Under the pieces are notes generated by a model, which saw only the letters and a program-made list of their open reading frames with translations, searched no databases and was not told the DNA's origin. The position numbers were made by a program, and so were the translations under genes. DNA of 64,000 bases from Erythrobacter litoralis HTCC2594 (GTDB lineage Bacteria; Pseudomonadota; Alphaproteobacteria; Sphingomonadales; Sphingomonadaceae): assembly GCF_000013005.1 (NCBI RefSeq), contig NC_007722.1, forward strand, positions 563,501 through 627,500, read 5' to 3'. Of this stretch, positions 1 through 64,000 are shown piece after piece (within the stretch, counting starts at the first letter, position 1; every line of letters starts with the position of its first letter).

Positions 1-371
1 GAATGGGCCGGATCGACGCGGCGGTCGAACTCGCAGGCCAGCGTCCGCCGGATGTCGTGAAGCAGGATGCCGGAAGTTTCGTCGCGGAGGCATTGGCACA
101 GCCGCAGGATAAGGGCGTCACGCGCGTGCTCTTTCATTCGATCGTCTGGCAATACATTCCGGACGATCAGCAGCAGGCGATCCGGGACGCGATAGACGAA
201 GCGGCGAGCAAAGCGACACCCGAGAGACCGCTGGCATGGGTCAGTCTCGAGACCAACCGCAAGACTTTCCGCCACGAACTGCATGTGACCTACTGGCCGG
301 GCGGGGCTGAGCCGACGCTCCTCGCCTGTGCGCACCCCCATGGTGCCTGGGTGGAGTGGTGGGGCGGCTGA
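1..371 (+). CDS. DUF2332 family protein, C-terminal part (cut by window start)
   Basis: The reading frame is open from the first complete codon at position 3 and gives 122 residues, so only the C-terminal third of a protein that is usually about 330-350 residues is visible. The end of the protein, with HPHGAWVEW just before the stop, is characteristic of the DUF2332 family, whose function is unknown. An ATG at position 3 is an internal methionine by length and not a credible start. The gene is convergent with the hydrolase gene downstream, and a palindromic repeat lies between them. Family call is from recognition only. Confidence 0.75.
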   Translation, partial: MGRIDAAVELAGQRPPDVVKQDAGSFVAEALAQPQDKGVTRVLFHSIVWQYIPDDQQQAIRDAIDEAASKATPERPLAWVSLETNRKTFRHELHVTYWPGGAEPTLLACAHPHGAWVEWWGG

Positions 372-398
372 GGATAATCGGATTCGGAGTCGTAACAT

Positions 399-469
399 CC
401 GTTCGGGCTGAGCCTGTCGAAGCCCAGCCGCCACCTTTACGGAAAGGTTGTGCCTGCCCTTCGACAGGC

Positions 470-483
<14 letters not shown>
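399..483. repeat. Dispersed inverted repeat, family A copy 1
   Basis: Two 22-nt arms face each other: the left arm (401-422) contains CTGAGCCTGTCGAAG and the right arm (459-480) contains CTTCGACAGGCTCAG. They differ at two positions and are separated by 36 nt. A second copy of the same element lies at 34471-34563. The element forms the 3' end of the minus-strand hydrolase gene, whose last codons and stop fall inside the right arm. Sequences of this type are, to my knowledge, widespread in sphingomonad genomes. They could act as bidirectional transcription terminators or be non-autonomous mobile palindromes. Confidence 0.85.
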
Positions 484-1381
<898 letters not shown>

Positions 1382-1386
1382 GGCGT

Positions 1387-2202
1387 TTAGCCGTCCGCTT
1401 CCATTTTCTCCATATAGCCGTTTGCTACCATCGCAGCGACTTGGTCGAACAGCTGGTCGGGCGTGCGGCGCATTTCGCCCATGGCCTCTTCCATGCCTTC
1501 CGCAACAATGATCTCGCGCTGGTTGAGCGCCACGGCGTCGAGCATCGTTTTGGCGGCTTCGTCGGGCGCGATCCCGTTGTCGATCACATCGTCGCTGCGC
1601 CCGCGTGCGCTGCCGTCGGCGGACAGCGCATTGCGGCTGACATTGGTCGCGATCGAGCCGGGGTAGATCACGTGGACGCCTATCCCGTCCTGCGAAAGCT
1701 CGGCGCGCAGCGCATCGGCATAGCCTGCGAGGCCGAACTTGGCCGCGCAATAGGCGGTGCGCATCGGCACACCGACCTTTCCTGCGATCGAGGAGATGAA
1801 CAGCAGGCTGCCCGACTTGCGCGCGGCCAAGTGCGGCAGCAACGCCTGCGTCGCGGCGATCTGCGCGGTGAGGTCGATATCGATGATGTCGCGATAGACC
1901 TGCATGTCGGTCTTCGTCGCCCGGCTGCGCTGCGACACGCCGGCATTGGCGACGAAGCCGTCCACGCCTCCCGACCATTCGATCGCCTTCTCTGTCGCCG
2001 CCAGCATCGCGTCCTCGTCGCGCACGTCGAAGGGCAGGGTCATCGTCTCGGTCGCGATCTCACCAGCCACCTCGGCCAGACGCGCCTCATCGCGGCCAGA
2101 CAGGATGACCCGCGCCCCGCGCTCACCCAGTTCCTTCGCCAGCGCCGCGCCGATGCCGCTCGATGCGCCGGTAATCCACCAGCATTGTCCGTCGTAACTC
2201 AT
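1387..2202 (-). CDS. SDR family NAD(P)-dependent oxidoreductase
   Basis: A 271-residue classical short-chain dehydrogenase/reductase. The cofactor motif TGASSGIG is at residues 11-18, NAG at 86-88, the catalytic Ser at 137/138, and YCAAK gives Tyr151 and Lys155. All catalytic elements are intact. The substrate cannot be read from the sequence; the family oxidises or reduces alcohol/ketone pairs using NAD(H) or NADP(H). It sits between the pirin gene (19 bp upstream) and the hydrolase gene (5 bp downstream), all on the minus strand, which suggests one transcript. Confidence 0.9.
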   Translation of the reverse strand: MSYDGQCWWITGASSGIGAALAKELGERGARVILSGRDEARLAEVAGEIATETMTLPFDVRDEDAMLAATEKAIEWSGGVDGFVANAGVSQRSRATKTDMQVYRDIIDIDLTAQIAATQALLPHLAARKSGSLLFISSIAGKVGVPMRTAYCAAKFGLAGYADALRAELSQDGIGVHVIYPGSIATNVSRNALSADGSARGRSDDVIDNGIAPDEAAKTMLDAVALNQREIIVAEGMEEAMGEMRRTPDQLFDQVAAMVANGYMEKMEADG

Positions 2203-2220
2203 GTCCTCTCCCTTGTTGAA

Positions 2221-3105
2221 CTATGGATAGCTGACCGTCTTGGGCTTTCCCTCGGGCAGCGGAATGAATTCCTCGTCATCGCCCGGCACGGTCGGGAAGC
2301 GACCTTGCTTCCAGTCTTCGCTGGCCTGCCGGATTCGGTCCTTGCTCGAGCTCACGAAATTCCACCAGACGTGGCGCTCGGTCGGAAAGGCTTCTCCGCC
2401 CATCAGCATGATCCGCCCACCCTGCTCGGAGGCGAGCCGCATCGTCCTGCCTGGCTCAAGCACCGTCAGCTCGTAGAGGCCGAGCTCGTGCCCATCGACG
2501 CTCGCTTGCCCGCCGACCAGCATAAGCGCGCGTTCGTCCGCCTCGGCGTCGATCGGCATGGTGCCGGTCGGCGCCAGCACGATCTCGGCGTAGATGGTGT
2601 CGGCGTGCGTCGTGGTCGGGGCGCGCTTGCCCCAAAGATCGCCCATGACGATTGTTGCGCGTGCCCATTCATCCTCGACTACAGGCAGGTCGGCAATCGC
2701 TTCGAAATCGGGTTCGATCTCTTCCTTGCCGTCGGGCAGGGCGAGCCAGGTTTGCATGCCGTAGAGCTTGGGGCCTCGCGAGCGCTCGGTCTGCGGGCTG
2801 CGCTCGGAATGGACGATGCCTTTGCCGGCGGTCATCAGGTTCACCTGCCCCGGGCGGATGGTCGAGAAGCTGCCGAGGCTGTCGCGATGATCGATTGCGC
2901 CTTCGAACAACCAGGTGACGGTCGAGAGGTTGATGTGCGGATGCGGGCGCACGTCCATCGCGCTGCCGATATCGAGCTGAGCCGGTCCGAACTGGTCGAC
3001 GAAGATAAACGGCCCGATCATTGTGCGGCCTTTAGACGGCAGCGCGCGGCGAACCTCGAATTTGCCGAGATCGTGGGTGGTGGGAGTGATGGTTTCCGTG
3101 ATCAT
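2221..3105 (-). CDS. Pirin family protein
   Basis: A 294-residue bicupin pirin. The metal-binding set is visible in the N-terminal cupin: His55 and His57 in RPHPHINL, then His99 and Glu101 in GIVHSERSP, matching the Fe ligands of human pirin. Pirins are redox-responsive or quercetinase-like proteins; the bacterial role here is unknown. The start is the ATG at 3105, which overlaps the stop of the upstream START-like gene by 4 bp (ATGA); an open extension of 41 codons upstream lies within that gene and is rejected. Confidence 0.9.
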   Translation of the reverse strand: MITETITPTTHDLGKFEVRRALPSKGRTMIGPFIFVDQFGPAQLDIGSAMDVRPHPHINLSTVTWLFEGAIDHRDSLGSFSTIRPGQVNLMTAGKGIVHSERSPQTERSRGPKLYGMQTWLALPDGKEEIEPDFEAIADLPVVEDEWARATIVMGDLWGKRAPTTTHADTIYAEIVLAPTGTMPIDAEADERALMLVGGQASVDGHELGLYELTVLEPGRTMRLASEQGGRIMLMGGEAFPTERHVWWNFVSSSKDRIRQASEDWKQGRFPTVPGDDEEFIPLPEGKPKTVSYP

Positions 3106-3572
3106 GACGCGACTCCGTACATGTTTCGCAAGCGTTTGTGGCGTTGGCGGAAGAACCACCCGATCAGCGCGCGCGACAGGCCGGGCAGCAGGCGGGGTTC
3201 GAAGGTGAGCGTATCCGAGACAATGCACTGCGCGTCATCGCCCGCAACCTCTCGCCGGTGCCGCCAGCTGCGCATGCCCGTCATCTGCGATTGCTCGACG
3301 AAGTGTGCGCGGCCGTTGACCAGGTCTTCTTCGACTTCGGTCAGCATTAAGTCGAACGAGCCGATCCGCAACAGTCCGAACGCCACCAACTTGCTGTGCA
3401 CCGCGACTCTGCCCGGTGCCCAGCCACTGGCGCGCAAATCGTCGATCTCCGGCGGTCCTTTCATCCGCGCGACGGGCGGCATTTCGCGCGCGATCCCGCG
3501 CATCGTCACCGCGTCGCTCCAAACCCGCTCCATCGGCGCGGCCAGGCGCGACTGGAATTGCAGCTCGATCAC
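3102..3572 (-). CDS. START/SRPBCC-like ligand-binding protein
   Basis: A 156-residue soluble protein whose start (MIELQFQSRLAAPMERVW) has the beta-strand plus short helix pattern of SRPBCC (Bet v1/START) proteins. It has no signal peptide and no catalytic motif. It overlaps both neighbours by 4 bp (NUDIX upstream, pirin downstream), so translation is probably coupled. The ligand is unknown. Fold assignment rests on pattern recognition and would need a profile search. Confidence 0.6.
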   Translation of the reverse strand: MIELQFQSRLAAPMERVWSDAVTMRGIAREMPPVARMKGPPEIDDLRASGWAPGRVAVHSKLVAFGLLRIGSFDLMLTEVEEDLVNGRAHFVEQSQMTGMRSWRHRREVAGDDAQCIVSDTLTFEPRLLPGLSRALIGWFFRQRHKRLRNMYGVAS

Positions 3573-4024
3573 TTTCCGGTATCCCTATCGATCAGGCCTG
3601 CGAGGTCGCGCGGGTAGATATACTCGGGCCAATCGGCGAGTTCGCTCCGCGTGAACCAGCGATATTCCTGCATCACGCGCTGTTCGAGCTCGGTATGCCC
3701 ATCGGTCGAGATGCGCGTATCGGAAACGCGGACACAGAAGAAGCGCTCGTCGGCGCGGACCGGCTCGCCCTCGACAGTGATGAATTCCGGGCGTTGCTGA
3801 GCGATCTGCGGGCCGGGATCGGCTTCTATTCCCGTTTCCTCTTTCAACTCGCGCCGCGCGGCCTCTTCGAAGCTCTCGCCCGGATCGCATTCGCCGCCGG
3901 TCGTAACCCAGAAGGGCGGGCGATCGGACAGGACAAAGCGGTGCAACAACACGCGATCGTCGGGATCGAGCACGATGATGCGTGCTGCCCGCCTGACGCG
4001 CCTGCCAGGGCTCGTCGCGCTCAT
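3569..4024 (-). CDS. NUDIX hydrolase
   Basis: A 151-residue NUDIX-fold pyrophosphohydrolase. The NUDIX box is complete: Gly44, Glu50, then REL at 58-60, Glu62-Glu63 and Gly65 fit G-x5-E-x7-REU-x-EE-x-GU. These residues bind the divalent metals that cleave a nucleoside diphosphate linked to another moiety. The substrate cannot be told. The gene overlaps bolA upstream and the START-like gene downstream by 4 bp each, forming a tightly coupled set. Confidence 0.92.
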   Translation of the reverse strand: MSATSPGRRVRRAARIIVLDPDDRVLLHRFVLSDRPPFWVTTGGECDPGESFEEAARRELKEETGIEADPGPQIAQQRPEFITVEGEPVRADERFFCVRVSDTRISTDGHTELEQRVMQEYRWFTRSELADWPEYIYPRDLAGLIDRDTGK

Positions 4025-4290
4025 TCGCCCGGCGCGCTCGCCTTGATTGCGACGGCATGGACCCGCTCACCGACGATATCGCCGAGCGCAGCAATGACCC
4101 GCCGCTGGCGCTGCAGCCGTGAGACGCCTTCGAAGGCTGCGCTTTCCATCGCGACAGTGAAATGCGATTCCCCCGAACCGTCGTCGCCCGCATGGCCGTG
4201 ATGCTTGGCGCTGTCGTTGATGACCTCCAGCCGCGTAGGCGCAAAAGCCTCGGTCAGCCTGTTCTCGATTTCCGTCTGCATGCTGGCCAT
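4021..4290 (-). CDS. bolA: BolA family protein
   Basis: An 89-residue BolA/IbaG-type protein. It has the KHHGHAG segment followed by GESHFTVAMES, and the helix region FEGVSRLQRQRRVIAAL that replaces the common RHRxVY pattern. BolA proteins partner monothiol glutaredoxins in iron-sulfur handling. The start is set at the ATG at 4290 (MASMQTEIE), because the 20 preceding codons do not look like BolA; an ATG at 4281 is an alternative. It is divergent from the J-domain gene, an arrangement I recall from other sphingomonads. Confidence 0.88.
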   Translation of the reverse strand: MASMQTEIENRLTEAFAPTRLEVINDSAKHHGHAGDDGSGESHFTVAMESAAFEGVSRLQRQRRVIAALGDIVGERVHAVAIKASAPGE

Positions 4291-4342
4291 GGCCTGTGTT
4301 TCCTCTTCCAATAGCGCTCCGGACTTCCCATCATAAAGCGCT

Positions 4343-4936
4343 ATGCGCACGAGCCGGTTCCATGGACGATACGAAGCCGAAGGGCGAGTCTGCGATCATC
4401 CGGCGTGCGACGAGCCGGGCGAATTCCGTGCACCTGGCGGTTATGGCAATTCTTTTGACGGTCCCGGCGAATGGCGCTGGATGTGCCTCGACCATATCCG
4501 CGAATTCAATGCGGGATATGATTGGTTCGAAGGCATGAGCGCGGACGAGATCCTCGCCGCGCAATCGCCCGCGAGCGGCTGGCAGACGGAAACCCGCGCT
4601 TTCAAGCCGACCGCCGGGGTCGACGGCATGCCGCGCTGGGCCGATTTCGACGATCCGCTCGAGGCCATCGGCGCGCGCGCCGCCGGTATCAAGAGCCGCG
4701 CCCAGCGCGAGGCCGAGATGGCGATGGACGGGCGATTTTCGCAGGACGAGGCGAAAGCGTTGGAAACGATGGGGCTCGGCCTCAAGACCGACCGCAGGTT
4801 GCTCCGCCGCCGCTATTCCGAACTGGTCCGCCGCTATCACCCCGATCGCAATGGCGGCGACCGCAAATACGAAGCGCGGCTCAATCGCGTCGTCGAGGCG
4901 TACCAACTGCTGCGCGAGAGCAAGGCGCTCGCTTAG
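4343..4936 (+). CDS. J-domain (DnaJ-like) protein with N-terminal Cys/His region
   Basis: A 197-residue protein with a C-terminal J domain (about residues 135-195) carrying the diagnostic HPD at 166-168, which stimulates Hsp70 ATPase. The N-terminal half has Cys17, His19, Cys22, Cys48 and His51, spaced in a way that could bind zinc; this is inference. Unlike DnaJ it has no Gly/Phe region and the J domain is last, so it is a specialised co-chaperone. It starts 52 bp from the divergent bolA gene and its 3' end overlaps the convergent VOC gene by 4 bp. Confidence 0.88.
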   Translation: MRTSRFHGRYEAEGRVCDHPACDEPGEFRAPGGYGNSFDGPGEWRWMCLDHIREFNAGYDWFEGMSADEILAAQSPASGWQTETRAFKPTAGVDGMPRWADFDDPLEAIGARAAGIKSRAQREAEMAMDGRFSQDEAKALETMGLGLKTDRRLLRRRYSELVRRYHPDRNGGDRKYEARLNRVVEAYQLLRESKALA

Positions 4937-5412
4937 CCTGCTATCGCCCTCTCGATTCCCGCATGGTCGATCTTCACCATGTCCTGCATTGCCGTGAACA
5001 CCCGCCCGCGCACCTCGGGATCGTCATGGCCGAGCCCATCCATCAATACACGCGACACAACCTGCCAGCGCACGCCGTAGCGGTCGTAGCACCAGCTGCA
5101 GGCCATCTCGCCGCCGCCTTCGGTCAGCGCCGCCCAGTAGCGGTCGGTTTCTTCCTGGGTGTCCGTAAAAACCTGCAGGGAAAGCGCGTCGTTGGGCCCG
5201 TCGCCCGGCCGACCGTTCATCGCCATGGCAGGCAGGCCGAGGAGGGTGAAAGCGATGGTGATGACATCACCCGCCTTGCCGGCCGGCCAGTCGCTCGGCG
5301 ATCGGTCGACCCGGGTAATGTCGCTGTCGGGAAAGAGGTCGCAATAGAAATTGGCGGCCTCTTCCGCGCCCTGGTCGAGCCACAGGCACAGCGCGAGCTT
5401 GCTGTCAGCCAT
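4933..5412 (-). CDS. VOC family protein, PhnB/3-dmu-9_3-mt type
   Basis: A 159-residue protein of the PhnB-like subgroup of the vicinal oxygen chelate superfamily. Diagnostic features are the start MADSKLALCLWLDQGAEEAANFY, the segment MAMNGRP, and CSWCYDRYGVRWQVVSR near the C-terminus. Members are often annotated 3-demethylubiquinone methyltransferase but most have no proven activity. The start is the ATG at 5412, overlapping the GST stop by 8 bp. An upstream extension of 20 codons lies inside the GST gene and is rejected. Confidence 0.85.
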   Translation of the reverse strand: MADSKLALCLWLDQGAEEAANFYCDLFPDSDITRVDRSPSDWPAGKAGDVITIAFTLLGLPAMAMNGRPGDGPNDALSLQVFTDTQEETDRYWAALTEGGGEMACSWCYDRYGVRWQVVSRVLMDGLGHDDPEVRGRVFTAMQDMVKIDHAGIERAIAG

Positions 5413-6031
5413 CGGCCGGCTCCATCGCGGCCATGTCGATCGCATTTGCCTCCTGCTTGGCAGGGCGCGCATTGATCCGCTCGCGATAGGCGGTCAGGGA
5501 GTCGCGCTCGGGCAGGGTGCCGAATTGCAGGCCCCAGTCGACCTGGCTGCCGACATAGACATCCGCCATGGTGAACCTGTCGCCGCAGACGAACTGCCGG
5601 TCCGTGAGCCAGCTATCGAGAGCGTCTATGGTGAGATCGAAAGAACCGAACCCGGCCATCCCGCTGCGGTCTTCGGGCACTTCCCAGCCCATCGATTTGG
5701 CCACGACCGCCTGTTCCAACGGCCCGGCGGCGAAGAACAGCCAGCGCAAATAGTCGGCCTTTTCCTCGAAGGTTGGGGCCAATTCCGGTCCCGGGTGGGT
5801 CTCCGCCAGATAGTGGCAGATCGCCGCGCATTCGGTGATGACATGGTCATGCCCGTTGTGATGATGCACCAGCGCGGGGACCTTGTTCATCGGATTGATG
5901 GCACGGAAGCTCTTGGGCCGGGTCTCCCACGTCATCATCTCGGTATTGTAGTCGGCGCCCGCCTCGTGCAGCGCCCAGCGCGCGATCTGCCCGCGGCTCA
6001 TGGCGACGGTATAGAAAGTGAAATCGGCCAT
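5405..6031 (-). CDS. Glutathione S-transferase family protein
   Basis: A 208-residue GST. The N-terminal thioredoxin-like domain (about 1-80) includes NPMNKVPALV with the cis-proline that contacts glutathione, and the rest is the helical C-terminal domain. Tyr7/Ser12 near the N-terminus are candidate activating residues. It lies in a run with two VOC genes, which suggests detoxification of electrophiles or aldehydes, but the substrate is unknown. Glutathione synthesis is supported by gshA later in this window. Confidence 0.9.
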   Translation of the reverse strand: MADFTFYTVAMSRGQIARWALHEAGADYNTEMMTWETRPKSFRAINPMNKVPALVHHHNGHDHVITECAAICHYLAETHPGPELAPTFEEKADYLRWLFFAAGPLEQAVVAKSMGWEVPEDRSGMAGFGSFDLTIDALDSWLTDRQFVCGDRFTMADVYVGSQVDWGLQFGTLPERDSLTAYRERINARPAKQEANAIDMAAMEPADG

Positions 6032-6034
6032 CGA

Positions 6035-6817
6035 TCAGGCTCCCTTGCTACCGATGATGGAGAATAGCGCGCCTTGCGGGTCGACCCCCTGGAAGACGTG
6101 GTCGCCGCCGGGGATTTCCATCGGCCCGTTGACGATCTGCGCGCCGCCTGCGGTGGCCTTCTCCAGCGCTTCGTCGATATCGGGCGCGCGAAAGTAGAAT
6201 GCCCAAAGCGATGCAGGAATTTCGTCGGGTTTCTGCATGATCGCGCCGAGTCCATAGTCGCCGTGCTCGTACATCTGGTAGGTGCCCATCGGCCCCATTT
6301 CCATGGCGTCGCCCTTGGTCCAGCCGAACTGGGTCGTGTAGAATGCATCTGCGGCGTCAGGGTCGGCGGTGATCAGCTCGTTCCAGGCGCAGGTACCCAC
6401 TTTCGGCTCGTGTTTAGAGAAAGCATGGCTCGGCTGGCCGGACCGGTCGTCGATCACGTAGAAGGGCGCTCCCTGCGGATCGGCGAGCATGGCGAAGGGG
6501 CCGACGTCGGGCACCTCGCCGCCTTCCATGAAGACATGACCGCCCGCATCGCGGACCTTGCCGACTGTTTCGGGGACGTCATCGACCCGGATATAGCCGA
6601 CCCAAGACGGCTGCCCGCCGTGCTCGATCATCGGCGGGGTCAACTTCAGAATGCCGCCGATTTGTGCATCTCCGGCGCTGAAGGATCGGTAGTCCTGCCC
6701 GTTGAAACCGGCTTCCTCGAACTGCCAACAGAGCATATCGCCGTAGAATGCCTGTGCCGCATCAGGGTCAGGCGTCATCAGTTCATACCAGACGAAATCG
6801 CCATGTTTGTCTGCCAT
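6035..6817 (-). CDS. Two-domain VOC family (glyoxalase-like) protein
   Basis: A 260-residue protein made of two tandem VOC domains, about residues 6-125 and 137-257. Both begin with the same pattern: FVWYELMTPDPDAAQAFY and CAWNELITADPDAADAFY. The duplication and the motif resemble proteins annotated as VOC family or hydroxylases of the Streptomyces CFP30A type. Function is unknown. It lies 3 bp upstream of the GST gene and 12 bp downstream of the DUF1428 gene, so the three are likely cotranscribed. Confidence 0.88.
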   Translation of the reverse strand: MADKHGDFVWYELMTPDPDAAQAFYGDMLCWQFEEAGFNGQDYRSFSAGDAQIGGILKLTPPMIEHGGQPSWVGYIRVDDVPETVGKVRDAGGHVFMEGGEVPDVGPFAMLADPQGAPFYVIDDRSGQPSHAFSKHEPKVGTCAWNELITADPDAADAFYTTQFGWTKGDAMEMGPMGTYQMYEHGDYGLGAIMQKPDEIPASLWAFYFRAPDIDEALEKATAGGAQIVNGPMEIPGGDHVFQGVDPQGALFSIIGSKGA

Positions 6818-6829
6818 AGTGCGTCTCCC

Positions 6830-7186
6830 TCAATCGCGTCCCAGGGTATAGATTGGCGTGAAGCCTCCGTAGATCAGTCTGGGTCCCGCGAAAGGCATGT
6901 CCTCGGAAGGCTCCATCTCTTCATTCTCTTCCATGGCCCTGGCTGCCGCATCGCAAGTCGCCCTGTCGGGCCAGATCACCCACGAAAAGACGATGTGCTC
7001 GCCGTCTTCGGCCTTTACGGCCTTCCGAAAATCCGTGTGCTTGCCCTCGGGGATATCCTCCTCGAAAGCCTCGACGATTTCGATTGCTCCGTAGCGTTGG
7101 AACATCTCCCCGGCATCCTTTGCCATGGCGAGATAGGCGTCCTTCTTGCCCGATAGAACGGGCACCAAGAATCCCTGAATGTACAT
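6830..7186 (-). CDS. DUF1428 family protein
   Basis: A 118-residue cytoplasmic protein recognised as DUF1428 from MYIQGFLVPV at the start, ATCDAAARAMEENEEM in the middle and the C-terminal RLIYGGFTPIY. The family has a ferredoxin-like alpha/beta barrel fold related to dimeric YCII/ABM proteins; no activity is known. It is first in the likely operon DUF1428-VOC-GST-VOC, which points to a shared stress or detoxification role by context only. Confidence 0.88.
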   Translation of the reverse strand: MYIQGFLVPVLSGKKDAYLAMAKDAGEMFQRYGAIEIVEAFEEDIPEGKHTDFRKAVKAEDGEHIVFSWVIWPDRATCDAAARAMEENEEMEPSEDMPFAGPRLIYGGFTPIYTLGRD

Positions 7187-7245
7187 CGCATCTCTCCTCC
7201 TTTCCGGGGGCGATCATGCGCCCGGATTGTGACGAGAGAAAGGAC

Positions 7246-8100
7246 TTATTGCCGGAACGCCCAGCGCAGCGTCTTGCCCATGCCCCAGGTCGCCGCGCGC
7301 GCGGGGAGGGCGGCGAGGCCGGGGCGTTCGAGCCCGAGCATCGAGCGGGCGAAAGCGGGCAGCAGGGCGACGGCCTCGGAGCCCATTACCGCCTGCACCG
7401 CCGCGGGGGCGCCTTCGGGACGCTGGGTAAGGACCAAGTCTGCTATTTCGCGCGCCTCCGGGCTGGCGCGCAGATCCTGCCGCAATTCGCGAAAAATCGC
7501 TTCCGCTTCGTTGCGGTCGAGCGGGACCGGATCGGCCCCGAGCGCGCGGGCGATGACCGCGAACTGGCGGTAATACTCGTCCTGCTCGTGGCCCGGCATG
7601 TCGGGCTGCACATGGCGGAGGTAAGCGGCGAGGAAGCTTTGAGCCTCGACGACATGAACCCAGGCGAGGGTGCGCGGATCGGTCGCGGTATAGGCCGTCC
7701 CGTCGGGCAGCGTGCCGGTGACCTTCGCATGGATGCGGTTGACCCGCTCGATCTGTTTCATCGCTTCGTCGCGGTGGCCGAATGTCGTCACCGCGATAAA
7801 GCGCGCGGTGCGTCGCAACCGGCCGTGCATGTCGGAGCGGAAGTTGGAATGGTCGAGCACGCCTTGCAGCGCATGCGGGTGCAGCATCTGGAGCAGGAGC
7901 CCGCGAATGCCGCCGACCATCATCCCCACGACATCGGCATGCACCATGCGGATCGGCGAATTCTTCTCGAACAGAGCGTTGTCGCTCGGAGGAACGGGCT
8001 GCTGGCCGCTGTCGACATCGTTGAACACCGCCCGCACGCGACCGACCAGCTGCTGGCGCAGGAATTCGGCAGGGTTGGGGGTGTTGGAGCGCGGCGGCAT
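7246..8100 (-). CDS. Oxygenase MpaB family protein (DUF2236)
   Basis: A 284-residue protein of the DUF2236/MpaB/latex-clearing-protein family. Conserved histidines are seen in [15 protein letters not shown] (His74, His76, His84) and in [11 protein letters not shown] (His124); in characterised relatives such histidines ligate heme b. No signal peptide is present. The start is the ATG at 8100; a longer open frame runs across the divergent promoter region into cobS and is rejected. The substrate is unknown; members range from rubber oxygenases to mycophenolic acid biosynthesis enzymes. Confidence 0.82.
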
Positions 8101-8203
8101 GGTCACGACAATATGTGCATCCGGCGGCAAAAGGAAATGTCGTCTTTCGTCCCGCTTGCGAGTCGCTGGCTCCGCGTCTAGTCCCGCCGACGAGATGAAC
8201 GAC

Positions 8204-9184
8204 ATGACCGACAAGAGCTTCGAGCCCAACGCCAAGACGACCCTTTCCGAACCGGACACCACCGTCAACGTGCGGGAGACCTTCGGGATCGACGTGGACT
8301 GGGACGTGCCAGCCTTCAGCAAGGCGGACGAGCGCGTGCCCGATTTCGACGAGAATTACGTCTTCGATCCGGACACGACGCTGGCGATCCTCGCCGGCTT
8401 CGCCCACAACCGCCGGGTGATGGTGCAGGGCTATCACGGCACCGGCAAATCGACCCACATCGAACAGGTCGCGGCGCGTCTCAACTGGCCGTGCATCCGT
8501 ATCAACCTCGACGCGCATATCAGCCGTATCGACTTGGTCGGGCGCGACGCCATCGTGCTGCGCGACGGGCTGCAGGTCACCGAATTCCGCGAAGGACTGC
8601 TGCCGTGGGCGCTTCAGCATCCGGTCGCGCTGGTGTTCGACGAATACGATGCGGGCCGCCCGGACGTGATGTTCGTGATCCAGCGCGTGCTGGAGACCGA
8701 GGGCAAGCTTACGCTGCTCGACCAGAACCGCGTGATCCGCCCCGATCCGAACTTCCGCCTGTTCGCAACCGCCAACACCGTCGGCCTCGGCGATACGTCC
8801 GGCCTCTATCACGGCACGCAGCAGATCAACCAGGGCCAGATGGACCGCTGGAACATCGTCGTCGGTCTCAACTACCTGCCGGCCGACACCGAGCAGGAAA
8901 TCGTGACCGCGAAGAACCCGGATACCGATCCGGAGGTCATCTCAAAGATGATAAAAGTCGCCGACCTGACCCGCCAAGGCTTCATCAACGGCGATATCTC
9001 GACCGTGATGAGCCCGCGCACCGTCATCACCTGGGCCCAGAACGCGGCGATCTTCGAAAATGTCGGCATGGCCTTCCGCCTGAGCTTCCTCAACAAATGC
9101 GACGAAGCCGAACGCATGCTGGTGGCGGAATACTACCAGCGCGTTTTCGGGGAAGACCTGCCCGAGAGCGTGGTCAAGGCTTGA
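8204..9184 (+). CDS. cobS: Cobaltochelatase subunit CobS
   Basis: A 326-residue AAA+ ATPase of the aerobic cobaltochelatase (CobNST), which uses ATP to insert cobalt into hydrogenobyrinate a,c-diamide. The N-terminal segment precedes Walker [10 protein letters not shown] (residues 76-84), Walker [15 protein letters not shown], and the sensor region [11 protein letters not shown]. The ATG at 8204 is chosen because GACGAGA lies 8 nt upstream; an in-frame ATG at 8195 is possible. The expected partner cobT is not adjacent: the next gene is a penicillin-binding protein, and no other cobalamin gene is in the window. Confidence 0.92.
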
Positions 9185-9222
9185 GACTGGCAATCGCTGT
9201 GTTATCCTGCTAATACAGCCGG

Positions 9223-11352
9223 ATGAATTCCCCCTGGTTCCGCAAACTGACCCCTTGGCGGCGCGATCCCGGTCGGCCGCAGGGTGCTTACGCGGGCTAT
9301 TTCTCGCGCGCTGACCAAGAGCCGCTCTATCGCTCCGGTTCGCCCCAACCCGATTTCGATCGCTGGGACAACCGCCTCGATCGGCTTGACGGAGCGGTCG
9401 AGCGCGAGGAGCGGCGCAAGCAGCGGTGGTGGCAGCCGGCCTATTGGCGCGAGCGGCGCAAGCGCTGGTGGATTGTAAGATTTTTTGCCGCTGCGTTGAT
9501 GGCTTTCCTTGCTCTGATCGCGTTTCTTGCGCTGACGACGCCGCTCGACAAATCGCTGGAGCCGGTCGTTCCGCCGCAGATGACGCTGCTGGCTGCGGAC
9601 GGAACTCCCATTGCCCGCAATGGGGCGATCGTCGGCGAGCCAGTGAGCGTCGAAACCCTGCCGCCGCATGTGGTGGAAGCCTTTCTCGCGATCGAGGACC
9701 GCCGGTTCTACGATCACTGGGGCGTCGATCCGCGCGGCATCGCACGCGCTGCATGGACCGGTGTTGGCGGCGGGAGCACTATTACCCAGCAGCTGGCGAA
9801 ATTCACGTTTCTCAGTCCCGAGCGGACACTGACGCGCAAGGCGCGCGAAGCGCTCATCGCATTCTGGCTCGAGACCTGGCTGACCAAGGACGAGATTCTC
9901 GAACGCTACCTTTCCAACACCTATTTCGGCGACAATGTTTATGGCCTGCGCGCGGCGAGCCTGCACTATTTCTACCGCCAGCCCGAGAAACTGACGCTGG
10001 AACAGGCGGCGATGCTGGCCGGACTGGTCAAGGCACCCTCGGCCTTGCGGCCCACCAAGCACTATGCGCGCGCCGAAGAGCGGATGAAGCTGGTCGTCGC
10101 ATCCATGGTTGCAGCCGGCTATCTCACCGAAGCCGAGGCGGCGCGCGTTTCTGCGCCAAAGCTCGACGTGCGGACCAGATCAGACCTGCCGACCGGCACC
10201 TATTTTGCCGATTGGGCGCTGCCGATGCTGCGTCGCGATGCCGAAACGGGCTACGAAGCGCAGACGATTACGACTACGCTCGATGCACGGTTGCAAGGTA
10301 TCGCGAGCCGCATCGTCCAGCGCGCCAATCTGGGCGGGGCGCAGGCGGCACTGGTGGCGATGCGCTCCAATGGCGAAGTTGTCGCGATGGTCGGCGGAAA
10401 GGATTATCAGGAAAGCCCGTTCAACCGCGTGACGCAGGCGAAACGGCAACCGGGATCGACCTTCAAGACCTTCGTCTGGCTGGCGGCGCTCGAAGCAGGG
10501 GCCGATCCGACCGATCCCGTCGACAATACCGAGATCACGCAAGGCAGCTATCGTCCGCGCAACTATGGCGAACGCTATTCTGGTTCTCTCACTTTGGAGC
10601 AGGCCTTCGCACGATCCAGCAATGTGGCGGCGGTGCGCCTTTACAATTCGGTGGGCGACGAAGCGGTAATCCGCACCGCGCGGCGGCTCGGGGTGACTTC
10701 GCCGCTTCCACCGGGCGATCCCAGCATGGCGCTCGGCACATCGACCATGACGCTGCTAGAATTGACCGCCGCCTATGCCGGCATCGCCGCGAACGCTTAT
10801 CCCGTGCGCCCAACGCCGCTGCCGGTGCAGGAGCAGGGCTGGTGGGAATGGCTGTGGGACGGACCCGAGAGCTTCTCCGGCCGGGTCCATGACGACATGC
10901 AACAGATGCTGCGCGCTGCCGTGAATAGTGGCACCGGGCGCGCTGCCATGCTGGCGGGGCCGAACTACGGCAAGACCGGTACCAGCCAGGACAATCGCGA
11001 CGCCCTGTTTGTGGGCTATGCCGGAGATCTCGTGGTCGGCGTGTGGATCGGCAATGATGACAACAGTCCACTCAATGGCGTGACCGGGGGTGGGCTCCCG
11101 GCGCGGATGTGGCGCGATTTCATGCGTCAGGCGCAGGGGGCGTCATCCGCAGGTGACACCCCGCGGGCCAATCCCTCCGGACCCGTGCAGCCGATGGACG
11201 TCCCGGAACTGGAAGACGTGCCTCTGGGCGAGGGCGTGCGTCTGGAGGACGGCGGGCTGAATATCGAAACCGAGATCGAGGGCATTCCAGTCGATATTCG
11301 CGTCACGCCAGACGGCGTCGAAATGGCGCCGGGCAGCGAGCCCGACGGCTAG
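9223..11352 (+). CDS. Class A penicillin-binding protein (transglycosylase/transpeptidase)
   Basis: A 709-residue bifunctional peptidoglycan synthase. A basic, tryptophan-rich cytoplasmic N-terminus is followed by one membrane helix (about 84-105). The GT51 domain has the catalytic glutamate in EDRRFYDHWG (Glu158) and GGGSTITQQ. The transpeptidase has STFK (Ser412-Lys415), SSN (465-467) and KTG (584-586), all intact. It polymerises lipid II and crosslinks stem peptides in the periplasm. The acidic, proline-rich C-terminal tail is unusual. It is 38 bp after cobS and overlaps the convergent thioesterase stop. Confidence 0.94.
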   Translation: MNSPWFRKLTPWRRDPGRPQGAYAGYFSRADQEPLYRSGSPQPDFDRWDNRLDRLDGAVEREERRKQRWWQPAYWRERRKRWWIVRFFAAALMAFLALIAFLALTTPLDKSLEPVVPPQMTLLAADGTPIARNGAIVGEPVSVETLPPHVVEAFLAIEDRRFYDHWGVDPRGIARAAWTGVGGGSTITQQLAKFTFLSPERTLTRKAREALIAFWLETWLTKDEILERYLSNTYFGDNVYGLRAASLHYFYRQPEKLTLEQAAMLAGLVKAPSALRPTKHYARAEERMKLVVASMVAAGYLTEAEAARVSAPKLDVRTRSDLPTGTYFADWALPMLRRDAETGYEAQTITTTLDARLQGIASRIVQRANLGGAQAALVAMRSNGEVVAMVGGKDYQESPFNRVTQAKRQPGSTFKTFVWLAALEAGADPTDPVDNTEITQGSYRPRNYGERYSGSLTLEQAFARSSNVAAVRLYNSVGDEAVIRTARRLGVTSPLPPGDPSMALGTSTMTLLELTAAYAGIAANAYPVRPTPLPVQEQGWWEWLWDGPESFSGRVHDDMQQMLRAAVNSGTGRAAMLAGPNYGKTGTSQDNRDALFVGYAGDLVVGVWIGNDDNSPLNGVTGGGLPARMWRDFMRQAQGASSAGDTPRANPSGPVQPMDVPELEDVPLGEGVRLEDGGLNIETEIEGIPVDIRVTPDGVEMAPGSEPDG

Positions 11353-11756
11353 CCTGCCGATTCCGCAAGCAGCACGTTCATAATCGCCGTCGCGCGCGGG
11401 CGCTCGCGATCATCCTGCCAGCACTCGACCGCGATATTGGCATTGCGCCGGCCGAGCTTGGTGATGCGCGCCTTGGCATAAAGCGGCGCGGCTTTGGCCG
11501 GGGCGAGGAACTGCACGGTCATATTGATCGGTTTGATTTGCACCTTGCGGCCCTCGGCATCGAGCGCCACGCGCAGTGCGGCATAGCCTGCGGTCTCCAG
11601 CAGGCCGCTGATCGCTCCGCCGTGGTAGAAGCCCGGGCGACCCTCGGTTATTTCCTCGCCGCCGACGTGGAGTATGGGGATGCCATCTTCGTCGCCGTGC
11701 ACCGCAATACCCAGCGAGGCCGCGTAGGGCGTGATCACGGCAAGATCATTGGCCAT
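11349..11756 (-). CDS. PaaI-like hotdog thioesterase (first of pair)
   Basis: A 135-residue single hotdog domain of the PaaI type. The active-site region EGRPGFYHGGAISGLLETAGYAAL has the His-Gly-Gly followed by the long central helix that defines acyl-CoA thioesterases of this family. The start is the ATG at 11756, which places the first 11 bp inside the 3' end of the next gene upstream. Its stop overlaps the convergent penicillin-binding protein stop by 4 bp. Acyl substrate unknown. Confidence 0.85.
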   Translation of the reverse strand: MANDLAVITPYAASLGIAVHGDEDGIPILHVGGEEITEGRPGFYHGGAISGLLETAGYAALRVALDAEGRKVQIKPINMTVQFLAPAKAAPLYAKARITKLGRRNANIAVECWQDDRERPRATAIMNVLLAESAG

Positions 11757-12192
11757 CGCGCGAGGCCCTTCCCGGCAGCGACATGAAGACGGCCGCAATA
11801 TGCGCGACCGGATCCTCCGGGTCGCCATCGTGAGCAACTCCGCGCACGAAGGCGGCGGACCTGGTCAGCCGGTAGCATTCCGCGCGGCCGATGACATGGT
11901 GGCGTTCGCGCGCGGGCCGCTGGTAATCGACGCGCAGGTCGAGCGTGGCGATCGCCTGGAAGCGCTTCATTCGCGTCCAAATCGCGAGGCCGCTGGCCAT
12001 GTCCATCAGGCTGATAATCGGGCCCGAGGCAAGCACATGCCGATCCGGTTCACCGACCAGGTCTTCGCGCCAAGGTAGTTCGAGTTCGGCCCAGTCGTCG
12101 CCGATGCCGCGAAACTGCATGTCGAGCCAGCCGGAGTGGCCGTGCCTGAGCACGAAAGCCGCTGCCTTCTCGGGATCGAAACCGGTCGCCAT
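11746..12192 (-). CDS. PaaI-like hotdog thioesterase (second of pair)
   Basis: A 148-residue hotdog protein with the segment LASGPIISLMDMASGLAIWTRM corresponding to the active-site loop and central helix, and DLRVDYQRPA as the following strand. It overlaps the first thioesterase gene by 11 bp, and such overlapping pairs are usually coexpressed and could form a heteromer. The catalytic loop differs from its neighbour (SGPIISLMDM instead of YHGGAISGL), so the two are old paralogues. The start is the ATG at 12192. Confidence 0.8.
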   Translation of the reverse strand: MATGFDPEKAAAFVLRHGHSGWLDMQFRGIGDDWAELELPWREDLVGEPDRHVLASGPIISLMDMASGLAIWTRMKRFQAIATLDLRVDYQRPARERHHVIGRAECYRLTRSAAFVRGVAHDGDPEDPVAHIAAVFMSLPGRASRDGQ

Positions 12193-12221
12193 GGGGACGC
12201 TTTGACGGGTTCGCTGCGGAC

Positions 12222-12725
12222 TTACAATAGGTCGTTGGAAAGGCCGCCACCGGCGAGCGTATCGAGGGCCGCCTGCAGGAAAATTGCGGCCGCATGGCTG
12301 TCGATTTTCTCGGCGCGCTTGGCGCGGCTCATGTCCTGCCCGATCATCGCGCTTTCCGCGCTCTGTGTGGACCATCGCTCGTCCCACAACAGCACCGGCA
12401 GGCCGAAGGCTTCCGCGAGATTGCGGGCGTAGGCGCGGCTGGCTTGCGCGCGCGGACCTTCGCTGCCGTCCATATTGCGCGGCAGGCCGAGGACGAGGCC
12501 CGCTACATTGCGGCTACTCACGATCTCCTGCAGCTTGGCCTTGTCCTTGCCGAACCGTCCGCGCGGCAGAGTCTTGCCGGCGGTGGCGAAGCGCCATCCC
12601 GCATCACTGGTGGCCGTGCCGATGGTCTTGGTGCCGAGGTCGAGCGCCAGCAACACACCACCATCCGGCAGCGCGTCGCCATACTCCAGAGCGCTTTCGG
12701 TGATCAGGCGGCCGGGCTCTGCCAT
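12222..12725 (-). CDS. ruvX: Holliday junction resolvase-like protein RuvX/YqgF
   Basis: A 167-residue YqgF/RuvX protein with an RNase H-like fold. The first acidic site is in LLALDLGTKTIG (Asp29), followed by LVLGLPRNMDGSEG, DERWST, and KIDSHAAAIFLQ at the C-terminus. YqgF is linked to 16S rRNA 5'-end processing and, less certainly, to recombination. The start is the ATG at 12725, inside the end of the upstream DUF3089 gene (22-bp overlap). It is the last gene of the pyrE-to-ruvX minus-strand cluster before the thioesterases. Confidence 0.92.
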   Translation of the reverse strand: MAEPGRLITESALEYGDALPDGGVLLALDLGTKTIGTATSDAGWRFATAGKTLPRGRFGKDKAKLQEIVSSRNVAGLVLGLPRNMDGSEGPRAQASRAYARNLAEAFGLPVLLWDERWSTQSAESAMIGQDMSRAKRAEKIDSHAAAIFLQAALDTLAGGGLSNDLL

Positions 12726-13846
12726 GCTTCGACCCGGGCGACGACGTCTTCCTGCAGGTTTCGCCAGAACAGAGGGATGTCGTAAACGTGGTAATTGTTG
12801 CCCGGCAAGACATAGTTGCCCATTTCCGGCGGCGGGCCGACCAGCAATAAGCCGCGGCTGTCGCAGCGGGCCGGGACATAGCTCGGCACCAGTTCGCCGT
12901 TCTCCAGCGAATCTTCCGGTACCAGTGTGCCGAGATTCCGCACGGCCGGAGCCGATCCGCCGATGCCGCCTGTCAGCAGATTGGTGCACAGGATCGTGCT
13001 TTCGCCGCGCGGTTGGCCGTCGAAACCGGTCGAACCCGAATAAGCTTCCAGGAGGTCGCTCGGATCGGCCGGTTCGGCATAGGTCGACCAGCTGAGGATG
13101 CAGCCGGCCTGGTCGGGTGTCGCGCAGGCGGGGAACGGTAATTCGGGCAGGTCGCGCTCCACCGAAATCGGCCAGCCGACGACATAGACCGCAGCGACAC
13201 GATCGGCGATCGGCTTGCCCGCGATCTCCTCGCGCATCAGCCGCAGCAGGTGCAGCGCGCCCTGGCTGTGCCCGGCGATCACGATCGGCGTGTCTTCATC
13301 GACGCTGTCACGAAAGAACGCGAATGACTGGGCGACATCGGCATAGGCTGCATCAAGCGCGCTCTGTGCGTCTTCGCTGTCGCTCAGAAACGCGCCGACG
13401 GTCGCCTGGCGATAGCGCGGGGCCCAGATTTCGCTGGCGCGGTTGAAGGGACTGGCGAGCCCGCGAATGAACAGCCGCGCGCGGTCATTGGCTTCCTCGT
13501 CGTCGAGCGGGGCGTTCCAGGCGGCTCGCTCGGTAAAGCTGGTCGGATGGACGAAGAAGACGGCGAAGTCCGGTGTGTCGCCTTCGCTCGGCAGGGGAAC
13601 GGCGCGCTCTCCCTCGCGCAAGGCGGGTTGCCAGCGGGCCGGATCGTCGGTGCCCTTGCCGGGACGCGAGAACCACATCTCCGGATCCTGATAGGCATTG
13701 TCCGCCAGCGGATCCTGCTCGACGAATTCCGTCGAGGGCACAAGCGCGAGCTCGGTCAACTCGCGCGACCAGATATTGAGGACGAAGCCGCCTGCGACCA
13801 CCAGGATCGCGATACCGGCGACGAAATAGAGGAACTTACGAACCAT
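12704..13846 (-). CDS. DUF3089 family alpha/beta hydrolase-like protein
   Basis: A 380-residue protein with an N-terminal membrane anchor (about residues 5-25) and a large periplasmic domain. FFVHPTSF (97-104) and the nucleophile elbow AGHSQGALH (Ser194) mark DUF3089, an alpha/beta hydrolase family without known substrate. Several cysteines in the C-terminal half suggest disulfides. It overlaps the AI-2E permease gene by 11 bp upstream and ruvX by 22 bp downstream. Confidence 0.85.
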   Translation of the reverse strand: MVRKFLYFVAGIAILVVAGGFVLNIWSRELTELALVPSTEFVEQDPLADNAYQDPEMWFSRPGKGTDDPARWQPALREGERAVPLPSEGDTPDFAVFFVHPTSFTERAAWNAPLDDEEANDRARLFIRGLASPFNRASEIWAPRYRQATVGAFLSDSEDAQSALDAAYADVAQSFAFFRDSVDEDTPIVIAGHSQGALHLLRLMREEIAGKPIADRVAAVYVVGWPISVERDLPELPFPACATPDQAGCILSWSTYAEPADPSDLLEAYSGSTGFDGQPRGESTILCTNLLTGGIGGSAPAVRNLGTLVPEDSLENGELVPSYVPARCDSRGLLLVGPPPEMGNYVLPGNNYHVYDIPLFWRNLQEDVVARVEAWQSPAA

Positions 13847-14984
13847 CGGTGTCCTGCGTTGCCAGCCGGGCCTCGCGTGCCCGAGCCTGCTTTATCTCGT
13901 TCTGCTCGGAACGGCGTTCAAGGGCCACCTTGATCATAGCCATCAGCGGATCGGCCAGGAACAGACCGAGGATGCCGAACAGGATGCCCATGATGAGCTG
14001 GAACCCGAGCACCAGCGCCGGTGCGAGGTCGACGGTCTTCTTCGCGATCATCGGTATCACGATGTAACCGTCGACGTTCTGGACCAGGAAATAGACGACC
14101 AGGGTGTATATGCCCATGTCGTACCCGCCGGAAAAGCCGACGGTAATCATCAGCACCCCTGAAACGATCGCCCCGATATTGGGGACGAAGGCCAGCAGTC
14201 CGGTGAGGATCGCAAGCAGGGCCGCCATCGGCACCGTGCCGATCCCGATCAACTGCGCCACCACCGTCAGCATGATGTAGGTAAAGATGCCCTCGATCAG
14301 CATGCCGACCAGCCGCCCGGCCATCAGGCGGCGCAGGGTATATGCCATCTTGACCAGCGTGACATGCAGCTCGCGCCGGTTCTGGCGCGGGGCCATCCAT
14401 TCGACGCCGCGCTCGTAGAGATTGGGGTCGAGCGCGACATAAAGGCCGATGATGACGATCAGCACCGCCGATGTAAGTCCGCCCGCAAGCCCCGTGAGCG
14501 CGCGGGTGACCGTGCCGACGCCGCTTGCCAGTTGCCCGGCGATGGCCTGCAAATCGGCTTCCTTGACGCCCAGTCCGTTCGCCTGTGCCCATTCGAAGAC
14601 TTCGGTCGCCTGCCCCTGGATAATCGCGGGCAATGTCGCCGCCTGCTGCGCGATCTGGCTGCCCGCAAATGCGCTGAGCCAGGCGAGGAAGACGACCACC
14701 AGCAACAGCACGGCGATGACGCGCACCGGGCGCGGCAGGGGCGCGACACGGCCCATCAGGCGGGCGCCGCCATCGATCATGGCCGCGAAGACCAGCCCGC
14801 CGAAGATTACCAGCAGAGACTGCGAGATATAGACGGCAAGGAAGGCGAGTCCGGCGACGCCGACCCAGATGCCAGCGCGATAGGCCTCCAGCCGAAGCTG
14901 CGGATTATCGATATAGGAAGGGCTGGCGCCGAGATCCTCGACGTGGTCCGGGTCGGAATAATCGGTGTTGTCGCGCTCGCTCAC
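13836..14984 (-). CDS. AI-2E family transporter (TqsA/PerM-like permease)
   Basis: A 382-residue polytopic membrane protein with about eight hydrophobic helices and the family signature FVPNIGAIVSG plus LVQNVDGYIVIPMI near the C-terminus. Members export autoinducer-2 or act as ion-coupled exporters; the substrate here is unknown. The start is a GTG at 14984 whose GTGA overlaps the lepB stop by 4 bp; this removes a long upstream extension antiphase to lepB. The acidic N-terminus and basic C-terminus are cytoplasmic by charge. Confidence 0.87.
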   Translation of the reverse strand: MSERDNTDYSDPDHVEDLGASPSYIDNPQLRLEAYRAGIWVGVAGLAFLAVYISQSLLVIFGGLVFAAMIDGGARLMGRVAPLPRPVRVIAVLLLVVVFLAWLSAFAGSQIAQQAATLPAIIQGQATEVFEWAQANGLGVKEADLQAIAGQLASGVGTVTRALTGLAGGLTSAVLIVIIGLYVALDPNLYERGVEWMAPRQNRRELHVTLVKMAYTLRRLMAGRLVGMLIEGIFTYIMLTVVAQLIGIGTVPMAALLAILTGLLAFVPNIGAIVSGVLMITVGFSGGYDMGIYTLVVYFLVQNVDGYIVIPMIAKKTVDLAPALVLGFQLIMGILFGILGLFLADPLMAMIKVALERRSEQNEIKQARAREARLATQDTDGS

Positions 14985-15871
14985 GTTTCCCCGTCGGCTG
15001 TTGCGGTCGTTTCGGCCTTGGCCGGCCGCAGGGTCGACCATGCGCGGCCCTCGCGCAAGGCGCTCCACCAGCTGAAAGGATTCCAGTTGGCGGTGCCGTC
15101 GAGCGAGAAAGTTATGAATTCGGCGCGCCCGCCGATATTGGCCAGCGGCACCGGCCCGCCGAGCCCGCCGCCGATCGGCGAGACCGGCGCGCGGCTGTCG
15201 GCCGAATGATCGCGATTGTCGCCCATCACAAAGACGTGATCGTCGGGAATGACCGTCGCCGGATAGCTCTCGAGCCCGAGCACGTCGGGCGCGTCGATGA
15301 TAAGATAGGACACGCCGTTGGGCATGGTTTCGCGATAGGTCGGGACGCGGCAGGCCTCTTCGCCGCCCTGCGTTGCAACGACTTCGAATTCCATCTCGCT
15401 GCAATCGTTGTTGAGATCGAACGGCAGGTCTAGCGAAGGCTCCATCTCGCGGCGCACTTCGGTGCCGTTGAGAATGATCCGCCCGTCGCGCACTTCGATC
15501 GTGTCGCCCGGCAGGCCGACCACGCGTTTGATGTAATCCTCGTTGCGCTCCGGGTGTACGGGGATAACGATATCCCCGTACTCGGGCGTCGATCCGAACA
15601 CGCGCCAGTCGCCACGCGGCAACAGGTGGAAGCTGACCGAGGACCAATTGTAGCCATAGGGATATTTGGTCACCACAAGCCGGTCTCCGACCAGCAAGTT
15701 CGGCATCATCGATTGCGAAGGAATGTAGAACGGCTTGGCGACAAAGCTGTGGAACATCAGCACCGCGAAGAGCATCAGCCCGAGCCCGCGCAATTCGGCG
15801 AACCAGTTGACCTTTTCTTCGCTCTTTTTGATGTCGGTATCGGTCACTTGGGTGGGGGTACTCGTCGTCAT
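14981..15871 (-). CDS. lepB: Signal peptidase I
   Basis: A 296-residue type I signal peptidase that removes signal peptides on the outer face of the inner membrane. One N-terminal helix (about 28-45) is followed by the catalytic IPSQSMMP (Ser54) and [11 protein letters not shown] (Lys115), and the C-terminal box [13 protein letters not shown] large insertion with a cysteine pair lies between, as in other alphaproteobacteria. The start is the ATG at 15871, overlapping the acpS stop by 4 bp. Confidence 0.95.
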
Positions 15872-16269
15872 ATCCGGTGGGCCTCGATGATCACGAAGGC
15901 CTGCGCCCATGGGTGATCGTCGGTGAGGGTGAGATGAATGGATGCCTCATGGCCATCCGGTAGCAATTCCGCAAGCCGAATAGCGGCCCCGCCGGTCAGC
16001 GCAAGCGTCGGCGCGCCGGATCGCGCGTTGACCACGCCGATATCCTTCATGAAAACACCGCGCCTGAAGCCGGTGCCGACCGCCTTGCTGAAGGCCTCCT
16101 TGGCGGCGAAGCGCTTGGCATAGGTGCCCGCAATCGTGAACGGCCGCCGCCGCGCCTTGGCACGCTCGATCTCGGTAAAGACGCGGTTCTCGAACCGTTC
16201 GCCAAAGCGGTCCAGCGAGTTTTGGATCCGCTCGATATTGCAGAGGTCTGAGCCCAAGCCGATGATCAC
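15868..16269 (-). CDS. acpS: Holo-[acyl-carrier-protein] synthase
   Basis: A 133-residue AcpS that transfers 4'-phosphopantetheine from CoA to acyl carrier protein. The Mg-binding residues are in [10 protein letters not shown] (Asp8) and [14 protein letters not shown] (Glu58, Lys62). Length is normal. It overlaps lepB by 4 bp and follows pdxJ across a 124-bp gap filled by an inverted repeat; the order pyrE-pdxJ-acpS-lepB is a conserved alphaproteobacterial arrangement. Confidence 0.95.
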
Positions 16270-16284
16270 GAAGGTTCCTTCAAG

Positions 16285-16373
16285 CCGTCGCCCCGGACCT
16301 GATCCGGGGTCCCGCTTTCTTCAAGCGCAGGTCCCAAGGGAGCGGGACCCCGGCTCGGAGGCCGGGGCGACGG
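16285..16373. repeat. Dispersed inverted repeat, family D
   Basis: Between pdxJ and acpS, a left arm at 16285-16316 (with CCGTCGCCCCGGACCTGATC) faces a right arm at 16341-16373 (with AGCGGGACCCCGG and ending GGGGCGACGG). The outer 10 nt and the GGGGTCCCGCT/AGCGGGACCCC inner parts pair, and each arm can also fold on itself through CCGG-rich stretches. It occupies most of the only sizeable gap in the pyrE-lepB cluster. I associate this sequence type with many intergenic copies in sphingomonads. Confidence 0.8.
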
Positions 16374-16393
16374 AGTTGTATAGTGGCCAACCA

Positions 16394-17149
16394 TCACCGC
16401 GCATCGTCCATGAGCTCGCGCATTCTGCGCACGGCATTCTCCAGGCCGACGAAGACCGCCTCGCCGATCAGATAGTGGCCAATATTGAGTTCGGCCAGTT
16501 GCGGGATGGCGGCGATCGGTTGGACGTTTTCGTAGGTCAGCCCGTGCCCGGCATGGGGTTCGATACCGTTCTTGGCGGCCAGCGCGGACATGTCGGCGAT
16601 GCGCTTGAGCTCGCTCGCCGTTTTGTCGCGATCCCCGTCGAGATGGGCATGGGCATATTCGCCCGTGTGGAACTCCACCACCGGTGCGCCGAGGCGCAGC
16701 GCGGCATCGAGCTGGCGCTCGTCCGCTTCGATAAACAGCGACACGCGAATGTCCGCCTCGCGGAGCTTGTCGACAATCGGCACGAGGGTGTTGTGCAATC
16801 CTGCCGCGTCGAGCCCGCCTTCGGTCGTGCGCTCCTCGCGCTTTTCGGGGACGATGCAGGCGGCATGCGGCTGGTGGCGAAGCGCGATCGCCAGCATCTC
16901 TTCGGTCGCAGCCATTTCGAGATTGAGCGGTAGGTCGGTTGCAGCCTGGATGCGCGCGAGGTCTTCGTCGCGAATGTGGCGGCGGTCTTCGCGCAAGTGT
17001 GCGGTGATGCCGTCGCCACCGACTGCCGCGACGATTTCGGCCGCGCGAACCGGGTCGGGATGGTCCCCGCCGCGTGCATTGCGGATGGTGGCGACGTGAT
17101 CGATGTTCACGCCCAATCTCAAAGCATGGTGGCGGAGCGGCTGAGTCAC
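16394..17149 (-). CDS. pdxJ: Pyridoxine 5'-phosphate synthase
   Basis: A 251-residue PdxJ TIM barrel that condenses 1-deoxyxylulose 5-phosphate with aminoacetone 3-phosphate to make pyridoxine 5'-phosphate. Seen are [15 protein letters not shown] near the N-terminus, [12 protein letters not shown], and [11 protein letters not shown] towards the end. The start is set at the GTG at 17149, which overlaps the pyrE stop (GTGA); it adds about 13 residues before GVNID, slightly more than in E. coli. A TTG 27 nt downstream is an alternative. Confidence 0.94.
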
Positions 17150-17727
17150 TTCGCCCGGCTGCCCGGCTTGGTGACGGGGATCCTGGCCAGTCCCTCGGGC
17201 ACTTCGCCGTTGGCAAAGGTCGGGAAGTTGATCTCCACCAGCGCATAGTAGGGCACGCCAAGGTCGGCTTCGCCCGCCGAGCGGTCGACCAGCGAAACTT
17301 CCGCGACGACTTCGCCGCCTTCGCGCTTCACCGCTTCGATCGCTTCGCGGCTCGAGAGGCCGGTGGTGACGACGTCTTCCACCATCAGAACCTTGGCCCC
17401 CGGCTCCAGCCGGAACCCGCGGCGCAAATGGAATTCGCCGTCGGGCCGTTCGAGGAAGATCGCGTCCTTGCCCAGCGCGCGGCCCATTTCGTGGCCGATA
17501 ATAAGCCCGCCCATCGCCGGCGAGACAACGACATCGATTTCGCCTCGCAATTCGCGCGGCAGTTTCTGCGCCAGTGCCATGGCCAGCCGCCCGGCACGCT
17601 CGGGGTTCATCAGCACCCGCGCACATTGCAGGTAGTGCCCGCTGTGGCGGCCCGAGGAGAGCATGAAATGGCCTTCGAGCAGGGCTTCGCTGGCGCGGAA
17701 TTCGGACAGTACTTCTTCGTCGGTCAT
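17146..17727 (-). CDS. pyrE: Orotate phosphoribosyltransferase
   Basis: A 193-residue PyrE catalysing orotate plus PRPP to OMP in pyrimidine synthesis. The PRPP-binding motif is MVEDVVTTG (residues 115-123), and [10 protein letters not shown] near the start is typical. The start is the ATG at 17727; an upstream extension runs through the intergenic region. It heads the minus-strand cluster pyrE-pdxJ-acpS-lepB and is divergent from the cytochrome oxidase operon. Confidence 0.94.
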
Positions 17728-17822
17728 GGCAGAAAAGCGGTATTTCCCTGGTCGTTGGGACGGGTTACAAGATGGTTGCAAAGGAGCGAACCGGGCTTGT
17801 GTATTTTTCTCCCTAGGGACGC

Positions 17823-17851
17823 TTGTGACTATCGGCAAGCGCGCGTATAGC
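17823..17851 (+). promoter_or_regulatory. Candidate promoter of the cytochrome oxidase operon
   Basis: TTGTGA at 17823-17828 and TATAGC at 17846-17851 are separated by 17 bp, 61 bp before the first possible ctaC start. This fits a housekeeping sigma promoter reading towards ctaC in the 185-bp divergent region. It is a pattern match only. Confidence 0.45.
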
Positions 17852-17912
17852 GCGCCGCAAATGCCCCTTGATGGGCCGGTTCGGCTGCCAGTGGGGTGGC
17901 CATAAACGCAAC

Positions 17913-20773
<2,861 letters not shown>

Positions 20774-20819
20774 CGCCCCGGGCAGAGGGTAGGGCTGGCC
20801 CGACAACCAGATCGAGAGG

Positions 20820-20850
20820 GGGCGCATCGGCAACGGTGCGCCCTTCTTTC
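20820..20850 (+). terminator. Hairpin between ctaD and ctaB
   Basis: GGGCGCA (20820-20826) pairs with TGCGCCC (20837-20843) across a 10-nt loop, followed by TTCTTTC. In the middle of the oxidase operon it could be an attenuating terminator or an mRNA-stabilising end for the ctaC-ctaD part. Confidence 0.5.
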
Positions 20851-20885
20851 AAGAAAGACCGCAACGGAACCGATTGAACTCGACG

Positions 20886-21809
20886 ATGACCACCGCCGCT
20901 TCCCCTGCAGCCCTCCCGGCCGATTGGCGCGATTTCTTCGCGCTGACGAAGCCGCGGGTGATGACGCTGGTGATCTTCACCGGCATCTGCGGGCTGCTGG
21001 CGGCGCCGGGCGCTATCAATCCGATCCTCGGCTTCACCGCCATCCTGTGCATCGCCATGGGCGCTGGCGGCTCGGCCGCACTCAACCAGTGGTGGGAAGC
21101 GGATATCGATGCCGGGATGAAGCGCACGGCCAAGCGCCCGCTGCCGTCGGGCCGGATGCAGGCCACCGACGCCCGCGATTTCGGGATCCTGATTTCCGTC
21201 GCGTCGGTCGGGATCATGGGGATCGCGATCAACTGGCTGTCGGCAATCATCCTTGCCGCCGCGATCGTCTATTACGCCGTCATCTACACCATCTGGCTCA
21301 AACCGCGTACACCGCAGAATATCGTCATCGGCGGCGGGGCGGGCGCGTTTCCGCCAATGATCGGCTGGGTCGCGGTGACGGGCGAGATCACGCTGATGCC
21401 GGTGCTGCTGTTCGCCATCATCTTCATGTGGACGCCGCCGCATTTCTGGGCGCTCGCGCTGTTCGTGAAGACCGATTACGAGAAGGTCGGCATTCCCATG
21501 ATGCCGGTGGTGAAGGGCGAAGCGAGCACGCGCCGCCAGATCCTGGTCTATTCCATCCTGTTGATCCCCTTCGCCGTCGCGCCTTGGGCGATCGGCGCGA
21601 CCGGCGCGATCTACGGCGTCTCCGCGTTGCTGCTGACCGGTGCCTTCGCGGCGCTGAGTGTCCCTGTGGCCACCCGGCGTCAGATCGAAGGCGATACGAT
21701 GAAGCCGGAGAAGCGGCTGTTCGGATTCAGCATCCTCTACCTTTTCGCCCTGTTTGCCGCGCTTGTCGCGGACCGCTATCTCACCCCCCTGATCGAGAGC
21801 GCAGCATGA
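20886..21809 (+). CDS. ctaB: Protoheme IX farnesyltransferase (heme O synthase)
   Basis: A 307-residue UbiA-superfamily membrane prenyltransferase that converts heme b to heme o for the aa3 oxidase. It has about nine helices and the first Asp-rich motif [28 protein letters not shown] at the start is the usual CtaB N-terminus. The start is the ATG at 20886; a TTG 12 nt upstream is open in frame but less likely. Its stop overlaps the next small gene by 4 bp. Confidence 0.95.
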
Positions 21810-21931
21810 CCCCCGAAGAGCAAGCCGAAATCGAGCGTCGCCGCAAGACCCGCAATCTCGCCCTGGGCGGCGTACTGCTGTTTTTCGTCGTTCTGTTCTA
21901 TGCCATTACGATCGTCCGGATGGGGGATTGA
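21806..21931 (+). CDS. Small CoxF-like membrane protein of the oxidase operon
   Basis: A 41-residue protein: a charged, Arg/Lys-rich start ([16 protein letters not shown]) followed by one membrane helix and a short tail ending VRMGD. It starts at an ATG overlapping the ctaB stop (ATGA) and ends 2 nt before ctaG. The size, topology and place between ctaB and ctaG match the CoxF family of Paracoccus and Rhodobacter, a small protein of unclear role in oxidase biogenesis. It is easily missed because of its length. Confidence 0.82.
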
Positions 21932-21933
21932 GC

Positions 21934-22518
21934 ATGGCGACCGCCCCGCAGGACAATTTCGTCGAACGCCAGAACCTCAAAGTCGGCCTCTACGCCTTTC
22001 TCGGCGCACTGTTCATGCTGGGCATGGGCTACGCCGCTGTGCCGCTTTACGACCTGTTCTGCCGGGTCACCGGCTTCGGCGGCACGACCCAGCAGGCCAG
22101 CGAGGCCGATGCGGCGATAGCCGAACGCATGGCAGCGGTGGCGGGGGCCCCGGAAATCTCGATCCGCTTCGACGCCAGCATCGCGCGCGGCATGCCGTGG
22201 GAATTCAAACCCGCGCAAGCCACCGACACCGTGCGCATCGGGCAGCGCGACCTCGCCTTCTACACGGCCAAGAACAATTCCGACCAGCCGATTACCGGGA
22301 CCGCGACCTTCAATGTCGAGCCGGAACAGGCCGGTATCTATTTCAACAAGATTCAATGCTTCTGCTTTACCGAACAGACCCTGCAGCCGGGCGAAGACGT
22401 GCGCATGCCGGTGCTCTATTTCATCGATCCGGCCGCTATGGAGGACGAGGACATGGACGGTGTCGAGCAGATCACGCTCAGTTACACCTTCCACCAGAAG
22501 AAGGAGCGCGGCGAATAG
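21934..22518 (+). CDS. ctaG: Cytochrome c oxidase assembly protein CtaG (Cox11-like)
   Basis: A 194-residue Cox11/CtaG copper chaperone that delivers Cu to the CuB site of subunit I. A single N-terminal membrane helix (about 22-42) is followed by a periplasmic immunoglobulin-like domain with the Cu-binding IQCFCFTEQ. A further cysteine in DLFCRVTGFGG is also conserved. The ATG at 21934 is preferred over a TTG two codons upstream. Confidence 0.94.
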   Translation: MATAPQDNFVERQNLKVGLYAFLGALFMLGMGYAAVPLYDLFCRVTGFGGTTQQASEADAAIAERMAAVAGAPEISIRFDASIARGMPWEFKPAQATDTVRIGQRDLAFYTAKNNSDQPITGTATFNVEPEQAGIYFNKIQCFCFTEQTLQPGEDVRMPVLYFIDPAAMEDEDMDGVEQITLSYTFHQKKERGE

Positions 22519-22595
22519 CCGCCTCAACCCCCTAGACCCGCCGCCCGGGGGGCTTTAAGGGCAGCGACGACGGAACGACTAACGGGAAACGATTC

Positions 22596-23459
22596 ATGGC
22601 CGGTGCCAAGAACCACGACTATCATATTCTCGAACCCGATATCTGGCCGCTGATCGGCTCGATCTCGGCGCTGACATTTACCACCGGCATGGTGCTGTTC
22701 ATGCACGAAATGCCGAGTTGGCAGATCGTTCTGGGCCTCGGCATCGCGGGGCTGATCGCCACCTTCTTCTCGTGGTGGTCGAACGTCGTGAAGGAAGCTC
22801 ACCGCGGCGATCACACCCCGGTCGTGCAATTGCACATGCGCTACGGCATGATCCTGTTCATCGCTTCCGAAGTGATGTTCTTCGTCGGCTGGTTCTGGGC
22901 CTTCTTCGATTTTGCACTTTTCCCAGCGCCGATCCGCGAATTGAGCGACAATGTCTGGGAGAATCTGATCGGCCAGGAAGGCGCGGCCGCGCTGGCGACT
23001 TTCCCGCCCGAGGGCATCGAAGTCCTCGACCCGTTCAGCCTCCCGCTGCTCAATACGCTGATCCTGCTGTGCTCGGGCACCACCGTGACCTGGGCGCACC
23101 ACGCGCTGCTGCATGGGGACCGTGACGGGCTGAAGAAGGGCCTATGGGCGACCGTCGCGCTGGGCGCGCTGTTCACCGCCATCCAGGCCTACGAGTATGG
23201 CCTCGCGCCGTTCGGCTTCGGTGGCAACACCTACAGCTCGGCCTTCTACATGGCGACCGGCTTTCACGGCTTCCACGTCCTCGTCGGCACGATCTTCCTG
23301 ATCGTCTGTCTGGTGCGTGCCTACAAGGGCCACTTCACTCCGCGCCAGCATTTCGGCTTCGAAGCCGCTGCCTGGTACTGGCACTTCGTCGACGTGGTGT
23401 GGCTGTTCCTGTTCGTCGCCGTCTACATTTGGGGCGGCTGGGGTGCGCCGGTTCACTGA
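22596..23459 (+). CDS. ctaE: Cytochrome c oxidase subunit III
   Basis: A 287-residue subunit III with seven predicted helices. The N-terminal HDYHILEPDIWPL, the segment EVMFFVGWFWAFFDFALFP and the C-terminal AWYWHFVDVVWLFLFVAVY are typical. It stabilises the oxidase core during turnover. The start is the ATG at 22596, preceded by GGGAAACG. A strong terminator-like hairpin follows 27 bp after the stop; the small DUF983 gene often found next in alphaproteobacteria is not present. Confidence 0.95.
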   Translation: MAGAKNHDYHILEPDIWPLIGSISALTFTTGMVLFMHEMPSWQIVLGLGIAGLIATFFSWWSNVVKEAHRGDHTPVVQLHMRYGMILFIASEVMFFVGWFWAFFDFALFPAPIRELSDNVWENLIGQEGAAALATFPPEGIEVLDPFSLPLLNTLILLCSGTTVTWAHHALLHGDRDGLKKGLWATVALGALFTAIQAYEYGLAPFGFGGNTYSSAFYMATGFHGFHVLVGTIFLIVCLVRAYKGHFTPRQHFGFEAAAWYWHFVDVVWLFLFVAVYIWGGWGAPVH

Positions 23460-23485
23460 TGATCGGCCGCGATGCGGCTGACACG

Positions 23486-23520
23486 AAAGGGCGGCCCGCA
23501 ATTCGCGCGGCCGCCCTTTT
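23486..23520 (+). terminator. Strong intrinsic terminator after ctaE
   Basis: AAAGGGCGGCC (23486-23496) pairs perfectly with GGCCGCCCTTT (23509-23519) across a 12-nt loop, with a run of T at the end. The 11-bp stem lies between ctaE and the SURF1 gene and is the clearest rho-independent terminator in the window. It probably limits transcription into SURF1-thrC. Confidence 0.8.
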
Positions 23521-23545
23521 CGCTTCCTGACAGGACAATGACCTG

Positions 23546-24127
23546 ATGCCCAAGTTCCCGCTGATCCCGACCGTGCTGGTGCTCGCCGCCGTGGCGACCA
23601 TGATGGCACTGGGCGTGTGGCAGCTGGGCCGGGCGGACGAGAAAGAAGCTTTGATCGCGCGGTACCAATCTGTCGCGTCTGATGCGCCGCGGGTCGCGTG
23701 GCCGAAGACCGATCTAGCAGTCACGGAACGGCTCTACCAGCCGAGCAGCTTCTCATGCACCGATGTGATTGCTCGTCGCACGACCGCAGCCACGTCCGCA
23801 GCGGGTGCCAAAGGCCTCGCTCAGATCGCAACCTGCCGGATCGATGGTGGCGGCGAGGCGGAAGTCGTGCTGGGTTTCACGCGCCAGCCGGACGAAGGAT
23901 CTTGGGTTGGCGGTGAGGTGACGGGTGTGATCGCACCCGGACCGCGCCTCGTGGCATCGCCGCCGCTGGCAGGCCTCGAACCCATCGCGCGTCCCGACCC
24001 GAGCGATCTTCCGAACAACCACCTCGCCTATGCCGGCCAGTGGTTCTTCTTCGCGCTGACGGCGCTGGTGATCTACGTGCTTGCGCTCAGGCGGCAGCAA
24101 GCAGGCGCGCGACGGGAAGGCGACTAA
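23546..24127 (+). CDS. SURF1 family cytochrome oxidase biogenesis protein
   Basis: A 193-residue SURF1/Shy1-like protein with the two expected terminal helices (about 5-24 and 165-183) enclosing a periplasmic domain. GVWQLGRADEKEALI after the first helix and NNHLAYAGQWFFFALTALVIY at the end are the family hallmarks. It assists insertion of heme a into subunit I. It is shorter than the usual 230-250 residues because the central domain is reduced. Confidence 0.92.
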   Translation: MPKFPLIPTVLVLAAVATMMALGVWQLGRADEKEALIARYQSVASDAPRVAWPKTDLAVTERLYQPSSFSCTDVIARRTTAATSAAGAKGLAQIATCRIDGGGEAEVVLGFTRQPDEGSWVGGEVTGVIAPGPRLVASPPLAGLEPIARPDPSDLPNNHLAYAGQWFFFALTALVIYVLALRRQQAGARREGD

Positions 24128-24255
24128 CCCCTCTTCTTCAGAGGAGGGGCAATGAGACTTGGTGAACGAAGTGAGCCTAGTCGCAGTCGGTTGGTGATAG
24201 CGGCGCTCACGCCATTTTCCACCACCCCCAAATCCCCTCCTCTGAAGAAGAGGGG
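24128..24255. repeat. Dispersed inverted repeat, family E-like, before thrC
   Basis: CCCCTCTTCTTCAGAGGAGG at the left end (about 24128) and CCCCTCCTCTGAAGAAGAGG at the right end (about 24233) are inverted copies of each other. Each arm also folds on itself. The interior has GAGACTTGG and GAGCCTAGTCGCAG, which resemble the interiors of the copies at 26616 and 52660. The element fills most of the gap between SURF1 and thrC. Confidence 0.75.
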
Positions 24256-24320
24256 GCTTATCCATTCCAACCCCCTCTATCTTGCCCGCATGACTCCTCG
24301 CCGCTAACCCGCTCGCCACG

Positions 24321-25724
24321 ATGCGCTATATCTCCACCCGTGGCTCTGCGCCCACGCTCTCTTTCGAAGAGGTCACGCTGACCGGCCTCGCCAGCGATGG
24401 CGGGCTGTATCTGCCGCAGGGATGGCCGAGCTTTAGTGCCGACGACATCCGCGCAATGCGGGGCCAGCCCTATGCCGAGATCGCCGCGCGGGTGATGGCT
24501 CCCTTTGTCGGCGACAGCCTGAGTTTCGAGGAACTGCGGGGGCTGACCGAGGAGGCCTATGGGCGCTTCTCCCATGCCGCGGTGGTGCCGCTGGTCCAGC
24601 TCGATCACCAGCATTGGCTGATGGAGCTGTTCCACGGGCCGACGCTCGCGTTCAAGGACGTGGCACTGCAGATGCTCGGCCTGCTGTTCGAGACCTTCCT
24701 CGCCCGGCGCGGCGAGCAGCTCACGCTCGTCGGCGCGACCAGCGGCGATACAGGCAGCGCAGCTATCGATGCGGTGGCTGGGCGCGACGGGGTCGAGATC
24801 TTCATGCTCCATCCGCAAGGCCGGATCAGCGACGTCCAGCGCCGCCAGATGACTACGGTGCGCGCGCCGAATATCCACAATATCGCCATCTCCGGCAGTT
24901 TCGACGACGGCCAAGCGGCTGTGAAGCGGATGTTCACCGATACTGAAATTGCGGGGAAGATCCGCCTCGGCGCGGTCAATTCGATCAACTGGGCGCGGCT
25001 GATGGCGCAAGTGGTCTATTACTTCACCACCGCCGTGCAGCTGGGCGCGCCCGAGCGCAGCGTGGCCTTCAGCGTCCCGACGGGAAATTTCGGCGATGTC
25101 TTTGCAGGCTATGTCGCGAGCAAGATGGGCCTACCCGTCGAGCAATTGATCGTTGCTACCAATGTGAACGACATCCTTCATCGCGCCTTATCCGACGGCG
25201 ATTATTCGGCGGGCACTGTCACACCCACCGCCGCGCCGAGCATGGATATCCAGGTCAGCTCTAATTTCGAGCGCTTGCTGTTCGATGTCGGCGGGCGCGA
25301 TGGCGCCGTCATGGCAGAGCAGATGCGCGGCTTCGAAACGTCGAAAGCGATGCAGCTCACCAATTCGCAGCGCGAAGGCGCGGCCACGCGTTTCACCAGC
25401 GTGCGCGTGGACCAGGATGCGATGGCGCATTCGATGCGGCGCGCCTTCGAGAATTCGGGCGAAGTGATCGACCCGCATACAGCGATCGGGCTTTATGCCG
25501 CTTATCAGGCTGACATCGCGCCCGACGTACCGATCGTCACGCTCGCTACCGCGCATCCGGCCAAGTTCCGCGATGCGGTCGAGCGCGCGACGGGCACGCG
25601 ACCGCCGCTTCCCACGCGGGTCGGCGACCTGTTCGCGCGCGAAGAAGCCTGCACCGAACTGTCTGGCGATTATGACGAGCTAACGGACTTCATCCTCACC
25701 AATGCCGCGCAGGCTCATGGCTGA
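24321..25724 (+). CDS. thrC: Threonine synthase
   Basis: A 467-residue PLP enzyme that converts O-phosphohomoserine to threonine. The PLP lysine is Lys112 in FHGPTLAFKDVALQ, and VGATSGDTGSAAI is the phosphate-binding loop. Length fits the long ThrC class of proteobacteria and yeast. It follows the oxidase operon, a conserved position in alphaproteobacteria without functional link. Its last 8 bp overlap the start of the next gene. Confidence 0.95.
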   Translation: MRYISTRGSAPTLSFEEVTLTGLASDGGLYLPQGWPSFSADDIRAMRGQPYAEIAARVMAPFVGDSLSFEELRGLTEEAYGRFSHAAVVPLVQLDHQHWLMELFHGPTLAFKDVALQMLGLLFETFLARRGEQLTLVGATSGDTGSAAIDAVAGRDGVEIFMLHPQGRISDVQRRQMTTVRAPNIHNIAISGSFDDGQAAVKRMFTDTEIAGKIRLGAVNSINWARLMAQVVYYFTTAVQLGAPERSVAFSVPTGNFGDVFAGYVASKMGLPVEQLIVATNVNDILHRALSDGDYSAGTVTPTAAPSMDIQVSSNFERLLFDVGGRDGAVMAEQMRGFETSKAMQLTNSQREGAATRFTSVRVDQDAMAHSMRRAFENSGEVIDPHTAIGLYAAYQADIAPDVPIVTLATAHPAKFRDAVERATGTRPPLPTRVGDLFAREEACTELSGDYDELTDFILTNAAQAHG

Positions 25725-26601
25725 ACTCGTCCGCGCGCCGCAGCTTATGGTCGGCGAGGGGTGGGAGGACTACGCCTTGCTCGATAGCGGCGAGGGGCGC
25801 AAGCTCGAGCGCTTCGGTCCCTACCGCTTCATCCGCCCTGAACCGCAGGCGATGTGGACCCCGCAAGATACCGACTGGCAGGCCGATGGCGAATTCATCC
25901 CCGGCGCGGACGAGGACGGCGGCGGGCGCTGGCACCTGTCAGGCGACGTGCCGGAGGAAGGATGGCCCCTGAGCTGGCGCGAGGCGCAGTTTTCAGCCTC
26001 GTGCACGCCATTCCGGCATTTGGGTTTCTTTCCCGATATGGCGCCCGTGTGGGACTGGATGCGGGAGCAACTTGCGGGCAAACCCGAAGCGCAGAACATG
26101 AACCTCTTCGGCTACACCGGCGTCGGCACACAGGCGCTTAGCCAGTGCGGCCCTGTCACGCATGTCGATGCGTCCAAGAAGTCGGTTGCACAGGCTCGCG
26201 AGAACGCGGAGCTGGCAGGGATGCAGGACCGCCCGATCCGCTGGCTCACCGACGACGCCGCCAAGTTCACCGCGCGTGAGGTGCGGCGCGGCAACCGTTA
26301 TGACGGGATCATTCTCGATCCACCCAAATTCGGGCGCGGGCCGAAGAACGAGACCTGGCGCATCGAGGAGGGACTCAGCCCGCTGGTGCGCGACTGCCGC
26401 GCGCTGCTCGATGCCGACAGCCGCTTCCTGTTCCTCACCGTTTATGCTGTGCGCATGAGCAGCCTGTCGCTCGCCGGTCTGCTGGACGAGGTGTTTGCCG
26501 GGCTTCCCGGCACCGTCGAGCACGGCGATCTGGCCGTTCAGGAGCAGGGCAGCGGCCGGCTGCTCCCCACGGCGATCTTCGCGCGCTGGAGCAACGCCTA
26601 A
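25717..26601 (+). CDS. Class I SAM-dependent methyltransferase, RlmI/RlmK-like
   Basis: A 294-residue methyltransferase with the RlmI/RlmK-like C-terminal core. SAM motif I is NLFGYTGVGTQALSQCG (about 129-145), and DPPKFGRG (201-208) is the catalytic/substrate-binding motif of rRNA m5C methyltransferases related to RlmI. The N-terminal 100 residues lack an obvious PUA domain, so the target is uncertain; 23S rRNA cytosine is likely. The start is the ATG at 25717, overlapping thrC; an ATG five codons earlier is less likely. Confidence 0.82.
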   Translation: MAELVRAPQLMVGEGWEDYALLDSGEGRKLERFGPYRFIRPEPQAMWTPQDTDWQADGEFIPGADEDGGGRWHLSGDVPEEGWPLSWREAQFSASCTPFRHLGFFPDMAPVWDWMREQLAGKPEAQNMNLFGYTGVGTQALSQCGPVTHVDASKKSVAQARENAELAGMQDRPIRWLTDDAAKFTAREVRRGNRYDGIILDPPKFGRGPKNETWRIEEGLSPLVRDCRALLDADSRFLFLTVYAVRMSSLSLAGLLDEVFAGLPGTVEHGDLAVQEQGSGRLLPTAIFARWSNA

Positions 26602-26615
26602 GGCCCAACCCTGGT

Positions 26616-26685
26616 CCCTCCCGCAGGCGGGAGGGGAGCGAGACTTGCCAGCTTGCTGGCTAGTCGCAACGGGGTGGGTGCTGGA
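26616..26685. repeat. Dispersed repeat, family E (half copy) with hairpin
   Basis: CCCTCCCGC-AG-GCGGGAGGG (26616-26635) is a perfect 9-bp hairpin, followed by GGAGCGAGACTTG, CCAGCTTGCTGG and CTAGTCGCAACGGGGTGGG. The whole block matches, in reverse orientation, the left half of the element at 52660-52773. It may terminate transcription between the methyltransferase gene and folB. Confidence 0.8.
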
Positions 26686-26717
26686 CAGCGCAGACGCTAA
26701 CTGCCATCGGGCCGTCG

Positions 26718-27089
26718 ATGGCGGACGCTCTCACCCTCGAATTCGACGATATCGAGCACGACGTGCTGACCGGCATCTATTCCGAAGAAACCGGTCGCCC
26801 GCAGCCGCTGCGCATCTCGATCGCGGTCGATTACAAGGTCGCCGATCGCTACGATCCGGACACCCCGCTCGAGGCCAGCAAAAACTACATGGACCTGAAA
26901 TTCGCTGCGACCGAGGCCCTGCCCGAAGGACTCCATTTCAAACTGATCGAATCGCTCGCCGACCACATTTGCGAGACACTCTTCCTGCAGGACGAGCAGG
27001 TTCTGGCGGTGACGGTGAAGATCGTGAAGCTCGCCATCGCCGAAAAGAACGAGAAGATCGGCATTACACTGCGGCGCGAGCGGCGCTGA
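26718..27089 (+). CDS. folB: Dihydroneopterin aldolase-like protein
   Basis: A 123-residue FolB/FolX-type T-fold protein. The first strand FDDIEHDVLTGIYSEE, the segment NYMDLKFAATEAL, and LIESLADHICETLF with the active-site glutamate region are visible, and the C-terminal VKLAIAEKN is usual. FolB cleaves dihydroneopterin to hydroxymethyldihydropterin in folate synthesis. It leads the plus-strand set folB-Rossmann protein-moaA-moaD-moaE, so folate and molybdopterin genes are together. Confidence 0.87.
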   Translation: MADALTLEFDDIEHDVLTGIYSEETGRPQPLRISIAVDYKVADRYDPDTPLEASKNYMDLKFAATEALPEGLHFKLIESLADHICETLFLQDEQVLAVTVKIVKLAIAEKNEKIGITLRRERR

Positions 27090-27090
27090 T

Positions 27091-27441
27091 ATGGCGCAGG
27101 CGGTGCTGAGGGTGGATAGCCTGCCTGCGAGCGCTGTCGAGGCGGCGAACACCTTTCATACCGAATACCTGCCGCAAGCCGTCGATTTGCTCGAAGGCGA
27201 TGCGGACAATCTCGTCATCGTTATGCCTGCTGCATTTTACGATCATGCCGATTGGCGTCGCGCCCTAGCGCGCGACCTTGCGCGGGCGCATACGCCCATA
27301 CGGGTCAACGTGATTGGGAGCGATGACCCGGACGCCGTGACGGCTGCGCTGGCCTATTGCGACAAAGCCCGGGGTGTAACCGGACACTATCTTCCGCTGA
27401 ATAGCCTAGGGGCGGGTGACCCGCTCGCGAGCAGCGGTTAG
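27091..27441 (+). CDS. Small Rossmann-like protein, SDR C-terminus-like, unknown function
   Basis: A 116-residue protein starting 1 nt after the folB stop. LVIVMPAAFYDHADWRRALARDLAR and the ending ARGVTGHYLPLN resemble the last strand-helix part of short-chain dehydrogenases, where a VTGQ-x-hydrophobic-N/D motif precedes the C-terminus. The cofactor motif TGxxxGxG and the YxxxK pair are absent, so it cannot be a normal SDR. It may be a reduced relative of a pteridine-reductase-like SDR kept next to folB. Function unknown. Confidence 0.6.
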   Translation: MAQAVLRVDSLPASAVEAANTFHTEYLPQAVDLLEGDADNLVIVMPAAFYDHADWRRALARDLARAHTPIRVNVIGSDDPDAVTAALAYCDKARGVTGHYLPLNSLGAGDPLASSG

Positions 27442-27450
27442 AGTGAGGCC

Positions 27451-28449
27451 ATGGCAGCAAGCGAACTGATCGACACATTCGGACGGCGCATTTCCTATCT
27501 GCGCCTGTCGGTGACCGATCGCTGCGACCTGCGCTGCACCTATTGCATGCCCGAGCGGATGCAGTTCCTGCCGCGCGCCGAAGTGCTGACGCTGGAAGAG
27601 CTGCGCGACCTCGCCGTCGGCTTCATGCGGCGCGGCATCACCAAGATCCGCCTGACCGGCGGCGAACCGCTGGTACGGCGCGATGTCGTGGACCTGATCC
27701 GTGCGTTGGGACGACATGTCGGAGACGGGCTGGAAGAACTGACCCTCACCACCAACGGCACGCAACTGGCAGGCCATGCCCAGGCGATCGCCGATGCCGG
27801 TGTGAAGCGGATCAATATCTCGCTCGACACGCTGGATCGCGCGACCTTCCAGCGCCTCTCGCGCCGCGATGCCTTGGCGAGCGTGCTCGGTGGGATCGCC
27901 GCGGCCAAGGCGGCGGGTCTCAAGATCAAAATCAATACCGTCGCGATGAAAGGCGTGAACGGGCACGAAATCCCTGCGCTGATCGAATGGGCGCATGGCG
28001 AGGGACACGACGTGACCCTGATCGAGACGATGCCGCTCGGCGAGGTGGACGAGGATCGGACCGACCAGTTCCTGCCACTCGTAGCTGTACGCGAGTCGCT
28101 GGAAGCGCGCTGGACCCTCACGGACAGCGACCATCGCACCGGCGGCCCCTCGCGCTATGTCGAGGTCGCTGAAACGGGTGGCAGGCTCGGCTTCATCACC
28201 CCGCTCACCAACAATTTCTGCGCTGGCTGCAACCGCGTCCGCGTGACCGCGACCGGTCAGCTTTATCCCTGCCTTGGAGGGGGAGAACGCGTGGACCTGC
28301 GCGCCGCGCTGCGCTCCGACGATCCCGATAGCAATCTATCGACCGCGCTCGATACCGCGATGAAAATCAAACCCGAGCGGCATGACTTCCGTATCGGCGA
28401 AGGCGAAGAGCCCGCGCTAGCACGCCATATGTCCATGACCGGGGGCTGA
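27451..28449 (+). CDS. moaA: GTP 3',8-cyclase MoaA
   Basis: A 332-residue radical SAM enzyme for the first step of molybdopterin synthesis. The N-terminal cluster is CDLRCTYC (Cys25, Cys29, Cys32), and the C-terminal [4Fe-4S] site is Cys257, Cys260 and Cys274 in NFCAGCNRVRV...YPC. The C-terminal Gly-Gly (MSMTGG), needed for activity, is present. It is followed by moaD after 1 nt. It converts GTP to 3',8-cyclo-7,8-dihydro-GTP. Confidence 0.96.
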   Translation: MAASELIDTFGRRISYLRLSVTDRCDLRCTYCMPERMQFLPRAEVLTLEELRDLAVGFMRRGITKIRLTGGEPLVRRDVVDLIRALGRHVGDGLEELTLTTNGTQLAGHAQAIADAGVKRINISLDTLDRATFQRLSRRDALASVLGGIAAAKAAGLKIKINTVAMKGVNGHEIPALIEWAHGEGHDVTLIETMPLGEVDEDRTDQFLPLVAVRESLEARWTLTDSDHRTGGPSRYVEVAETGGRLGFITPLTNNFCAGCNRVRVTATGQLYPCLGGGERVDLRAALRSDDPDSNLSTALDTAMKIKPERHDFRIGEGEEPALARHMSMTGG

Positions 28450-28450
28450 G

Positions 28451-28693
28451 ATGGCCATCACCATCCTCTTCCTCGGCCCCTTGCGCGATCTGGCGGGCGA
28501 GCAGGAGCGCGAAGTCGCCGCACCGCTTGACTGGCAGGGGCTCTTGGAAAGTGTCGGCCCGCAAGTCGCCGACCAATTGCAGCAGGACCGCGTCAATGTC
28601 GCCTGTGCGGGCACGGTGCTCGCTGATAAAACCGCGCTAGCCGCGCTGGACGGCGACGAGGTCGCGCTGTTGCCACCTGTCAGCGGTGGCTAG
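28451..28693 (+). CDS. moaD: Molybdopterin synthase sulfur carrier subunit
   Basis: An 80-residue ubiquitin-fold sulfur carrier ending in the required Gly-Gly (PPVSGG), which is converted to a thiocarboxylate. LFLGPLRDLAG and DGDEVALLPPVSGG are the typical first strand and tail. It donates sulfur to precursor Z with MoaE. Its final 8 bp overlap the moaE start, consistent with a 1:1 complex made by coupled translation. Confidence 0.95.
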   Translation: MAITILFLGPLRDLAGEQEREVAAPLDWQGLLESVGPQVADQLQQDRVNVACAGTVLADKTALAALDGDEVALLPPVSGG

Positions 28694-29156
28694 GCTCACG
28701 CTCAAGACTCCCGCCGATGTGCGGCTGCTCGACAAGGGCCTGTCGGCAGGCGAGGCGTTGGCCGCGTTCAATGCCAGCAATCCCGAAGCGGGGGCTATCG
28801 CCACGTTCGCAGGCAAGGTTCGTCCCGATGGCGGGGTGCAGGCGCTGGAGCTGTCGCATTACGAACTGCTCACGCTCCCGGGCATGAAGAAACTTGCGGC
28901 CGATGCGCTGACGCGGTTCGAATGCGCCGGGCTGCTCATCTGGCACCGTGTCGGTGTCATGACACCGGGCGAAACGATCGTGTTGGTCGCCGCCGCCGCG
29001 CCCCATCGTCGTGCCGCTTTCGAAGCGGTCGATTTCTGCATGGATTATCTCAAGAGTGCGTCCTGGTTCTGGAAGCGCGAGAAGCGCGGCGGCGAATGGC
29101 ACTGGATCGAGCCGCGCCCCGAGGATTACGCCGACCGCAAACGCTGGGAGAGATAA
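28686..29156 (+). CDS. moaE: Molybdopterin synthase catalytic subunit
   Basis: A 156-residue MoaE. The segment LSHYELLTLPGMKKLAADAL, then IWHRVGVMTPGETIVLVAAAAPHR and the C-terminal SASWFWKREKR with the catalytic lysines are present. It binds the MoaD tail and inserts two dithiolene sulfurs. The start is a GTG at 28686 overlapping moaD by 8 bp. No moaB, moaC or mogA is nearby. Confidence 0.95.
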   Translation: MARLTLKTPADVRLLDKGLSAGEALAAFNASNPEAGAIATFAGKVRPDGGVQALELSHYELLTLPGMKKLAADALTRFECAGLLIWHRVGVMTPGETIVLVAAAAPHRRAAFEAVDFCMDYLKSASWFWKREKRGGEWHWIEPRPEDYADRKRWER

Positions 29157-29166
29157 TCTACGCCAT

Positions 29167-29180
29167 TTGATTCAGATCAA
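29167..29180 (+). promoter_or_regulatory. Perfect FNR/Anr-type box
   Basis: TTGATTCAGATCAA is a perfect TTGAT-N4-ATCAA palindrome, the FNR/FnrL/FixK consensus. Its centre lies 62 bp before the ATG of the small membrane protein gene, which allows a class II activated promoter. The gene for an FNR-type regulator with matching recognition residues is the next gene but one, convergent. It lies 10 bp after moaE. Confidence 0.85.
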
Positions 29181-29235
29181 AGCTGCGCGAATCGAACCCT
29201 GCCACAAGACCTTCAAGACAAGAAGGAGTGGCCCA

Positions 29236-29679
29236 ATGTCCGAACTGCTGACCCGTGATCTCATCGCCGACAAGGCGATTATCTATGACACCCATCCCGT
29301 CGACCCGCGCACCAATGCGCCGCGCGGATTTTTCGACCAGACTTTCGAACTGCCCGCGCGGCTCTTTGCTGCCAGCCTGGCGTTGTTCGTCGCCTTTCTT
29401 GCGGTGATGACCGTCGGCTTCGGCAATCCCGAATTGATCCTGCCGATGGCGATTTTCGGGATCTTTTTCGCAGGCTTTTACGGCATCCCCGTTTTGTTCG
29501 TACGGCAGGCCCCGAACGAATCGAACACCGGTCAAAGCTGGCGCGAGTTCAAGGCGCAGGGCGTCCAAACGCTGACCGGCCGCCTGCCTGCCAGCGAGGC
29601 GGCAATCCAGATGTTGATCCTGCCGGTACTGATCCTCGCCTGGGGCATCGCCTGCGTAACGATTGCGGCGCTGGTTTAG
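29236..29679 (+). CDS. Small inner-membrane protein with upstream FNR box, unknown function
   Basis: A 147-residue protein with a soluble N-terminal 40 residues and three hydrophobic helices (about 42-62, 66-88 and 124-145). AAGGAG lies 6 nt before the ATG, an unusually good ribosome binding site. The start is fixed by this; a longer open frame inside moaE is rejected. I do not recognise a domain. The upstream FNR box suggests expression under low oxygen. Its 3' end overlaps the convergent fnr gene by 4 bp. Confidence 0.78.
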   Translation: MSELLTRDLIADKAIIYDTHPVDPRTNAPRGFFDQTFELPARLFAASLALFVAFLAVMTVGFGNPELILPMAIFGIFFAGFYGIPVLFVRQAPNESNTGQSWREFKAQGVQTLTGRLPASEAAIQMLILPVLILAWGIACVTIAALV

Positions 29680-30371
29680 AGGCCCACTCCCACCAGCGCT
29701 TCAAGACGCGCGGGGTCGACGAGTTCGATCCCGCGCGCACCTTTCTTGGCGATCAGGCCGTCCTTCTCGAATTTGGACATTCTGCGGCTGACGGTCTCGA
29801 TGGTGAGGCCCAGCATCTGCGCCATTTCGCCGCGGGTCAGCGGCAGGTCGAAGGCCTGGCTCGGATGGCACGGCGAATCGCTCGCCGCGCGCGCCATCGC
29901 CATGATCAGGCCTGCCAGCCGCGTTGCCGCATCCTGCTTCCCCGTCAGCTCGAGCAGTTCGCGCGCCGCATGCAGGTCGTCCTGCGACCGGCGCAGCATG
30001 GCGCGGGCGAGGGCGGGGTGCCGTTCCAGCGCCGCTTCCATTTCGCGGCGCGCGAAAACGCACAGCTCGCAATCGGTGAGCGCCACGACATCATGGTGGG
30101 CGAAGGGCTGGAACAACTCACCCACGAACCCTGCGGGATGGATCAGCGCAAGGATCCGCTCCTCGCCTTCGCGATCGACCGCGCTGACCTTCAGCGCGCC
30201 TCTCAGCAGCGTGGCGCAGGCATGATCCTCGTCGCCCGCTGCGAACAGCATCTCGCCCCGCTTGAGTTTAACAGTGCGCCCGGCGCGGGCCAGTTCGCCG
30301 CGCTCCGCTTCGGTGAGAACGGCACAGGCGGCGCGCTCCCTCACCGGGCAGGAGGCGCAGGCGAGGTTCAT
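29676..30371 (-). CDS. fnr: Crp/Fnr family regulator, FNR-type with Fe-S cysteines
   Basis: A 231-residue regulator. The N-terminal cysteines Cys5, Cys8 and Cys16 (C-x2-C-x7-C) plus Cys101 or Cys104 in TDCELCVFA fit an oxygen-labile [4Fe-4S] cluster as in FnrL/Anr. An RmlC-like sensory domain and long helix precede the HTH GEMAQMLGLTIETVSRRM; Glu192, Ser195 and Arg196 match the FNR recognition residues for TTGAT. It overlaps the upstream lipoprotein gene by 4 bp. Symbol is by family; fnrL is equivalent. Confidence 0.9.
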   Translation of the reverse strand: MNLACASCPVRERAACAVLTEAERGELARAGRTVKLKRGEMLFAAGDEDHACATLLRGALKVSAVDREGEERILALIHPAGFVGELFQPFAHHDVVALTDCELCVFARREMEAALERHPALARAMLRRSQDDLHAARELLELTGKQDAATRLAGLIMAMARAASDSPCHPSQAFDLPLTRGEMAQMLGLTIETVSRRMSKFEKDGLIAKKGARGIELVDPARLEALVGVGL

Positions 30372-30883
30372 CGCGCAAGCGCGCCCTTCAACCGTCGGAG
30401 CACCGCGTCCTCCTCTTCGAGCAGCGCCTGGACCTGCGCCTGCGCTTCGACGATTTCGGCGCGCTGCTCGAGCTCTATCGCCCGACGCACCAGCAATTCG
30501 TCGAGGTCGGCCATCGGAACCGCCGTCAGGCTGCGCTGGCTATCGAGTTCCGAAATCGCGATCTGAGCCTCCGCCCAGCGGTCCGATGCCAATCCGGCGC
30601 CGCGGGCGGCCTCAACCCGTCGGCTTGCGGCCGGGGCGAGCGCGACGAAGGCGCGGTGCGCGCTTTGTGCCTGCGACTGCAATTGGACGAGGCGATCGAG
30701 CAACTCGGGCGCGGGCGGGTCCGGCTCGACGGGAGCGGCGGCCTCGCTCTCGGCAGGCGTAAAGCTCCCGCTCTGCCGCTCCGCGTCCCGGATGGCGAGC
30801 GAGGGGTAATCTTCTCCCGCCGATGCGCAGGCGCCCAGGCCTAATGCCGCAAAGAGGGGAAGGGCGGTGCGAGAGATAGGCAT
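30368..30883 (-). CDS. Predicted lipoprotein with C-terminal coiled coil
   Basis: A 171-residue protein with a lipoprotein signal (LGAC, Cys19), a proline/acidic linker and a long Ala/Glu/Arg-rich helical region from about residue 60 to the end with heptad-like spacing. It is likely anchored in a membrane facing the periplasm. No family recognised. It overlaps the fnr start by 4 bp and so precedes it on the same transcript, which is an odd pairing. Confidence 0.72.
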   Translation of the reverse strand: MPISRTALPLFAALGLGACASAGEDYPSLAIRDAERQSGSFTPAESEAAAPVEPDPPAPELLDRLVQLQSQAQSAHRAFVALAPAASRRVEAARGAGLASDRWAEAQIAISELDSQRSLTAVPMADLDELLVRRAIELEQRAEIVEAQAQVQALLEEEDAVLRRLKGALAR

Positions 30884-30970
30884 AGCGCTCCAATAGCATG
30901 TCGGGATGGAGGTGCCATAGTCATCGCATGGCCGACGCCATTGCAGAGCAAAAAAGCGACCAGCTTCGCG

Positions 30971-30999
30971 TTGACTTTGAGCGAGTCATCCCGTAACGG
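30971..30999 (+). promoter_or_regulatory. Weak candidate promoter for rplU-rpmA
   Basis: TTGACT (30971-30976) is followed by 17 bp and TAACGG (30994-30999), about 93 bp before the rplU ATG, in the 208-bp gap divergent from the lipoprotein gene. The -10 is poor. The remaining leader is GC-rich and has no hairpin I can assign to L21 autoregulation. Confidence 0.35.
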
Positions 31000-31091
31000 C
31001 ACCCATCTTTCGGGGCCTCGCCAATGGCGGGTTGCCCGACGCGCCCTTCTCAAGCGGGTAGGGCACAGCAACACGAATGGAAGTTAAACCG

Positions 31092-31628
31092 ATGTTCGCA
31101 GTAGTGCGCACGGGCGGCAAGCAATACCGGGTTGCCGCCGGAGACAAGATCGCAGTCGAAAAACTCGCTGGTGAAGCGGGCGAAACCGTCGTGCTGGACG
31201 ATGTCCTGCTCGCCGGTGAAGGGGACGAGATGGCCGACGCCAGCAAGGTGACGGTGTCGGCGGAAGTCATCGCCCAGGCCAAGAGCGAAAAGGTCGTCGT
31301 TTTCAAGAAGCGTCGCCGCCACAACTATCGCCGCAAGGCCGGCCATCGCCAGCAGATGACCCTGCTGCGCATCACCGACATCGGTGAAGGCTCAAAGAAA
31401 AAGGCCGCGCCGAAGAAGGAAACCGCCAAGAAGGCCGACACCGGCGATGGCGCTGCGGTCGAGACGAAGAAAACCGCGAAGGAAGGCAAGAAGGCGGCCA
31501 CGAAGACCGCTTCCGACAAGCCCGTCGCGAAGAAGGCTGCCCCTAAAAAGACGGCCGCCACGAAGAAAGCACCGGCCAAGAAGCCTGCCGCCAAGAAGGC
31601 AGCGCCCAAGGCCGCAGACAAGAAGTAA
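31092..31628 (+). CDS. rplU: 50S ribosomal protein L21 with long Lys/Ala-rich tail
   Basis: Residues 1-100 are a standard bL21 ([14 protein letters not shown] start, [16 protein letters not shown] rRNA-binding segment). They are followed by about 78 residues of low-complexity Lys/Ala/Thr/Pro repeats ([15 protein letters not shown]) resembling histone H1 tails. E. coli L21 is 103 residues. The start is the ATG at 31092; a longer frame adds five codons with no support. rpmA follows after 12 bp, the normal L21-L27 pair. Confidence 0.95.
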
Positions 31629-31640
31629 GGATCAGCAACC

Positions 31641-31910
31641 ATGGCACATAAAAAAGCAGGTGGTTCGTCCCGCAACGGTCGCGACTCAGCCGGTCGCCGC
31701 CTCGGTGTGAAGAAGTTCGGCAGCGAAGCAGTCGTCGCCGGCAACATCATCGTGCGTCAGCGCGGCACCAAGTTCTATCCGGGCAGCAATGTCGGCATGG
31801 GCAAGGATCACACCCTCTTCGCGCTCGAAGATGGCGTGGTGCGATTCCACACCGGCAAGCAAGCGCGCAAATACGTGTCGGTAGACGCGATGGCGGAAGC
31901 TGCCGAATAA
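31641..31910 (+). CDS. rpmA: 50S ribosomal protein L27
   Basis: An 89-residue bL27 starting [20 protein letters not shown], with the flexible N-terminus reaching the peptidyl transferase centre, and [18 protein letters not shown] in the body. Length is normal and the N-terminus has no Firmicutes-type cleaved extension. It is preceded by AAGGA and cotranscribed with rplU. Confidence 0.97.
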
Positions 31911-31925
31911 TCGGACGATCAGACC

Positions 31926-32010
31926 GGGATCGTCCAGCGGGACGGTCCCAGTCGGCCACGAGCCGACAGACGTAGAGGGAGATGGGGCCGACCCGTCTCC
32001 CTCTTGTCGT
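31926..32010 (+). terminator. Two hairpins after rpmA
   Basis: The first, GGGATCGTCC/GGACGGTCCC (31926-31949), has a 10-bp stem with one G-T pair and a 4-nt loop. The second, AGAGGGAGA/TCTCCCTCT (31974-32004), has a 9-bp stem, 13-nt loop and is followed by TGTCGTTT. Together they probably end the rplU-rpmA transcript. Confidence 0.6.
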
Positions 32011-32107
32011 TTCTCCCTCTCGTTTCGCCGGATCTTCGGGTCTGTATTCATGTAAGAGTCGCGTGCCCGGCCTAGGAGACCGGGGCGGGGCGATGAGGAG
32101 AGAAGCC

Positions 32108-32641
32108 ATGTTTCATCGCAGTGAAAGACTATTCTTGCGGCCTCCGTTTGCCGAAGACTGGAAGGCTGTACTCGGCGGGATTGCCGACGAAGGTGTGGTC
32201 CGAAATCTTTCGCGCGCACCGTGGCCTTATGCTGCGACGGATGCGCAGTCGTTTGTCGCCATGGACATCGCCCCGAAACATCCGCGCTTTCTGATTACAC
32301 GTGCGCGCGATGCGGCGTTGATCGGTTGCATCGGTATCGATGCCCAAGGCGTCGATACGGAACTGGGCTATTGGATAGCGCGACCGTTCTGGGGACAGGG
32401 CTTTGCGACGGAGGCAGGCCGAGCGGTTCTCGAGATTGCGCAGGCTCTGGGCCATACCCGGATCGTGGCAAGTCATTTCTTGGATAATCCTGCGTCAGGG
32501 AAAGTCCTGAGCAAGCTGGGCTTTCAACCGACTGGACGCATCGTGGAGCGGCACAGTTGCGGACGCGGAGAACCAGCAGCAACGGCAGAATATGCGCTCG
32601 ATCTTCGAGAGATGCCGACGGTAACGCGCGTCGCGGCCTAG
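32108..32641 (+). CDS. GNAT family N-acetyltransferase
   Basis: A 177-residue acetyltransferase of the RimJ/RimL-like branch. SERLFLRPPFAEDW at the N-terminus and ELGYWIARPFWGQGFATEAGRAVL, the acetyl-CoA motif A, are diagnostic; NPASGKVLSKLGF is motif B. The start is the ATG at 32108 with GGAGAGA upstream; another in-frame ATG lies five codons earlier. The acceptor is unknown, possibly a protein N-terminus or small amine. Confidence 0.88.
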   Translation: MFHRSERLFLRPPFAEDWKAVLGGIADEGVVRNLSRAPWPYAATDAQSFVAMDIAPKHPRFLITRARDAALIGCIGIDAQGVDTELGYWIARPFWGQGFATEAGRAVLEIAQALGHTRIVASHFLDNPASGKVLSKLGFQPTGRIVERHSCGRGEPAATAEYALDLREMPTVTRVAA

Positions 32642-32817
32642 CTCCCTCTCCCAATGGGGGAGGGATACGCAGGCTCGGCGCGCAAGCGCCTAGCCGAAGT
32701 TGGGTGAGGGTTGATGACCTCAATGACCCTCATCCAAGCTTCGCTAGTTGCGGTGCAACAAGCTGCGCTATCGTTGGCCTTTGGCCAGCTTCGCTTCCTC
32801 CCATGCGGGAGAAGGTA
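32642..32817. repeat. Degenerate palindromic repeat, family E-like
   Basis: The gap between the GNAT gene and the minus-strand hydrolase gene contains CCCTCTCCC-AAT-GGGGGAGGG at the left, GGGTGAGGG facing CCCTCATCC in the middle, and TTCTCCCGC-type sequence at the right end. The layout (two outer pyrimidine/purine arms and an inner pair) resembles the elements at 24128 and 52660. It likely serves both convergent genes as terminator. Confidence 0.6.
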
Positions 32818-33693
32818 TTATTCCGCCGGCAGCAGCGCGTCTTCGAAGTCGCCTTCGTAAAGATTGATCAGTGCGCGGTCGTCTTCGTTCCAAGGGTGGA
32901 AACCGGGCATGAAGTACGCCAGCCAGCCGGGGATGATGCGGCGCAGGAAACCCGGCTTTACCAGCAGGTAATGCGCCAGCTTGAAACGCCATTTCCACCC
33001 CGTAAGCCCATCCTGTGCGAGCAGTTCCATCGTGTCTTCGCTGCGGTGCTTGATGAAGCGCACGGTTACGAGCAGCATCATCAGCGTCTTCACCTTCCAG
33101 CGCTTGAACCGGCTCCAGTCGTGGGTGGCGTGCAGCCAGGTATCATAGGCGACGCCCTTGTGCTCGACCTCTTCGGCCGAGTGCCAGCGCCACAAATCGC
33201 CGAGATCGCCGTCGGCACCTTCGAGATGGGCCGGGTTTTTGAGCAGTTCGTGGCCGAGCATGGCCGTGAAGTGCTCCAGCGCCATGGTCGCGGCAAGGTT
33301 GAGGATCTGCGGCCGGTCCTTGAGCTGCGCCAGCATTTCCTCGACCCGCTTGTCGATCGCCTTGATGTCATAGCCCTGATCTTCGGCAAGACGGTTGAAG
33401 GCGACATGCTCGCGCGTGTGATTGATTTCTTGGCGAACGAAGGCGCGGATCTCCGCCGTCAGCTTCGGATCGGCACCGTCGCGGAAGGCCTTGACCGATT
33501 CGATGAAGAAGGCCTCGCCGCGCGGGAAGGTGGCGGATAGCGCGTTGAACCATGCGCTCGCGACCGGATCGTTGTTGAGCCACCAGCGGCGCGCTTTGAT
33601 GCCGCGCGCAAAGCGGCGGTCGCGCACCGTGATTTCCAGATCGTCAGGGGTAGGGGTCGCGCCGTCGGCAGCAATGGTCGTGTGGGCGTTCAT
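32818..33693 (-). CDS. Metal-dependent hydrolase (COG3687, ferritin-like di-iron pattern)
   Basis: A 291-residue protein of the predicted metal-dependent hydrolase family PF10118. Helical segments carry EINHTREH, MALEHFTAMLGH and HSAEEVEHKGVAYD, a spacing of Glu and His like ferritin-fold di-iron proteins. A hydrophobic stretch around residues 205-220 may touch the membrane. Function is unknown. It is divergent from a tetR gene, and two operator-like palindromes lie just before its start, so it is the probable target of that regulator. Confidence 0.83.
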   Translation of the reverse strand: MNAHTTIAADGATPTPDDLEITVRDRRFARGIKARRWWLNNDPVASAWFNALSATFPRGEAFFIESVKAFRDGADPKLTAEIRAFVRQEINHTREHVAFNRLAEDQGYDIKAIDKRVEEMLAQLKDRPQILNLAATMALEHFTAMLGHELLKNPAHLEGADGDLGDLWRWHSAEEVEHKGVAYDTWLHATHDWSRFKRWKVKTLMMLLVTVRFIKHRSEDTMELLAQDGLTGWKWRFKLAHYLLVKPGFLRRIIPGWLAYFMPGFHPWNEDDRALINLYEGDFEDALLPAE

Positions 33694-33712
33694 CGTCGGT
33701 GGTCCTGATTCG

Positions 33713-33754
33713 TTACTGACATTAATGTAAGTATCACTACTGACACCGATGTCA
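33713..33754. promoter_or_regulatory. Two tandem operator-like palindromes between hydrolase and tetR genes
   Basis: ACTGACATTAATGTAA (33715-33730) and ACTGACACCGATGTCA (33739-33754) share ACTGACA-N3-ATGT and are each palindromic (ACATTAATGT; TGACA-CCGA-TGTCA). Their centres are 24 bp apart. The first site ends 20 bp before the hydrolase start codon. They fit a TetR-type operator pair controlling both divergent genes. Confidence 0.7.
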
Positions 33755-33836
33755 ATAAGGTTTCAGGGGGCGCTTGCCGCGACGCGCGGCAGGGTCTAGC
33801 TTGCCGCTCCAAACCGGGTCGGGAACAGATACTTAC

Positions 33837-34442
33837 ATGGCCACACGCAAACGCCTTTCGCCCGAGGAGTCCAGAGCGACCGCAATACAGGCTGCGCGAG
33901 CGCTGCTGATAGAGGCCGGGCCGCAGGCGGTGACGCTCAAGGCGGTCGGCGCGCGGGTCGGGCGCACGCATGCAAACCTGCTGCATCATTTCGGTTCGGC
34001 AGCCGGGTTGCAACGCGATCTCGCCGCACATCTGGCGCAGACCGTGTGCGAAAGCGTTGCCGAGGCCGTTCTTGCTACGCGGGCCGGGCTGGGCAGCCCC
34101 CGCGAAATCGTCGACATCGCTTTCGACGCTTTCGAGCGCGAGGGCGGCGGCGCACTGGTCAGCTGGATGCTGGCGACCGGCCACGAGGACGCGATCGAGC
34201 CTTTTGTGGAAACGATCCACTCGATGGTGGACGACCTCAATCCCGAGGAAGACGGCCACGAAGACGCGATGATCGCGCACCGGGTGACGCACACGGTCGT
34301 GCTGCTGGCGCTCGGTCAGTCGCTGATCGGGGAGCCGCTCGCCAAGTCGCTTCGCCTGCCCGACAGCGTGGCGCGCGACATGGCCGAGCGGATCATCGAT
34401 GAAGATCTCGTCGGCCGCCACCAGTTGGCCGAGGGGAACTGA
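33837..34442 (+). CDS. TetR/AcrR family transcriptional regulator
   Basis: A 201-residue TetR protein. The DNA-binding domain (about 8-58) has VTLKAVGARVGRTHANLLHHFGSAAGL as the helix-turn-helix, and the rest is a helical ligand domain without close match. The start is the ATG at 33837; 21 codons upstream are open but cross the operator region. It is divergent from the metal-dependent hydrolase gene, the usual layout for a repressor of its neighbour. Confidence 0.88.
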   Translation: MATRKRLSPEESRATAIQAARALLIEAGPQAVTLKAVGARVGRTHANLLHHFGSAAGLQRDLAAHLAQTVCESVAEAVLATRAGLGSPREIVDIAFDAFEREGGGALVSWMLATGHEDAIEPFVETIHSMVDDLNPEEDGHEDAMIAHRVTHTVVLLALGQSLIGEPLAKSLRLPDSVARDMAERIIDEDLVGRHQLAEGN

Positions 34443-34470
34443 CGCTCTTTGAGCGCCGCCAGAATATTCG

Positions 34471-34563
34471 TTCGTGCTGAGCTTGTCGAAGCACTGTCCT
34501 TCTTTTTGGTTAGCGTCGCACCAGAAGAAAGTGCGGCCCTTCAACAGGCTCAGGGCGAACGGG
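34471..34563. repeat. Dispersed inverted repeat, family A copy 2
   Basis: The left arm (34471-34492, with GTTCGTGCTGAGCTTGTCGA) faces the right arm (34540-34561, with CTTCAACAGGCTCAGGGCGA). Inside them CACTGTCCTTCTTT faces AGAAGAAAGTG, so the hairpin extends further than in copy 1 (399-483). It lies between the convergent tetR and ygfZ genes. Confidence 0.85.
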
Positions 34564-34601
34564 AGGTATTTTGATAGGGCCTTACCATTTCGGCCTTGAG
34601 G

Positions 34602-35342
34602 TCATTCCTCGAGCGTCACCCAGTCCGGGACATGCTGCGGCGGAATATCGTCAATCCTCAGGTGTGAGATCGCCAATCCAAGATCCTCGTGCCGCGCCTT
34701 GATGCGTTTCTCGTCCGCCGTGTCGAGCGGCACCACCACAAGCCGCCGGTTGATCTTCTGCCGCCAGTTCATCCGCGCGGTGTTTTCCTGGCCGACATAG
34801 CAGCCTTTGCCGAAGCTCACGCCGTTGAGTTCGACGGCATTGGTTTCCAGCCACAGGATATCGCCCATCTCGGCGCGGCCTTCCGGCACACCCAGCGAGA
34901 GGCGGTGTTTGCGCCATGCCTCGTCGGCTGATTCATCCGCGTCCGATACCGGGGCGAGCCAGCGCTGGCCCAGGTCGGCGAGCCGCGGGTCGTTGGCGGC
35001 ACCATCGCCGATATGCGGCTGCCAGTGCACCGCCACGCTGTCATCGCGTGCGATCTCGATCTTGCGGCGGAGGCGGTAAAGGCTCAATCGCTTGGCAAAT
35101 TCGTCGGCCAGGTCCGCCTCGCAATCCACCAGCAGCTCGCCCTTTCCGCTCGGCCAGACGATAAAGTCGAACAGAGCCTTGCCCTGCGGCGTCAGGAGCC
35201 CGGCATAGGCAGGCAATGTGCCCTTCACATCGTTGGTGACGAGGCCTTGCAGGAAATCCGCGACATCTCCGCTTGCGTCGCTCGGAGAGAGCCGGATGAC
35301 GGCGCGATCGAACAGGCGGGTCGGCGTGGTTGCTTCTGGCAT
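34602..35342 (-). CDS. ygfZ: YgfZ/GcvT domain Fe-S assembly protein
   Basis: A 246-residue tetrahydrofolate-binding YgfZ/IBA57-type protein that helps maintain certain [4Fe-4S] enzymes. The signature KGCYVGQE is at residues 179-186 with the conserved Cys181. LTPQGKALFDFIVW near residue 50-63 is the folate-site strand. The start is the ATG at 35342, 35 bp from the divergent patatin gene. Confidence 0.93.
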   Translation of the reverse strand: MPEATTPTRLFDRAVIRLSPSDASGDVADFLQGLVTNDVKGTLPAYAGLLTPQGKALFDFIVWPSGKGELLVDCEADLADEFAKRLSLYRLRRKIEIARDDSVAVHWQPHIGDGAANDPRLADLGQRWLAPVSDADESADEAWRKHRLSLGVPEGRAEMGDILWLETNAVELNGVSFGKGCYVGQENTARMNWRQKINRRLVVVPLDTADEKRIKARHEDLGLAISHLRIDDIPPQHVPDWVTLEE

Positions 35343-35377
35343 GGGAGCAAGTTGGCGGTTCGTGCGCTGTAATCAAG

Positions 35378-36193
35378 ATGCGATTCGATTTCGAGCAGGT
35401 GGTATTCTCGGGCGGCGGTATCCGCTGCTTCTGGCACGGCGGCTTTTTATCGGTCGCGGGCGATGTCCTGCAGCTCGCGCCCCAGCGCATCAGCGGCGTG
35501 TCGGGCGGCGTCCTCTCCGGTGCGGCGTGGGTCGCGGGGCGGGAGAACCGATTGCTCGACGTGATGGGCGAGGCCTTCAAGCGAAACGACGAGAACTTCG
35601 ACGCGGACAAGAGCAATTTCACCCCGCATCAGGAGATGTACCGGCAGGTCGTCTCGGACACACTCGACGGCGATGCGGTGGACGCCATCTGCGAGGGTCC
35701 GGATTTCCAGGCCATGCTGGCCGTTCCACCGCAATGGTTGCCGCCGCGCTTCTTCGTATTGCTTTCCGGATCTGCCTACGGGGCGGAGAAAAAGCTTCGC
35801 TCGCGCCCGCATCTCAAATGGGCGCGGCGGATCGGTTTGCAGCCGTTGCGGGTCGATGTGCGGGAGGCTGCGCGCGAGGGCAAGCTGGTCGACCTGATCT
35901 GCGCGGCAGCGACGATTCCGCCGGTCTTCGACGTGCCCGAATGGGAAGGGCTGCGCGTGCTCGACGGCGGCATGATCGACAAGGCTCCTCCGCCCGAACC
36001 GGACGAGGGCCGCACGCTGTTCCTGATGACCACCCGCTATCGCAACCTGCCGCAGACCGGGCGCTGCCTCTACCTCCAGCCGAGCGCCGAAGTGGCAGCG
36101 GACAAGATCGACTTTTCCGACCGCACCAAGCTCGACCGCACCTGGCGGCAGGGCGCACTCGACGGCACGGCTTGGGTAAAAGAGAACGGCTAG
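35378..36193 (+). CDS. Patatin-like phospholipase family protein
   Basis: A 271-residue patatin. The oxyanion motif GGGIR (12-16), the nucleophile elbow GVSGG (Ser42) and the catalytic Asp in DGG (Asp196) form the Ser-Asp dyad. No signal peptide. It is predicted to hydrolyse acyl chains from a glycerolipid; the substrate is unknown. The start is the ATG at 35378. Its stop overlaps the convergent ATP-grasp gene by 4 bp. Confidence 0.9.
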   Translation: MRFDFEQVVFSGGGIRCFWHGGFLSVAGDVLQLAPQRISGVSGGVLSGAAWVAGRENRLLDVMGEAFKRNDENFDADKSNFTPHQEMYRQVVSDTLDGDAVDAICEGPDFQAMLAVPPQWLPPRFFVLLSGSAYGAEKKLRSRPHLKWARRIGLQPLRVDVREAAREGKLVDLICAAATIPPVFDVPEWEGLRVLDGGMIDKAPPPEPDEGRTLFLMTTRYRNLPQTGRCLYLQPSAEVAADKIDFSDRTKLDRTWRQGALDGTAWVKENG

Positions 36194-37071
36194 GCGAGGC
36201 GGCGGTCGATGGCTTCGGCCAGCATCGCGCCGAGCTTCGGCCCTTGCATCGGATAGAGATAGGGCTCGATCAGTTCGGCTTCCATCAGCAGCAATCCCCC
36301 GCCATCGCCCCGCACCATATCGATGCGGGCGTAGAGCGGGGTAGCGAAAGGGATCGCATCGACCGCAGCTTGCGCCGCGGCCAGGTCCAGCGCGCCCGGA
36401 TCGATTGCTTCCTCCGTCCCGCCGTAAACCGATTGGACGCGGTAATCGCCGTGCGCCGGGCGCTTGCGGAGCGCGTGCGAGAAGGTGCCTTCGACGAACA
36501 GGAAGGAATATTCGCCGTCGCTTCGAATTTGCGGAATGTAGGACTGGAGCATCGCAGGCTGCGCCATCTGCCAGTCGGGATTGAGCCCGCTCTTGCGGTG
36601 GAGCGATTGGCCCTCGGCGCCCGCGCCAATTTGCCGCTTGGCCACGACGGAATCGGTGGCGAAGGCGTCGAAAGCGCGTTCGATATCGGCTGCGCGCGGC
36701 TCGGCGACCCACAGCGTCGGGATCGTGGCGACCCCGCTCCCGGCGAGGTCGCGCAGATATATCTTGCAGGCATTCCAGCGGACCGTCGCCGCGCTGTTGC
36801 AGACCCGGTGGCCCGCCGCCTCCAGCGCGTCGAGCCTGGCGAGGAATTGCGCTTCACTGTCCTGGTAATCCCACGGCGTGCCGATGAGGATCAGCGGTAG
36901 GTCCGCGAATGCCTCGACCGGGCTGCGCCAGTCGATCTCGACCAGCGAATGGCCGCGCACTTCCAGTTCGGGACGGATCGCGTCGACCTGCAAATCGTGC
37001 TCATAAGCATCGCTCCGCCGGTCGGGCGAGCCCGGATGCGTACCAGGGCAGGTCAGGAAGCCGATATGCAT
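36190..37071 (-). CDS. ATP-grasp domain protein (RimK/glutathione synthetase-like)
   Basis: A 293-residue protein resembling the RimK-like ATP-grasp family. The C-terminal half has [26 protein letters not shown], with the metal-binding acidic residues of ATP-grasp ligases, preceded by [13 protein letters not shown], the nucleotide-binding lysine loop. Such enzymes join a carboxylate to an amine or thiol; the substrates are not deducible. It is divergent from pyrC by 67 bp. Confidence 0.8.
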
Positions 37072-37138
37072 GCGAGCGCCCTTAGGCGTGCGATTGCCTG
37101 CTGGAAAGATGCGGCGTGCCGCACTAGAGCAGCGCGCG

Positions 37139-38173
37139 ATGACCGAGACGCTGACGATCCGCCGCCCCGACGACTGGCACCTCCATTTCCGCGACGGCGC
37201 GATGATGCGCGGCGTCGTGCCCTATACCGCGCGCCAGTTCGCCCGCGCGATCGTAATGCCCAACCTGACCCCTCCGGTAACGACGACAGCGCTGGGGGCT
37301 GCCTATCGCGAGCGGATCCTCGCTGCCGTGCCGGAGGGCGTTGATTTTAGGCCGCTGATGACCGCCTATCTCACCGACGAAACCGACGCCGACGATCTCA
37401 TCGACGGTTACACGCACGGCGTGTTTACGGCTGCCAAGCTTTACCCCGCCAATGCCACGACCAATTCTGCGTCGGGCGTGACCGATGTCGAAGCGCTCTA
37501 TCCGGTGTTCGAGCGGATGGCAGCAGCTGGCATGGTCCTGTGCATTCACGGCGAGGTTACCGACGCCGACGTCGACGTGTTCGACCGCGAGAAAGAGTTC
37601 ATCGAGCGGACCATGGCACCGCTTCACGCCGCGATCCCGGCGCTCAAGATCGCGTTCGAGCATATCACGACCAGCGATGCGGTCGATTTCGTAGTCGGCG
37701 CAAACGACAATATCGGCGCGACCATCACGCCGCAGCACCTGCACATCAACCGTAATGCCATGCTGGTCGGCGGCATCCAGCCGCATAATTACTGCCTGCC
37801 GGTCGCCAAGCGCGAGACGCATCGGCTGGCGCTACGCCAGGCGGCGACCTCCGGTCCGCCCAAATTCTTCCTCGGCACCGACAGCGCGCCGCATGAAAAG
37901 CACACCAAGGAAAGCGCCTGCGGCTGCGCGGGCATCTTCGGCGCGCCCTATGCGCTGGAGAGCTATCTCGCGGTGTTCGAAGAGGAAGATGCGCTTGATA
38001 AGTTCGAAGCCTTCGCCTCGCTCAACGGTCCTGCGTTTTATGGCCTGCCGGTCAATGACGAGACAATCACGCTGGAGCGGGTGCCGCATAATGTGCCCGA
38101 TTCTCTGGAGACGGAAGGCGGCAAGGTCGTGCCATTCCACGCCGGGCAGGAGCTTAACTGGCGGCTTAAATGA
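37139..38173 (+). CDS. pyrC: Dihydroorotase, class II
   Basis: A 344-residue type II dihydroorotase of pyrimidine synthesis. Metal ligands are visible: His14 and His16 in WHLHFRDG, the carboxylated Lys100 in FTAAKLYP, His137, His175 and Asp248 in LGTDSAPH. The start is the ATG at 37139; the upstream open frame overlaps the divergent ATP-grasp gene. pyrE of the same pathway is 20 kb away. Confidence 0.95.
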
Positions 38174-38204
38174 GCTCTCGTGAAACCAGGAATCTCGGAA
38201 ATAG

Positions 38205-38247
38205 GCGACCAGCTAGCGGCCTGAGGCCCCCGCCTTCGCGGGGGCTC
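38205..38247. repeat. Dispersed repeat family C, right half, at the end of rarD
   Basis: GGCCTGAGGCCCCCGCCTTC followed by GCGGGGGCTCT contains a perfect hairpin (GCCCCCGC/GCGGGGGC) and is preceded by GGCGACCAG. It matches the right half of the element at 54649-54737 (CCGACCAGGTGGCCTGAG, CCTTCGCTGGGGCTC). The left half is too degraded to align. The rarD stop codon and last residues lie within it. Confidence 0.75.
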
Positions 38248-39127
38248 TGCTCTTCGCCCACATGTCCCACACGAAAATCGCCAAGGCGGTCCAGATGAAG
38301 GCGAAACAGATTGCTTGAGCCAAGAGCAATTCCTGCCGGAACACCGTCAGTCCCAGCACGAAAACGATACTGGGCGCGAGGAACTGGATGAAGCCGAGCT
38401 GTGAATAGTCCATCCGCTTGGCTGCGACTGCGAACATCAGCAGGGGAATGGCGGTGAACACGCCGCCCATCATGATCCAGAAGCTGAGCCATGGCGTCAC
38501 GCCGAATGACGATCCGCCCGGCGTTCCTGCATACCATGCGGCGATGCCGCAGGCAGGGAGCAACAGCAGCGCGCTTTCGATGGTGAGGCCAGGCAGCGAT
38601 CCGACCGGCACCTGCTTCCTGAGCAGGCCGTAGGTCCCGAAGCTGAAGGCGAGGGTGAGGCTGATCCACAACGTCGTCAGCGCGCCCGTTGCCAGCACCG
38701 CGACCCCGATCGCTGCCAGACCAACCGCGAGCCATTGCGCGCGCGACAGCTTCTCGCGCAAAACCAGCGTGCCGAGCAGCACGTTCAGCAAAGGATTGAT
38801 GTAATAGCCCAAACTCGCGGCATAGACCTGCTTTTCGTAGATCGCCCAGGTGTAGACGAACCAGTTGGTCGCGATCAGCGCCGAGCTTCCCAGCAAGACC
38901 AGCAGCACCCGCCGATTCCCGAGCGCTGCGCGCAATTCGGGCCATTGCCTGCGCACCAGCACGATCAGCACGCAGACCGGCAGCGTCCAGATGATCCGCC
39001 AGCCGACCAGTTCGAATGGCGGCACCGCGCTGACGATGATGAGATAGAGCGGTAGGAAACCCCAGATGATGTAGGCCCCGAGCGCAGCCGGCAGGCCGGA
39101 GGGTTGCGGGATAGGGGTCGGGTTCAT
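38213..39127 (-). CDS. rarD: EamA/RarD family permease
   Basis: A 304-residue drug/metabolite transporter superfamily permease with ten helices. LGAYIIWGFLPLYL at the N-terminus and ATNWFVYTWAIYEKQVYAASLGYYINPL are RarD signatures. Substrate unknown (chloramphenicol sensitivity in E. coli relatives). The C-terminal tail RAPAKAGASGR is encoded by an inverted repeat and replaces whatever native tail existed. It is convergent with pyrC. Confidence 0.9.
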   Translation of the reverse strand: MNPTPIPQPSGLPAALGAYIIWGFLPLYLIIVSAVPPFELVGWRIIWTLPVCVLIVLVRRQWPELRAALGNRRVLLVLLGSSALIATNWFVYTWAIYEKQVYAASLGYYINPLLNVLLGTLVLREKLSRAQWLAVGLAAIGVAVLATGALTTLWISLTLAFSFGTYGLLRKQVPVGSLPGLTIESALLLLPACGIAAWYAGTPGGSSFGVTPWLSFWIMMGGVFTAIPLLMFAVAAKRMDYSQLGFIQFLAPSIVFVLGLTVFRQELLLAQAICFAFIWTALAIFVWDMWAKSRAPAKAGASGR

Positions 39128-39332
39128 CCATGGCCCCTAGGCGGATGGAAATGCGCCCGCAAGCAACCTTTCGTCGACGCCAGAATATCGCTTGATCGCA
39201 AAATTCGAATCTGACGCGGCTGTTGCAGTCCGTTCAGGAAGTGGCGCGTAAAGATGAACACATCGGACGACGCAAGGTGGAATCGCCCGAACCGCCAAGG
39301 CTCATTCGCCAAGAGTTCGAAGGGAATTAGAA

Positions 39333-39821
39333 ATGCAGATGAAGATCAAAGCCGCCGCTCTCGCCATCGCCGCATCGGGCATGGCTGCAACTACGCCCGT
39401 CGTCGCTGCGCCTGCCAGCCATGGCGCACCGACGACCTATTCGGCCTTTGCTGCCGAAACGGGCGTGAACGAGACCGCGCAACATCACCGCCGCTGGCAC
39501 CGCGGCGGCCACGGCAATCGCGGCTACGACGATCGCGGACGCTACGACGATCGCCGCTATTACGACGACCGCCGCTATCGCAACAATGCCTATTACGACG
39601 AACCGGTCTATCGCGACACGCGCATCTGGCGCGACCGCCGCGACGGTCAATATTACTGCCGCAAGAAGGACGGCACGACCGGACTTCTGATCGGCGGCGC
39701 AGTCGGCGCGCTCGCCGGGCGTGAAATCGCTCGCGACCGGACGCTGGGTGCGATCGTCGGCGGTGCAGCTGGAGCGCTGCTCGGCCGCTCGATCGACCGC
39801 GGCAACGCCCGCTGCCGCTAA
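39333..39821 (+). CDS. Exported glycine-zipper protein with Arg/Tyr/Asp-rich region
   Basis: A 162-residue protein with a signal peptide ending near VVAAPASHG, a central stretch of repeated YDDR/YYDDRRY units, and a C-terminal glycine zipper (GLLIGGAVGALAGREIA, GAIVGGAAGALLGRSID) of the Rickettsia 17-kDa antigen type. The zipper could insert in the outer or inner membrane. RBS GAAGGGAA precedes the ATG at 39333; a second ATG lies two codons on. Such proteins are common, poorly studied envelope proteins in sphingomonads. Confidence 0.8.
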   Translation: MQMKIKAAALAIAASGMAATTPVVAAPASHGAPTTYSAFAAETGVNETAQHHRRWHRGGHGNRGYDDRGRYDDRRYYDDRRYRNNAYYDEPVYRDTRIWRDRRDGQYYCRKKDGTTGLLIGGAVGALAGREIARDRTLGAIVGGAAGALLGRSIDRGNARCR

Positions 39822-39851
39822 ACGCCCAAGTAAGACCACGCTTACATGCTT

Positions 39852-39937
39852 CGACCCTTCGGGGTCGCAGCGCGGCACCCCACCAAGCCGCGGGAGGTGC
39901 CCTGCATTCGGAATTCCGGGACAGGGCACCTCCAAAA
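39852..39937 (+). terminator. UUCG hairpin and nested palindrome after the glycine-zipper gene
   Basis: CGACCC-TTCG-GGGTCG (39852-39867) is a perfect 6-bp hairpin with a TTCG tetraloop. It is followed by a perfect 12-bp inverted repeat GGAGGTGCCCTG/CAGGGCACCTCC (39893-39904 and 39922-39933) whose 17-nt loop holds another palindrome, CGGAATTCCG, and by AAAAG. This fills most of the 191-bp gap to the next gene. Confidence 0.6.
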
Positions 39938-40012
39938 GCGGCGGACAAAACCGAGCTTTCCAAAGGTCGCGCGTTGACGCGGCCTTTACCATGTCCGGCT
40001 AGGGCGCAAGGT

Positions 40013-40744
40013 ATGCGCAAAGCGACGCCTCTCGCCGTGTTGACGATCCTCGCTGCCTGCTCGGGCGAGACCGAGGAACCGCCAATCGTGCGCGAGCGCG
40101 ATCCGGCCACGGTGCAGGCGCTCAACCACCAGATCATGACCGATCCCGATCTTGCCGGCCTCAACGAGGCGAATGCGGCATTGACCGGCGGGTTCGACCA
40201 TTCCCTTCCCCCCATCGTCGATACGCCCGAGGCGATCGATGCGGCACGCCGGGAAGCCGCCGAAATCGTCGGTGGCAGCAGCAATCTCGCCGATCTCGGC
40301 CAGCCCGAAGCCAGCGATGCGAACCTGCCCGAGGTGGCACGTTTCGTCGTGACGGAGCTGGCGCGCGTGACGGTCGGAACGGAGGTCTGCGCGGCGCAGG
40401 CAAGCTACACTGCATCCTGGGCCGCCCGGATGCCACAGCAGTTTCCGATCTATCCGCGCGGAAATGTCATCGAAGCGGCAGGAAGCGATGACGCCGCCTG
40501 CTCGCTGCGCGCCATTCGCTTTCTCACGCCGGTTCCGCGCGAGGACCTTTTCGCTTTCTATGCGGCGCGGGCCAAAGCCGCGGGGTTACCGGCGCGCTAC
40601 AGCGAGACGGGCGATTTCCATCGCATGGAAGGTGCGAAGGGGGCGAGAAAATTCGCCGTCGTCGCGCGGCAGCGCGCGTCCGGCATCAGCGAAGTAGGGC
40701 TGGTGACGACCGGCTTCGGAAAAGCGGCGACTAGCCTTCCTTGA
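40013..40744 (+). CDS. Predicted lipoprotein, unknown function
   Basis: A 243-residue protein with a lipoprotein signal (ILAAC, Cys17). The mature part is acidic near the start, then has two Cys (in VCAAQAS and ACSLRAI) that could form a disulfide, and a C-terminal domain with FYAARAKAAGLPARYSETGDF. I do not recognise a family. The start is the ATG at 40013. Its last 14 bp overlap the convergent astD gene. Confidence 0.72.
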   Translation: MRKATPLAVLTILAACSGETEEPPIVRERDPATVQALNHQIMTDPDLAGLNEANAALTGGFDHSLPPIVDTPEAIDAARREAAEIVGGSSNLADLGQPEASDANLPEVARFVVTELARVTVGTEVCAAQASYTASWAARMPQQFPIYPRGNVIEAAGSDDAACSLRAIRFLTPVPREDLFAFYAARAKAAGLPARYSETGDFHRMEGAKGARKFAVVARQRASGISEVGLVTTGFGKAATSLP

Positions 40745-42146
40745 ACCCGACACCGACGCTGGCGCGCGGCTGATCCAGCTCGCTGCTGGCGACCGGATAG
40801 GCGCAATAATCCGCCGCGTAATAGGCAGCGGGCCGGTGATTGCCCGATAGGCCGAGCCCGCCGAACGGTGCCTTGGACGAAGCGCCGTTGGTCGGCTGGT
40901 TCCAGTTGACGATGCCTGCGCGCACGCTCGCCCAGAAGCGATTGTAATCCTGCGGCGATCCGCCAATCAGCGAGGCAGAGAGGCCGAACCGCGTATTGTT
41001 GGCCTCGGCGATCCCGGCTTCGAGATCGGGCACCTTGATCACCTGCAGCAGCGGCCCGAACAATTCGACATCCGGGCGATCGTCCATCGCAGTCGTATCG
41101 ATGATCGCCGGGCTGAGGAACGGCAGATCATCGTCGGCGCGCGTCATGTGCTTGATCGCCTTGCCGCCATTGGAAAGGAAGTAGAGAAAGCTTTCGACCA
41201 GCTGGTCGGCGGCGTCGTTGTCGATCACACAACCCATGAACGGCGCAGGCTCGGCAAAGGGTTCGCCCACGATCAGGCGGTCGGCCAGGCGCTTCACTTC
41301 CTCGACGATCGGCTGATACATGCTTTCGGTCACGATCAGCCGCCGCGCCGCGGTGCAACGCTGGCCGGCGGTGGTGAAAGCCGAGCGGACGATCAGGATC
41401 GCGGCGTCGGTAACGAGCGGTGTGTCGGTGACGACGATCGGGTTGTTGCCGCCCATTTCCAGCGCGACGATCTTGCCGGGATTGGTCGCCAGCTTCTTGT
41501 TGATCGCGATGCCGGCCTGGGCAGAGCCGGTGAACAGCACGCCGTCGACGTCGCGGTGCGCGACCAGCGCCTTGCCCTCTTCCGGGCCGCCGGGCAGGAA
41601 TTGCGCGACCGCGGCTGAAATGCCCGCCTTGTGAAAGCATTCCATCAGCAATTCGCCGGTCGCCGGGGTTTTTTCGCTCGGCTTGAAGATCACGACGTTG
41701 CCCGCGATCAGCGCCGGCACGATGTGTCCGTTGGGAAGGTGGGCGGGGAAATTGTACGGCCCGAGCACCGCCATTACGCCATGCGGCTTGTGGCGCACGG
41801 CGGCGGTTCCGCCCAGCGCGCTGTCGAGCTTCTTCTGGCCGGTCCGCTCGGCATAGGCGGTGACGGATATGTCGACCTTGTTGATGACCGCTTCGACCTC
41901 GGTGCGCGATTCCCACAGCGGCTTGCCGGTTTCCTTCGAGATCAGTTCGGCGAGCTTGTCGCTGGCGGCGCGGACTTCGTTGGCGAAACGGCGACAAAGT
42001 TCGATGCGGGTCGCAAGCGGCTTTGCGGCCCAAGCGGGCCAGGCCTTGCGCGCGATCTCGACGGCTGCATCGACATCTCCGACCTTGCGGCGCCACAATT
42101 CTTCACCGGTAGCCGGGTCGAAGGAAATTATCTCGTTCTGACTCAA
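40731..42146 (-). CDS. astD: Succinylglutamate-semialdehyde dehydrogenase
   Basis: A 471-residue aldehyde dehydrogenase with AstD features: VLGPYNFPAHLPNGHIVPAL, the active-site Glu in ALEMGGNNP and the catalytic Cys in AGQRCTAARR, ending with FGGLGLSGNHRPAAYYAADYC. AstD oxidises N-succinylglutamate semialdehyde in arginine catabolism. No ATG is available near the expected start; a TTG at 42146 is chosen, and a GTG at 42194 would add 16 residues. No other ast gene is adjacent. Confidence 0.88.
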   Translation of the reverse strand: MSQNEIISFDPATGEELWRRKVGDVDAAVEIARKAWPAWAAKPLATRIELCRRFANEVRAASDKLAELISKETGKPLWESRTEVEAVINKVDISVTAYAERTGQKKLDSALGGTAAVRHKPHGVMAVLGPYNFPAHLPNGHIVPALIAGNVVIFKPSEKTPATGELLMECFHKAGISAAVAQFLPGGPEEGKALVAHRDVDGVLFTGSAQAGIAINKKLATNPGKIVALEMGGNNPIVVTDTPLVTDAAILIVRSAFTTAGQRCTAARRLIVTESMYQPIVEEVKRLADRLIVGEPFAEPAPFMGCVIDNDAADQLVESFLYFLSNGGKAIKHMTRADDDLPFLSPAIIDTTAMDDRPDVELFGPLLQVIKVPDLEAGIAEANNTRFGLSASLIGGSPQDYNRFWASVRAGIVNWNQPTNGASSKAPFGGLGLSGNHRPAAYYAADYCAYPVASSELDQPRASVGVGFKEG

Positions 42147-42257
42147 TCTGGTGATCCCACGTGTGCGACCGGCGCACACAACCTCTCTGTCCACTTACGG
42201 CAGGGCTTCTAATGGGTTCCGCCGAATGGTCAATCGAAGCCGCGCGCCCGGTCGCGA

Positions 42258-43661
42258 TCAGGTATGGCCCGCCGGCACCGGTGGTTCGCCGTGCGCTGCG
42301 CCCATCCGTCGCAGCCGCGCGATCTTGTCGTAAAGCGGTGCCCAGTCGTCGCGCTGTTCGATGGCGGACCAGAGTGTTTCGACCTCGTCTATCAGCATGC
42401 TCTCAGGCGCATTTTCACGCCAATAGTCGTGGTCGAGCGCGCCCTCTACCGGTGTGTAACCGGCCATCGCCTCGCCCAGCTCGCCCTCGGCTTCGCGTCC
42501 GCCGCGATGGCGATGGAAGAAAGCGCTGGGCTCACACTGCTCTTCGCGCAGGGCTTTCTCGCATGCTGCCACGAGCGCGGCATCTGCGTCCGGCCCCCGA
42601 GACTGCAAGCCGAGACGCCAACACCAGCGCCGCCCGATCGCGGCCATGTAAAGCTCGCCGAAGCGGTTGATCGCTGCCAGCAGCGGCTCCGCCTCGACCA
42701 GCGCCCGCAGGGCAACGGCGAACTGGCCGCAATTCCAATGCAACGCCTCGGGCTGGCGGCCGAAGGCGTAGAGTCCGGCATGATCGAAATAGGCGGCGGT
42801 AAAGCCCGGGTCCCAGGCCGGGAGCCAGCGCCACGGCCCGTAGTCGAAGCTCTCGCCGGTTATGTTCATATTGTCGGTATTGAGGACACCATGGACGAAG
42901 CCTGCGACCATGTAGCTCGCCGCGAGGTCGGCCATACGCTCGACGACCTGATGCATGAGCCGGACTGCGGGTTCGTCGCGGCCAGGCGCATCGACGGGCG
43001 GGGGCGGGCCGGGGAAATGCTGGAGGCAATAGTCGACCAGCGCCGCCATGTGCGTAGGCTCCTCCTCCACCAGCAGGCGCTGGAAACTGCCGATCCGGAT
43101 ATGCGAATGGCTGAGCCGGACCATCACCGCCGAGCGCGCAGGCGAGGGCTCGTCGCCCCGCTCCAGCTCCTCGCCGGTTTCGACCACGGAGAAGGTCTTA
43201 GAGGTGTTTGCGCCCAAGGCTTCGAGCATCTCGGTGGCAAGGATTTCGCGCACCGCGCCCTTGAGTGTGAGCCGCCCATCCGCCGTGCGGCTGTAGGGCG
43301 TAACGCCGGAACCCTTGGTGCCTAGGTCGAGCAACCGGCCCTCGCCATCGCGCAATTGTGCGAACAGGAAGCCGCGCCCGTCGCCGATCTCGGGATTGTA
43401 AACGCGGAACTGGTGGCCATGATATTTGAGCGCCAGCGGCTCGGGCAGATTGTCGGGAAGCGGTTCGAAGCGCGCGAAGTGCTGCACCCACTCGTCGTCG
43501 GACAAGCTGGCAAGCCCCACTGTCTGCGCCCAGCGATCGTTGCGAAAGCGCAGCGTGGCTCGCGGGAAATCGGCCGCGGCGACGGGGGAGGCGAGCCAAA
43601 CGGCAATCGACTCGATGGCGCGCTCTGGGCGATAGGCGGACGCTTGCGGTTCGGAGCGCAT
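42258..43661 (-). CDS. selO: Protein adenylyltransferase SelO (YdiU/UPF0061)
   Basis: A 467-residue pseudokinase-fold SelO that transfers AMP to Ser, Thr or Tyr of proteins. GRLLDLGTKGSGVTPYSR, LKGAVREILATEML and HGVLNTDNMNITGES (the DxxN metal site) are conserved. The selenocysteine or cysteine found near the C-terminus of many homologues is absent here: the end is GEPPVPAGHT. The start is the ATG at 43661. It is divergent from the alpha/beta hydrolase gene. Confidence 0.92.
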   Translation of the reverse strand: MRSEPQASAYRPERAIESIAVWLASPVAAADFPRATLRFRNDRWAQTVGLASLSDDEWVQHFARFEPLPDNLPEPLALKYHGHQFRVYNPEIGDGRGFLFAQLRDGEGRLLDLGTKGSGVTPYSRTADGRLTLKGAVREILATEMLEALGANTSKTFSVVETGEELERGDEPSPARSAVMVRLSHSHIRIGSFQRLLVEEEPTHMAALVDYCLQHFPGPPPPVDAPGRDEPAVRLMHQVVERMADLAASYMVAGFVHGVLNTDNMNITGESFDYGPWRWLPAWDPGFTAAYFDHAGLYAFGRQPEALHWNCGQFAVALRALVEAEPLLAAINRFGELYMAAIGRRWCWRLGLQSRGPDADAALVAACEKALREEQCEPSAFFHRHRGGREAEGELGEAMAGYTPVEGALDHDYWRENAPESMLIDEVETLWSAIEQRDDWAPLYDKIARLRRMGAAHGEPPVPAGHT

Positions 43662-43758
43662 GGCGCGATAGTGAGGGCAGACACGGCCCGGCGCAAGCGT
43701 GGCGGGCAAAGCAAACGACGCTAGACCTGCAAATCTTCTCGAAAGCCGCTCCCGCCCG

Positions 43759-44637
43759 ATGACCTCAACCGCCACTGAAACAGCGTGGGCCGATCGCTTC
43801 TGGGAAAGCGAGGACGGCCTCACGTTGCACTACCGCGATTATCCCGGCGACGACACGCGCCTGCCGGCGCTGTGCCTGCACGGCCTCACCCGGAACGCCC
43901 GCGATTCAGGTGAGCTGGCTGCGCGGATCGCGCCGCAACGCCGGGTGCTGGTGCCCGACATGCGCGGACGCGGGGACAGCGATTATGCCAAGGACAGCGC
44001 GAGCTACAATCCGCCGCAATATGTCGCCGATCTGGAGCGCTTGCTGGCCGGGCAAGGCATCGCGCGCTTCATCGCCATAGGCACGTCATTGGGCGGTCTG
44101 ATGACGATGCTGATGGCGGCAGAAAACGCCACGCGCATCGCCGGTGCGGTGCTCAACGATATCGGCCCGGTGATCGAGGCGGATGGGATCGAGAAGATCC
44201 GCACCTATGTCGGGCAGGGGCGCAGTTTCGACACTTGGGTACAGGCCGCCCGCGCGTTGAAGGACGTCCATGGCGAGGCGCATCCGACCTTCCAGCTCGA
44301 AGACTGGCTCGCCATGGCCAAGCGGGTGATGGTGCTGGGACAGGGCGGCCGCATCTCGTTCGATTACGACATGGCGGTGGCCGATCCGTTCAATGCGGCA
44401 GACAGCAATGCCGCACCGCCCGACATGTGGCCCGCCTTCGAAGCGCTGGCGCAGGCGCCGCTATTGCTGGTGCGCGGCGACCGCTCGAACCTGCTGTCCG
44501 CGGCAAGCGTGGCCGAGATGCAGAAGCGTGCGGCCGATATGCAGGTCGTTACCATCGCCGATACCGGTCACGCACCGCTGCTGACCGAACCGCCCGCCCT
44601 CGCGGCGATCGACGCTTTCCTGGAGCGGCTCCCGTGA
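43759..44637 (+). CDS. Alpha/beta hydrolase
   Basis: A 292-residue alpha/beta hydrolase. LCLHGLTRNARD is the oxyanion region, the nucleophile elbow is GTSLGG (Ser at about 115), and TGHAPLLTEP supplies the C-terminal His. DGLTLHYRDYPG at the start is typical of cytosolic esterase or lactonase-like members. The start is the ATG at 43759. It overlaps the glycosyltransferase by 4 bp (GTGA), so the two are translationally coupled. Confidence 0.9.
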   Translation: MTSTATETAWADRFWESEDGLTLHYRDYPGDDTRLPALCLHGLTRNARDSGELAARIAPQRRVLVPDMRGRGDSDYAKDSASYNPPQYVADLERLLAGQGIARFIAIGTSLGGLMTMLMAAENATRIAGAVLNDIGPVIEADGIEKIRTYVGQGRSFDTWVQAARALKDVHGEAHPTFQLEDWLAMAKRVMVLGQGGRISFDYDMAVADPFNAADSNAAPPDMWPAFEALAQAPLLLVRGDRSNLLSAASVAEMQKRAADMQVVTIADTGHAPLLTEPPALAAIDAFLERLP

Positions 44638-45785
44638 GTCGCCCCGCGAACGCACCGCCGCGCATCCTGCACCTGCATTCGACCTTCGCGCCCGGCGGGA
44701 AGGAATTGCGCTGCGTGCAGCTCATCAACGCCTTCGGGCCGGCATTGCACCACGCGATCGTCTCGGCCGAGCCGAACGAAATGGGTGCGGCGCAGCATCT
44801 CTCGCAGCGGGCGAAGGTCAGCTATCCGCAGGACTTCCCCTCGCTCACAGGCAAGCCGCTGCCGGGGCGCCTGAACAGGCTGGCGCAGGCGATGAAGCCG
44901 TATGACATGGTGCTGACCTATAATTGGGGCGCGATGGACGCAGTCATGGCGCATACCTTGTTCAAGGACGCGCTCGGCCTGCCGCCGCTGATCCATCACG
45001 AGGACGGCTTCAACGAAGACGAGCAGAAGAAGCTCAAGTGGAGCCGCAATCTCTATCGCAAACTGGCGCTGGGCAAAGCGAACGGGCTGGTGGTGCCCTC
45101 CGAAACGCTCGAGCAGATCGCGCTGGAGACGTGGGAACAGCCGATCGGGCGGGTCAGGCTGATCCCCAACGGCATCGATACCAAGGCGTTCGCGAAAAAA
45201 CCCAAAAGGGACGCGCTGCGGCGGATCATCAAGCGCCCGGACGAGAAATGGGTGGGCACGCTCGCCGGACTGCGCCCGGTCAAGAACCTGCCCGCGCTGG
45301 TGCGCGCCTTTGCGGCATTGCCGGAACCGTGGCAGCTGGTGATCGTGGGCGACGGGCCCGAGGCCGATGCGATCCGGGAGGAGGCAGAGCGGCTGGACCT
45401 GTCGCCGCGCGTCCACCTGCCCGGTTTCGCGCCCGATCCGGCGCGCTATATCGGGCTGTTCGATATCTTCGCGCTCAGCTCCCATTCGGAGCAATTCCCG
45501 ATTTCGGTCGTCGAAGCCATGGCGGCGGGCCTGCCCGTCGCCGCACCGGCGGTCGGCGACATCGCGCATATGGTGGCGGAGGAGAACGCCGGGCTGATCA
45601 CGCGTCCCGGCTCCGACGCCGAGCTGGGCGAGGCATTGCGCGAGCTGGCGCAGGACGAAGCCAAGCGCAAGATCATCGGGGCGGCCAACCAGGCCAAGGC
45701 ACGTGAACATTTCGACCAGAAGGCGATGATCGCCACCTATCGCCGCCTCTATTCGAGCGCTCTGGGGCAAGAGATCGCGGGCTAG
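44634..45785 (+). CDS. GT4-type glycosyltransferase
   Basis: A 383-residue GT-B glycosyltransferase. ILHLHSTFAPGGKELRCVQLI is the N-terminal Rossmann start with the GGKE loop; the C-terminal domain has RLIPNGIDTKAF, VGDGPEADAIREEAE, and EQFPISVVEAMAAGLPV, the EX7E region that binds the nucleotide sugar. The acceptor is unknown. The start is a GTG at 44634 overlapping the hydrolase stop. No other polysaccharide genes are nearby. Confidence 0.9.
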   Translation: MSRPANAPPRILHLHSTFAPGGKELRCVQLINAFGPALHHAIVSAEPNEMGAAQHLSQRAKVSYPQDFPSLTGKPLPGRLNRLAQAMKPYDMVLTYNWGAMDAVMAHTLFKDALGLPPLIHHEDGFNEDEQKKLKWSRNLYRKLALGKANGLVVPSETLEQIALETWEQPIGRVRLIPNGIDTKAFAKKPKRDALRRIIKRPDEKWVGTLAGLRPVKNLPALVRAFAALPEPWQLVIVGDGPEADAIREEAERLDLSPRVHLPGFAPDPARYIGLFDIFALSSHSEQFPISVVEAMAAGLPVAAPAVGDIAHMVAEENAGLITRPGSDAELGEALRELAQDEAKRKIIGAANQAKAREHFDQKAMIATYRRLYSSALGQEIAG

Positions 45786-45906
45786 GCCGCAATCGGGCAC
45801 GGGCAAGTTTCACCCTGCGTTCACGCAGCCCCGTGTTGATTTGCCAGTGCCGCAATCCTAAAGACCCGCGCAACCAACTTTTCCCGGATAGAGAGACAAG
45901 CCCGCC

Positions 45907-46719
45907 GTGGCGCTACCACCAGCCAATACCCCTCCGGCCACACCCAAACCGGAAGACGAGAAGAAGGCCCGCCTGAAAGCGGCGCAGGACGAAGCGGCGC
46001 TGCGCGAAATCGACGAGGCAGTGCGGCAGGATCAATATGCAGAGTTCGGTCGCACCTATGGTCGCCCGTTATTGGTTCTGCTGGTCGTGGGGCTCGCCGC
46101 ATTCGGCGGCTATCTGTGGTGGGACGGCCAGCGCGAAGCGGCGCTGGAGCAGGACAGCGAGGTTCTGGTGTCCGCGCTCGACCAGATCGAGGCGGGCAAC
46201 TTGCAGACCGGCACGGAAACGCTCGAGCCGCTGACGACCAGCGACAATGCCGGCGCGCAGGCCGCCGCACTGATGCTGCAGGCCGGCATCGCTGCGCAAC
46301 AGGGGGATTTGGCCCGCGCGGCAACGCTGTTCGGACAGGTCGCAAACAATTCCGATGCCCCGCCCGCCTATCGCGATCTTGCGACGGTGCGGCAGGTGGC
46401 ACTGCAGTTCGACCGGCTCGAGCCTGCGGAAGTCATCCAGCGCCTCAGCGCGATCGCCGTGCCCGACAACGCTTTCTTCGGCAGCGCGGGCGAACTCGTC
46501 GCCATGGCGCATCTCGAAAAGGGCGACCGCGCCGCAGCAGGCAAGCTGTTCGGTGAAATCGCCAAGAGCGACGATGCGCCGCAGTCGCTGCGGTCGCGCG
46601 CACGCCAGATGGCGGGCATGCTCGGCGTGGATGCAATCGAAGATGTTGACGAAGTGCTCGAAGAGGCAGGCGCGGATACCTCCGCCACCTCGGTACAGGG
46701 CACCGGGGTCGCCCAGTAA
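45907..46719 (+). CDS. YfgM-like tetratricopeptide membrane protein
   Basis: A 270-residue protein with a charged cytoplasmic N-terminus, one membrane helix (about 54-71, LLVLLVVGLAAFGGYLWW) and a periplasmic helical TPR-like domain. This topology and its place just before bamB match YfgM, an ancillary SecYEG/PpiD partner. The start is a GTG at 45907. The C-terminal tail is acidic. It is separated from bamB by 47 bp. Confidence 0.83.
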   Translation: MALPPANTPPATPKPEDEKKARLKAAQDEAALREIDEAVRQDQYAEFGRTYGRPLLVLLVVGLAAFGGYLWWDGQREAALEQDSEVLVSALDQIEAGNLQTGTETLEPLTTSDNAGAQAAALMLQAGIAAQQGDLARAATLFGQVANNSDAPPAYRDLATVRQVALQFDRLEPAEVIQRLSAIAVPDNAFFGSAGELVAMAHLEKGDRAAAGKLFGEIAKSDDAPQSLRSRARQMAGMLGVDAIEDVDEVLEEAGADTSATSVQGTGVAQ

Positions 46720-46766
46720 CTTACGAACAACGCATGGGCACGACAGGTTTGGACAGGAAGAATTCG

Positions 46767-48140
46767 ATGATGGCGACGAAGCGCGGATTTGCGCAAGATT
46801 TTGCGCACAGACTGATGCTGAAAGCCGGTGCGGCAGCAATGCTGGCCCTTTCTGTTGGCGCATGCAGCGGCGGCCTGTTCGGCGGCGGTGACGACGATAC
46901 GACGCCGACGCTGGGCAACCGCGTACCGGTCCTCTCCCGGATCGAGACCGGTGCGCAGGTCGATCCTTCGCTCGCAGGCACTGCCGTCGTGCTGCCCCCG
47001 GCGCAGGTCAATAGCGAATGGACCATGGCCGGCGGCAATGCGGCCAAGAGCTACGGCCATCTCGCCATTTCCGACAATCCGACCCGCGCCTGGAGCGCTG
47101 AGATTGCCGGGGCCAGCAATCGGCTGCGGTTTGGCGCCGCCCCGGTCGTCGGTGGCGGTTCGCTCTTCGCGGTCGACACCGATGGGGTGGTCCATGCCTT
47201 CGATGCAACCAGCGGCGCGCGTCGCTGGCAGCACCGCCTGGACGTCGACAAGGACGCGCGCAAATCCGCCTTCGGCGGCGGCGCAGCCTATGCCGGCGGA
47301 CGAGTCTATGCCACCAACGGCGTTGGCGAAGTCGTCGCTCTCAATGCCGAAAACGGCGCGGAGCTCTGGAAGGTCAAGCCGGCCGGGCCGCTGCGCGGAT
47401 CGCCGACGCTCGCCTTCAATCTCGTCATCGTGATGACGCAGGACAACCAGGTCATTGCACTCGATGCCAATGATGGGGCTATCGAGTGGCAGGAATCGGG
47501 GTCGCAGGCGCAGTCCGGCCTGTTCGGTGTCGCTTCGCCCGCCGCCGCGCAGGGTTCCGTGATCGCCGGATACAGCTCGGGCGAGCTGAGCGCCTATCGT
47601 TACGAGAATGGCCGCACCTTGTGGGCCGATGCGTTGGCGCGCACGTCGATTTCGACCTCGGTCGGATCGCTGACCGATATCGACGCCGATCCGATCATCG
47701 ACGGCGGCCGCGTCTATGCGCTCGGGCAGGGCGGTCGCATGGCGGCTTACGAGCTGGTGACCGGCCAGCGCGTGTGGGAGCTGAACCTAGCAGGCGTTTC
47801 GACCCCGGCGATCGCCGGTGAGTGGATCTTTACCCTGACCGACGATGCCCGCATGCTGGCCATCGCGCGCGGCACGGGCCGGGTGCGCTGGATCACCCAG
47901 CTCGCCCGCTTCAAGGACGAGGAAGACCGTGACGGCCCGATCTTCTGGACCGGCCCGGTGCTGGCGGGCAATTCGCTCTACGTCGCGAGTTCGGAAGGCG
48001 AAATCTGGCGCTTGAGCACCGGCGAAGGCAGCGCGCAGCTGTTCCAGGATATCAAGGAGCCGGTCAGCGTGCCGCCCATCGTCGCCAACCGGACGCTCTA
48101 TATCCTCGACGACAGCGGGACGATCCACGCTTACCGGTAG
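46767..48140 (+). CDS. bamB: Outer membrane assembly lipoprotein BamB (PQQ-like beta-propeller)
   Basis: A 457-residue lipoprotein; the signal ends at SVGACSGG (Cys33). The rest is an eight-bladed PQQ-type propeller with recurring A-x-D-x2-x-G-x2-x-W blades such as DATSGARRWQ, NAENGAELWK and DANDGAIEWQ. BamB supports the BAM complex that inserts outer membrane proteins. The start ATG at 46767 has AGGAAG upstream; an ATG at 46734 is less likely. The der GTPase gene that usually follows bamB is not next. Confidence 0.92.
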   Translation: MMATKRGFAQDFAHRLMLKAGAAAMLALSVGACSGGLFGGGDDDTTPTLGNRVPVLSRIETGAQVDPSLAGTAVVLPPAQVNSEWTMAGGNAAKSYGHLAISDNPTRAWSAEIAGASNRLRFGAAPVVGGGSLFAVDTDGVVHAFDATSGARRWQHRLDVDKDARKSAFGGGAAYAGGRVYATNGVGEVVALNAENGAELWKVKPAGPLRGSPTLAFNLVIVMTQDNQVIALDANDGAIEWQESGSQAQSGLFGVASPAAAQGSVIAGYSSGELSAYRYENGRTLWADALARTSISTSVGSLTDIDADPIIDGGRVYALGQGGRMAAYELVTGQRVWELNLAGVSTPAIAGEWIFTLTDDARMLAIARGTGRVRWITQLARFKDEEDRDGPIFWTGPVLAGNSLYVASSEGEIWRLSTGEGSAQLFQDIKEPVSVPPIVANRTLYILDDSGTIHAYR

Positions 48141-48232
48141 GGATTAATTGCTCGGCGGCGTGCTGGCCCAAAGCGGCACAGCGCCCGCGCTTCTTACGCG
48201 CAATTTAACCGTTTGCGTCTAGATGCGTGTGC

Positions 48233-49588
48233 ATGCGCGCACGCACTCCCTCCGCTGCCCTTCCGGCGAGCGACGTATCCTCTGGCGTCGGCCTGGCAGG
48301 ATTGCTGGGTCTGGCGCTGTGGATCCTGTTCTGCCGCAACTATGTGCCGATTGCCGATGCGCTCGGGATCCCGGGGCCGCGCGGTCCGCTGTCCGGACCC
48401 TATGCCTCGCTCGCGGCCATGCTGTTCACATCCGTGCCGATGGTCGTCTGGTCGCTGCTGGTGGACAAGGTCCACCTGCGCCCCTCGACCGGGATCGACT
48501 GGAGCAATCCGAAGCCCGCTTCGGAGATCATGCATATCTCGACCGTCAAGATCGCCGGCATCTGGGCGACCTGGGCGATCATTGCCGGGCTCTATTGCCT
48601 CGGGCGCTGGTACTGGAACGGGCAGTATCTCTTCGCGATGGAAGTGCTGATCCAAGCGCTGGTACCGATGCTGATGCTGTCGGTGCCCTATATCGTCTGG
48701 CTCGACCGCCGCATGGTGGAGCCGCGCGACCACGCCTGGCACTTCGGCGCGATGCTTCTGGGGCGCGAGGCTTATGATCCGGACGAAGTGAAGAAGCACT
48801 GGCGGGCCTGGATCATCAAGGGCTTCTTCGGCGCTTTCATGATCTCGATCCTGCCAGGCGGTTTCCAGCAGATCGTGGAGGCCGATCTCTCCGCGCTGGC
48901 GGCCAATCCGGCGGCCTTCGCCCTGTTCCTCATCACGCTGTTGTTCGTGGTCGATGTGCAGATCGGCACGGTCGGCTATCTCGTTACTTTCCGCCCGCTC
49001 GATGCGCATATCCGCAGCGGCAACCCGTTTCTCGGCGGCTGGGTCGCGGCGCTGCTGTGCTATCCGCCTTTCGTGTTCGGCTTCATGGGCGGTGACGGTA
49101 TCCTTGCCTATGAAGTCAACACGCCGGGATGGCAGCACTGGTTCGCCGGCAACACATTCCTGCTGAGCCTGTGGGGCGGCTGGCTGGTGTTCCTGACCGC
49201 GGTCTATGCCTGGGCTACGGTGGTGTTCGGCATCCGCTTTTCGAACCTCACCTATCGCGGCGTCCTGACTAATGGCCCGTATCGCTTCACGCGCCACCCG
49301 GCCTATCTCAGCAAGAACCTGTTCTGGTGGTCGGCGACCCTGCCGTTTCTCGTCAGCGCCGACGGTTCGCTCGTCGACATGATCCGCAACATCTTCTTCC
49401 TCGGCGTCGTCAGCGCGATCTATTACTGGCGCGCCAAGACCGAAGAGGCGCACTTGCTCGGCGAAGACCCTAAGTATCGCGCCTATTTCGACTGGATGGG
49501 CGAACACGGCCTGATCACCGAGCCACTGACGCGATTGAAGCGCAAGCTACGGCCACGCGGGCCTGTTTTGCAGCACCCGGCGGAGTAG
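48233..49588 (+). CDS. Polytopic membrane protein with C-terminal isoprenylcysteine/phospholipid methyltransferase-like domain
   Basis: A 451-residue membrane protein with about nine or ten helices. The last 150 residues have TNGPYRFTRHPAYLSKNLFWW and the EEAHLLGEDPKYRAYFDWM segment, the SAM-binding hallmarks of ICMT/PEMT methyltransferases. The N-terminal 280 residues form an unusual extra membrane domain; stand-alone ICMT proteins are about 200 residues. The start is the ATG at 48233; a GTG two codons earlier is possible. Methyl acceptor unknown. Confidence 0.83.
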   Translation: MRARTPSAALPASDVSSGVGLAGLLGLALWILFCRNYVPIADALGIPGPRGPLSGPYASLAAMLFTSVPMVVWSLLVDKVHLRPSTGIDWSNPKPASEIMHISTVKIAGIWATWAIIAGLYCLGRWYWNGQYLFAMEVLIQALVPMLMLSVPYIVWLDRRMVEPRDHAWHFGAMLLGREAYDPDEVKKHWRAWIIKGFFGAFMISILPGGFQQIVEADLSALAANPAAFALFLITLLFVVDVQIGTVGYLVTFRPLDAHIRSGNPFLGGWVAALLCYPPFVFGFMGGDGILAYEVNTPGWQHWFAGNTFLLSLWGGWLVFLTAVYAWATVVFGIRFSNLTYRGVLTNGPYRFTRHPAYLSKNLFWWSATLPFLVSADGSLVDMIRNIFFLGVVSAIYYWRAKTEEAHLLGEDPKYRAYFDWMGEHGLITEPLTRLKRKLRPRGPVLQHPAE

Positions 49589-49705
49589 CGCTCGGGCGGC
49601 GCGGGGCAATTCCTGACATCCCGCCAACGAGCCATTTGCGGACCTGCCATAGATCGCATCGATTCACCAAGGGCCGACACATGAATGCGATTTCACGCCT
49701 GGCGG

Positions 49706-50674
49706 TCAGGGATAATGATCCACCGCGCCATCGCAATTGTTGTCGATCCCGTCGGTAAAATCTTCCGGCTTGGTAGGACGAATTTCGGGATCGCTATCAT
49801 TGCAGTCACGTCCTTTCATCGGGCTGCTCCGATTGCCGAACGCCGGATTTGAGATAGTCCAGTCAATGAAACCGTCACCGTCACGATCGAGCGTGCCGAT
49901 GGTACGCGGATCGCAATCCTCATCCGCCTGATTGGGTATCTCGGTGTTGCCGGGATAGCGCGATGCGTCATTGTCATCGCAATCGGTGCCACCGGCTGAA
50001 TAGGGCGAGAAGCCATCCCCGTCGCTATCCACCTTGGCAGCCGCTGGTGCTGCGGCGGCGTTGGCGAGCACGTCGAGCCTGTGCCTCGTCACACGCGAGC
50101 CGGGGCCGCGCACAACCACCATGACCGGTTGGGAGATAAACTGGGCATAGCCTTCTTTCGCACGGTCATACTTGTCGACCCTCAGCTCGTAGAAATGACG
50201 GCTGGCGGGGGCCGCATTTGCAAGAGCGGCAACAGCCGCGCTGTATTTCGCAAAATCGATCCTGCATTTGGCGTGGCGATCGTCGGTTCGTGGAGCGCGG
50301 CTTCCGTCGAAGGACGTTTCGGTCCAACCGCACTTGCCTTTGCGTTCGACGATGATCTCGGAGGCAGGCTGGCCCGCGATGTCAGGCACGATGAAGCGGA
50401 CCCGATAATCCCCCTGGCGCGTATTGTCGAAGTCCATGATCCTGATGCCGGGGCGCAGCACATTGGTATTCGCGGTCGCGACTTGCTTCTGCGCTGTTGC
50501 CGATGGCCTGGCCTGCACTCTCGGGACCGGTTTGACGGGTACGCGTATCTGCGTCTTCGGATCGACTTGCGGCATAGTGCGCGGAGAGCTCTGGGCTGAC
50601 AGGGCCGAGGGAGCCATGGCCAGACCGGCGCCAAGCGCAAGCGCGGCAGCTATACGGGGGGCGGGAACAGACAT
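49706..50674 (-). CDS. Exported protein with MopE-type metal/calcium-binding repeats
   Basis: A 322-residue protein with a signal peptide (about 1-26, ending ALSAQ). The C-terminal third carries DSDGDGFSPY, TDCDDNDASRYPGNTE, DRDGDGFIDW, GRDCNDSDPEIRP and DGIDNNCDGAVD. This is the DxDGDG...DCDD...DNxCDG pattern of the MopE/putative metal-binding motif (PF11617), likely binding calcium with disulfides. The central domain is unrecognised. It is probably periplasmic or surface exposed; function unknown. Confidence 0.82.
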   Translation of the reverse strand: MSVPAPRIAAALALGAGLAMAPSALSAQSSPRTMPQVDPKTQIRVPVKPVPRVQARPSATAQKQVATANTNVLRPGIRIMDFDNTRQGDYRVRFIVPDIAGQPASEIIVERKGKCGWTETSFDGSRAPRTDDRHAKCRIDFAKYSAAVAALANAAPASRHFYELRVDKYDRAKEGYAQFISQPVMVVVRGPGSRVTRHRLDVLANAAAAPAAAKVDSDGDGFSPYSAGGTDCDDNDASRYPGNTEIPNQADEDCDPRTIGTLDRDGDGFIDWTISNPAFGNRSSPMKGRDCNDSDPEIRPTKPEDFTDGIDNNCDGAVDHYP

Positions 50675-50866
50675 TGTGCATCTCCTCGCGAGAAGCATCG
50701 CTATACCACGGCAGGCTTGGCGCCTCAAATTCACCGGCTTCCCGTAGGGGAGATCGACTTACCGACCCGCACGCAAAACCGGTGCAGCCGAATGCGCCCG
50801 TGTATGGTTTCACTTGACGGCTGCTTCCCGCCTCGCTCCCTGCGATGAAGGGCGGAGTAGGGCTGC

Positions 50867-51175
50867 TTACAGCGGCTGACCCTCATCCGTTTCGTAAACG
50901 CGCAAGTCGCGCGTGACAGGCGGGTTCGCGGCCATCACCTTCTGGAACTCGGCCATATGGGCGCTTTGCCCGTGGGCGGCTAGCGCTTCCTGGTCGCGCC
51001 AGCGTTCGTAGATGACGAGGCTGTCGGGATCGGAGAGGTCCTGCGCAAAGGTGTAGGTCAGGCAGCCGTCTTCGGCGCGGCTGGCGGCGACCATCGTCTT
51101 GATCGCTTCGACCGTGTCCGGATTGTCGGCAACCGTGCCGGGGGCCAGTTGAATCGTGCCGTTGATCTGGATCAT
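50867..51175 (-). CDS. Antibiotic biosynthesis monooxygenase (ABM) domain protein
   Basis: A 102-residue ABM-type dimeric alpha/beta barrel. EDGCLTYTFAQDLSDPDSLVIYERWRDQEALAAH is the family core, with the W and H typical of YgiN-like quinol monooxygenases. The substrate is unknown. It lies 31 bp after gshA on the same strand, so it may be cotranscribed and linked to redox stress. Confidence 0.88.
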   Translation of the reverse strand: MIQINGTIQLAPGTVADNPDTVEAIKTMVAASRAEDGCLTYTFAQDLSDPDSLVIYERWRDQEALAAHGQSAHMAEFQKVMAANPPVTRDLRVYETDEGQPL

Positions 51176-51206
51176 GTGTCCTCTCCCTCGATCGGCTGTG
51201 CGTGCG

Positions 51207-52577
51207 TCAGAAACTGTATTTGTAGACCCGCTTGATATCGCCGCCCCATTCGCCGTGATACATGTCGAGCAGGCGCTGCGCCGGGACCTTGCCGGTCTCG
51301 ACGATCTCGTCGAGCGTCGAGAGGAAGCCGGTTTCGTTGTCGCCGCTTTCGCCGAGGCGGGCGCGGGCGGTGAGGCCCTGGCGGGCGATTTTCAGCACGT
51401 CTCGGGCGAGGTCCTGCAAGCGATGCCCTCCCGGGATGGGTGCGTCGAGCGCGAGCCTGGGCACCGCATTACGCAGCGCTTCGCGCTCTTCCATCGACCA
51501 GTCCTTGACGAGGTCCCAAGCGGCGTCGAGCGCGGAATCGTCGTAGAGCAGGCCGACCCAGAGGGCAGGCAGGGCGCAGATGCGGCTCCAGGGCCCGCCG
51601 TCTGCGCCGCGCATTTCGAGAAAGCTTTTGAGGCGCACTTCGGGGAAGGCGGTGCTGAGGTGATCCCACCAGTCGCTTGGCCGCGGTTTTTCGCCGGGAA
51701 GGACGGACAGCTTCCCGTCCAGAAAATCGCGGAAGCTGTGGCCCGCTGCGTCGATATATTTGCCGTCGCGATAGACGAAATACATCGGCACATCGAGCAT
51801 GTAGTCGGTCCAGCGCTCATAGCCGAAGCCATCCTCGAACACGAAAGGCAGCATGCCGGTGCGATGCGGATCGGTGTCCGACCAGATATGGCTGCGATAG
51901 CTGAGGAAGTCGTTGGGCTTGCCCTCGGTGAAAGGAGAGTTGGCGAACAGCGCGGTGGCGAGCGGTTGCAGTGCGAGGCTCGTGCGAAATTTCTTCGCCA
52001 TATCGGCTTCGCTGGAATAGTCGAGATTGACCTGGATGGTGCAGGTGCGCAGCATCATGTCGAGACCGAGGCTGCCGACGCGCGGCATGTGCCGCATCAT
52101 GATGTCATAGCGTCCCTTGGGCATGACCGGCAGCTCTTCGCGGGTCTTGTCGGGCCACATGCCGAGGCCGAGGAAGCCGACGCCGCATTTCTCGCCGATC
52201 GCCTTGACCTGCGTCAGGTGGCGGCCGGTTTCGTTGCAGGTCTGGTGCAGGTTTTCGAGCGGCGCGCCGCTGAGCTCGAGCTGCCCGGCAGGCTCGAGAC
52301 TGACCGCCCCGTCCTCGCCCTTGAGTGCGATGACCTTTCCATCCTCCTCGACCGGCTGCCAGCCGAACTGCTGCATTTCCAGCAGGATATCGCGGATACC
52401 TCCGTCTTCGTCGTAGGAAGGCGCGCGGAATCCGTCGCGTTTGTAGACGAGCTTCTCGTGTTCGGTACCGATGCGCCAGCGGTCTTTCGGTTTCTCGCCC
52501 GCCTGCATCGGCGCCACCAACTGGTCGCGCGATTCGATGATCGGCTCGTCGGCCCCGCTATCCTCCCGCGTGCTCAT
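51207..52577 (-). CDS. gshA: Glutamate--cysteine ligase (plant/alphaproteobacterial type)
   Basis: A 456-residue GshA of the group shared by plants and alphaproteobacteria; it makes gamma-glutamylcysteine for glutathione. RIGTEHEKLVY is the first ATP/metal site, and SLEPAGQLELSG and RTCTIQVNLDYSSEADM are conserved. The C-terminal YHGEWGGDIKRVYKYSF is typical. Length is normal. An inverted repeat separates it from rsmE. Confidence 0.95.
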   Translation of the reverse strand: MSTREDSGADEPIIESRDQLVAPMQAGEKPKDRWRIGTEHEKLVYKRDGFRAPSYDEDGGIRDILLEMQQFGWQPVEEDGKVIALKGEDGAVSLEPAGQLELSGAPLENLHQTCNETGRHLTQVKAIGEKCGVGFLGLGMWPDKTREELPVMPKGRYDIMMRHMPRVGSLGLDMMLRTCTIQVNLDYSSEADMAKKFRTSLALQPLATALFANSPFTEGKPNDFLSYRSHIWSDTDPHRTGMLPFVFEDGFGYERWTDYMLDVPMYFVYRDGKYIDAAGHSFRDFLDGKLSVLPGEKPRPSDWWDHLSTAFPEVRLKSFLEMRGADGGPWSRICALPALWVGLLYDDSALDAAWDLVKDWSMEEREALRNAVPRLALDAPIPGGHRLQDLARDVLKIARQGLTARARLGESGDNETGFLSTLDEIVETGKVPAQRLLDMYHGEWGGDIKRVYKYSF

Positions 52578-52659
52578 AATTCAGCGCGTTAGGCGGCGGA
52601 TTTGCCGAGGCCAAGAAAAATCGGTTTTCCGATGCAACGCCTAATCTTTTGCCGGACAG

Positions 52660-52773
52660 CCCACCCCACTGCGACTAGCGAGCGAGCTCGCAAGTCTCGC
52701 TCCCCTCCCGCAAGCGGGAGGGGCGGTGAAGCTTGGCGAACCGACAGGTGAGCCTAGCTGCAACGGGGTGGGC
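52660..52773. repeat. Dispersed inverted repeat, family E full copy
   Basis: The element begins CCCACCCCACTGCGACTAGC and ends GAGCCTAGCTGCAACGGGGTGGG, so the outer ends are inverted copies. In the middle is a perfect hairpin CCCCTCCCGC-AA-GCGGGAGGGG (about 52702-52723). The left half matches, inverted, the block at 26616-26685. It fills the gap between gshA and rsmE. Confidence 0.82.
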
Positions 52774-52775
52774 AA

Positions 52776-53606
52776 TCAGGCGTCCCAGTCACCGACGGTG
52801 CCCATCCATAGCGCGGTGGCGGCGATGGCCGCGGTCTCGCCGCGCAGGATGCGCGGGCCGAGCGTGATGGCGCGGGCCTGCGGGTGTGCGCGGATGGCCT
52901 TGCGCTCGGCATCGTCGAAGCCGCCTTCGGGTCCGATGAGCAGAGCGGCGCCCCCGCGAAGGCGGGGGCCTCGAGCCGCTTGGTCGTCGAGGTGTGGGTC
53001 TTTACCTGCCTGAGGTCCCTGCCTTCGCAGGGACTCGCTGTAGGTAACAAATGCCTCGCCCGCCGGCGCTCCGCCCAGTTCGTCGGCGAAGAACAGCGCA
53101 CGATCCTCCGGCCAGTCGCGCAAGAGCGAATCCAGCTTCACCGGTTCGGCCAGTTCGGGCAGCGCGGTGCGCGCGCATTGCTCGGCCGCTTCGGTGACGA
53201 TGGCGCGCGCGCGTTCGGCATTGAGCTTGTCGGCGACGCAGCGGCGGGTGACGACCGGGCGGATCGCGCGGACACCGAGCTCGGTGGCTTTCTCCAGCAC
53301 CAGGTCGAAGCGGTCTTTCTTGAGCAGGGCAGGACAGAGCCAGAAATCGGGCACCTGCTCGCGCTCGCGCAGCTTTTCGACCGGCTCCAGCGTGACAATG
53401 CGTTTTTCGACGTCGGTGACCTTGCAGGCCCATTCCCCGGTCGCGTCGTCGCACAGGATCACCGCGTCGCCCGCGCTTACCCGCATGACCTTGCCGAGAT
53501 AATGCGCGGCATTGCCGTCGACGGTGACAGCTGTGCCCGCCGCGATGGGTTCGGGCACGAACAGGCGTGGAGCGGAGCGGGGTGGCCAGGCTGGGGTGGC
53601 GGGCAT
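52776..53606 (-). CDS. rsmE: 16S rRNA (uracil(1498)-N(3))-methyltransferase with an in-frame repeat insertion
   Basis: A 276-residue RsmE with an N-terminal PUA-like domain and a SPOUT knot. PALLKKDRFDLVLEKATELGV, ALLIGPEGGFDDAE (222-235) and LGPRILRGETAAIAA mark the SAM-binding knot. E. coli RsmE is 243 residues. Most of the difference is residues 191-220 (ESLRRQGPQA, then GKDPHLDDQA...), which are encoded by a dispersed inverted repeat and lie just before the knot. The reading frame is kept, so the protein is probably functional. Confidence 0.93.
   Translation of the reverse strand: MPATPAWPPRSAPRLFVPEPIAAGTAVTVDGNAAHYLGKVMRVSAGDAVILCDDATGEWACKVTDVEKRIVTLEPVEKLREREQVPDFWLCPALLKKDRFDLVLEKATELGVRAIRPVVTRRCVADKLNAERARAIVTEAAEQCARTALPELAEPVKLDSLLRDWPEDRALFFADELGGAPAGEAFVTYSESLRRQGPQAGKDPHLDDQAARGPRLRGGAALLIGPEGGFDDAERKAIRAHPQARAITLGPRILRGETAAIAATALWMGTVGDWDA
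52949..53036. repeat. Dispersed paired-hairpin repeat, family C, inside rsmE
   Basis: Read on the minus strand: GAGTCCCTGCGAAGGCAGGG then ACCTCAGGCAGGT, about 26 nt, then GGCCCCCGCCTTCGCGGGGG. Each end is a hairpin (TCCCTGC/GCAGGGA and GCCCCCGC/GCGGGGGC). It matches the copy at 54649-54737 in both hairpins, in the ACCTCAGGCAGGT stretch and in the GACCA segment between them; lengths are 88 and 89 nt. Confidence 0.85.
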
Positions 53607-53627
53607 GGAGGGCGCTTAACCACATCC

Positions 53628-53706
53628 GTCATCCCAGCGGAAGCTGGGATCTCGTGCAGCGAGGTCGGACGGTGCTGAGGAAGATCCCAGCTTTCGCTGG
53701 GATGAC
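53628..53706. repeat. Dispersed inverted repeat, family B
   Basis: GTCATCCCAGCGGAAGCTGG at the left (53628-53652) and AGATCCCAGCTTTCGCTGGG at the right (53682-53706) are 25-nt inverted arms differing at one position, separated by 29 nt. Each arm is itself a hairpin (CCCAGC/GCTGGG). It fills the gap between the divergent rsmE and ubiA genes and must lie within or next to their promoters. Confidence 0.85.
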
Positions 53707-53728
53707 GAGTTGGGTAGGGATGCGCACA

Positions 53729-54640
53729 ATGTCCGACATTGCGCCCAACATCGTCCCCGACACCGAACATCGCGGCCTCGTCGCGCGCTTGCCGCAAGTG
53801 CCACGCGACCTCGCGCAGCTGGCGCGGTTCGACCGGCCGATCGGCTGGTGGCTGCTGTTCTGGCCGTGCGTGTGGGGCGTATGGCTGACCGGCGCGGGGT
53901 GGCAGCTTGCGATGCTCGGCTGGCTGCTGCTCGGGAGCATCGCCATGCGCGGCGCGGGGTGCGTCTATAACGATATCGTCGATGCCGATCTCGACCGGAA
54001 AGTCGCGCGCACTGCCAGTCGTCCGGTGGCGAGCGGGCGGGTCTCGAAGAAATTGGCATGGGGCTGGCTGCTGGCCCTGTGCGCAATCGGCCTGTTGGTG
54101 CTGCTGCAATTGCGGCTCGAGGCACAGGTGGTGGCGCTGGCGAGCCTTGCGCTGGTCGCCGCCTATCCGTTCATGAAGCGCATTACCTGGTGGCCGCAGG
54201 CATGGCTGGGCATGGTCTTCACCTGGGGGCTGCTCGTCGGCTGGACGCAGTTCCGCACCGACAATCTCGACGCGCTGGCGGCGCTCTATGCGGGCGCGGC
54301 GCTGTGGGTGATCGGCTACGACACGATCTACGCGCTGCAGGACCGCGAGGACGATGCGATGGTCGGCATCAAGTCGAGCGCGCTGCGGCTGGGAAGCAGC
54401 GTCAAGACCGGCGTGGCGCTATTCTACGGCGGCACCGTGGCGCTGTGGGCGCTCGGCTTCTGGCTGCTGCGGGCGGACTGGATTGCGCTGCTGACGCTGG
54501 TGCCGGTTGCGGCCCATCTGGCGTGGCAGGTGGCGACGCTCGATGCCGATGATCCGGTCAATCCGCTCGAGCGGTTTCGCTCCAATCGCTGGGCCGGTGC
54601 GCTGATGGCGGCGGCGTGTTTCGTGGTGGGGACTGCGTAA
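53729..54640 (+). CDS. ubiA: 4-hydroxybenzoate octaprenyltransferase
   Basis: A 303-residue membrane prenyltransferase of ubiquinone synthesis with about nine helices. The two Asp-rich motifs are NDIVDADLDRKVART and YALQDREDD, which bind Mg-prenyl diphosphate. FDRPIGWWLLFWPCVWGVW at the N-terminus is typical. The ATG at 53729 with TAGGGA 8 nt upstream is chosen; longer frames run through the family B repeat. Confidence 0.94.
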   Translation: MSDIAPNIVPDTEHRGLVARLPQVPRDLAQLARFDRPIGWWLLFWPCVWGVWLTGAGWQLAMLGWLLLGSIAMRGAGCVYNDIVDADLDRKVARTASRPVASGRVSKKLAWGWLLALCAIGLLVLLQLRLEAQVVALASLALVAAYPFMKRITWWPQAWLGMVFTWGLLVGWTQFRTDNLDALAALYAGAALWVIGYDTIYALQDREDDAMVGIKSSALRLGSSVKTGVALFYGGTVALWALGFWLLRADWIALLTLVPVAAHLAWQVATLDADDPVNPLERFRSNRWAGALMAAACFVVGTA

Positions 54641-54648
54641 GACTGTGT

Positions 54649-54737
54649 GAGTCCCAGCGGAGGCTGGGACCTCAGGCAGGTTGAGCACATTGTCTTTCCG
54701 ACCAGGTGGCCTGAGACCCCAGCCTTCGCTGGGGCTC
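54649..54737. repeat. Dispersed paired-hairpin repeat, family C, intergenic copy
   Basis: GAGTCCCAGCGGAGGCTGGG and ACCTCAGGCAGGT at the left, CCTGAGACCCCAGCCTTCGC and TGGGGCTC at the right. Each end is a hairpin, and ACCTCAGG/CCTGAG pair across the middle. It is the intergenic counterpart of the copy inside rsmE and lies between ubiA and the helicase gene. Confidence 0.85.
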
Positions 54738-54788
54738 GCGCTTCGCCGAGTGTTTACTTTTCGTTCTCCTCACGCGATGAGATGAGCG

Positions 54789-57539
54789 ATGCCCGCTATC
54801 CCCCTTCCAGCGCTGCATGCGAGCCATGCCGGGACGTGGCTGCGCGAGGCCAATCGCGATACGCAATCCTGCTCGAAGGGCGAGGCGATCAATGCAGCGG
54901 CGGACACGCCGGTGCTCATGCTCAACGCGCCTTTGGTGGCGACGCGGCTGGGCTATCCCGACCTGTCGGGGCTCGACCTGCTCGAGCTTTTCGCCTTCGT
55001 CCATCCGGCCAAATTCTGCGTGCCGACGCCCAAGGGGCTGGCCCATGCGCTCGACCTCGAGGAACCAGCGGGCGACGATGCCGTCCCCGAATTGCTGCAA
55101 AGAGCGGCGGGCAAGCTGCTGGAAACCTGCGAAAGTTCCGAATGGGCCGAGCGCGAAGGCGCGTGGAGCGTGCTGCAATCGCTCGCCCGATTGCGCTGGC
55201 CGTGGGCGGGGGTGCTCGCGCCGCACGTGGCCAAGCCGGAGCGCGCGGAAAAATGGCTGTTCAGCCGCCTGCCCGAATGGGAGGAGGTGCCCGAGCGCCC
55301 GCAGCCCGCACAGGTCAATCTGGCCGAAGCCGAAGTCGAGGCTCAGCTCGCACGACTCACCGGCGAAGGCGCGGAAAAGCGCGACGGCCAGCGCGCCTAT
55401 GCAAAAGATGTCGGCGGCGTGTTCGCCCCAAGGGAGAAGCGCAAGCAGCCGCATGTCCTGCTCGCGCAGGCGGGCACCGGGATCGGCAAGACGCTGGGCT
55501 ATCTCGCGCCTGCTTCGCTGTGGGCGGACAAGGCGCAGGGCACCGTCTGGGTCAGCACCTATACCAAGAATCTGCAGCGGCAACTGCGGGGCGAGAGCCG
55601 CCGCGCCTGGCCTTCGCGCCGCGCAGACGGTTCGCGCCCGGTCGTCGTGCGCAAGGGGCGCGAGAACTATCTCTGCCTGCTGAACCTGGAAGACGCGCTG
55701 CAGGGCGGCTTCGCAGGTCGCCCGGCGGTGCTGGCGCAGCTTGTCGCGCGCTGGGCCGCTTACAGCGCCGATGGCGACATGATCGGCGGGGACCTGCCCG
55801 GCTGGCTCGGCACGCTGTTCCGCAAGCGCGGGATCACGGCGCTGACCGACCAGCGCGGCGAATGCATCTATGCTGGCTGCCCGCATTACCGCAAATGCTT
55901 CATCGAGCGCGCGACGCGGGCCAGCGCGCAGGCCGATCTGGTCATCGCCAATCACGCGCTGGTGATGATCAACGCCGCCCGCGGTCGCCACCACGGCCAG
56001 CCGCCGACGCGCATCCTGTTCGACGAAGGCCACCATGTCTTCGATGCCGCCGACAGCACCTTCGCCGCCGCGCTGACCGGGCAGGAGGCGATCGAGCTAC
56101 GGCGCTGGATCATCGGCCCGGAAAAAGGCAATCGCGGACGGAGACGAGGTCTCGCCGCGCGGTTGGCGGACGTGGCCAGTTACGATGACGCGGGCGGCGA
56201 AGCGGTCGAGGCTGCGGTCGAGGCGGCGCAGAACCTGCCGTCCGACGGCTGGATCGCGCGGCTCGTCGAAGGCACGCCCTTCGGCCCGGTCGAAGCGCTG
56301 CTGGGGCAGGTCCGCGCGCTCACCTATGCCCGCGACGAGAGCGGGGCGCAGGACGCGGGCTACGGGATCGAAACCGAAGTCGCCTCGCTGCCGGGGCCAT
56401 TGATCGAAGCGGCGCAGGATGCGCAGGTCGCGCTCGCCGCCATTCGCAGCCCGCTGATGACGCTCGGCGGGCGGCTGGAGGCAGTGCTGGAGGACGCGCC
56501 CGACTGGCTCGACGGGCAGGGCCGGGCGCGGATAGAAGGCGCGCGGCATTCGCTGCGCTGGCGGATCGATTTGCTGGCGGCGTGGGAATCGCTGCTCGCG
56601 CGGCTGGGCGGCCCGGCTGACCCGGATTTCGTCGACTGGTTTGCGGTCGACCGCAACGAAGCGCGCGAATTCGATATCGGCATTCATCGCCACTGGCTCG
56701 ATCCGATGAAACCCTTTGCGCATGTCGTGCTGGAGCCTGCGCATGGTGTCATGCTGACCAGCGCGACGCTGACCGATCGCGGCGAGACGGGGGAGGACTG
56801 GCAGGGTGCCATCGCCGCCAGCGGCGCGCCGCATATCGAACTGCAACCCAAGACCAGCAGCGCGCAAAGCCCGTTCGATTATGCCAGCCGCGCCGAAGTG
56901 CTGATCGTCACCGATATCAAGCGTGGCGATCTCGCAGCACTGGCGGGCGGCTACGCGCGTATCGTCGAGGCGGCGGGGGGCGGCGTGCTCGGACTGTTCA
57001 CCGCGATCAAGCGATTGCGCGCGGTCTATGGCCGCATCGCCGACCGGCTCGCGCGCGCCGGGCTGCCGCTCTATGCGCAGCACGTCGATCCGATCGATAC
57101 GGGCACGCTGACCGACATTTTCCGCGACGATCGCAAGGCCAGCCTGCTCGGCACCGATGCGTTGCGCGACGGGGTCGATGTGCCGGGGGAATCACTGCGC
57201 TGCGTGGTGCTGGAAGCGGTGCCATGGCCGCGCCCCACGATCCTCCACCGCGCCCGCCGTGCAGCCAATGGCGGCGGGGCCTATGACGACCGCCTGATCC
57301 GCGCGCGGCTGGCGCAGGCATTCGGGCGGTTGATCCGCAGCCGCGAGGACGCCGGACATTTCATCGTCCTGTCCTCCGCTTTCCCGAGCCGCTTGCTCAG
57401 TGCCTTCCCGCCCGGCACGCCGGTCACGCGGCTGACGCTCGATGGAGCGCTGGAACGGGTTGCGGCGGGGCCGCCAAACGCCGATAGGGCTAAGGAAGTC
57501 GCAGGCACACTGCCGCGAGAGGAAACGCCGGATATATGA
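54789..57539 (+). CDS. DinG/XPD-family ATP-dependent DNA helicase
   Basis: A 916-residue superfamily 2 helicase with an iron-sulfur domain. After an unrecognised N-terminal 200 residues come Walker A AGTGIGKT (228-235), four cysteines spaced as in XPD/DinG (Cys296, Cys359, Cys364, Cys370) and the DEGH box (412-415). C-terminal motifs LTSATL and DALRDGVDVPGESLRCVV with QAFGRLIRSREDAG are intact. It probably unwinds 5'-tailed DNA or R-loops. It is longer than E. coli DinG (716). Confidence 0.9.
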   Translation: MPAIPLPALHASHAGTWLREANRDTQSCSKGEAINAAADTPVLMLNAPLVATRLGYPDLSGLDLLELFAFVHPAKFCVPTPKGLAHALDLEEPAGDDAVPELLQRAAGKLLETCESSEWAEREGAWSVLQSLARLRWPWAGVLAPHVAKPERAEKWLFSRLPEWEEVPERPQPAQVNLAEAEVEAQLARLTGEGAEKRDGQRAYAKDVGGVFAPREKRKQPHVLLAQAGTGIGKTLGYLAPASLWADKAQGTVWVSTYTKNLQRQLRGESRRAWPSRRADGSRPVVVRKGRENYLCLLNLEDALQGGFAGRPAVLAQLVARWAAYSADGDMIGGDLPGWLGTLFRKRGITALTDQRGECIYAGCPHYRKCFIERATRASAQADLVIANHALVMINAARGRHHGQPPTRILFDEGHHVFDAADSTFAAALTGQEAIELRRWIIGPEKGNRGRRRGLAARLADVASYDDAGGEAVEAAVEAAQNLPSDGWIARLVEGTPFGPVEALLGQVRALTYARDESGAQDAGYGIETEVASLPGPLIEAAQDAQVALAAIRSPLMTLGGRLEAVLEDAPDWLDGQGRARIEGARHSLRWRIDLLAAWESLLARLGGPADPDFVDWFAVDRNEAREFDIGIHRHWLDPMKPFAHVVLEPAHGVMLTSATLTDRGETGEDWQGAIAASGAPHIELQPKTSSAQSPFDYASRAEVLIVTDIKRGDLAALAGGYARIVEAAGGGVLGLFTAIKRLRAVYGRIADRLARAGLPLYAQHVDPIDTGTLTDIFRDDRKASLLGTDALRDGVDVPGESLRCVVLEAVPWPRPTILHRARRAANGGGAYDDRLIRARLAQAFGRLIRSREDAGHFIVLSSAFPSRLLSAFPPGTPVTRLTLDGALERVAAGPPNADRAKEVAGTLPREETPDI

Positions 57540-57549
57540 AAACGCGCCT

Positions 57550-58077
57550 ATGAAAACCTTGGGCCTGCTGCGCCACGCCAAGTCGGACTGGGACGATATG
57601 TCCAAGCGCGATTTCGACCGCGGGCTCAACGCGCGCGGGCGGCGCGGGGCGGCGCTGATGGGCGCGCATATCCGCGAGGGCGAGCAGTCTTGGGACGTGG
57701 TGCTCGCGAGCCCCGCCGAACGGGTGAAGCGCACGCTCGAATCGGCCGAGCTTGGCGTCTCGCCGCAGTTCGACCAGCGGCTCTATCTCTCCAGCGCGGA
57801 GACGATGATCGACGTCGTCCAGGAAAAGGCCGGGGATGCCGACAGCGTCCTGATCGTCGCGCATAATCCCGGCATGCAGGAAATGCTGCTCAAGCTGATC
57901 GCGCCGAGCAATGAGAACGCGCTGTTCGACGAAGCGAGTGTCAAGTTCCCGACCGCGGCCTATGCGGTGATCGAACTCGATATCGAAAGCTGGAAAGAGC
58001 TAGGCGGCGAAGACGGCACGCTCACGCTTTTCACCCGCCCACGCGATCTCGATGCGGAGCTGGGGCCGGAGCACTAG
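57550..58077 (+). CDS. SixA-like histidine phosphatase
   Basis: A 175-residue histidine phosphatase superfamily protein with the RHA version of the RHG motif (LLRHAKSDW, Arg8-His9), ASPAERVKRTLESA for the second arginine, and VAHNPGM for the second histidine. Related SixA dephosphorylates histidine phosphotransfer proteins. The start is the ATG at 57550, 10 bp after the helicase stop, so probably cotranscribed. Confidence 0.88.
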   Translation: MKTLGLLRHAKSDWDDMSKRDFDRGLNARGRRGAALMGAHIREGEQSWDVVLASPAERVKRTLESAELGVSPQFDQRLYLSSAETMIDVVQEKAGDADSVLIVAHNPGMQEMLLKLIAPSNENALFDEASVKFPTAAYAVIELDIESWKELGGEDGTLTLFTRPRDLDAELGPEH

Positions 58078-58084
58078 CCGCCAG

Positions 58085-58633
58085 CTATTGGTAGACGACC
58101 GTCAGCTCGAAATCGCCTGAGTAAATCCCCGGTGCCTGGTCGGGAGCGGCATTGAGCCGCCCGCCGAAGCCAATGGTCATGCTGCCGCTGCGCGGGATGC
58201 GGAAGGTGCGCGGCAGGCTGCGCTGGCCGCCATTGTTGCGGCTGGCGCGCAGTCGATCGACGGTGATGGTCGCTCCCGGACCGCTCAGAGAAATGACGGG
58301 GCCAGCGACCGACAGGTTCACCTGCGTGCGCGGCTCGCCGACGACCGTGAAGGTCGCCCGGTCGCCGCGCGTGCCGATCAGGGTCGCATTGGCATTAGCG
58401 CTTCGATTGCCGTTGCTGGAGTTGATACGCACGCGGGCGATGCCTGTGCCATTGGGGATGATCTGCCCGAAGTCGAGATCGCGAACCTTGGTGATGCTCA
58501 ACGGTTCGGCGATAGCGACGCTCGCGCTTCCTTGCGTGCTGGCATCTTGGGCAAGCGCGGGCGCGGCCGACATCGCGGTCGCCAGGACGAGCCCCATGCC
58601 GCTGCTCGGAAAGGATGGTGTGCGTAATTGCAT
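58085..58633 (-). CDS. DUF4402 exported protein (first of tandem pair)
   Basis: A 182-residue protein with a signal peptide ending ALAQD and a DUF4402 domain: repeated beta strands including LDFGQIIP, RATFTVVGEP and GIYSGDFELTVVY. The fold is fimbrial-subunit-like. Its neighbour at 58734-59282 is a paralogue of identical length. No chaperone-usher genes are in the window, so assembly partners, if any, are elsewhere. It is probably periplasmic or surface located. Confidence 0.86.
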   Translation of the reverse strand: MQLRTPSFPSSGMGLVLATAMSAAPALAQDASTQGSASVAIAEPLSITKVRDLDFGQIIPNGTGIARVRINSSNGNRSANANATLIGTRGDRATFTVVGEPRTQVNLSVAGPVISLSGPGATITVDRLRASRNNGGQRSLPRTFRIPRSGSMTIGFGGRLNAAPDQAPGIYSGDFELTVVYQ

Positions 58634-58733
58634 CCGGGCGCTATGCCGCAGATCATTTGCTTTTTCGGTGAGTAATCGTGGTTAACGCCGCGTTGACCTT
58701 TTAAAAGGGGCGCGCCCCCAAATCGATGCAGCG

Positions 58734-59282
58734 TCAGTTGTGAACGGCGATAACCGTGAAATTGCCGGAATAGACGCCGCGCGCCTGTGTCGGAGAAGCG
58801 GTGAGGCGGCCGCCCACGCCCAGTTCCATCGTACCGCTGAGGGGGACGACAAAGCTGCTGGCGAACAATTGTTGCGGCCCGCCATTGGCGCTGACGCGGA
58901 GCCGGTCGACCGTCATGGTCAGGCCCGGGCCGCTCAGGAAGATCACCGGCCCTGCGACCAGGACCTGGAAGGTGCTGAGCGGTTCGCCGACTACGGTAAA
59001 GGTCGCGCGATCACCCTGCGCGCCGTGCAGCGTCATGTTGGCATTGGCGCTGCGGGCCCCGTTGCGCGCATTGATGGTCGCGACCGCAACACCGCCGCCT
59101 GTCGGGATGAGCTGCCCGAAATCGAGGCCCTGCGTGTTGGTGATCTGCAGCGGCGACGCAATCGTCACATTGGCGCTGCCGAGCGCATCGTCGCTGTTGG
59201 CCTGCGCCGGCATGGCAAAACCCATGGCGAGGATCAGGACCAGTGCGCTGCGGCGCAAAAGGGATGCGATGCGGTTTTTCAC
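58734..59282 (-). CDS. DUF4402 exported protein (second of tandem pair)
   Basis: A 182-residue paralogue of the neighbouring gene. Signal peptide ends PAQANS, then SANVTIASPLQITNTQGLDFGQLIP, RATFTVVGEPLSTFQ and GVYSGNFTVIAVHN. The two mature proteins share the same strand order and many identical segments, showing a local duplication. The start is a GTG at 59282. The 100-bp gap to the first copy means they may share a transcript. Confidence 0.86.
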   Translation of the reverse strand: MKNRIASLLRRSALVLILAMGFAMPAQANSDDALGSANVTIASPLQITNTQGLDFGQLIPTGGGVAVATINARNGARSANANMTLHGAQGDRATFTVVGEPLSTFQVLVAGPVIFLSGPGLTMTVDRLRVSANGGPQQLFASSFVVPLSGTMELGVGGRLTASPTQARGVYSGNFTVIAVHN

Positions 59283-59427
59283 GGCGCTTCTTTGCGCGAC
59301 TAGTGCTGCAAGAGTGGTGACGAGCTTTGGTTAAAACGGGCGAAACGCCTGTCGTTTTCATCCTATTTGCCGAGAAAAGCGCCCGGTTGCAGGGAATTGG
59401 TAAGGAAAACCTGCGGATTGCGCGTAG

Positions 59428-59871
59428 TTAAGGATCGAGCACGTGGCGCGGCCCCGCGCCCTCGGCGGCCAGCGCATCGTCCGGATTGTAGAGCGCGCAG
59501 TGCTTCAGGCTCAGGCAGCCGCAGCCGATGCACCCGTCGAGCCGGTCGCGGGCCCGCTCCAGTTCCGCAATGCGCGCATCGAGCTGGCCGCGGATGGCGG
59601 TGCTGATCCGCTTCCAGTCGCGCGCGGTCGGATTGCGACCCTGCGGCAGGCGCGCGAGCTGGTCTTCGATCTCGGCCAGCGACAAGCCCAGCCGCTGGGC
59701 GATCAGGATAAAACTTAGTCGCCGGATGTCGCCGCGCAGGAAGCGGCGCTGGTTGCCGCCGGTACGCAGCGCTTCGACCAGGCCCTTGTCCTCGTAATAG
59801 CGGATCGCGGATACCGAGAGGCCGGTCCGCCGCGCAAGTTCGCCGATGGGCAGAAGATCGTTCGCTTTCAT
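59428..59871 (-). CDS. soxR: Redox-sensitive transcriptional activator SoxR
   Basis: A 147-residue MerR-family regulator. The HTH LLPIGELARRTGLSVSAIRYYEDKG (6-30) is followed by the dimer helix and the [2Fe-2S] site CIGCGCLSLKHC (Cys114, Cys117, Cys119, Cys125), spaced as in E. coli SoxR. In non-enteric bacteria SoxR senses redox-cycling compounds and activates transporters or modifying enzymes directly. It is divergent from a VOC gene with a SoxR box between them. Confidence 0.95.
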   Translation of the reverse strand: MKANDLLPIGELARRTGLSVSAIRYYEDKGLVEALRTGGNQRRFLRGDIRRLSFILIAQRLGLSLAEIEDQLARLPQGRNPTARDWKRISTAIRGQLDARIAELERARDRLDGCIGCGCLSLKHCALYNPDDALAAEGAGPRHVLDP

Positions 59872-59898
59872 CGATCAGACCGATAGGGAAAATCGGGC

Positions 59899-59929
59899 TT
59901 GACCTCAAGTCAGCTTGAGGTTGCATCAC
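59899..59929 (+). promoter_or_regulatory. SoxR-box promoter between soxR and the VOC gene
   Basis: CCTCAAGTCAGCTTGAGG (59903-59920) is an 18-bp inverted repeat matching the SoxR operator consensus. TTGACC (59899-59904) and CATCAC (59924-59929) give -35 and -10 positions with a 19-bp spacer, the lengthened spacer that MerR-type activators require. It reads towards the VOC gene; autoregulation of soxR is also possible. Confidence 0.88.
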
Positions 59930-60014
59930 TGTGGGCGTTGCATGGCAGGAGCGCGGGTCGGTTGCGATCCGGTCCTGCCGCAAACGAAAGGCACATCCGG
60001 ACAGGAGAACGACA

Positions 60015-60386
60015 ATGCCCACAGGAACTCTCGAACACGCCAATGTCACCGTCAGCGATCCCGACCGGTCCTCGCAATTGATGCAGGACCTGTGCGGCTG
60101 GCACGAACGCTGGCGCGGCAAATCGCAATTCGGCGGCAATACGATCCATGTCGGCGACGATGCGCATTACATCGCCTTCTACACCTCAGGCGCAGTGGCC
60201 GAGCGCTATGCGAAGGGCCAGCCGCTCAATCACCTGGCTGTAGTGGTCGACGATCTCGACGGGGCGGAGAAAGTGGTCGCCGATGCCGGCCTCGAACCCT
60301 TCGGCCACGACGATTATGACCCGGGGCGGCGGTTCTATTTCTTCGACTGGGACGGGATCGAGTTCGAGGTGGTGAGTTACCGGTAG
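60015..60386 (+). CDS. VOC family protein, probable SoxR target
   Basis: A 123-residue single VOC domain (LEHANVTVSDPDRSSQLMQD, HLAVVVDDLDGAEKVVADAG, RRFYFFDWDGIEFEVVSY). His and Glu residues at the usual metal positions (His8, His of NHLAVV, Glu of FEVVSY) suggest a metal-dependent lyase or a resistance protein of the glyoxalase/bleomycin type. It is preceded by CAGGAGAAC, a good ribosome site, and by a SoxR box, so it is likely induced by redox-active compounds. Confidence 0.88.
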   Translation: MPTGTLEHANVTVSDPDRSSQLMQDLCGWHERWRGKSQFGGNTIHVGDDAHYIAFYTSGAVAERYAKGQPLNHLAVVVDDLDGAEKVVADAGLEPFGHDDYDPGRRFYFFDWDGIEFEVVSYR

Positions 60387-60556
60387 CGGACAAAGCACGA
60401 GCGTGCACATGTCCGTCTTCGACCCGAGAAGCGATTACGAAGACAACTATCACTCAGCGCATGCCGTCGTCGGTTCATGAGCATTCGGTGAACCCACAAA
60501 GGGTATCCGATGCGCGGCTATACCCCCCCCGCGCAAGCACCGTTTAACGGGTGCGA

Positions 60557-61357
60557 TCAAATCAAGTCTGCGACCCAAACGATTGCAATCGCAGCGGGCA
60601 AGAAAAGGGCTTGCGCGAGCAGTGTCCCACCGAGGCGACTAAGCGAGATCCAAGCTACTGCGCGGCGGAAGCTCGGTTCCGATTGCTTGCCATCGACAAC
60701 ATCATCGGTGAGAACCGAAAGGTGCGGGTCGATGAAAAGAAATAACAAGATGGTCGCAAATCCGTTGACGACGGCCGACAGTTGCGAAGCCGTCACCCGG
60801 TATTCGGGATTGAGGTAGCCCGCGTAGATCGCGGCAAATACGCCGACCACGAGCAAGGCTTGCGCCACGCCATTGGCCGCCAGGATGCCCCACGTTAGCT
60901 CTCGCGGTTTTTCCTTTCCGACAGATGCTCGAGCCGGCATGGAGAGCGAAGTTCGCAGAATGCGCAAACCACCCGGCGAAACTCCTCTCAAAAGTGTCTT
61001 TGCCAATGATTGCCTCGGCTGCACCGCCTCGATGGCACGCACGAATACACGTTGTGCCGTGGGGACCATGACAAGCCCCGCCAGTACGCCGATGAATGCC
61101 GACAAGAGGATCAGCCTGAAGTCTGATTCAAGGTTCGTTGCAATCCGGCCGGTGAGACTGTTCTCGACGCGCTTGGCGACCAAGGGCGCCAAGAAGCCGT
61201 TCGATAACCTCGATACAAGGAGCAGCACATTGAACAAGGCGAAGCTCATCGCGATCCGCCCGGTTCGTACGCCAGCAATGCGTGCCGCGTAGGCTAGTGC
61301 GCCAATAAGATTGATAACGAAAGCGAGGCATAGCACCGCAGTCAGATTGGTATCCAT
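60557..61357 (-). CDS. amj: Amj family lipid II flippase
   Basis: A 266-residue membrane protein with about six helices. The N-terminus VLCLAFVINLIGALAYAARI, AGVRTGRIAMSFALFNVLLL and LSNGFLAPLVAKRVE match the Amj family (formerly DUF2837), first shown in Bacillus subtilis as an alternative lipid II flippase to MurJ. It would move lipid-linked peptidoglycan precursor across the inner membrane. Base composition is lower in GC than the flanks. It is followed by a TSUP gene 45 bp upstream on the same strand. Confidence 0.82.
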   Translation of the reverse strand: MDTNLTAVLCLAFVINLIGALAYAARIAGVRTGRIAMSFALFNVLLLVSRLSNGFLAPLVAKRVENSLTGRIATNLESDFRLILLSAFIGVLAGLVMVPTAQRVFVRAIEAVQPRQSLAKTLLRGVSPGGLRILRTSLSMPARASVGKEKPRELTWGILAANGVAQALLVVGVFAAIYAGYLNPEYRVTASQLSAVVNGFATILLFLFIDPHLSVLTDDVVDGKQSEPSFRRAVAWISLSRLGGTLLAQALFLPAAIAIVWVADLI

Positions 61358-61402
61358 AAATGCCCCATAGTGATGTCTTCCAAAAGGGCAGTCACAATCC
61401 GG

Positions 61403-62179
61403 TCAAAGGATCCATGATCTGGCGACAGTGAAAAGACTGGTAGCCGTCAACACCGTTGCGACCATGAAAAGTAGCAACCTTGCATTGATCCGGCTTGTCA
61501 GAATTGCCCCGATCGGCGCTGCTGCGACGCCACCTATGATCAGACCGATGACGGCGTGGCTGAATGCCGAAACGCCCAGCGTAGCCAGAAAGGTTATCGA
61601 TACGGCCAGGGTCAAAAGGAATTCAGCCGAATTGACAGTGCCGATCGTCGTGCGAGGATCACCGCCCTGCACCAGCAGGTTCGAGGTCACGACAGGGCCC
61701 CAACCACCGCCGCCGGCGCTGTCGAGAAACCCACCGATAAATGCGAGCGGTCTGGTGAAACGCGGATCCTGAAATCGCGGCCAGCGCCCGAAAAAGATCG
61801 CCTTGTAGAAAAGGAAGACACCGATCGCAGCGAGGTAGAGCATGACCACCGGCTTCGCTGCCGAAGCATCCACGTTGGACAGGACATACGCACCCAGCAC
61901 GCCAGCGATGACGCCAGCAGGAACAAGGCGCCAGAAAAGCGGCCAGTTGATGTTCTTTCGCCACAAATGGCTCGCGCCGGAAGTGCCGGTCGTGAACACC
62001 TCCACGAGATGGACGCTCGCCGAAGCAGTTGCTGGTGGGACACCCAAAGCGCTGACCAACATGGTCTGAGTGATGACCCCGAATGCCATGCCGAGCGCAC
62101 CATCGATGATCTGCGCAGCGAACCCAACGAGAATAAAGGGGAGCAAGTCTGCCGCTAGCGGCGCAATCGCATCGAACAT
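61403..62179 (-). CDS. TSUP (TauE/SafE) family permease
   Basis: A 258-residue permease with about eight helices. The duplicated glycine-rich motifs GFAAQIIDGALGMAFGVITQT and GGFLDSAGGGGWGPVVTSNLL are the TSUP signature, a family moving sulfite, sulfoacetate or other organosulfur anions. It precedes amj by 45 bp on the same strand, so both probably share a transcript. GC content is lower than in the flanking genes. Confidence 0.9.
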   Translation of the reverse strand: MFDAIAPLAADLLPFILVGFAAQIIDGALGMAFGVITQTMLVSALGVPPATASASVHLVEVFTTGTSGASHLWRKNINWPLFWRLVPAGVIAGVLGAYVLSNVDASAAKPVVMLYLAAIGVFLFYKAIFFGRWPRFQDPRFTRPLAFIGGFLDSAGGGGWGPVVTSNLLVQGGDPRTTIGTVNSAEFLLTLAVSITFLATLGVSAFSHAVIGLIIGGVAAAPIGAILTSRINARLLLFMVATVLTATSLFTVARSWIL

Positions 62180-62495
62180 AGACGTAAACCTATGAAGGAC
62201 ACGAAACGCCCGAAAGCGTGTCTATGTCAGCCGGAACCAACCGGATGAGCGGCATTTAGACGGCGATGGTGCGCCGCACAATACAATTCGCTTTGCAAGC
62301 GACGGCTATGGACGATGGTTCTGAAACCGGCAACGAAGACGGCACGCGCACTGCGGATTTGCGGGCTGTGCTCCCATAACCCGTTTCAAGTGAGTCTCTA
62401 GCTCAACCGGGGGCTCCGCACCTGATCGCCGACGCCTCGCGTTCATTTTACCGCAAAACTTTCCTACACGGCGATAATCTGCCTTATCCTCCCGG
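62180..62495. other. 316-bp intergenic region between TSUP and HTH genes
   Basis: This is the longest gap in the window and lies at the boundary of the less GC-rich amj-TSUP segment. I see no tRNA, no strong hairpin and no convincing open frame. A short frame on the minus strand (62306-62599) has atypical composition and no recognisable motif. The region must hold the divergent promoters for both flanking genes, but I cannot assign -35/-10 boxes with confidence. Confidence 0.5.
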
Positions 62496-63143
62496 ATGAG
62501 CAAACATCCCGATCCCCATTCGTTCGACCCTGCCGGTGACACCGCCGGGGACGCTTCTCCCAACCTCTCGTCGCTGGAATTGACGCCCGCGCATGCCAAG
62601 GGGTGGACGCCGCGGCGGCAGGCGGTGTTCCTGCGTGAACTGGCGGCGACGCATAATGTCTCGGCCGCCGCGCGTGCGGTCGGGATGAGCCGCCAGTCGG
62701 CCTATCGCGTGCGCGCGCGGTTGCAGGGCCAGCCATTCGACTTGGCGTGGCAGGCGGCCTTCCGCACCCGCTTCGATGCGCTGGCGGAAAAGGCGCTGCA
62801 GCTCGCCATGGAAGGCACCGAGGTGCCGCATTTTCACCAAGGCGAGTTGATCCATACGTCGCGTCGCCACGACACGCGCCTGATGCTGGGGTTGCTTGCC
62901 CTCAAGGACAGGCTGCGGCGCTCGCCGCCTTCGAGCCGCGAACCGGCCTTTGCCTATGACGGTGACGATCTTGGCGAACTGATCGCAAGGGTGGAAGAGG
63001 GGCCCGAGCGCTGGCGCGATGGGCTCGACGAGGAATATGCGGCGAAGCGCGAGCGGGCACCGCGCGAGGGCGAGGAGGAGAACGAATTTCTCCTCGAAGT
63101 GGTCGATTACGAAGAAGAATTCGGAAGCGGAGGGGAGCCCTGA
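62496..63143 (+). CDS. HTH-domain protein upstream of lysK, unknown function
   Basis: A 215-residue protein with a central helix-turn-helix: WTPRRQAVFLRELAATHNVSAAARAVGMSRQSAYRVR (about 37-73), followed by a second helical segment LAEKALQLAMEG and an acidic C-terminal third ending VVDYEEEFGSGGEP. The HTH resembles the DNA-binding part of phage terminase small subunits and recombination-directing proteins rather than a sigma factor. I have seen similar genes beside lysK in sphingomonads. Function unknown. Confidence 0.68.
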   Translation: MSKHPDPHSFDPAGDTAGDASPNLSSLELTPAHAKGWTPRRQAVFLRELAATHNVSAAARAVGMSRQSAYRVRARLQGQPFDLAWQAAFRTRFDALAEKALQLAMEGTEVPHFHQGELIHTSRRHDTRLMLGLLALKDRLRRSPPSSREPAFAYDGDDLGELIARVEEGPERWRDGLDEEYAAKRERAPREGEEENEFLLEVVDYEEEFGSGGEP

Positions 63144-63238
63144 CGCGCGCCTCGAGGGAGAAAGCGAAAAGCGATGTGTCACCTGTAAACCACATGGGGT
63201 TTCGGAAAGGAATTCAGGTGTTTGGTAATAATCCAACA

Positions 63239-63266
63239 GGGTGACAGGGTGTAACCTGTGTCACCC
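63239..63266. promoter_or_regulatory. Palindrome upstream of lysK
   Basis: GGGTGACA (63239-63246) and TGTCACCC (63259-63266) form a perfect 8-bp inverted repeat with a 12-nt centre containing GGTGTAACC. A related GTGTCACCTGT occurs at about 63175. It lies about 65 bp before the lysK start and could be an operator or an RNA hairpin in the leader. Confidence 0.5.
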
Positions 63267-63330
63267 GGCCGGGCACCGCCACCGCCGTTTCGCACTTGCA
63301 ACACTTGCAAGGCTCACGCAAAGGCGGCCC

Positions 63331-64000
63331 ATGAGCATGCAAGACCTGATGAACGCCGCCCGCGTCTCCAAAGCCTGGCCCTTCCAGGAGGCGCAGCGGC
63401 TGCTCAAGCGCTATCCGGACGGTAAACCCGGTGGCGAACCGGTGCTCTTCGAAACGGGCTATGGCCCCAGCGGTCTGCCGCATATCGGCACCTTCCAGGA
63501 GGTGCTGCGCACCACGCTGGTGCGGCGGGCCTATGAAGCGATCATCGGCGCGCGGCCCGAAGACGGCAAGACGCGCCTGGTCGCCTTCAGCGATGACATG
63601 GACGGCCTGCGCAAGGTGCCCGACAATATCGACCGCAAGGATGTGCTGGAGGCGAACCTGCACAAGCCGCTTAGCCGCATCCCGAGCCCGTTCAGCAACG
63701 AGCACGACAGCTACGCCGCGCACAACAATGCGAAGCTGCGCGAATTCCTCGACCGCTTCTGCTTCGACTACGATTTCGTCGCCTCGTCCGACATGTACAA
63801 TTCGGGGCAGTTCGACGAAGCGCTGAAGCAGGTCCTGCGCAAGAACCAGGACATTCTCGACATCATGCTGCCGACATTGCGCGCCGAGCGGGCGGCAACC
63901 TATTCGCCGGTTCTCCCGATCAGCCCGGAAACGGGCCGCGTGCTGCAGGTGCCGGTCGAAGTCGTCGATGCCGAGACAGGGATCGTACGCTTCACCGACG
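63331..64000 (+). CDS. lysK: Lysine--tRNA ligase, class I (5' part, cut by window end)
   Basis: The first 223 residues of a class I lysyl-tRNA synthetase, which is common in alphaproteobacteria and archaea instead of the class II enzyme. GYGPSGLPHIGTFQEVLRTT is the HIGH region, followed by VAFSDDMDGLRKVP and NEHDSYAAHNN, typical of this class. The frame is open to the window end; the full protein is about 520-530 residues. The start is the ATG at 63331 or the ATG at 63337. Confidence 0.94.
   Translation, partial: MSMQDLMNAARVSKAWPFQEAQRLLKRYPDGKPGGEPVLFETGYGPSGLPHIGTFQEVLRTTLVRRAYEAIIGARPEDGKTRLVAFSDDMDGLRKVPDNIDRKDVLEANLHKPLSRIPSPFSNEHDSYAAHNNAKLREFLDRFCFDYDFVASSDMYNSGQFDEALKQVLRKNQDILDIMLPTLRAERAATYSPVLPISPETGRVLQVPVEVVDAETGIVRFTD

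Follow-up and report, generated by a model that had tools for sequence, protein, structure and literature searches.

Residues ~191-219 of the RsmE protein of Erythrobacter litoralis HTCC2594 are, with near certainty, the product of a REP dimer inserted into the gene of this rRNA methyltransferase. The explanation favoured here as a whole, to which a probability of about two in three is given, is that the dimer is a non-autonomous element of the CGAG type that came to lie in a loop of RsmE, and that its family is moved by a GIY-YIG nuclease partner. The features concerned are located as follows in the window, that is, the whole stretch of 64,000 nucleotides that was analysed.

52776..53606, minus strand: rsmE, insert-bearing gene of 16S rRNA (uracil1498-N3)-methyltransferase, 276 aa (Pfam/NCBIfam and orthologues)
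52949..53036, minus strand: CGAG-type REP dimer (two inverted hairpins and a spacer), about residues 191-219 of RsmE (alignment, folding, empty congeners)
53016..53033, minus strand: first hairpin arm of the rsmE dimer, in coding order TCCCTGC GAAG GCAGGGA
52950..52969, minus strand: second hairpin arm of the rsmE dimer, in coding order GCCCCCGC CTTC GCGGGGGC
53627..53707, plus strand: CGTC-type REP dimer in the rsmE-ubiA gap (alignment, folding)
54649..54737, plus strand: copy of the CGAG-type dimer of rsmE, in the intergenic stretch downstream of ubiA (alignment, folding)
38206..38253, minus strand: half CGAG-type element, the hairpin of which gives a rarD-like gene (38213-39127, minus strand) its last residues, SRAPAKAGASGR, and its stop codon

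The 276-residue protein is matched by the Pfam families Methyltrans_RNA and PUA_4, and its score against NCBIfam NF008696 lies over the family cut-off. The 88-nt element within the gene consists of two perfect hairpins, each with a 4-nt loop. Its resemblance to the 89-nt intergenic element, already noticed in an initial annotation made from the sequence of the window, was confirmed by an alignment with 74.5% identity over 94 nt (E 9.9e-14), both copies having ACCTCAGGCAGGT in common. Together with a short length of flanking sequence, the rsmE element folds 3.2 and 3.9 SD (two strands) above dinucleotide shuffles, the intergenic copy reaching 7.0 SD. A search of the whole genome (3.05 Mb, one contig) with the rsmE element returned 31 matching pieces at E<=1, nine of them at E<=1e-3, and the bare arm CCCNGCNNNNGCNGGG occurs 109 times genome-wide, against 11 occurrences of a reversed control. 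The observation is therefore real and beyond chance. Among the elements inspected in this genome, CGAG and CGTC are the two dominant arm types.

Intragenic REP dimers tagged with CGTC are already in print (Di Nocera 2013, PMC3733652; the comparisons made here draw on main-text portions of that paper), and they include the Rickettsia elements RPE-4 and RPE-6. In the same portions, CGTC REPs are reported in species from all alphaproteobacterial orders examined, in the truB and tRNA synthetase genes of E. litoralis and S. alaskensis among other places, and are described as having no dedicated transposase. Judged by its sequence, the rsmE element is a CGAG-tagged relative of these repeats. Like the CGTC REPs (PMC3733652), it is built of paired inverted hairpins with 4-nt loops and belongs to a dispersed, mostly intergenic family, some copies of which lie in replication, repair, tRNA synthetase and truB genes. 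Its stems of 7 and 8 bp (8 and 8 bp when the first arm is counted with its outer G-C pair) and its 4-nt loops agree with the 8-9 bp stems and 4-5 nt loops of CGTC REPs. Unlike the latter, which carry CGTC, TGTC or CCTC and end in a CCA-like tail, the rsmE and intergenic copies show CGAG or a trace of it as their tag, and the tail of the rsmE element is CCTCAGG. The main-text portions of the paper, as distinct from its supplementary gene list, name neither rsmE nor a link with GIY-YIG proteins, and a search at title and abstract level found no report of an insertion or palindromic repeat in RsmE. In-frame REPs being known already, the rsmE case is, as far as seen, a new instance.

The comparison with orthologues indicates that the segment was acquired. 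Within the genus, rsmE was found in four of the five genomes searched, two of them filled (E. litoralis and G001) and two empty (G002 and G004). With the empty orthologues of the same genus as reference, the net gain in RsmE amounts to 27 residues (81 nt), so that the element-encoded part corresponds approximately to residues 191-219; the initial annotation was thus right about an element carried in frame, its extent of residues 191-220 being slightly too wide. At the family level, 388 of 397 genomes gave an rsmE match, and the element was seen in three of these, namely E. litoralis, its congener G001 and HGW-Alphaproteobacteria-7, which belongs to another genus. This count was obtained with a naturally empty RsmE as query, any genome with a single match being counted as empty, with per-genome rows for part of the genomes only among the matches listed, and with matches in G021 and G207 that miss the loop region. 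Ten genomes gave two matches, three of which are interrupted at this loop; the other seven (G010, G037, G085, G270, G306, G338 and G391) were set aside, the cause being the end of a contig, a broken frame, a weak additional hit or an interruption outside the loop. Reading base by base, the element is missing from 11 near relatives, two congeners and nine genomes from the genus of HGW-Alphaproteobacteria-7. The initial annotation had regarded a similar segment in all orthologues as the mark of a native segment and had proposed looking for related RsmE proteins devoid of it; such relatives are present and only three genomes carry the segment, which rules out a native origin and supports the insertion reading.

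In some genomes, the same loop holds four to eight other extra residues. Three genomes of genus g14 (L008-L010) have eight additional residues there, KYPERGEGAH-like and possibly the trace of a decayed element.

Other genes of the same genome also contain the element, as the initial annotation had suggested might be found. Besides rsmE, copies open in frame occur in truB, in glyS (two sites) and in an nspC-like and an mmdA-like gene, the identities of TruB and GlyS being confirmed by Pfam and the two "-like" names corresponding to family matches under the cut-offs. In named genomes, a strict CGAG arm gave 91 matches in 86 stretches, distributed over Erythrobacter, Pelagerythrobacter, Altererythrobacter, Porphyrobacter, Qipengyuania, Alteraurantiacibacter and Novosphingobium, as well as over sphingomonadal, alphaproteobacterial and pseudomonadotal MAGs. 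A second arm lies within 110 nt in 79 of the 91 matches; the family, as with CGTC REPs, is therefore made mostly of HH dimers. A coding frame stays open across the element in at least 12 copies (83 of the 91 matches, in 80 of the 86 stretches, were scored), a lower bound since the frame scan missed the known rsmE copies, the end of that gene falling within the flank that was scored; for the six remaining stretches the open-frame scan alone applies, in which 60 of the 91 matches stay open for 30 codons on both sides, a figure that does not discriminate in GC-rich DNA. Read from the sequence, the 12 open cases are UvrA, MutS (three), PdhC (two), GlyS, QueE, an MtaB-like protein, a methyltransferase, an uncharacterised protein and a fusion of the SufD and SufS reading frames, one UvrA and one MutS being confirmed by Pfam. 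All three frames and both orientations occur among the open-frame copies.

The SufD-SufS case comes from a Novosphingobium MAG (L102, 1-2170), where the element joins apparent sufD and sufS genes in one open frame; this is possibly a REP-made gene fusion or a MAG artefact. Elements are also found immediately upstream of apparent serA (L111, L149, L167) and pth (L132) genes, the N-terminal open frames of which they could extend.

The pattern of a palindrome inserted in frame in a conserved gene is shared with the Rickettsia palindromic elements (PMC3733652 and portions of PMC10969869), a likeness drawn in the initial annotation that proves apt, two RPE families having been placed among the CGTC REPs (PMC3733652). 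The likeness is one of insertion pattern; the present elements differ in their hosts and in having a candidate nuclease, whereas the mover of RPEs is left unnamed in the portions of PMC10969869 considered. In the two genes for which orthologues without the insert were compared, rsmE and glyS (linker), the element stands in frame in a conserved gene that also exists without it. The GlyS linker exceeds 12 residues in 27 of 50 proteins, with peptide signatures of at least three types of repeat, in a set hand-picked from the 99 genomes searched, with one genome counted twice and L229 left out; on the strength of these signatures, it is a recurrent landing loop. Located after ESDI and before ELADL (L185:1582-3807, L208-L257), it bears peptides of the CGTC/CGAG, RPEPVEG or SPLxGEG type, depending on the genome. 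Near residue 189 of GlyS, three genera (L238, L239, L240) have a 28-residue insert, KSDPKSRNFG.P.E.FKDKNPTV.N, which is not REP-like.

In the three filled rsmE genes, the left junction falls on one and the same codon (F, four codons, GAG TCC), with frame and orientation also shared, as would be expected from one old insertion or from the transfer of an rsmE segment between genera. However, in a tree of 39 RsmE proteins built with the loop excluded (two of the 41 loci, L019 and L063, were left out, their frame not having been found), HGW-Alphaproteobacteria-7 groups with two element-free genomes of its own genus (100/98), and its loop residues flanking the element agree with those of element-free genomes of that genus. 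Repeated hits at one site do occur, as seen from the different repeat types held by one GlyS linker across genomes, and a single origin or transfer is accordingly improbable. The separate tree position of the second genus suggests that there were probably two insertions, in the same loop, frame and orientation. As to whether E. litoralis and G001 are sisters, rsmE gives nearly equal numbers of sites for the three possible pairings (14, 12 and 11), and a sister relation is favoured by gshA, with 90.5% identity versus 87.7 and 86.7%. Inspection of the rsmE and plasmid junctions by eye revealed no clear target-site duplication.

An AlphaFold model of RsmE (39 sequences) has a mean pLDDT of 90.9, with values of 77 for residues 191-200, 50 for 201-210 and 63 for 211-220. 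In this model, the helix ahead of the insert extends to residue 196 and the strand before GPEGG (220-224) is formed. In 4j3c, the solved RsmE structure nearest in sequence, this loop counts 17 residues, versus 42 in the protein studied here. The inserted segment is most likely a flexible loop, being modelled as a low-confidence loop ahead of the knot strand, and the early suggestion that the reading frame was kept and the SPOUT knot left intact agrees with both the orthologue comparison and the model.

Between E. litoralis and G001, the rsmE element matches at 68 of 87 positions, and none of the 15 stem pairs counted has been lost, not even the three in which both sides have changed. This conservation is what could be expected if the segment had been recruited, selection acting on the peptide or on hairpins in the mRNA because of a part that they play in how RsmE is expressed or works. 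Intact hairpins are explained equally well, though, by independent insertions or by conversion from other copies, and the first arm of the G001 element is identical to that of the E. litoralis intergenic copy; the kept pairs could reflect any of the three, selection, conversion or independent insertion. In addition, a segment restricted to three of the 388 genomes argues against recruitment, and a single selected peptide is ruled out by the use of three frames and both orientations in other copies of the element. Recruitment is thus given little credence, and the segment is better regarded as a tolerated insertion.

The candidate for the enzyme that moves these repeats came from the arms themselves. 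Four arm pairs of the E. litoralis genome are 343-388 nt apart, each of them enclosing an ORF of ~95 aa for a GIY-YIG protein; the genome has nine matches to PF01541 in all, one within a 793-codon frame read as uvrC. In the CGAG-type gene (G000:C1:1656374-1656787, L193), the left side is a complete dimer and the right side a single arm. A nuclease profile was built from eight arm-flanked proteins and used to scan the loci gathered, proteins with at least 100 bits being taken as REP type; outside the window genome, 60 nuclease loci had been taken in order of PF01541 match strength from E 2.3e-16, with two that lay at the end of a contig and six stronger rows without a locus also left out. The scan yielded 63 distinct REP-type ORFs, of which 43 are flanked within 130 nt by a matched inverted repeat (score of at least 14) that is often a tagged hairpin near the gene ends; the remaining 20 have none at this score and distance. 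The proportion is 37 of 55 when the eight seeds are removed. By comparison, a matched repeat was found in 5 of 3000 random windows from element-bearing loci, in 11.55% of 3906 combinations of the left flank of one locus with the right flank of another, and around 7 of 38 other GIY-YIG ORFs.

Eleven positions are invariant across the 63 REP-type nucleases, including Y7, Y18, G20, R28, E65 and N84. The conserved Y, Y, R, E and N (and G) of GIY-YIG proteins are catalytic residues. The nucleases thereby share with GIY-YIG homing endonucleases and UPF0213 proteins (PDB 1zg2, 1ywl) both the domain and its conserved residues. Unlike the homing endonucleases, they have no added Pfam domain, since in the five proteins scanned GIY-YIG (PF01541) was the sole domain and no NUMOD-type DNA-binding domain was found, and they are located between REP hairpins rather than in an intron or intein.

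The type of arm follows the phylogeny of the nuclease. With arm labels assigned to 50 nucleases having a repeat score of at least 12, seven changes of arm type are required (minimum 6), compared with a mean of 28.8 after shuffling and with none of 200 shuffles as low, on a tree of short proteins with many forks without resolution. An earlier labelling, in which most CGTC-CCxGC arms stood under 'other', required 10 changes versus 29.6. The CGAG (7), TTGCGAG (6) and GTGC (4) arms each need a single change, the CTGAAC arms (13) two and the CGTC-CCxGC arms (17) four, and the seven CGAG nucleases all fall in one clade (100/99). Moreover, a CGAG nuclease element of G001 and a short E. litoralis dimer are alike over 38 nt at 89%, beyond the hairpin. 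The association of GIY-YIG genes with CGTC/CGAG REPs is well supported by these sequence comparisons. No paper linking GIY-YIG proteins to REPs, palindromes or miniature inverted repeats was found at the level of titles and abstracts, most subscription papers lying outside that scope, and the presence of REP arms that flank GIY-YIG nuclease genes and co-segregate with them is new as far as these searches reach.

In the mechanism proposed, the short non-autonomous palindrome would be a head-to-head pair of CGAG-tagged REP hairpins, kin to the alphaproteobacterial CGTC REPs, that landed in a variable loop of RsmE just ahead of the GPEGG knot strand, kept the frame and was tolerated. The ~95-aa GIY-YIG nuclease gene located between like hairpin arms would be its autonomous partner. 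Each nuclease would recognise its own REP arms and then cut or nick them, and copying at the break would spread full arm-gene-arm elements together with short dimers, as thought for RAYTs and GTAG REPs. We infer that the nuclease causes the REPs to move, that short elements arise from long ones, and that the rsmE copy itself transposed by the same route. The broader proposition, that a solitary ~95-aa GIY-YIG nuclease mobilises CGTC/CGAG REPs as a class of hairpin-ended elements unrelated to RAYTs, with short derivatives that enter genes in frame and strike particular loops more than once (those of RsmE and GlyS), appears somewhat better than an even bet. If true, it would provide a source of in-frame insertions of ~25 residues in housekeeping enzymes, with landing loops that recur.

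The arrangement resembles the RAYT/REPtron system of GTAG REPs (PMC3733652), in which the gene of a small DNA-cutting enzyme lies between the REPs that it is thought to move and short dimers occur without the gene. The candidate enzyme is, unlike in that system, a GIY-YIG nuclease and not a Y1 tyrosine transposase, and the E. litoralis genome has no match to Y1_Tnp (PF01797) and hence no RAYT gene by this measure. In 99 family genomes, the arm excess over control correlated with the PF01541 count (Spearman 0.51, p 7e-8), the correlation with Y1_Tnp falling short of significance (0.16, p 0.12), in an analysis that ignores kinship and with PF01541 counts that include UvrC and other subfamilies. 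A RAYT was rejected as the mover on account of this weak correlation and of the missing Y1_Tnp match. Where PF01541 matched no more than once (25 genomes), the median arm excess was 10; it was 34 in the other 74. Of the 33 REP-rich genomes (excess of at least 40), 32 match PF01541 two or more times, one match usually being UvrC, and seven have Y1_Tnp, which is found in 17 of the 99. A nuclease gene with the same arms, tracking their type and present in nearly all REP-rich genomes examined, makes the question of the mover directly testable.

It could also be considered that no dedicated enzyme is involved, REP dimers being spread by replication or repair (template switching, ectopic copying) and nuclease genes simply sharing the tolerated intergenic sites. 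Palindromes do promote slippage, no Y1_Tnp transposase is at hand in E. litoralis, and a single site in four sister Sphingobium plasmids, described below, has different hairpin kinds. Nevertheless, the excess of matched flanks over random windows and the arm types that track nuclease phylogeny are hard to obtain without a functional link, and spread by host processes is judged very improbable. Movement of the REPs by the nuclease is the most likely mechanism.

The main rival to movement by the nuclease is that the GIY-YIG gene is a homing-type passenger, having its target site in the spacer of the REP dimer, with the REPs and the rsmE copy moved otherwise. GIY-YIG is a classic homing domain (portions of PMC1564403), and a gene inside a dimer spacer would likewise show matched arms and track REP type. 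The plasmid records bear on this alternative. Fifteen were taken from the 35 with a relative of the nuclease, and matched arms were found in eight: Novosphingobium aromaticivorans pNL2, Azospirillum lipoferum 4B, Sinorhizobium meliloti, Rhizobium CIAT894, Neorhizobium, Shinella and two Sphingobium, these last being the same locus in related plasmids. Six records (Photobacterium, Planktothrix, Spirosoma, an Aeromonas record, Neisseria and R. tumorigenes) are without matched arms, and the fifteenth, Sinorhizobium C101, received no score, the end of the gene not having been located. In A. lipoferum 4B, the nuclease gene lies between sufB and sufC with a whole dimer on either side, and the entire dimer-gene-dimer unit is absent from three relatives, A. 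ramasamyi, A. oryzae and B510. In Sphingobium TomMM7A, an arm-gene-arm unit lies between fnrL and a regulator gene; at that site, TomTYG64 has a single palindrome bounded by CGTC on either side, TomTYG74 a slightly altered one, and TomTYG72 and TomTYG65 hairpins of other sequence. The arm-gene-arm unit is therefore present or absent among close relatives, in Azospirillum as in the Sphingobium plasmids, in the manner of a transposable element.

Against a passenger, no intact dimer of matching type is found at the sister sites compared: the three Azospirillum have no dimer, and the Sphingobium sisters have a solo palindrome (two) or other hairpins (two). Furthermore, the gene has a whole dimer on either side in A. 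lipoferum, L142 and L286, instead of sitting inside a single one, and GIY-YIG is the only domain that Pfam finds in the five proteins scanned. The passenger reading is for these reasons considered unlikely, and the nuclease is retained as the probable mover.

The gap between fnrL and the regulator gene contains hairpins of three sequences in the four sister Sphingobium plasmids (L375, L376, L378 and L379). The hairpins of other sequence in two of them suggest that the site may attract any kind of hairpin, and the gap may be a landing site for several kinds or the position of a terminator.
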